A DNA stretch of 18,578 nt, taken from positions 1 to 18,578 of the forward strand of contig PALY01000147.1 in assembly GCA_002707085.1 (NCBI GenBank), in the 5' to 3' direction. Positions 1 through 18,578 of this stretch are shown in pieces; within the stretch, counting starts at the first letter, position 1; the number at the start of each line of letters is the position of its first letter. The stretch comes from Deltaproteobacteria bacterium (GTDB taxonomy: Bacteria; Myxococcota_A; UBA796). The notes below the pieces were generated by a model. That model ran no database searches and was not told where the DNA came from. It saw only the letters and a list, made by a program, of their open reading frames with translations. The translations under genes and the position numbers were made by a program.

Positions 1-88
1 CATCCGCATCCGCATCCGCGTCGGCATCCGCATCCGCGTCGGCATCCGCATCCGCATCCGCATCCGCATCCGCGTCGGCATCCGCATC
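1..88 (-). repeat. Asp-Ala coding hexanucleotide repeat (locus 1)
   Basis: An imperfect tandem hexamer (GAY-GCN on the minus strand) encodes alternating Asp and Ala for at least 29 residues and continues past the window edge. Codons alternate mostly GAT GCG with some GAC GCG and GAT GCC. Any change in unit number would keep the reading frame. Confidence 0.9.
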
Positions 89-184
89 AGAAAACAAGTC
101 ACCATCACCGGTGTCGGTACCTTTGGGTATGTCACAACCCACAGCAGCAACCAAACCAAACAACATGAAAAAACGGAGCATCAT
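1..184 (-). CDS. Lipoprotein with Asp-Ala repeat linker, N-terminal fragment (cut by window edge)
   Basis: Only the first 61 codons lie in the window; the frame is open to position 1. Two adjacent ATG codons (184 and 181) can start it. The N-terminus is a short lipoprotein signal with two phenylalanines and a Leu/Val/Ala core, ending in Ala-Val-Gly-Cys with Cys17 as the likely lipidated residue. After a short Thr/Gly/Asp stretch, residues 33-61 are a pure Asp-Ala repeat that runs off the window. The arrangement (signal, lipobox, Asp-Ala linker) is the same as in the genes at 309-1346 and 12389-13582, so I infer a surface or periplasmic lipoprotein whose folded domain lies outside the window. 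No good Shine-Dalgarno is visible. The function of the missing domain cannot be told. Confidence 0.75.
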   Translation of the reverse strand, partial: MMLRFFMLFGLVAAVGCDIPKGTDTGDGDLFSDADADADADADADADADADADADADADAD

Positions 185-246
185 CACACATCCAAATTTG
201 AGAATAGGCACACAACCTATCACGGTATTTCTTAGTTTCTAATAGC

Positions 247-278
247 AAAACGCCCACCTGTGAACAGGTGGGCGTTTT
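247..278 (-). terminator. Intrinsic terminator after the 309-1346 lipoprotein gene
   Basis: A perfect 14-bp inverted repeat (247-260 and 265-278) with a 4-base loop contains a GC-rich core (CGCCCACCTG / CAGGTGGGCG) flanked by A4 and T4. On the minus strand the stem ends in TTTT about 30 bases after the lipoprotein stop codon. The symmetry would let it act in both directions, but only the minus strand has a gene ending into it. Confidence 0.9.
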
Positions 279-308
279 GGTCATGCTGCCATGCAGCGGA
301 GCTGGGTC

Positions 309-1346
309 TTAAGGAGTGTATCCTTCGCCCATGATGCTCAGATCAAGGTTCGGGAAGTCCTCGTACCACCAAGCACCACCTTGTACGTACGCGTAGCGAC
401 TTCCAACATCAACGTTGAAGTTTCCAACACCGTACTCAGGACCCTCGTCACCATCGACGATGCTGACGAGACCACAAGCCTCACCATAAACCTCTTCAGT
501 TTCTTCATCTACCAGATCTTGGCAGACGGAGGCATCAGCGTTGACGTAGAACGCGCTGTTCCAGTCGTAGCCAACAAAGTCGTATCCGAGAGCGCTTTCT
601 TCATTGGGATGGTTCACGGCTGTGTACATGCTGAAATAGGTGTACGCGTCGGTTTCAGGGTCCCACCAATCTGACTCTTCATATTGTGAAGTCATGTAGG
701 AACTGAGCGGACCGAAGCCAAGACCGTAGTGCATGTTGTTGAACATGGTGTATGCGTCTGCATCTTCCCAATCGTAGCAACGAGCGTCGATGGTGCTTTC
801 AATGATGGTGATTCCACCTTCCCAAGCCATCCATTCGTCCACAAGTACACCGGAACCACCACCGTAGTTCTCCCAGTCGTATTCTTGGGTGTTCATGTCG
901 TACGCTTCAAGTGTAGAGAAGCTGTCGCCGCGGAAATAGCCGAGCATTTCGCAATACTCACCTTCTTGGGCTGCGTCCGACTCTGCGCCAAAGTAATCCG
1001 CTGTAGCCAGTGTGATGACAACGGCAGAAATGTATGGGATTGGCTCACCGCCGCCTTCAATGTCAGGCATCAGGTAGTAGTCCAGAAGCTCACCATTGGC
1101 TTCGTCCCAAACACCAGAGAATTCGAGACCAATCGCCACTGGGTTGAACGGGCCATCCGCATCCGCGTCTGCATCGGCATCAGAGTCTGCGTCAGCGTCG
1201 GCATCTGCATCCGCGTCTGCATCTGCATCCGCATCTGCGTCATCTCCAATGTCAAATGAGTCATCACCGCCAGTATCAATGGCTTTGTCTTCTACACAAC
1301 CCATGGCGGCTGCGCTGAGAATCAATCCGAAGCAAAAGTTCTTCAT
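309..1346 (-). CDS. Surface lipoprotein with Asp-Ala linker and aromatic/Cys-containing ectodomain
   Basis: A 345-residue predicted lipoprotein. I place the start at ATG 1346, not the upstream ATG at 1448, because AAAGGA sits about 8 bases before it and the protein then begins with a clean lipoprotein signal (Met-Lys-Asn, hydrophobic core, Ala-Met-Gly-Cys, Cys17). Residues 36-64 are an Asp-Ala repeat with one Ser. The remaining roughly 280 residues form an acidic, Tyr/Trp-rich domain with several cysteines (for example in EYCEML, DARCYDW, ASVCQD, GEACGL), which fits a disulphide-stabilised extracytoplasmic fold. I do not recognise the domain family. It is followed by a strong terminator. The next gene upstream (1553-1792) is 206 bases away on the same strand, enough space for its own promoter. 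It shares its N-terminal plan with the fragment at 1-184, so the two may be tandem paralogues. Confidence 0.88.
   Translation of the reverse strand: MKNFCFGLILSAAAMGCVEDKAIDTGGDDSFDIGDDADADADADADADADADADSDADADADADGPFNPVAIGLEFSGVWDEANGELLDYYLMPDIEGGGEPIPYISAVVITLATADYFGAESDAAQEGEYCEMLGYFRGDSFSTLEAYDMNTQEYDWENYGGGSGVLVDEWMAWEGGITIIESTIDARCYDWEDADAYTMFNNMHYGLGFGPLSSYMTSQYEESDWWDPETDAYTYFSMYTAVNHPNEESALGYDFVGYDWNSAFYVNADASVCQDLVDEETEEVYGEACGLVSIVDGDEGPEYGVGNFNVDVGSRYAYVQGGAWWYEDFPNLDLSIMGEGYTP
1155..1241 (-). repeat. Asp-Ala coding hexanucleotide repeat (locus 2)
   Basis: About 29 codons of alternating Asp and Ala, broken once by Ser, lie in the 309-1346 lipoprotein between the lipidated Cys and the folded domain. 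Synonymous codons are more mixed here than in locus 1 (GAT/GAC with GCA/GCG/GCC/GCT), so the DNA repeat is more diverged while the peptide is kept. Confidence 0.9.
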
Positions 1347-1552
1347 CGTTTTGTTCCTTTCACCTGCAATACTTAGAACAGGCGGTAAAAGTGGCATTTC
1401 TGTCGAGACACGATCTGGACAGGCGGCGGCTTGTAACCGGACAGCCACCGACTTGTCATTAAGTGCTCTTGATTTCGCAATTGTTCACGCCCACCAGCCC
1501 CTCAATGACCAGTGGGTAGAGACATACTGATTGAAGAGACGCCTACGCGTTT

Positions 1553-1792
1553 CTACTCTTCGCTCTCATCTGCTTGGCACTCTTCGGATGCAGCTTCGGC
1601 CTTGTCCAGTTCAGCTGAACATTGGTCTTGTAGATCTGCGTCAGCATCTTCGTATGTAGTCTTCAATTCATCGCAGGCAGCATCTTCGTCGACGCAGTCA
1701 CACAACAACTCGACGTACTCTGCGCATGGATCCCCACCACAAGCGGAGAGCATAGAAAGAGCAAGGATTGAAACGGACAAAGTGGCGCGCAT
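1553..1792 (-). CDS. Small Cys-rich lipoprotein (79 aa)
   Basis: The start is set at ATG 1792, where AGGAG precedes it by 5 bases; an in-frame upstream ATG at 1837 would add a polar extension ahead of the signal peptide. The signal ends in Leu-Ser-Ala-Cys with Cys18 as the lipidation site. The mature part is about 60 residues, very acidic (pI clearly low), with six further cysteines: a Cys-Asp-Cys pair and spaced single ones, followed by a Glu/Asp-rich end. Spacing such as CAEYVELLCDC and later Cys residues fits two or three disulphides in a short helical hairpin. I do not know a named family; small lipoproteins of this style are common in myxobacterial genomes. It is divergent from the HDOD gene across a 159-base gap. 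Confidence 0.85.
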   Translation of the reverse strand: MRATLSVSILALSMLSACGGDPCAEYVELLCDCVDEDAACDELKTTYEDADADLQDQCSAELDKAEAASEECQADESEE

Positions 1793-1951
1793 GGGTTCTC
1801 CTGAGTTGAGGTCGAAACTGTAGCGCAAGCGAGTCAATGTGAAAACCCGCTCGGACCATGATTTCTACCGAATCGCTGTTGCTGAATGAATTTATCTCAA
1901 GAATCGCACCACACAACCCGAATGGGGTGGTGGCGGGGAACGGGAAACATC

Positions 1952-2875
1952 ATGGACATCACACAATTCAACACTGAAATAAACGCAACAACCAAGACGG
2001 GCGGCCCACCAACGCGGCGCGCGGTGGCAGCGCTTACGGAGCAAATCGGCAACCTGTTTGCGTCGCCGAGCTACCAACCCCCTGTGCTACCCACAGTGGC
2101 TGTCGACTTGCTGGATGCGACCCGGTATCCAGACATCGACTTGAAACGCATCGCCCGCATGATTGAAACCGACCCCATGTTGGCGGGTTTGGTGATGCGA
2201 AGGGTGCGGTCTCCGATGTATTCGGGTCGTGTGGTCATCAAGGATCTAAACCACGCCATCTGCCGGCTGGGTCTGAACAACATTCGTGACATCGTGTTGG
2301 AAAGCGCGCTGAACATGAAGCTGTTTACAACGCCGGGCTACGTCACGACCATGGAACACGTGCGTCGTCATTCGGTGGCGACAGCACACATTGCTCGCAT
2401 ATTGGCACGGCACACAGGCCAAAACGAACATCGCTTGTTCCTCTTTGGATTGCTTCATGATGTGGGTCTTGCGGCAGCCATCATTACCATTGATGAACTG
2501 TTTGAAGGTTCTGCACGCCCCCCCATTCAGCATGTTTGGCCCACCATCGAAACCATTCACGAGTCAGCGGGAATTTTATTGGCCCGACTTTGGAATCTTC
2601 CTGGAGACCTGCCACAACTGATTGGCCAGCACCACCACTTCCGCACGACGGGACAACCCAACGACGCCATCGCGACACTGCACGTTGCAGAAATGATCGC
2701 TCAAACGATGGGAAGAGGCATCCTTGGAACAGCAACGCCAAAACTGACGACTACCGGCGTTGATTCTACGCCCGATGAAGTCGTGGCCCAGGCACAAACC
2801 CAGCTTGGCCTGACACGAGCCGACATTAAGTTCGTGTATACGACCGCCGCAGAGCAGTTGGACGCCATCCGCTAG
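1952..2875 (+). CDS. HDOD-domain protein
   Basis: A cytoplasmic HDOD-domain protein (HD-related output domain, Pfam HDOD), a fold found in bacterial signalling proteins that generally lacks confirmed phosphodiesterase activity. The domain starts near residue 46 (Leu-Pro-Thr) and shows the characteristic run with ETDPML, a LNHAICRLGLNNIRD segment and the GLLHDVG motif with His169-Asp170. A His-His-His cluster follows in the C-terminal half of the domain. No receiver, PAS or membrane segment is attached. I prefer ATG 1952 (307 aa), with GGGAA about 9 bases upstream; ATG codons at 1886 and 1922 are in frame but weakly supported, so the start is uncertain. It is a single-gene unit: upstream it is divergent from the Cys-rich lipoprotein and downstream it converges on the VWA gene. 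Its partner and signal are unknown. Confidence 0.88.
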   Translation: MDITQFNTEINATTKTGGPPTRRAVAALTEQIGNLFASPSYQPPVLPTVAVDLLDATRYPDIDLKRIARMIETDPMLAGLVMRRVRSPMYSGRVVIKDLNHAICRLGLNNIRDIVLESALNMKLFTTPGYVTTMEHVRRHSVATAHIARILARHTGQNEHRLFLFGLLHDVGLAAAIITIDELFEGSARPPIQHVWPTIETIHESAGILLARLWNLPGDLPQLIGQHHHFRTTGQPNDAIATLHVAEMIAQTMGRGILGTATPKLTTTGVDSTPDEVVAQAQTQLGLTRADIKFVYTTAAEQLDAIR

Positions 2876-2936
2876 TCCATCGTGCTTCTACGTACAGGGT
2901 CGAAGGGCAAAGCATCCGACAGTTTGGTGCAACCGA

Positions 2937-3968
2937 CTACAACCCTTTTATAAACAAAACCAAGTCATCCAGATGGCTGGAAAAGTCAGCGACTTCACAA
3001 TCTGTGTCGTCTTCCGAACCACCTTCTGAGATGGGCCAGTAAACGCCACCGGTGGCTTCGACAATATTTTGAATGCGTCGAATTCCCGTGGGTGAGGCGA
3101 CTCCTGAGTTGCATCTCAAATCACAACTACCGCTTTCATCACAGGTCAAATCGGGCCCGATTGCCATGAACTTGATTTGGCCACGAAACTGAGAAAAAGC
3201 GTCAATATAGTCGGCTGGATCGTCGTCCCCTTGACTATATAGATCGGAACCATCCCCTTCATCGGTCACAATCACCACGACAAGGCTGGCGCCAAAGCGA
3301 AGCCAATCGGGATTGCTCAACGCATCTCGTTCCGGATCGAATTCAGACTCCATGTGACTACAAGCTTCCGGAGGCTCTTCTGTAGAACGACACAAGGACT
3401 GAAGCACAGATTCGATTGGCTTTTCTTCACCATAGCCGCAAAGTGCGTTGTCGTCCCAATCTGCAGATGCATCTGGATACTCAACGTCTGTACACAAACA
3501 GTCTAAATATTGTGTTGAGACCACTCCGCTCTCTGGAAAGGCGCAAGAGCCAACGTCCGCAACATATGTTGGATCGCTTTCCATTTCGTACCCACTCCAA
3601 CAGGTGGCCCAACACCCGACATTTTGCTGAAAGCGCACCGCAACATTGGAATCGCCGTTGCCCAGTACCTGTGGTTCGCCCATGAGAAGACCGACTTCTC
3701 CTGGGTCCGGCCCTGGAGTAAATCCGTCAGTATAGTGGTCAGAGGGTGAGATGATTGCCACCTGATAGTCGACATCTCTCTCGAGTTTGCCAATGAAACC
3801 AGTGACCCCTCCGAGCAAAGCCGATGCTTTATCTGACATTGAAGCTGAAGTATCGATGACGAAAAGAATGTCTACTTTCGGAGGTTCAGCTGTGGACCCT
3901 TCTTTTTCTTTGGAATCACCACCACAGGACAAACACAAGGCAGACATCGCAAAAAGTAAATTCCGCAT
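2937..3968 (-). CDS. von Willebrand factor A-type lipoprotein with Cys-rich insert
   Basis: A 343-residue extracytoplasmic VWA protein. ATG 3968 is favoured because GGAG lies 7 bases upstream; ATG 3971 is adjacent and also possible, and the far upstream ATG at 4037 would precede the signal. The signal ends Leu-Cys-Leu-Ser-Cys, a slightly atypical lipobox with Cys15 as the probable acceptor, followed by Gly-Gly-Asp. The VWA domain begins near residue 32 with a complete first MIDAS element, Asp39-Thr-Ser41-Ala-Ser43, and a later VIVTDEGDGSD segment supplies the acidic metal-site loop. Between them lies a roughly 100-residue insert rich in cysteines, and more cysteines follow in a TCDESGSCDLRC stretch. 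VWA domains with intact MIDAS usually bind proteins through a divalent metal. The ligand here is unknown. The gene converges on the HDOD gene with 61 bases between stops. Confidence 0.9.
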   Translation of the reverse strand: MRNLLFAMSALCLSCGGDSKEKEGSTAEPPKVDILFVIDTSASMSDKASALLGGVTGFIGKLERDVDYQVAIISPSDHYTDGFTPGPDPGEVGLLMGEPQVLGNGDSNVAVRFQQNVGCWATCWSGYEMESDPTYVADVGSCAFPESGVVSTQYLDCLCTDVEYPDASADWDDNALCGYGEEKPIESVLQSLCRSTEEPPEACSHMESEFDPERDALSNPDWLRFGASLVVVIVTDEGDGSDLYSQGDDDPADYIDAFSQFRGQIKFMAIGPDLTCDESGSCDLRCNSGVASPTGIRRIQNIVEATGGVYWPISEGGSEDDTDCEVADFSSHLDDLVLFIKGL

Positions 3969-4021
3969 CATACTTCTCCAATCGGTTGAGTTGGGAGTGT
4001 ACACCAATGAGCGGTCACAGA

Positions 4022-4046
4022 TAAAAAGAGGCCACAATCAAGGCCC
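4022..4046 (-). terminator. Possible weak terminator between two lipoprotein genes
   Basis: On the minus strand, downstream of the stop at 4082, a GGCC / GGCC stem (4042-4045 and 4030-4033) with an 8-base loop is followed by a T-rich tract (CTTTTTAT). The stem is short, so this is tentative. Confidence 0.3.
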
Positions 4047-4081
4047 ATTTTCGACCGGGCATGTACCGCAGCTATGGTCGC

Positions 4082-4693
4082 TCACTCAGGCCGCACGTAG
4101 CCCTTCATTCGCTCACTGTGAACTTTGGTGCCGTCTTGTGTCGCAGTCACCACAACCTTGAACCAGTTCGATAGTCTACTCGGCGGATAGGACTGTTTGT
4201 CGTGAATCCAAGAAAGGGTGGTCACACCATCGTCTTGGGTTTGGGTGATCCCATGAATATTTACTGCGCCCATCCAACTGAGTTCCCCAGCAAAGATTTT
4301 CGCTAACGCTTGCGCTTGGTCGGTCATCAAGACCGGGGCCATCTTTGCGTCATCGAGTGTAAAAAGACTCTCGCCATCTCGCACAACCCACAGTTCGGGT
4401 GAATCTGGAGGGCCGGCGTGAATCGGCGGTATTTCTTCTGGCAGGTCCCGAACGCACATCAACTCATATTGGCCAACGGTACGCCTCATGAAATCCGTAC
4501 CATGTATGCCCTTTGCCTTTGCAAAGTGCCACACCTGCATGTCCGCATCAGACCAATCAGGCGCTACCCGAGGTTTCGCTTTCTCCACATCAGCAGACTG
4601 TTCATCCTCAGGTGACGTCAGATTCAAGTCATCCCAGCAGCCTGTGGTCATTGCAAACACCAAAGCCAAAACCATCATGTGTTTGCTGTCCAT
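4082..4693 (-). CDS. Lipoprotein of unknown function (203 aa)
   Basis: The predicted start at ATG 4693 has GGAG 8 bases upstream. The N-terminus has one Lys, then a hydrophobic core and Met-Thr-Thr-Gly-Cys, with Cys19 as the lipidation site, followed by Trp-Asp-Asp. The mature protein has an acidic, low-complexity spacer (about residues 20-45) and then one soluble domain of about 155 residues. Apart from Cys19 only one cysteine is present, in ELMCVRDL. The C-terminal half alternates hydrophobic and polar residues (WFKVVVTATQDG), which suggests beta structure. I do not recognise a family and assign no function. It lies 113 bases upstream of the VWA lipoprotein gene and 109 bases downstream of the aminotransferase gene on the same strand; it may have its own promoter. 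Confidence 0.82.
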   Translation of the reverse strand: MDSKHMMVLALVFAMTTGCWDDLNLTSPEDEQSADVEKAKPRVAPDWSDADMQVWHFAKAKGIHGTDFMRRTVGQYELMCVRDLPEEIPPIHAGPPDSPELWVVRDGESLFTLDDAKMAPVLMTDQAQALAKIFAGELSWMGAVNIHGITQTQDDGVTTLSWIHDKQSYPPSRLSNWFKVVVTATQDGTKVHSERMKGYVRPE

Positions 4694-4756
4694 ACTGGGC
4701 GCTCCATTATTGAATCAGGCAAAGGTCAAGGGTTCGTCGCCAACCTGAGCCATCAT

Positions 4757-4770
4757 TGCACATTTGTGCA
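4757..4770. promoter_or_regulatory. Short palindrome upstream of the 4082-4693 gene
   Basis: TGCACA and TGTGCA face each other across two bases, a 6-2-6 perfect inverted repeat about 64 bases before the lipoprotein start. It sits in the 109-base gap that should hold the promoter, so it could be a dimeric regulator site. No matching regulator is known and no T-run follows it, so a terminator is unlikely. Confidence 0.25.
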
Positions 4771-4802
4771 CTTGAGTTCAGTCGCGGATTGCGCTGGTCA
4801 CC

Positions 4803-5936
4803 TCACCGACGAAGCAAGTCGACCAGCACCTGTACACCCCGAGCCACCACGTCGGGGGGAGCGGAGGTAAAACACAGCCGCACATGCGTGCCGTAGTCCT
4901 GCCCGCAGCTATCGCCTGGCGCCAAGATCAAGCCCTTGTCGATGCAATCGATCATAAACCCATGCAGGCCACGGTCGTCCAAACAATGTGCAACATCAAT
5001 AAACAGAAATGTCCCACCTTGAGGATGCGGTAACCCCAAAGCATCTGCCGCAGATTGCCCAGCTGCCCGGTAGTGTTCCAAGGCTGCATCCAACCAAGGA
5101 CGCGCCGTCCGCAATGCCTTGGCCGCCGCCAACTGCGAAGCCGTACACGCAGAATAAAAGTGATGAATCGTGGCCTTCCGAACAGAAGTCATCAACTCCG
5201 CATTCGGACCCACCACAAAGCCCACCCGGTTTCCGGCCATCCCATAAACCTTCGAGAAACTATGAACCGAAAAGGTCCTCTCGGGTGCAATCTGGGCCAT
5301 GGGAACGGTGTCACCGTCAAACACAATGTCCTCATACACTTCATCCGACCAAATCCACAGATCGTGACGGGCCGCGAAATCAGCAATCGCAGTCAACACT
5401 TCTGTAGACAAAATCAACCCCGTCGGGTTGTTCGGCGTGTTCACGTAAATCGCTGCCGTTTTTGACGACAAACGAGACTCCAGCACCGCCACAATGTCTG
5501 CGGCTGCAGACAAACCAAGAATCGGCGCCTCTACCGCCACACCATGATGTAGCTGAACCACACCCCGAATCAATGGCCAAAACGGGCTGAGGATGATCAC
5601 CTCTTCGCCAGGCGAAATGGTCGCACACGCCAATGCACCAAGACCTCCCGTGGCCCCCGCACACACAATCACGCGGTTTTGTTCAAACCCACGCACATCT
5701 TCAATCGCTGAAAGCAATGCAGGATGCCCCCTGGGAGGTGCATAGGTGTGCATGCCTGGATGCTCAGATTCCGAAAAATCCGCCATATGGCAGCCATTCG
5801 CTGGCTCCAACCAAGTGTCTCCCACATGAAGTGGGTACTTTTCGCCCTCGATACCAGCAATCCGATGCGCCACTTTCGAGAACACCCCAGTGCGCATGGA
5901 ATCAACAGTAGATGAAACAGCAGGAAACCGTGGCAT
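4803..5936 (-). CDS. Class I/II pyridoxal-phosphate aminotransferase
   Basis: A 377-residue fold-type I PLP aminotransferase, close to the usual family length. Visible landmarks are the GATGGLG cofactor-phosphate loop (about 94-100), Asn-Asn-Pro-Thr-Gly (169-173), Ser-Asp-Glu-Val-Tyr (197-201) with Asp198 contacting the pyridine nitrogen, Ser-Phe-Ser-Lys with Lys229 as the Schiff-base lysine, Arg237 in GNRVGF, and Arg353 in VRLCFTSAP as the probable substrate-carboxylate arginine. All key residues are present, so it should be active. The substrate cannot be read from sequence; aspartate-, methionine- or aromatic-type aminotransferases share these motifs. The start at ATG 5936 is well supported by GGAGG 4 bases upstream. 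It is divergent from murJ across 75 bases and probably monocistronic or cotranscribed with the downstream lipoprotein gene. Confidence 0.95.
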   Translation of the reverse strand: MPRFPAVSSTVDSMRTGVFSKVAHRIAGIEGEKYPLHVGDTWLEPANGCHMADFSESEHPGMHTYAPPRGHPALLSAIEDVRGFEQNRVIVCAGATGGLGALACATISPGEEVIILSPFWPLIRGVVQLHHGVAVEAPILGLSAAADIVAVLESRLSSKTAAIYVNTPNNPTGLILSTEVLTAIADFAARHDLWIWSDEVYEDIVFDGDTVPMAQIAPERTFSVHSFSKVYGMAGNRVGFVVGPNAELMTSVRKATIHHFYSACTASQLAAAKALRTARPWLDAALEHYRAAGQSAADALGLPHPQGGTFLFIDVAHCLDDRGLHGFMIDCIDKGLILAPGDSCGQDYGTHVRLCFTSAPPDVVARGVQVLVDLLRR

Positions 5937-5956
5937 ATCGCCTCCATAGAAGGTCT

Positions 5957-5984
5957 ATTCCGACAGCGAAGGAATGTCTGGAAT
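5957..5984. promoter_or_regulatory. Imperfect inverted repeat in the aminotransferase/murJ divergent gap
   Basis: ATTCC-GACA (5957-5965) pairs with TGTC-T-GGAAT (5975-5984), nine matched bases with one bulged T and a 9-base loop. Lying within the 75-base divergent intergenic region, it is a candidate operator shared by both genes or a hairpin in the murJ leader. I cannot tell these apart and do not match it to a known regulator. Confidence 0.3.
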
Positions 5985-6011
5985 CAGGCGAGAGTTACCA
6001 CACCAGTTACG

Positions 6012-7586
6012 ATGCCAAAGGTGAACCCTCCCCGTCGATCATTGCTGCGCGCCTTCATGGCTTCGTCCGTGGGGACAGGCCTGTCTCGCATTTTGGGATT
6101 GGCCCGCGAATTGGCATTGGCCAACGTACTGGGTGCCGGCATGGTGATGGATGCCTTCGTCATGGCATTCACCTTCCCCGGCATGCTTCGCCGCTTTGTC
6201 GCAGATGAAGGATTGACCGGAGCCCTGGTCCCCGCCATCTCAAAAGCAGAAACAGAGGACGGCACGGAAGCCGCCCGCCAACTGGCCGGTCGTGTATTGA
6301 TGGCCCTAATCGCTGTGGGCGTCTTGTTGAGTACCGCCGGCATCTTGGCAGCCCCTTGGATTGTCGATTGGGTGGCAGACGGATTCAAAGGCGAAAAATA
6401 CACCCTGACGGTGCAGCTCACTCAAGTGCTGTTTCCATTTGTCATCTTTGTCTCCTTGGTGAGCTGGGCAGAAGGACTGCTCAACCACAAAGACCACTTC
6501 TTCATCCCCAAAATCGCCCCTGGCCTGGTGAGCGCCACCATGGTGGCAGCCGTCCTTTTGTATCGAAACCAAGGCCCCATCGACGTGGTGTGGGCCGTGT
6601 CCTGGGCGGTCATCATCGGTGGTGCCATCCACCTCCTGATTTGCATTCCCCCACTCATCAAACATTGGGGTGCCATCCGACCCAGATTCGACCTATCGGT
6701 GGACCCACGCTTTCGGCGTGTTGTCGGAGAAATGGGGAAAGTCGCCATCATTGGCCTGATGGCACAAGTCAACACCCTGGCCCTTCGCTACCTGGCATCC
6801 CAGTTGGCCGAAGGCTCGGTCACTTGGTACTGGAACGCCACCCGGCTTGTCGATTTTGCACAAGGAATCATCGCTGTGGGTGTGGGCTCTGCCCTGTTGC
6901 CAGCAATCTCTGATGCTGTGTCCAACAACGATGGAGACAAGTTCCGGAGTTCCTTTTCCGGCGCCAGTCGTTTGGCTGGCGCACTGCTGATACCCGCCGC
7001 GGCATTCATTTTGTTCTTCCCCGTCCCATGCGTCGCAGTGCTGTACAGACACGGTGCATACAGTTGGGTGGATGTAGAACAAACCGCTGCAGCCCTTCAA
7101 ATGCTGGTGCCATTCATGCTTGCTCTGGCGGGAATCCAAATCGTGAAGAAACCCTTCTTTGCTTTGGAACGCAGAGATGCACTCATTGCTGTGGGCATCT
7201 TTGGCGTTGGACTGACTGTGGGCCTTGGAATGTGGCTCGCACCCCTGATGGGCGTGCAAGGGCTATCGCTGGCCTTGTCCCTCTCCACCTGCTTTCAACT
7301 GCTCGCCTACCTGCTGTTGCTCACCCGCATGGTGCCAGGAGGACTTGGGCTAAAAAGTTTGTTCAAAGACTGCACCAGCATGGTCATTTCCACCATTCCA
7401 GCCATTGTTCTTGGCTGGTTGATCATTCAACAAGGCCAGTGGGAATCAGGGCCTTCTATCTGGAACTTTGGAATCCTTGGTATTGCTGGAGTGGTTGGTG
7501 GTATTGCCTACGTGATTACCGCTGGACTGCTGGGCATCAAAGAAGTGAAAAGCGTGATGAGTCGCATTCGACGCCAACTAGGTTAG
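6012..7586 (+). CDS. murJ: Lipid II flippase MurJ (MviN family)
   Basis: A 524-residue polytopic inner-membrane protein of the MOP superfamily that flips lipid II to the periplasmic face for peptidoglycan synthesis. The N-terminal signature is clear: SRILGLARE (Arg26, Arg32), Met-Asp-Ala-Phe (Asp47), Leu-Arg-Arg-Phe (Arg60) and DEGLTGALVP. These match the E. coli essential residues Arg18, Arg24, Asp39 and Arg52, and an Arg in NATRLVDF corresponds to Arg270. Hydrophobic segments are spread over the whole length as expected for 14 helices, and the length fits the family. ATG 6012 gives the right N-terminus; no strong Shine-Dalgarno is seen, and ATG 6057 would remove part of the first helix. It heads a plus-strand run with the phosphorylase gene 51 bases downstream. 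Confidence 0.96.
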   Translation: MPKVNPPRRSLLRAFMASSVGTGLSRILGLARELALANVLGAGMVMDAFVMAFTFPGMLRRFVADEGLTGALVPAISKAETEDGTEAARQLAGRVLMALIAVGVLLSTAGILAAPWIVDWVADGFKGEKYTLTVQLTQVLFPFVIFVSLVSWAEGLLNHKDHFFIPKIAPGLVSATMVAAVLLYRNQGPIDVVWAVSWAVIIGGAIHLLICIPPLIKHWGAIRPRFDLSVDPRFRRVVGEMGKVAIIGLMAQVNTLALRYLASQLAEGSVTWYWNATRLVDFAQGIIAVGVGSALLPAISDAVSNNDGDKFRSSFSGASRLAGALLIPAAAFILFFPVPCVAVLYRHGAYSWVDVEQTAAALQMLVPFMLALAGIQIVKKPFFALERRDALIAVGIFGVGLTVGLGMWLAPLMGVQGLSLALSLSTCFQLLAYLLLLTRMVPGGLGLKSLFKDCTSMVISTIPAIVLGWLIIQQGQWESGPSIWNFGILGIAGVVGGIAYVITAGLLGIKEVKSVMSRIRRQLG

Positions 7587-7637
7587 TAGGCCCGTTTTTA
7601 TCCACCATCGCTCCCTTTTGACGCCCTCAGGTATCCA

Positions 7638-9560
7638 ATGAAACTCGCTGATTTACCCGCCTTGGCCCGTGACCTCTGGTGGACCACGGACACAGAAGCT
7701 CACCAATTGTGGCCCCGCATCGATGAAATGGCTTGGAAGAATAGCGGCCACAACCCCGTGGTGCTGCTGCGAAACACAGACTTAGAAGCGCTGGATGAAG
7801 ACCTGAAGGATGACCTAAGCAAATTGGTTGACCGTTGGCCTCGAAGCACCCGGAAAAGCCCACCGCCATCCAACAAGCGAATCGCATACTTCTGTATGGA
7901 ATTCGGGTTGCATGAAGGACTCAACATCTACTCGGGTGGCCTGGGAATGCTCGCTGGAGACCACCTCCGGAGCGCATCTGATCTGGGCTTGGACATGGTT
8001 GCAGTCGGACTCTTTTACCGGCGTGGTTACTTCCAACAAACCATCGAAGATGGGAAACAAGCGGTCCATTACCCAATCCAAGAAGCCAATGACTTGCCCG
8101 TAAGCCAAGTTCGCGGGCGCGATGGAACACCCATCCGGATTCGAGTTCCCAACGGTGAAGAAGAGTACGAAGCCACAGCATGGGAAGTTCGAGTAGGACA
8201 CATTCGCCTGTTTCTTCTCGACACCAACCTTCCGGAAAACCCAGAACACATTCGGAACCTCACCAGCAGCCTGTACGGCGGCGAAAAGGACATGCGTTTA
8301 CGCCAGGAAGTCTTGCTCGGGTTCGGAGGGAAAAATCTACTGGACGCCCTGGGCATCCGCCGAGACATCTTCCACATGAACGAAGGACACGTTTCCTTCT
8401 TGATTACAGCACTCATCACAGAAGCTGTCGCATTGGGAGTCCCTGTTTCCGATGCCTGGGAACAAGCAAAGGCCCGTTGTGTGTTCACAACCCACACACC
8501 CGTTCCCGCAGGACATGACCGTTTCGATGCACACCAAGTTCATGCCGTCCTCGGACCCACGTGCGAAGCGGCAGGACTCACCATTGAGGACTGGGCAGCA
8601 CCCGCCACCGTAGAAGGCAATCAGTTCTGTATGTCTACTTTGGGCATCAAAGGCAGTCGGTCCGTCAATGGAGTGAGCAAACTCCATGCTGAAGTCTCTC
8701 AAGGCATGTTCGACCATCTTGGCGTAAAGATCCGGCCCATCACCAATGGCGTCCATCAAACCGCTTGGATGGCCCCTGAAACCGCAGCATTGTTCGATAA
8801 GAAACTGCCTGGCTGGCGAGACAACATCAGCAACACCGAGTTTTGGCAGCAAACAGATCTGCTCACCACAGAAGAACTCATTTCGTTGCGAAACACCCTA
8901 CGAAGTCGCCTGATCAACAAGATTCGCACCCACTTGGGCCAACCCGACATCTTGGATGAAAACCTGCTGACCATCGGCTTTGCTCGACGGTTTGCCACAT
9001 ACAAGAGAGCCGACCTTATTTTCACCCAACCCGACCGTCTTGCAGCGATTTTGGATCGAGGCGCCCAGCTTGTATTTGCTGGAAAAGCTCACCCCAAAGA
9101 CATTCCAGGACAAGCACTGATCGAACAAGTGATTCGGTGGAGCCAGGATGACCGTTTCAAAGGTCGGGTCGTCTTTGTGCCCGGCTACGATCCCGACTGG
9201 GGTCGCATGTTCACACAAGGGTCCGACGTGTGGCTGAACAACCCGCGCCGGCCACGAGAAGCCAGTGGAACAAGCGGCCAAAAGGCGACACTCAATGGAA
9301 ACCCCAACCTATCCGTGCTGGATGGATGGTGGCCCGAAATCGCAGATGAGCAAAATGGCTGGTCCATTCAAGGCACCAGCGACGTAGAAGATGTGTTGGA
9401 ACTGTACTCCCTGCTTGAAAACAGTGTCTTGCCACGATTCGCTGACCCTGAAGCATGGGCGGCCATGATGCGTCACGTAATTTCTACCTGTTTGCCAATG
9501 TTCAATACGGAGCGAATGATTTTGGACTACTGCAATCACGTGTACGACCCCGAAACGTGA
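7638..9560 (+). CDS. Alpha-glucan (glycogen) phosphorylase, short form with DUF3417 N-terminus
   Basis: A GT35-family phosphorylase that releases glucose-1-phosphate from alpha-1,4-glucans. The N-terminus (LARDLWWTTDTEAHQLWPRI) matches the DUF3417 segment typical of the alternative bacterial glucan phosphorylases. Catalytic-domain landmarks follow in order: AYFCMEFGLHEGLNIYSGGL, FHMNEGHVSFL, ITNGVHQTAWMAPE, FATYKRADL and EASGTSGQKATLNG, with Lys549 as the PLP-binding lysine, then LSVLDGWWPE. At 640 residues it is shorter than classical enzymes of 800 or more residues; it ends soon after the PLP domain, so the C-terminal extension seen in mycobacterial-type relatives is absent. An AGGT lies 6 bases before ATG 7638. 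Its stop overlaps the GTG start of the helicase gene, so the two are probably translationally coupled. glgP or malP could be used as a symbol, but I leave it open. Confidence 0.94.
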   Translation: MKLADLPALARDLWWTTDTEAHQLWPRIDEMAWKNSGHNPVVLLRNTDLEALDEDLKDDLSKLVDRWPRSTRKSPPPSNKRIAYFCMEFGLHEGLNIYSGGLGMLAGDHLRSASDLGLDMVAVGLFYRRGYFQQTIEDGKQAVHYPIQEANDLPVSQVRGRDGTPIRIRVPNGEEEYEATAWEVRVGHIRLFLLDTNLPENPEHIRNLTSSLYGGEKDMRLRQEVLLGFGGKNLLDALGIRRDIFHMNEGHVSFLITALITEAVALGVPVSDAWEQAKARCVFTTHTPVPAGHDRFDAHQVHAVLGPTCEAAGLTIEDWAAPATVEGNQFCMSTLGIKGSRSVNGVSKLHAEVSQGMFDHLGVKIRPITNGVHQTAWMAPETAALFDKKLPGWRDNISNTEFWQQTDLLTTEELISLRNTLRSRLINKIRTHLGQPDILDENLLTIGFARRFATYKRADLIFTQPDRLAAILDRGAQLVFAGKAHPKDIPGQALIEQVIRWSQDDRFKGRVVFVPGYDPDWGRMFTQGSDVWLNNPRRPREASGTSGQKATLNGNPNLSVLDGWWPEIADEQNGWSIQGTSDVEDVLELYSLLENSVLPRFADPEAWAAMMRHVISTCLPMFNTERMILDYCNHVYDPET

Positions 9561-12025
9561 AAACCCGCTTTTCACCGGAAGCCGCAGAAAAGCTGCGGGA
9601 TGCAATCCGTGAAGCCGGTGGAATAGAAGTCTTTGCAATTGGTCGAATGGGAATCGACCAATACGTTGCTGACCTGGATGTCCATTGCAGAGGCACAATG
9701 GACGCGGTGCCTGCGAGCCTCCGCAAACCGAAACCCGGCGAGGTGGTGATCCACAATCATCCGTCTGGCGTCGTTCAGGCCAGCCCTGCCGACATGCAAC
9801 TTGCCCAACTGTATGGTGACGATGGGATTGGCGTTGTGATCGTCGATAACGATGTTCGCAAAGCCCTGTGGGTCGTCGAACCCATGGTCCGAAAAGTGTC
9901 ACACCTTGACCCAGAGGACGTGCGCTCGTTTTTTACCGAACGCCTTCCATCCGTCATTCCTGGATACGAACAAAGAGATGGCCAACTCCAGATGGCCATG
10001 GATGTGGCCCATGCATTCAACGAAGGAGACGTTGCGCTGCTGGAAGCTGGAACCGGCACCGGCAAGTCTTTGGCCTATCTGGTCCCTGCCGCCCTGTGGG
10101 CCAAACAAAATGACGCACGGGTCGCAGTCAGCACATTTACCATCGCACTGCAGGGACAACTCATGCAGTCTGACCTGCCTCTCCTCAAACGGGCAGGACT
10201 CGACATTCGCTACGCCGCCATGATGGGAAGGCACAACTACTTGTGTCGCAGAAAACTGGGGATCGCAGAAGCAGACCCTGGCACCGGGTCAGAAGCGAAT
10301 GCTGTGAAACACATTGCGGACTGGGCCAGAACATCACCAGACGGCACACGGGCCGATCTGGCGTTTCCATTGGACGAAGAAGACTGGGATCGGGTCGCTT
10401 CTGACCCAGACCAAACCCTTCGCGTTCGCTGCCAACACTACGACAAGTGTTTCTACTATGAAGCCCGCCGTGCAGCCGCGGATGCGCAAATCATCGTTGT
10501 AAATCACAATCTATTGCTGGCCGATTTGAACACCAAATACGACACTGGAGGGGTCGGTACGCTTCCTCGGTACGACCGCATCGTCCTCGATGAAGGCCAC
10601 CACTTGGAAGATGCAGCGACACTGCTGTTTGAAGACCGCATCGGCGTGGAAGGTATCCGACGCAGCGTGCGAAGCCTGCTGCCCAGAAAACGAGACCGGT
10701 TCGGCACCTTGGCCAAAGTCAGAAACAAATATCTGAGCGGCACAGGCCCCCTGATCGCCGCTGATGTCGCAGCAGCATTGCCTCATCTTGAAAAGCTGGA
10801 AACTGCCGCCCAAACATTGATGGAAGATGTCCCCATGTGGATGGAGACCATTGCAGACGATGCACACCTACAGAAACTGGGCGATGTACGAACGACCGAA
10901 GATTACCGTGAAGGCCCTGTGTGGAACGAAGCCCTCGTTCCCACAATTCGGACAATCTCGCGCTCACTCCGAGAAGCCATCAAACCGCTGGATGATCTGC
11001 TCACCGTATTGGAGTCTTTGCCAGACGAGGTTCGCACCAAAGATGCACAACTGCTTTTCGATCTAAGTCGCGCCCGAAGACGGTTGGGCGCAAAGGCCAC
11101 ATCTTGTGCCAACTTTCAAGGAGCCGACAACGAATGGGTGTCGTGGCTTTCCATCGATCGTGGGCGTCGGTCCACCCCAACCGCCAGAATGTGCATGGCA
11201 CCCATCGATGTGGGTCCATTGCTGCGAGAACGCGTGTTTGAAGCCACCCAAGCATCGGTGGTGACCTCCGCCACACTGACCGTTGCCAAACAATTCGACC
11301 ACCTGCGCTCGCGCATCGGACTGACCGAATGCACAAGAGTGCGAACACAGAAGTTCGACTCGCCTTTTGACTACAGACGACAAGCCTTGCTTGCGATTCC
11401 TCGAGACATCCCGCCCCCCAACGAACCCGATTTTGAAAACCGAATTGCAGAAGTCATCATCGATGCCATCCGTGCCAGCGATGGAGGCACCTTTGTGCTG
11501 TGTACCAGCTACGCACTGATCGACACACTGCACAGCAAAGCCACAGAAGCATTGGGCGATGATTTTCCCCTACTAAAACAAGGCCAGATGGGCCGGATGC
11601 ATCTACTCCAACAATTTAAAGAAAACCGCAGAAGCGTGCTGTTTGGCACCGATTCCTTTTGGGAAGGCATCGATGTAAAGGGAGACCAACTCCGCTTGGT
11701 GATCATCCCAAGGCTTCCTTTCCGGGTTCCGACAGAACCCATTCAACAAGCCCGCTTTGAACGTTTAAAAGCCCAAGGGCTTGACCCCTTCCGGGCATAT
11801 TCTCTGCCCCAAGCTGTTCTTCGTTTCCGACAAGGATTTGGACGATTGATTCGGACACAGAAAGACAAAGGTGTCGTACTGCTTCTTGATCGCCGCGTCA
11901 CCAATCATTCCTACGGCCGTGTTTTTCTCGCTTCCCTTCCAGATGTACTTCGAGCCCAAGGCCCAGCAAAAGTCATCTTGATGCGCGTCCGGTCCGCCAC
12001 AGGCCAAAAAGCTGAAACCACATAG
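9557..12025 (+). CDS. DinG-family helicase with N-terminal RadC/JAB-like JAMM domain
   Basis: An 822-residue fusion. Residues 20-100 form a JAB/RadC-like domain with a full JAMM set: Glu24, His66-Asn-His68, Ser76 and Asp79 (HNHPSG, then x4-S-x2-D). Residues 135-822 are an XPD/DinG-type superfamily 2 helicase: a GYEQRDGQLQM entry motif, Walker A EAGTGTGKS (Lys170), Walker B as DEGH (345-348, where DEAH is usual), GTDSFWEGIDVKG, and the final QGFGRLIRTQKDKG (from about 759). Fe-S-type cysteines are Cys230, Cys292 and Cys298; the position of the expected fourth is Thr287. I start it at GTG 9557, whose GTGA overlaps the phosphorylase TGA. ATG 9455 would add 34 residues that read as an out-of-frame copy of the phosphorylase end. 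It probably acts on DNA in repair or replication; whether the JAMM domain cuts isopeptides or is structural is unknown. Confidence 0.93.
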   Translation: MKTRFSPEAAEKLRDAIREAGGIEVFAIGRMGIDQYVADLDVHCRGTMDAVPASLRKPKPGEVVIHNHPSGVVQASPADMQLAQLYGDDGIGVVIVDNDVRKALWVVEPMVRKVSHLDPEDVRSFFTERLPSVIPGYEQRDGQLQMAMDVAHAFNEGDVALLEAGTGTGKSLAYLVPAALWAKQNDARVAVSTFTIALQGQLMQSDLPLLKRAGLDIRYAAMMGRHNYLCRRKLGIAEADPGTGSEANAVKHIADWARTSPDGTRADLAFPLDEEDWDRVASDPDQTLRVRCQHYDKCFYYEARRAAADAQIIVVNHNLLLADLNTKYDTGGVGTLPRYDRIVLDEGHHLEDAATLLFEDRIGVEGIRRSVRSLLPRKRDRFGTLAKVRNKYLSGTGPLIAADVAAALPHLEKLETAAQTLMEDVPMWMETIADDAHLQKLGDVRTTEDYREGPVWNEALVPTIRTISRSLREAIKPLDDLLTVLESLPDEVRTKDAQLLFDLSRARRRLGAKATSCANFQGADNEWVSWLSIDRGRRSTPTARMCMAPIDVGPLLRERVFEATQASVVTSATLTVAKQFDHLRSRIGLTECTRVRTQKFDSPFDYRRQALLAIPRDIPPPNEPDFENRIAEVIIDAIRASDGGTFVLCTSYALIDTLHSKATEALGDDFPLLKQGQMGRMHLLQQFKENRRSVLFGTDSFWEGIDVKGDQLRLVIIPRLPFRVPTEPIQQARFERLKAQGLDPFRAYSLPQAVLRFRQGFGRLIRTQKDKGVVLLLDRRVTNHSYGRVFLASLPDVLRAQGPAKVILMRVRSATGQKAETT

Positions 12026-12063
12026 AAACGCCTTGCAGTCGCAGAAGCAGTTAGCCTAAAAAC

Positions 12064-12240
12064 ATGCGTAAAAGTCTTCTGTGGATCCCCAGCATGCGTT
12101 GCGACCAATGCCGTGCATTGGCACCATTATCCGCAGTCAAAGCCTGGCTGATGCAGCCTGTAGGACCGACCACGGGACGGGGCGATGGCGGACGCATTCA
12201 CTTTGTATGCGGACGCTGTAAAACCGTAAAACGGTCCTGA
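12064..12240 (+). CDS. Small zinc-ribbon protein (58 aa)
   Basis: A short open frame starting 39 bases after the helicase stop and on the same strand. It encodes two CxxC knuckles, Cys13-Asp-Gln-Cys16 and Cys49-Gly-Arg-Cys52, separated by 32 residues with a Gly-rich turn, which is the classic layout of a treble-clef or ribbon zinc site. The protein is basic (many Arg/Lys) and has no signal or membrane segment, so it is probably cytoplasmic and could contact nucleic acid or a protein partner. An internal ATG at 12094 would leave both knuckles intact apart from the first few residues. There is no clear Shine-Dalgarno. I do not recognise a family. The four spaced cysteines make a chance frame unlikely, but no homologue check is possible here. 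Confidence 0.68.
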   Translation: MRKSLLWIPSMRCDQCRALAPLSAVKAWLMQPVGPTTGRGDGGRIHFVCGRCKTVKRS

Positions 12241-12388
12241 GCAAACAGTAGCCGTCAGCACAAAACGACAAAAAATCTAAACTTTCTCGCTTCGGTGTGA
12301 AACTTCTTTGCGCAGGCTCCCTTGATGTGGTGTGGGACTGAGACTTCAGCCCAACTCAAATGACAAACGCATGAAGAGGAGACACATC

Positions 12389-13582
12389 ATGACAACCGCT
12401 CATACATTCTTTCTGTTGGGAACATTTTCAATGCTCGTCGCTTGCGGCGACAAAGACGACAGTGTTTCTGACGACGCCAACAACGAACTTTCAACCGACG
12501 ACACCGGTGAAGCCGATGCAGACGCTGATGCTGACGCAGACGCAGACGCAGACGCAGACGCTGATTCCGATGCGGATGCAGATGCGGATGCGGATGCGGA
12601 CGACACGGGAATGGAAGACACGGGAATGGAAGACACAGGTGGGTCCTCCATCGACGTTCAAGAACCTCCAGCACCGGCTGATTTCGATGTCTTGTCAGAT
12701 GATGCCCGTGAAGACATCACACAGGTCTTCACCATGGATGCCAGTGAATACAGCAACTTCATTGCTGAACAAGGCAGTACGCTGTCCTTCTCTCCAAACA
12801 GCTTTTCTCTTCGCGACGGAAGCCTTGCAAGCGGAGACGTCGAAATCGAGTTTATCGAGATCTTCGACAAAGGAACGATGCTGATCACAGACACGCCCAC
12901 CATCGGCAGATCGTCGACTGGAGAGGTGGCTCAACTCATCTCTGGCGGTGAACATTACGTCGGTGCCAGCCAAGATGGTGTGCCGCTTCAGATGAACAGC
13001 ACCTTCCAACTAACTGCACCCGCAGACGCTACCGGCGGTCCCGACACAGCCATGGGACTCTTTAAGCCTGAAGGTGCCGACGGAATGGCTGACATGGACG
13101 ATGACGTTCTGTGGCGTGAAGCTGGAGATGAAGACGAAGATATGTTTGGCATCGGTCGAGGAGATGCCGATACCGGTGGTGGTGCCAGCTCATACTGGAT
13201 GAATTTGGGTGATTTTGGCTGGACCAACATCGACCGTTGGTACTCCGATCCACGCCCCAAAACGACCATCCACGTCGATGTACCCGATGGCTGGGACAAC
13301 GATAACAGTACCGTCTACCTTTCCTATGACGGCGAACCTACAGCGCTCGCTCGCTTGGACACCTACGACGAAAGCACCGAGTTGTTCAGCGAACACTACG
13401 GCCTGATTCCCATCGGACTGGAAGTACACATCATCTTCGTGACTGAATCTGAAGGAGAATGGAGCTACGCCATCCAAGGAACAACGATCGTGGAAGACCA
13501 CCTCACGACCTTCGCAACAGCCGACGATTTCGTGGAAACTGACGCCCAGGGAATGGCGGACGCCATCAACGCCCTTCCATAA
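12389..13582 (+). CDS. Surface lipoprotein with Asp-Ala linker and beta-rich ectodomain
   Basis: A 397-residue lipoprotein. ATG 12389 has GAGGAG about 7 bases upstream; the in-frame ATGs at 12332 and 12371 are less likely because the Shine-Dalgarno lies between 12371 and the chosen start. The signal ends Met-Leu-Val-Ala-Cys, a textbook lipobox with Cys19. Residues 42-71 are an Asp-Ala repeat with one Ser, then Asp-Thr-Gly-Met-Glu repeats. The ectodomain (about 85-397) shows a block like SPNSFSLRDGSLASGDVEIE followed by IEIFDKGTMLITDTPT, and later a GDFGWTNIDRWY motif. From memory these resemble cell-surface proteins of Bacteroidota that carry GWINCDRF-like motifs; I cannot name a Pfam family. 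It is followed by a strong terminator. A 148-base leader upstream holds no other recognisable element. Confidence 0.9.
   Translation: MTTAHTFFLLGTFSMLVACGDKDDSVSDDANNELSTDDTGEADADADADADADADADADSDADADADADADDTGMEDTGMEDTGGSSIDVQEPPAPADFDVLSDDAREDITQVFTMDASEYSNFIAEQGSTLSFSPNSFSLRDGSLASGDVEIEFIEIFDKGTMLITDTPTIGRSSTGEVAQLISGGEHYVGASQDGVPLQMNSTFQLTAPADATGGPDTAMGLFKPEGADGMADMDDDVLWREAGDEDEDMFGIGRGDADTGGGASSYWMNLGDFGWTNIDRWYSDPRPKTTIHVDVPDGWDNDNSTVYLSYDGEPTALARLDTYDESTELFSEHYGLIPIGLEVHIIFVTESEGEWSYAIQGTTIVEDHLTTFATADDFVETDAQGMADAINALP
12512..12601 (+). repeat. Asp-Ala coding hexanucleotide repeat (locus 3)
   Basis: About 30 codons of alternating Ala and Asp (GCN-GAY), interrupted once by Ser. Two codon blocks can be seen: a GAC GCA-rich 5-prime part and a GAT GCG-rich 3-prime part, suggesting local expansion of two unit types. 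The linker lies between the lipidated Cys19 and the folded domain. Confidence 0.9.
12603..12640 (+). repeat. 15-base tandem repeat encoding Asp-Thr-Gly-Met-Glu units
   Basis: Two and a half copies of a 15-base unit read GACACGGGAATGGAA and encode Asp-Thr-Gly-Met-Glu directly after the Asp-Ala linker. The third copy is partial and diverged (ACAGGT). It extends the flexible stalk of the lipoprotein. Confidence 0.75.
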
Positions 13583-13603
13583 ACCGAATGTTCTACGGAC
13601 CCT

Positions 13604-13650
13604 ACCCGGGGTTGGCACCATCCAAAAGGTTGCCGACCCCGGGTTTCTCT
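13604..13650 (+). terminator. Intrinsic terminator after the 12389-13582 lipoprotein gene
   Basis: A 13-bp stem (13605-13617 with 13631-13643, CCCGGGGTTGGCA against TGCCGACCCCGGG, one G-T wobble) with a 13-base loop is followed by TTTCTCT. It starts 22 bases after the stop codon and separates this gene from the 111-residue protein gene. Confidence 0.9.
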
Positions 13651-13713
13651 ATGGGATGTACCCATGACACAGCCCATGGTGTGATACGAATACGAAACAA
13701 GGAGGCTTCAGCC

Positions 13714-14049
13714 ATGAGTTGGGATCGAACCTGGGGTTTCAAAAAGCGTGGACTCAAACTGAACGACGTCACACAGGCCGCTACCGCCATCGCTGGCAAC
13801 TATGCTGAAGTCAAAGTGACCGTAGAGAAAGAGAGTGACGACTGCATCACGTGTTTCTTCGAAACCCCCATCGAAGAAGGCAGTGAACATACACATACGC
13901 TGGAAGTCTCCATCTACGACATGGGCAGTTCCGGACACGTGATCAGCCTGGAAGCTGATGCAGCAGACAATGATGCGGCATGGGATGATGCCAGCCAACT
14001 CACCGAAGACTTGGCCGATGCTTTTGAAGCAAACCCACTGGAGTTGTGA
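13714..14049 (+). CDS. Small acidic soluble protein of unknown function (111 aa)
   Basis: The start is fixed by a strong AAGGAGG 8 bases before ATG 13714; the longer frame from 13588 crosses the terminator stem and is not credible. The protein starts Met-Ser-Trp-Asp-Arg-Thr-Trp, has a basic N-terminal 20 residues (GFKKRGLKLNDV) and an acidic rest. Two cysteines sit close together in DDCITCFFE, a CxxC-like pair (Cys-Ile-Thr-Cys). There is no signal peptide or membrane segment, so it is cytoplasmic. Segments such as EVKVTVEK and HTLEVSIYDMG look like beta strands, and the C-terminus (DDASQLTEDLADAFEA) looks helical. I do not recognise a family and propose no function. The strong ribosome site suggests appreciable expression. 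It is not obviously linked to either neighbour. Confidence 0.85.
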   Translation: MSWDRTWGFKKRGLKLNDVTQAATAIAGNYAEVKVTVEKESDDCITCFFETPIEEGSEHTHTLEVSIYDMGSSGHVISLEADAADNDAAWDDASQLTEDLADAFEANPLEL

Positions 14050-14111
14050 CACCCAATCAACAGGCTGCACCCTCAGCCTCTCCGCCTGACCCCTAAACCA
14101 TGGTCTAAACA

Positions 14112-15185
14112 ATGCTCCTCACCGCTCTTTCTGTCGCCCTTTCTTCCGCCCAAGCCGTGGGGCCCAACGTCCTGTTTGTGGGCAACAGCTACACCCAGTT
14201 CAATGATCCCGCAGCATTGAACCAAAGCTATGCAGCCATGGTGGCTGAGGGCATGCCATCGTGGGAAGTCGAAACACAGCGGTATTCCCGAGGCGGCCAG
14301 ACCCTGCCCATGCATTTAGAGCAAGCCACCACAGAAGGCACTCAACTATTCAACGCATTGGTTACAGACGGAGGCGTTGCCTGGGACTTGGTTGTGCTCC
14401 AGGACCAAAGCCAAATCCCGGGTTTTCCCCGCGACCATGACCAATACACGGCGTCATTGGACGCATCCGTTGCACTGGCTGAAATCATCGAAACCGCAGG
14501 TGCAGAAACCCGCCTATTCATGACCTGGGGACGAAAGGATGGGGATTCCGGAAACCCAGACTACTACCCAGATTTTCTGACCATGCAGGCATTGTTGACC
14601 GACGGATATGAATCGTACGCTGCAGCCATTCGAGCAGCCGGTCACACCGTCGAGATCGTACCCGTGGGATTGGCCTTTCAAGCCGTCTACGAAAGCCACG
14701 TAACAGCAGGTGTAGATCCGGTGGACGGCACACTGTTCGCTCGGCTGTATTCCTCAGATGGTTCGCACCCATCCCCCACAGGAACCTACCTGAGCGCATT
14801 GGTTTTCTACACTGCGTTTACAGGTCAAAGCCCTGTGGGCCTCACATGGGCGCCAGACCGAGTGACACCGGAAGATAGAAGCCAACTCCAACTCATTGTG
14901 GAAACCCTAATGGCGGATTCGATTGGAACGGAAGATCCAGAACCTGACGATGAAGATTCCGGCACAGTTGAGGACACCGATGAAGGATCCGACACCGTCA
15001 CGGATGCAGACGAGAACACAAACTCAACAGGTGAAGACGAATCGGCGGAGGCGTCACCAGATGAAAAAGGTGAAGACAAGTCTACAGGCTGCAGTCATTC
15101 AGCAGCATTTGGAAGCGCAGGAATACTGATGTTCGCAGTTGCCATCAGTGTGATGTACCGCCGTGAAACATCGCTGCCGCACTGA
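14112..15185 (+). CDS. Secreted SGNH/DUF4886-like hydrolase with MYXO-CTERM-like tail
   Basis: A 357-residue secreted protein. Residues 1-15 form a short signal (MLLTALSVALSSAQA) lacking the usual basic start; an in-frame TAA just upstream rules out an earlier start. The core resembles DUF4886/SGNH esterase-like proteins: VLFVGNSYTQFND (the Gly-Asn-Ser block, Ser as nucleophile), SRGGQTLPMH, VVLQDQSQIPG and SSDGSHPSPTGTYL, where Asp and His complete a Ser/Asp/His set. Residues about 273-324 are an acidic, Thr/Ser-rich stalk. The last 33 residues are Thr-Gly-Cys, a hydrophobic helix and Tyr-Arg-Arg, the plan of the MYXO-CTERM sorting signal. I infer a surface-anchored hydrolase, perhaps acting on acylated carbohydrate; the substrate is not shown. 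It converges on the propeller gene with 11 bases between the stops. Confidence 0.88.
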   Translation: MLLTALSVALSSAQAVGPNVLFVGNSYTQFNDPAALNQSYAAMVAEGMPSWEVETQRYSRGGQTLPMHLEQATTEGTQLFNALVTDGGVAWDLVVLQDQSQIPGFPRDHDQYTASLDASVALAEIIETAGAETRLFMTWGRKDGDSGNPDYYPDFLTMQALLTDGYESYAAAIRAAGHTVEIVPVGLAFQAVYESHVTAGVDPVDGTLFARLYSSDGSHPSPTGTYLSALVFYTAFTGQSPVGLTWAPDRVTPEDRSQLQLIVETLMADSIGTEDPEPDDEDSGTVEDTDEGSDTVTDADENTNSTGEDESAEASPDEKGEDKSTGCSHSAAFGSAGILMFAVAISVMYRRETSLPH

Positions 15186-15196
15186 CGTGCCACCCC

Positions 15197-16528
15197 TCAG
15201 GCTTTACTGCCCGTTTTGCGACGAAGGCCCGCCCCAAACAGGGCCAAGAACACCAAACCTGCACTAGAGTGTTTGGTGTCCCCGCTGCAGCAGCCAGTCG
15301 CTGATTCCGAGGCATCAGGTTCCGCTGTATCCACCTCGACAGCCGTGTCCTCACCACCGTCACCCTCAATCATATCGGCCAAATCGCTCCAAAGCGGAGA
15401 GCAAGCCAGTACAGAATCACTCTCAGGCAAACACGCCGGAGGGCCTGTGGTCAGGCCAAAAGGATCCACAGCTTCAAATGAGCGTGCATCGGTACCGACG
15501 GCCATGGCGGTGCCTTCCCCAGGCACTCGAGTCGCCAAGAACACTTGCGTACCATCCGTCTGAATGCCAATGGTCAACGGTGCATCGTCTACACGCTCAA
15601 ACGAGTCACCATCGGCGCTATACACCACATAATTTCCCGTCGTGACCAGCCAGACTCCACCATCCACATCTTGAGCGCCATCGATGATGTCTCCATCGAG
15701 CGCATACACCTCTGTGAATGTTTCTCCCCCATCTGTGGTCTTTAGCAACCGGTCATCTACGTATGGACCCATCACAATCCAAGCTGTGTTGGGATCTTCA
15801 TCATCCGCAACCAGTACATCCACGTACACATCCAACCCATCCGCCGAAACAACTTCAATCGGGTGTTCAGACCAAGAGATACCACCATCTGTACTGCGGT
15901 ATACCCAAGCCTCTTCCGTGTCGTAACGAACCGCGGTCAACCACAGTGTATTGGCAGAACCCCGAGAGAAACGAATGCTGCGAAACACGCGGTTCTCGAC
16001 TTCCAGTTCTGTCTCTGACCAAGTCTCTCCTCCGTCCACAGAACGAAGCACTCGGTTGATTCCTTCGTCATTTGCAGTCGCAGCAATGACATTCATGCCA
16101 TTTTTTGGATCGAAGGCAACCTCCGCCACCTGATGGCCAGTCAAGCCCTCCGGAGCTTTCCAATTGCAGCCATCCATAGAGCGGTACACCGACTCATCCT
16201 GCTGCCTGGCTTGGTCCAACGCACCCACAACGACCAACACCACGCCTTCGCCATTTTCCGCATACCTCGGTGTGATTAGCGCATCCGGCTGGGTCACTGA
16301 TTCGTGGCAGTTCCATTCGTATGTCTCGCCATCGGATGAACGCAGATACCCAACGGTTGTTTCCAAACCGATGCGGGTGCCACTCCGGTCTCGAATGACA
16401 TCAATGCTATCAATCCCCGCATTGGCATGAGCCCACGCTTTTCCATGACAAAAATTGTACAACGACACCACCACTGCGATGCCATAAAGGGTGTGAATAT
16501 TTATCGCTCGATACAAGGGGTCCCCCAT
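15197..16528 (-). CDS. Secreted Asp-box (BNR) beta-propeller protein with MYXO-CTERM-like tail
   Basis: A 443-residue exported protein. Six Asp-box-like motifs (Ser-x-Asp-Gly-x-x-Thr/Ser-Trp/Phe) occur at about 64-72, 117-123, 163-170, 212-219, 264-271 and 304-310; spacing of 40-54 residues fits one blade each of a sortilin/sialidase-like propeller. No sialidase catalytic residues are evident, so a binding or structural role is more likely. The first 35 residues hold a hydrophobic segment ending in AWAHA and act as signal. Residues about 411-443 are Thr-Gly-Cys-Cys, a hydrophobic helix and Leu-Arg-Arg-Lys, as in MYXO-CTERM proteins, after an acidic stalk. The start is uncertain: ATG 16528 overlaps the divergent gene start, and TTG 16516 has a better ribosome site. 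The much longer frame from 16918 is antisense to the neighbour and rejected. Confidence 0.87.
   Translation of the reverse strand: MGDPLYRAINIHTLYGIAVVVSLYNFCHGKAWAHANAGIDSIDVIRDRSGTRIGLETTVGYLRSSDGETYEWNCHESVTQPDALITPRYAENGEGVVLVVVGALDQARQQDESVYRSMDGCNWKAPEGLTGHQVAEVAFDPKNGMNVIAATANDEGINRVLRSVDGGETWSETELEVENRVFRSIRFSRGSANTLWLTAVRYDTEEAWVYRSTDGGISWSEHPIEVVSADGLDVYVDVLVADDEDPNTAWIVMGPYVDDRLLKTTDGGETFTEVYALDGDIIDGAQDVDGGVWLVTTGNYVVYSADGDSFERVDDAPLTIGIQTDGTQVFLATRVPGEGTAMAVGTDARSFEAVDPFGLTTGPPACLPESDSVLACSPLWSDLADMIEGDGGEDTAVEVDTAEPDASESATGCCSGDTKHSSAGLVFLALFGAGLRRKTGSKA
16516..16528. promoter_or_regulatory. Head-to-head start region with shared palindromic ribosome site
   Basis: GGGGTCCCC (with one extra C) serves as Shine-Dalgarno GGGG for the plus gene at 16527, while on the minus strand GGGGGACCCCTTG places a GGGGGA before TTG 16516. 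The ATG of the minus frame (16528) overlaps the plus ATG at CATG. The two leaders therefore lie in each other's coding sequence. Confidence 0.4.
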
Positions 16529-17711
16529 GAAAGCCATCTGGTTCACTCTATCGTTCTTCGCTCTTGGATGTGCAGAAGAAGAAACTGCTAAACCTGAACC
16601 TGTAGAAGAAGAAGAAGAAGAGATTGGTCTCGCAGTCTTGGGCTCAGGCACACAAGATGTTTCCAACGTAAACTTTGATCGCATCGGCGACGATGACGAC
16701 GGACTCAACACTCCCCGTGACCTTGCATTCAATCCGGATGTCGAAGGTGAACTGTGGGTGGTCAACCGAACCGACGACTCAGTGACCATTTTCAATGGGG
16801 CGGGAACCGAAGACCAAGATTCTGAACACCTGGTCGATCCGTTCGCCATGCACTTTATGGATGAAGTATCGTCCATCGCTTTTGGTGCCGCCGTGTATGA
16901 CGGCTCTGATGCGGTCAACTTTGCTACCTGTCAAGAATCTAAGAATGACTACAACGGTCAAGACCCATCGGGTGGCAACTACTTCATGGGTCCAACCCTG
17001 TGGAGTTCAGACCGAGACATTTTCGCCGAATCCTTTCCTGATGCCGTCGAATATCTTTCCGATCTGTTCGGAATGTATGTGGACTTAGGCAGTCACTTGG
17101 ACATGCTTCATGAAAGCCCTCTCTGCATGGGCATCGCACACGATTACGACAACGTTTATTGGGTCTTCGATGGATACAACGAAAGCATCTATCGTTATGA
17201 CTTCCAAGAAGATCATGGACCCGGCTACGACGACCACGGCGATGGCATCATGGGTCGCTACGTGGAAGGAGATGTTGACTATGAAGCCGATGTCCCAAGC
17301 CACATGGTGTTGGACCAAGAGTCCCGATTGCTCTACATCGCAGATACCGGAAACAACCGGATTGCTGTGCTGGATACCGAATCGGGTGAACAGGGTCGAA
17401 ATTTGATGAGAGCAGAAGCGCCACACACCGAGCATTTCGAAGTCGAAGGCGCGGAAATGTGGACACTCATCGATGGAGATGATTTCGATATGGAAGCACC
17501 CTCGGGGCTTGCACTGGTCGATAATGTCCTCTTCGTCACAGACAACGAAACCAGTGAAATCATCGCCTTTTCGGTTGAAGGTGAAGAACTGGACCGCTTG
17601 GATACGGAACTCGATGAAGGGGCGTTGATGGGCATTTACGCCACAAGCATCGAAGAACTATGGATCGTCGACGCCGAAGACGACCGCGTATACCGGATTC
17701 AACCCGACTAG
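16527..17711 (+). CDS. Lipoprotein with NHL/YVTN-like beta-propeller
   Basis: A 394-residue lipoprotein. ATG 16527 has AAGGGG 6 bases upstream, and the protein begins with a very short signal ending Phe-Ala-Leu-Gly-Cys (Cys15), then an acidic stalk with six consecutive Glu (about 27-32). Propeller blades are visible: TPRDLAFNPDVEGELWVVNR near residue 60, an MVLDQESRLLYIADTGNNRI segment in the second half, a PSGLALVDNVLFVTDNETSE segment, and ELWIVDAEDDRVYRI at the C-terminus; these have the NHL-type pattern of hydrophobic strands around Asp/Asn turns. A large insert between blades (about 110-230) carries Cys, Trp and Tyr residues. Its start lies head to head with the secreted propeller gene, suggesting a functional pair. 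The ligand is unknown, and it is not an evident enzyme. Confidence 0.88.
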   Translation: MKAIWFTLSFFALGCAEEETAKPEPVEEEEEEIGLAVLGSGTQDVSNVNFDRIGDDDDGLNTPRDLAFNPDVEGELWVVNRTDDSVTIFNGAGTEDQDSEHLVDPFAMHFMDEVSSIAFGAAVYDGSDAVNFATCQESKNDYNGQDPSGGNYFMGPTLWSSDRDIFAESFPDAVEYLSDLFGMYVDLGSHLDMLHESPLCMGIAHDYDNVYWVFDGYNESIYRYDFQEDHGPGYDDHGDGIMGRYVEGDVDYEADVPSHMVLDQESRLLYIADTGNNRIAVLDTESGEQGRNLMRAEAPHTEHFEVEGAEMWTLIDGDDFDMEAPSGLALVDNVLFVTDNETSEIIAFSVEGEELDRLDTELDEGALMGIYATSIEELWIVDAEDDRVYRIQPD

Positions 17712-17718
17712 AGATGCT

Positions 17719-18578
17719 TCAGCCCGGCAGCAGGCCTTTCAGTCCGCCTTTGGACCGTTGCTGTACTGGGCGTCGCCAAATCAAACGCTGACCTGCCGCT
17801 CGGCCAGACTTCCACGCATCCGTCATTTGCATGCGGTTGCGTCTACCGGCACGCAGTGTGGGGTGACGACCCTTCACCCAAGAATCCAGGCCTGCGTCGC
17901 CTACCCAAACAAGGCCGGTCTCCTCGCAGACCTTTGCCTCCCCTTCAAGCTTTTCGTGAAAGCCAATCATGACACCTTGCAGATAACGACGCCGTTCCTT
18001 GTTCTTGGTGATGCCATGAGTACGTTTATGGGACTTCCATAAACGTTCGCTGGTATCCAACAAAAAGCGATGCACATGCTCTGCAATCTTCAGATTTTCC
18101 GGACGACCACAGAGTTCCAACACCCGACCACGCGCATCTGAAACTGGGTCATATGCAACAACCCAGATCGGATGAACAAAGAAATGGGCGCCTAAAATAC
18201 CCGCCAAAATCCGCTCATGTGCCGTATTTCGCTTGCGTACAGTACCCACCTGCAAAAACTGAAAATGGTCGTCTTTGTGAAGTTCGGCGGCACGAATATT
18301 GTGTTTGCGCATCAGACGATGTGCAGCATTCATGGCCGCTTGCGCTTCATGGCGATTGTCGGAATCAGCCAACCCCAACAGCCCCTCTACCTTGCGTAAA
18401 ACCCGCTCTGCGTTGGGATCAGCAACGGGCATTCCTCTGGCCCGACCATCAATCGAACGTTCTTCACAAACACGCTGAAAGGCGGGTCCATGAGCCGTTT
18501 CATCTTTGATCTGTAAAACCTCATCAACGTACTGATGTGCCATTTCATGTCGCAACACCTCAATCACGACGGTCCATG
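17719..18578 (-). CDS. SprT-like zinc metallopeptidase-like / DUF2786 protein, cut by right edge
   Basis: The frame is open to the window end (Trp-Thr-Val-Val before the GTG at 18567), so the N-terminus is missing and I do not accept GTG 18567 as the start. The first visible segment, LRHEMAHQYVDE, contains a HExxH zinc-protease motif, and HGPAF 15 residues after it supplies the third His ligand, as in SprT-like domains. About 25 residues later a segment like ERVLRKVEGLLGLADSD...HEAQAAMNAA matches DUF2786, and a C-terminal basic tail (Arg/Lys-rich) follows. SprT-like proteins act on DNA-protein crosslinks in eukaryotes; for bacterial SprT/DUF2786 proteins the role is not established. It converges on the propeller lipoprotein gene with only 7 bases between stops. 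At least 282 residues are in the window. Confidence 0.9.
   Translation of the reverse strand, partial: WTVVIEVLRHEMAHQYVDEVLQIKDETAHGPAFQRVCEERSIDGRARGMPVADPNAERVLRKVEGLLGLADSDNRHEAQAAMNAAHRLMRKHNIRAAELHKDDHFQFLQVGTVRKRNTAHERILAGILGAHFFVHPIWVVAYDPVSDARGRVLELCGRPENLKIAEHVHRFLLDTSERLWKSHKRTHGITKNKERRRYLQGVMIGFHEKLEGEAKVCEETGLVWVGDAGLDSWVKGRHPTLRAGRRNRMQMTDAWKSGRAAGQRLIWRRPVQQRSKGGLKGLLPG

Follow-up and report, generated by a model that had tools for sequence, protein, structure and literature searches.

A single 822-residue chain, encoded in the 18,578-nucleotide stretch of DNA analysed here (the window), joins an N-terminal RadC-like JAB/JAMM domain to a helicase of the DinG/YoaA/XPD type, and in the class to which it belongs one ligand position of the iron-sulfur (Fe-S) domain has changed from cysteine to threonine. 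This clade-wide change is what the present analysis adds. The architecture was considered as a novelty and rejected as such, being described both by Cheng in 2025 under the name RadC-like DinG (PMC11981726) and in a 2017 paper (PMC5512222), where the fusion is cited. The first-pass annotation of this DNA had suspected that an existing description might have escaped it, and was correct; a literature search with the phrase 'RadC-like DinG' returned Cheng's paper alone, which states that no research has been done on the protein so far. The best explanation, given about an even chance of being right, is a helicase of the XPD/DinG family whose own chain includes a RadC-clade metal hydrolase that would act most likely on nucleic acid. 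What RadC-type JAMM domains do becomes testable with such a fusion, since almost all genomes sampled from one order carry it and it couples an invariant JAMM site to a helicase whose biochemistry is known.

The gene and its surroundings

The gene occupies positions 9557..12025 of the plus strand, as do all of the protein features given below, and is supported by a frame free of internal stops, by Pfam and NCBIfam matches, and by homologues. Of two possible starts, the GTG at 9557 was favoured over an ATG at 9455, since it overlaps the stop codon of the gene upstream by four bases and is also where the closest homologues begin. The upstream gene (7638-9560, plus strand) is glycogen-phosphorylase-like with a DUF3417 region, and a gene of this kind immediately precedes the fusion in five of the 20 loci that were fetched (L144, L146, L149, L150, L161). 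Downstream, two open frames of 416 and 153 residues (12332-14049, plus strand) have no Pfam match, and a search of 19 related loci with a threshold of E 1e-5 gave no counterpart of either. At the far end (17719-18567, minus strand) lies a DUF2786/DUF7168 protein, cut by the contig end, the start of which shows a SprT-like match just below the cut-off. Full copies of this protein, with an HExxH motif, follow the RadC-DinG gene immediately and convergently in loci L145 and L146, in this genus only; counted over the 20 fetched loci, a SprT-like/DUF2786 gene is near the fusion in three, all of one genus. Gene neighbours were dropped as a clue to function, no repair context being seen across these 20 loci. 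A second DinG-like helicase of about 800-850 residues is encoded in the window's own genome (L141, contig C123) and in two others (L142, L143). It has an N-terminal stretch with an EVK/EIK motif and, by eye, looks like the EndoDinG (PD-(D/E)XK) type of Cheng.

The N-terminal RadC-like domain

The RadC-like domain covers about residues 1-112 (9557..9892). The first-pass annotation had placed a RadC-type JAMM domain ahead of a DinG helicase, and this identity was upheld. Glu24 (9626..9628), the predicted acid-base residue, and His66-Asn-His68, Ser76 and Asp79 (9752..9793), the predicted metal site, stand exactly where they had been claimed, with the JAMM spacing H-x7-S-x2-D and the HNHPSG core. 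A Pfam search, proposed at the same time, detected Helicase_C_2, DEAD and DEAD_2, whereas RadC (PF04002) reached 16.7 bits over residues 63-84, below its cut-off of 22.1, a threshold that many sister fusion proteins pass. The first 135 residues gave a weak sequence match to the RadC structure 2qlc (E 0.0048, residues 51-87). When the profile of the domain was compared by hhalign with free RadC, represented by seven sequences from relatives (an eighth, L099, had no usable frame), the match was 96.6% (E 4.9e-10, 82 columns, no negative control), and Glu24 was aligned on a Glu of RadC.

Conservation of the five JAMM residues is complete in both alignments compared. With residues 1-135 as query, 145 proteins were matched, and among the 120 matches listed E24, H66, N67, H68, S76 and D79 are invariant. 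Just 12 columns out of the first 112 show no variation in this set, and the five JAMM residues all fall within these 12; the probability of this by chance is about 6e-6. An enlarged alignment was assembled from the 120 listed homologues, 80 loci from contig searches, E. coli DinG, and sequences from the order (48), the class (two), and the phylum (one). From it, 191 rows were selected solely on the similarity of their first domain; over the last 600 residues, 184 of these rows are distinct. Removal of L062, a helicase without the RadC-like domain, left 190 domain carriers. All five JAMM residues are present in 190 of 190, and no decayed copy was seen; among the loci inspected, absence of the domain within the group coincided with a contig end (L016, L125, L127).

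This constancy bears on the reading, judged improbable, that the site is not hydrolytic and that the domain, stabilised by a metal, steers the helicase by docking or by binding DNA. Scaffolding is a common role of MPN domains, but those that serve it typically lose residues of the catalytic type, and here all of them, including the Glu and the Ser, are kept. It agrees with the docking reading that no enzyme activity of RadC is given in the passages drawn on from PMC5512222, PMC11981726, and PMC300881.

Between the two histidines, 189 of the 190 domain carriers have Asn and one (L126) has Asp. The strict JAMM/MPN+ motif, E-xn-H-S/T-H-x7-S-x2-D, is thus reproduced in its spacing, but with Asn in place of Ser/Thr; in distant JAMM relatives either Thr or Asn is described at this place (PMC300881). 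In an AlphaFold2 model built with 77 sequences (mean pLDDT 94.3, pTM 0.90), the order of helices and strands is consistent with the domain assignment: strand 62-68 ends in H66 and H68, with S76 and D79 placed where helix 77-87 begins. A model of the N-terminal domain alone, made from the single sequence without an alignment, reached a pLDDT of 34.5 and was set aside. Fold searches with the full model returned only helicases, with matches from residue 114 onward, and so did not cover this domain.

The helicase and its Fe-S domain

Residues 114-812 (9896..11992) form the helicase, as indicated by Pfam, NCBIfam, alignment to E. coli DinG, and the fold searches. Helicase_C_2 scored 156 bits at residues 635-795, with DEAD and DEAD_2 ahead of it; the best NCBIfam models were YoaA (541 bits, cut-off 680) and DinG (484 bits, cut-off 789), both below their cut-offs; and the sequence match to E. 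coli DinG (6fwr) had an E value of 4.1e-54. Within these coordinates lie Walker A (165-171), DEGH (345-348), and motif VI (759-766), and the Walker A Lys, Asp345 and Glu346 are conserved in 189 of 189 rows. A C-terminal helix of the second motor domain, residues 804-814 (11966..11998; DSSP of the model), may be the counterpart of helix alpha7, which Cheng describes for YoaA and RadC-like DinG (PMC11981726). The earlier description of a complete DinG helicase holds for the motor motifs, which are intact, but not for the Fe-S domain, where a threonine stands in for one cysteine of the four.

By homologue alignment, the Fe-S ligand positions are Cys230 (10244..10246; C120 of E. coli DinG), Thr287 (10415..10417; C194), and Cys292 and Cys298 (10430..10450; C199 and C205). 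The window protein thus lacks the four cysteines of a [4Fe-4S] XPD/DinG domain, and with three cysteines and Thr287 it falls within Cheng's own definition, in which an Fe-S domain has three or four. Position 287 is Thr in 90, Cys in 29, and Ser in one of the 120 listed homologues, and over the four positions the 190 domain carriers read CTCC in 138, CSCC in two, and CCCC in 50, while Cys230, Cys292 and Cys298 never vary in either set (120/120 and 190/190). Within the order, 53 genomes besides the window's gave a match to the protein and 48 could be read at the ligand sites (five fragmentary ones, G008, G020, G027, G048, and G055, were left out): 44 are CTCC, three CSCC (two of these with an incomplete gene), and one CCCC (L094). 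Both genomes of the class from outside the order are CTCC, the one from elsewhere in the phylum (G081) and E. coli are CCCC, and loci without the RadC-like domain are nearly all CCCC, with one CCNC (L027).

FastTree (104 rows of the family, 10 of the outgroup) and IQ-TREE in quick mode (45 and five) were run with the ligand column masked. Both trees require two changes, a replacement of Cys by Thr/Ser and a single reversion, in L094, and the branch carrying the first has a support of 96 (FastTree) and 99.4 (IQ-TREE). On these sequence data, the change at ligand 2 arose once and has been kept across the class. A hydroxyl residue of single origin at an Fe-S ligand, spread class-wide, amounts to a natural experiment on the fourth ligand in XPD-family helicases.

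The cluster itself was probably retained, because none of the three cysteines ever varies and only Thr, Ser, or Cys occurs at the remaining ligand position; the former point in particular argues against cluster loss. A retained cluster, with a Thr/Ser oxygen at the fourth site or with that site open, is given a little more than an even chance. The possibility that another cysteine has taken over from the lost ligand was rejected: from residue 215 to residue 530, the Thr/Ser rows show no enrichment in any Cys column. Thr287 could alternatively mark a weakened or zinc-binding domain. The fuller form of this alternative, in which the cluster is lost and the domain either binds zinc or takes His294 as the fourth ligand, is considered rather unlikely. 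It draws on the enrichment of His294 in the Thr/Ser rows of the 190 domain carriers (129 of 140, versus 12 of 50 Cys rows), although the other 11 Thr/Ser rows lack this histidine and yet keep the hydroxyl, and L094, which has reverted to Cys, still has it. Two cysteines also accompany Thr287, namely Cys44 (95 of 140 versus 0 of 50) and Cys649 (131 of 140 versus 4 of 50), but both sit in other domains and Cys44 is missing from 45 of the 140, for which reason their co-occurrence with Thr287 is taken as shared ancestry. Zinc has been raised by Cheng for variant Fe-S domains (PMC11981726), and S. aureus DinG and CasDinG are functional without a cluster. The variant ligands that Cheng lists are His, Ser, and Asp; Thr does not appear among them in the main-text passages of PMC11981726. 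One narrow literature search found no paper on a threonine ligand of a 4Fe-4S cluster.

Distribution and evolutionary history

With the whole protein as query, 54 of the order's 58 genomes were matched, the window's included, some of them as contig fragments, which marks the fusion as a core rather than a mobile gene. A search across the phylum, suggested in the first-pass annotation, gave matches at E 1e-80 or better in 24 of the 111 genomes drawn. Besides the window's own genome and 20 from its order, these were two from the class and G081 from elsewhere in the phylum, for which the match starts at residue 130. Relatives among the matches listed include Deltaproteobacteria of UBA796 and UBA2957 (71-72%), and also the Planctomycetota Brocadia, Jettenia, and Kuenenia (36-39%). 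One fusion protein, P0041, on a contig of 1.95 Mb labelled Alphaproteobacteria, falls inside the Thr clade, and its placement reflects either transfer or a mislabelled bin. In the FastTree reconstruction two fusion rows (L017, L018), both with long or odd branches, fall among outgroup rows without the RadC-like domain, so that the fusion may have had more than one origin.

A separate RadC, away from the fusion, was found in 47 of the 58 genomes of the order (E 3.5e-23 or better; the control search gave matches in 8 of 14 named genomes). The idea that the fusion replaces free RadC was therefore rejected in general, these 47 genomes carrying both, and the fusion is not a simple substitute. All 47 are among the 55 genomes from outside the window's genus, eight of which lack a second RadC; in the three genomes of the genus itself (G000, G001, and G002; completeness 72, 80, and 90%), the fusion was the sole match to RadC. 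By these gene counts, replacement could have occurred in the window's genus and in the eight others. HolC was above the cut-off in none of the 58 genomes of the order, with one sub-threshold match (G031), in a search whose control matched 2 of 14 named genomes.

Proposed function

Under the preferred explanation, the protein would be a housekeeping repair enzyme. The helicase would load onto single-stranded DNA and move in the 5'-3' direction, unwinding blocked or crosslinked DNA and delivering it to the JAMM site, which would hydrolyse a bond in the nucleic acid. The JAMM domain would thereby occupy the place that an exonuclease or endonuclease takes in other DinG proteins, and the Fe-S domain of this class would probably keep its cluster, the fourth site being a Thr/Ser oxygen or open. 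The Aravind group inferred RadC to be a nuclease from gene context and from the missing tunnel for a ubiquitin-like tail (PMC3482391, PMC5512222), while the fold comparison by Cheng found metalloproteases and no nuclease (PMC11981726), so that the two published hints pull apart. The literature cited here, in the parts drawn on, describes no nuclease activity of any RadC, and in E. coli the sensitivity of radC mutants to DNA damage is reportedly normal (PMC11981726).

The metalloproteases in that comparison are among the points in favour of a peptidase, a reading considered unlikely, to much the same degree as the docking module. The helicase would meet and unfold a DNA-crosslinked protein and the JAMM domain would cut it or remove a modifier, so that one chain would do what FANCJ and SPRTN do as two. 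This gives specific form to the suggestion of the first-pass annotation that a protein or a modifier is taken off DNA, a suggestion that is possible at most. The JAMM spacing is intact, but Asn stands between the histidines where the classical isopeptidase motif has Ser/Thr, and the SprT-like neighbour is confined to one genus. Formaldehyde is linked to protein-DNA crosslinks. DinG mutants of S. aureus are sensitive to it (PMC12345164), the biochemically characterised JAB domains are peptidases (PMC5512222), and FANCJ, an XPD-family helicase, unfolds crosslinked proteins for SPRTN (PMC12279946); against this, the same absence of a tunnel for a ubiquitin-like tail is stated for the RadC clade (PMC3482391, PMC5512222). 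The most far-reaching proposal, and the least probable, combines this peptidase with the ligand change, as a one-chain machine for repair of protein-DNA crosslinks in which the helicase unfolds, the JAMM domain cuts, and the Fe-S domain is retuned by a cluster with three Cys and one Thr. If true, it would be a bacterial counterpart of FANCJ plus SPRTN with a retuned, redox-sensitive Fe-S domain.

Comparison with known systems

Returning to the preferred helicase and nucleic-acid hydrolase, the best functional parallel, by analogy, would be S. aureus DinG (ExoDinG), in which exonuclease and helicase are both required against mitomycin C and formaldehyde (PMC12345164). It belongs to the same helicase family and carries its hydrolase in the same N-terminal place, but this is a DEDDh exonuclease, and there is no Fe-S cluster, whereas the window protein has a JAMM domain and three invariant cysteines. 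FANCJ plus SPRTN of eukaryotes, an XPD-family helicase working with a metalloprotease, is alike in plan only, with two chains and a SprT-type protease in contrast to one chain and a JAMM domain. Free RadC (PF04002; 2qlc) shares the HNHPSG-x4-S-x2-D core and gave the profile match described above, but is not fused to a helicase, and the window's domain by itself scores below the Pfam RadC cut-off. For YoaA, HolC would be expected in the same genome, whereas the genomes of the order lack it and the NCBIfam YoaA score stays under its threshold. Further literature was also consulted (PMC4131540, PMC9826845, PMC10400533). The closest system is the RadC-like DinG of Cheng, with Desulfuromonas soudanensis as its model member, which has in common with the window protein the N-terminal RadC-like domain with conserved E, H, H, and D, a YoaA-like helicase, and genomes free of HolC (PMC11981726); the window protein differs from it in the threonine at Fe-S ligand 2, where the variants listed by Cheng are those already named.
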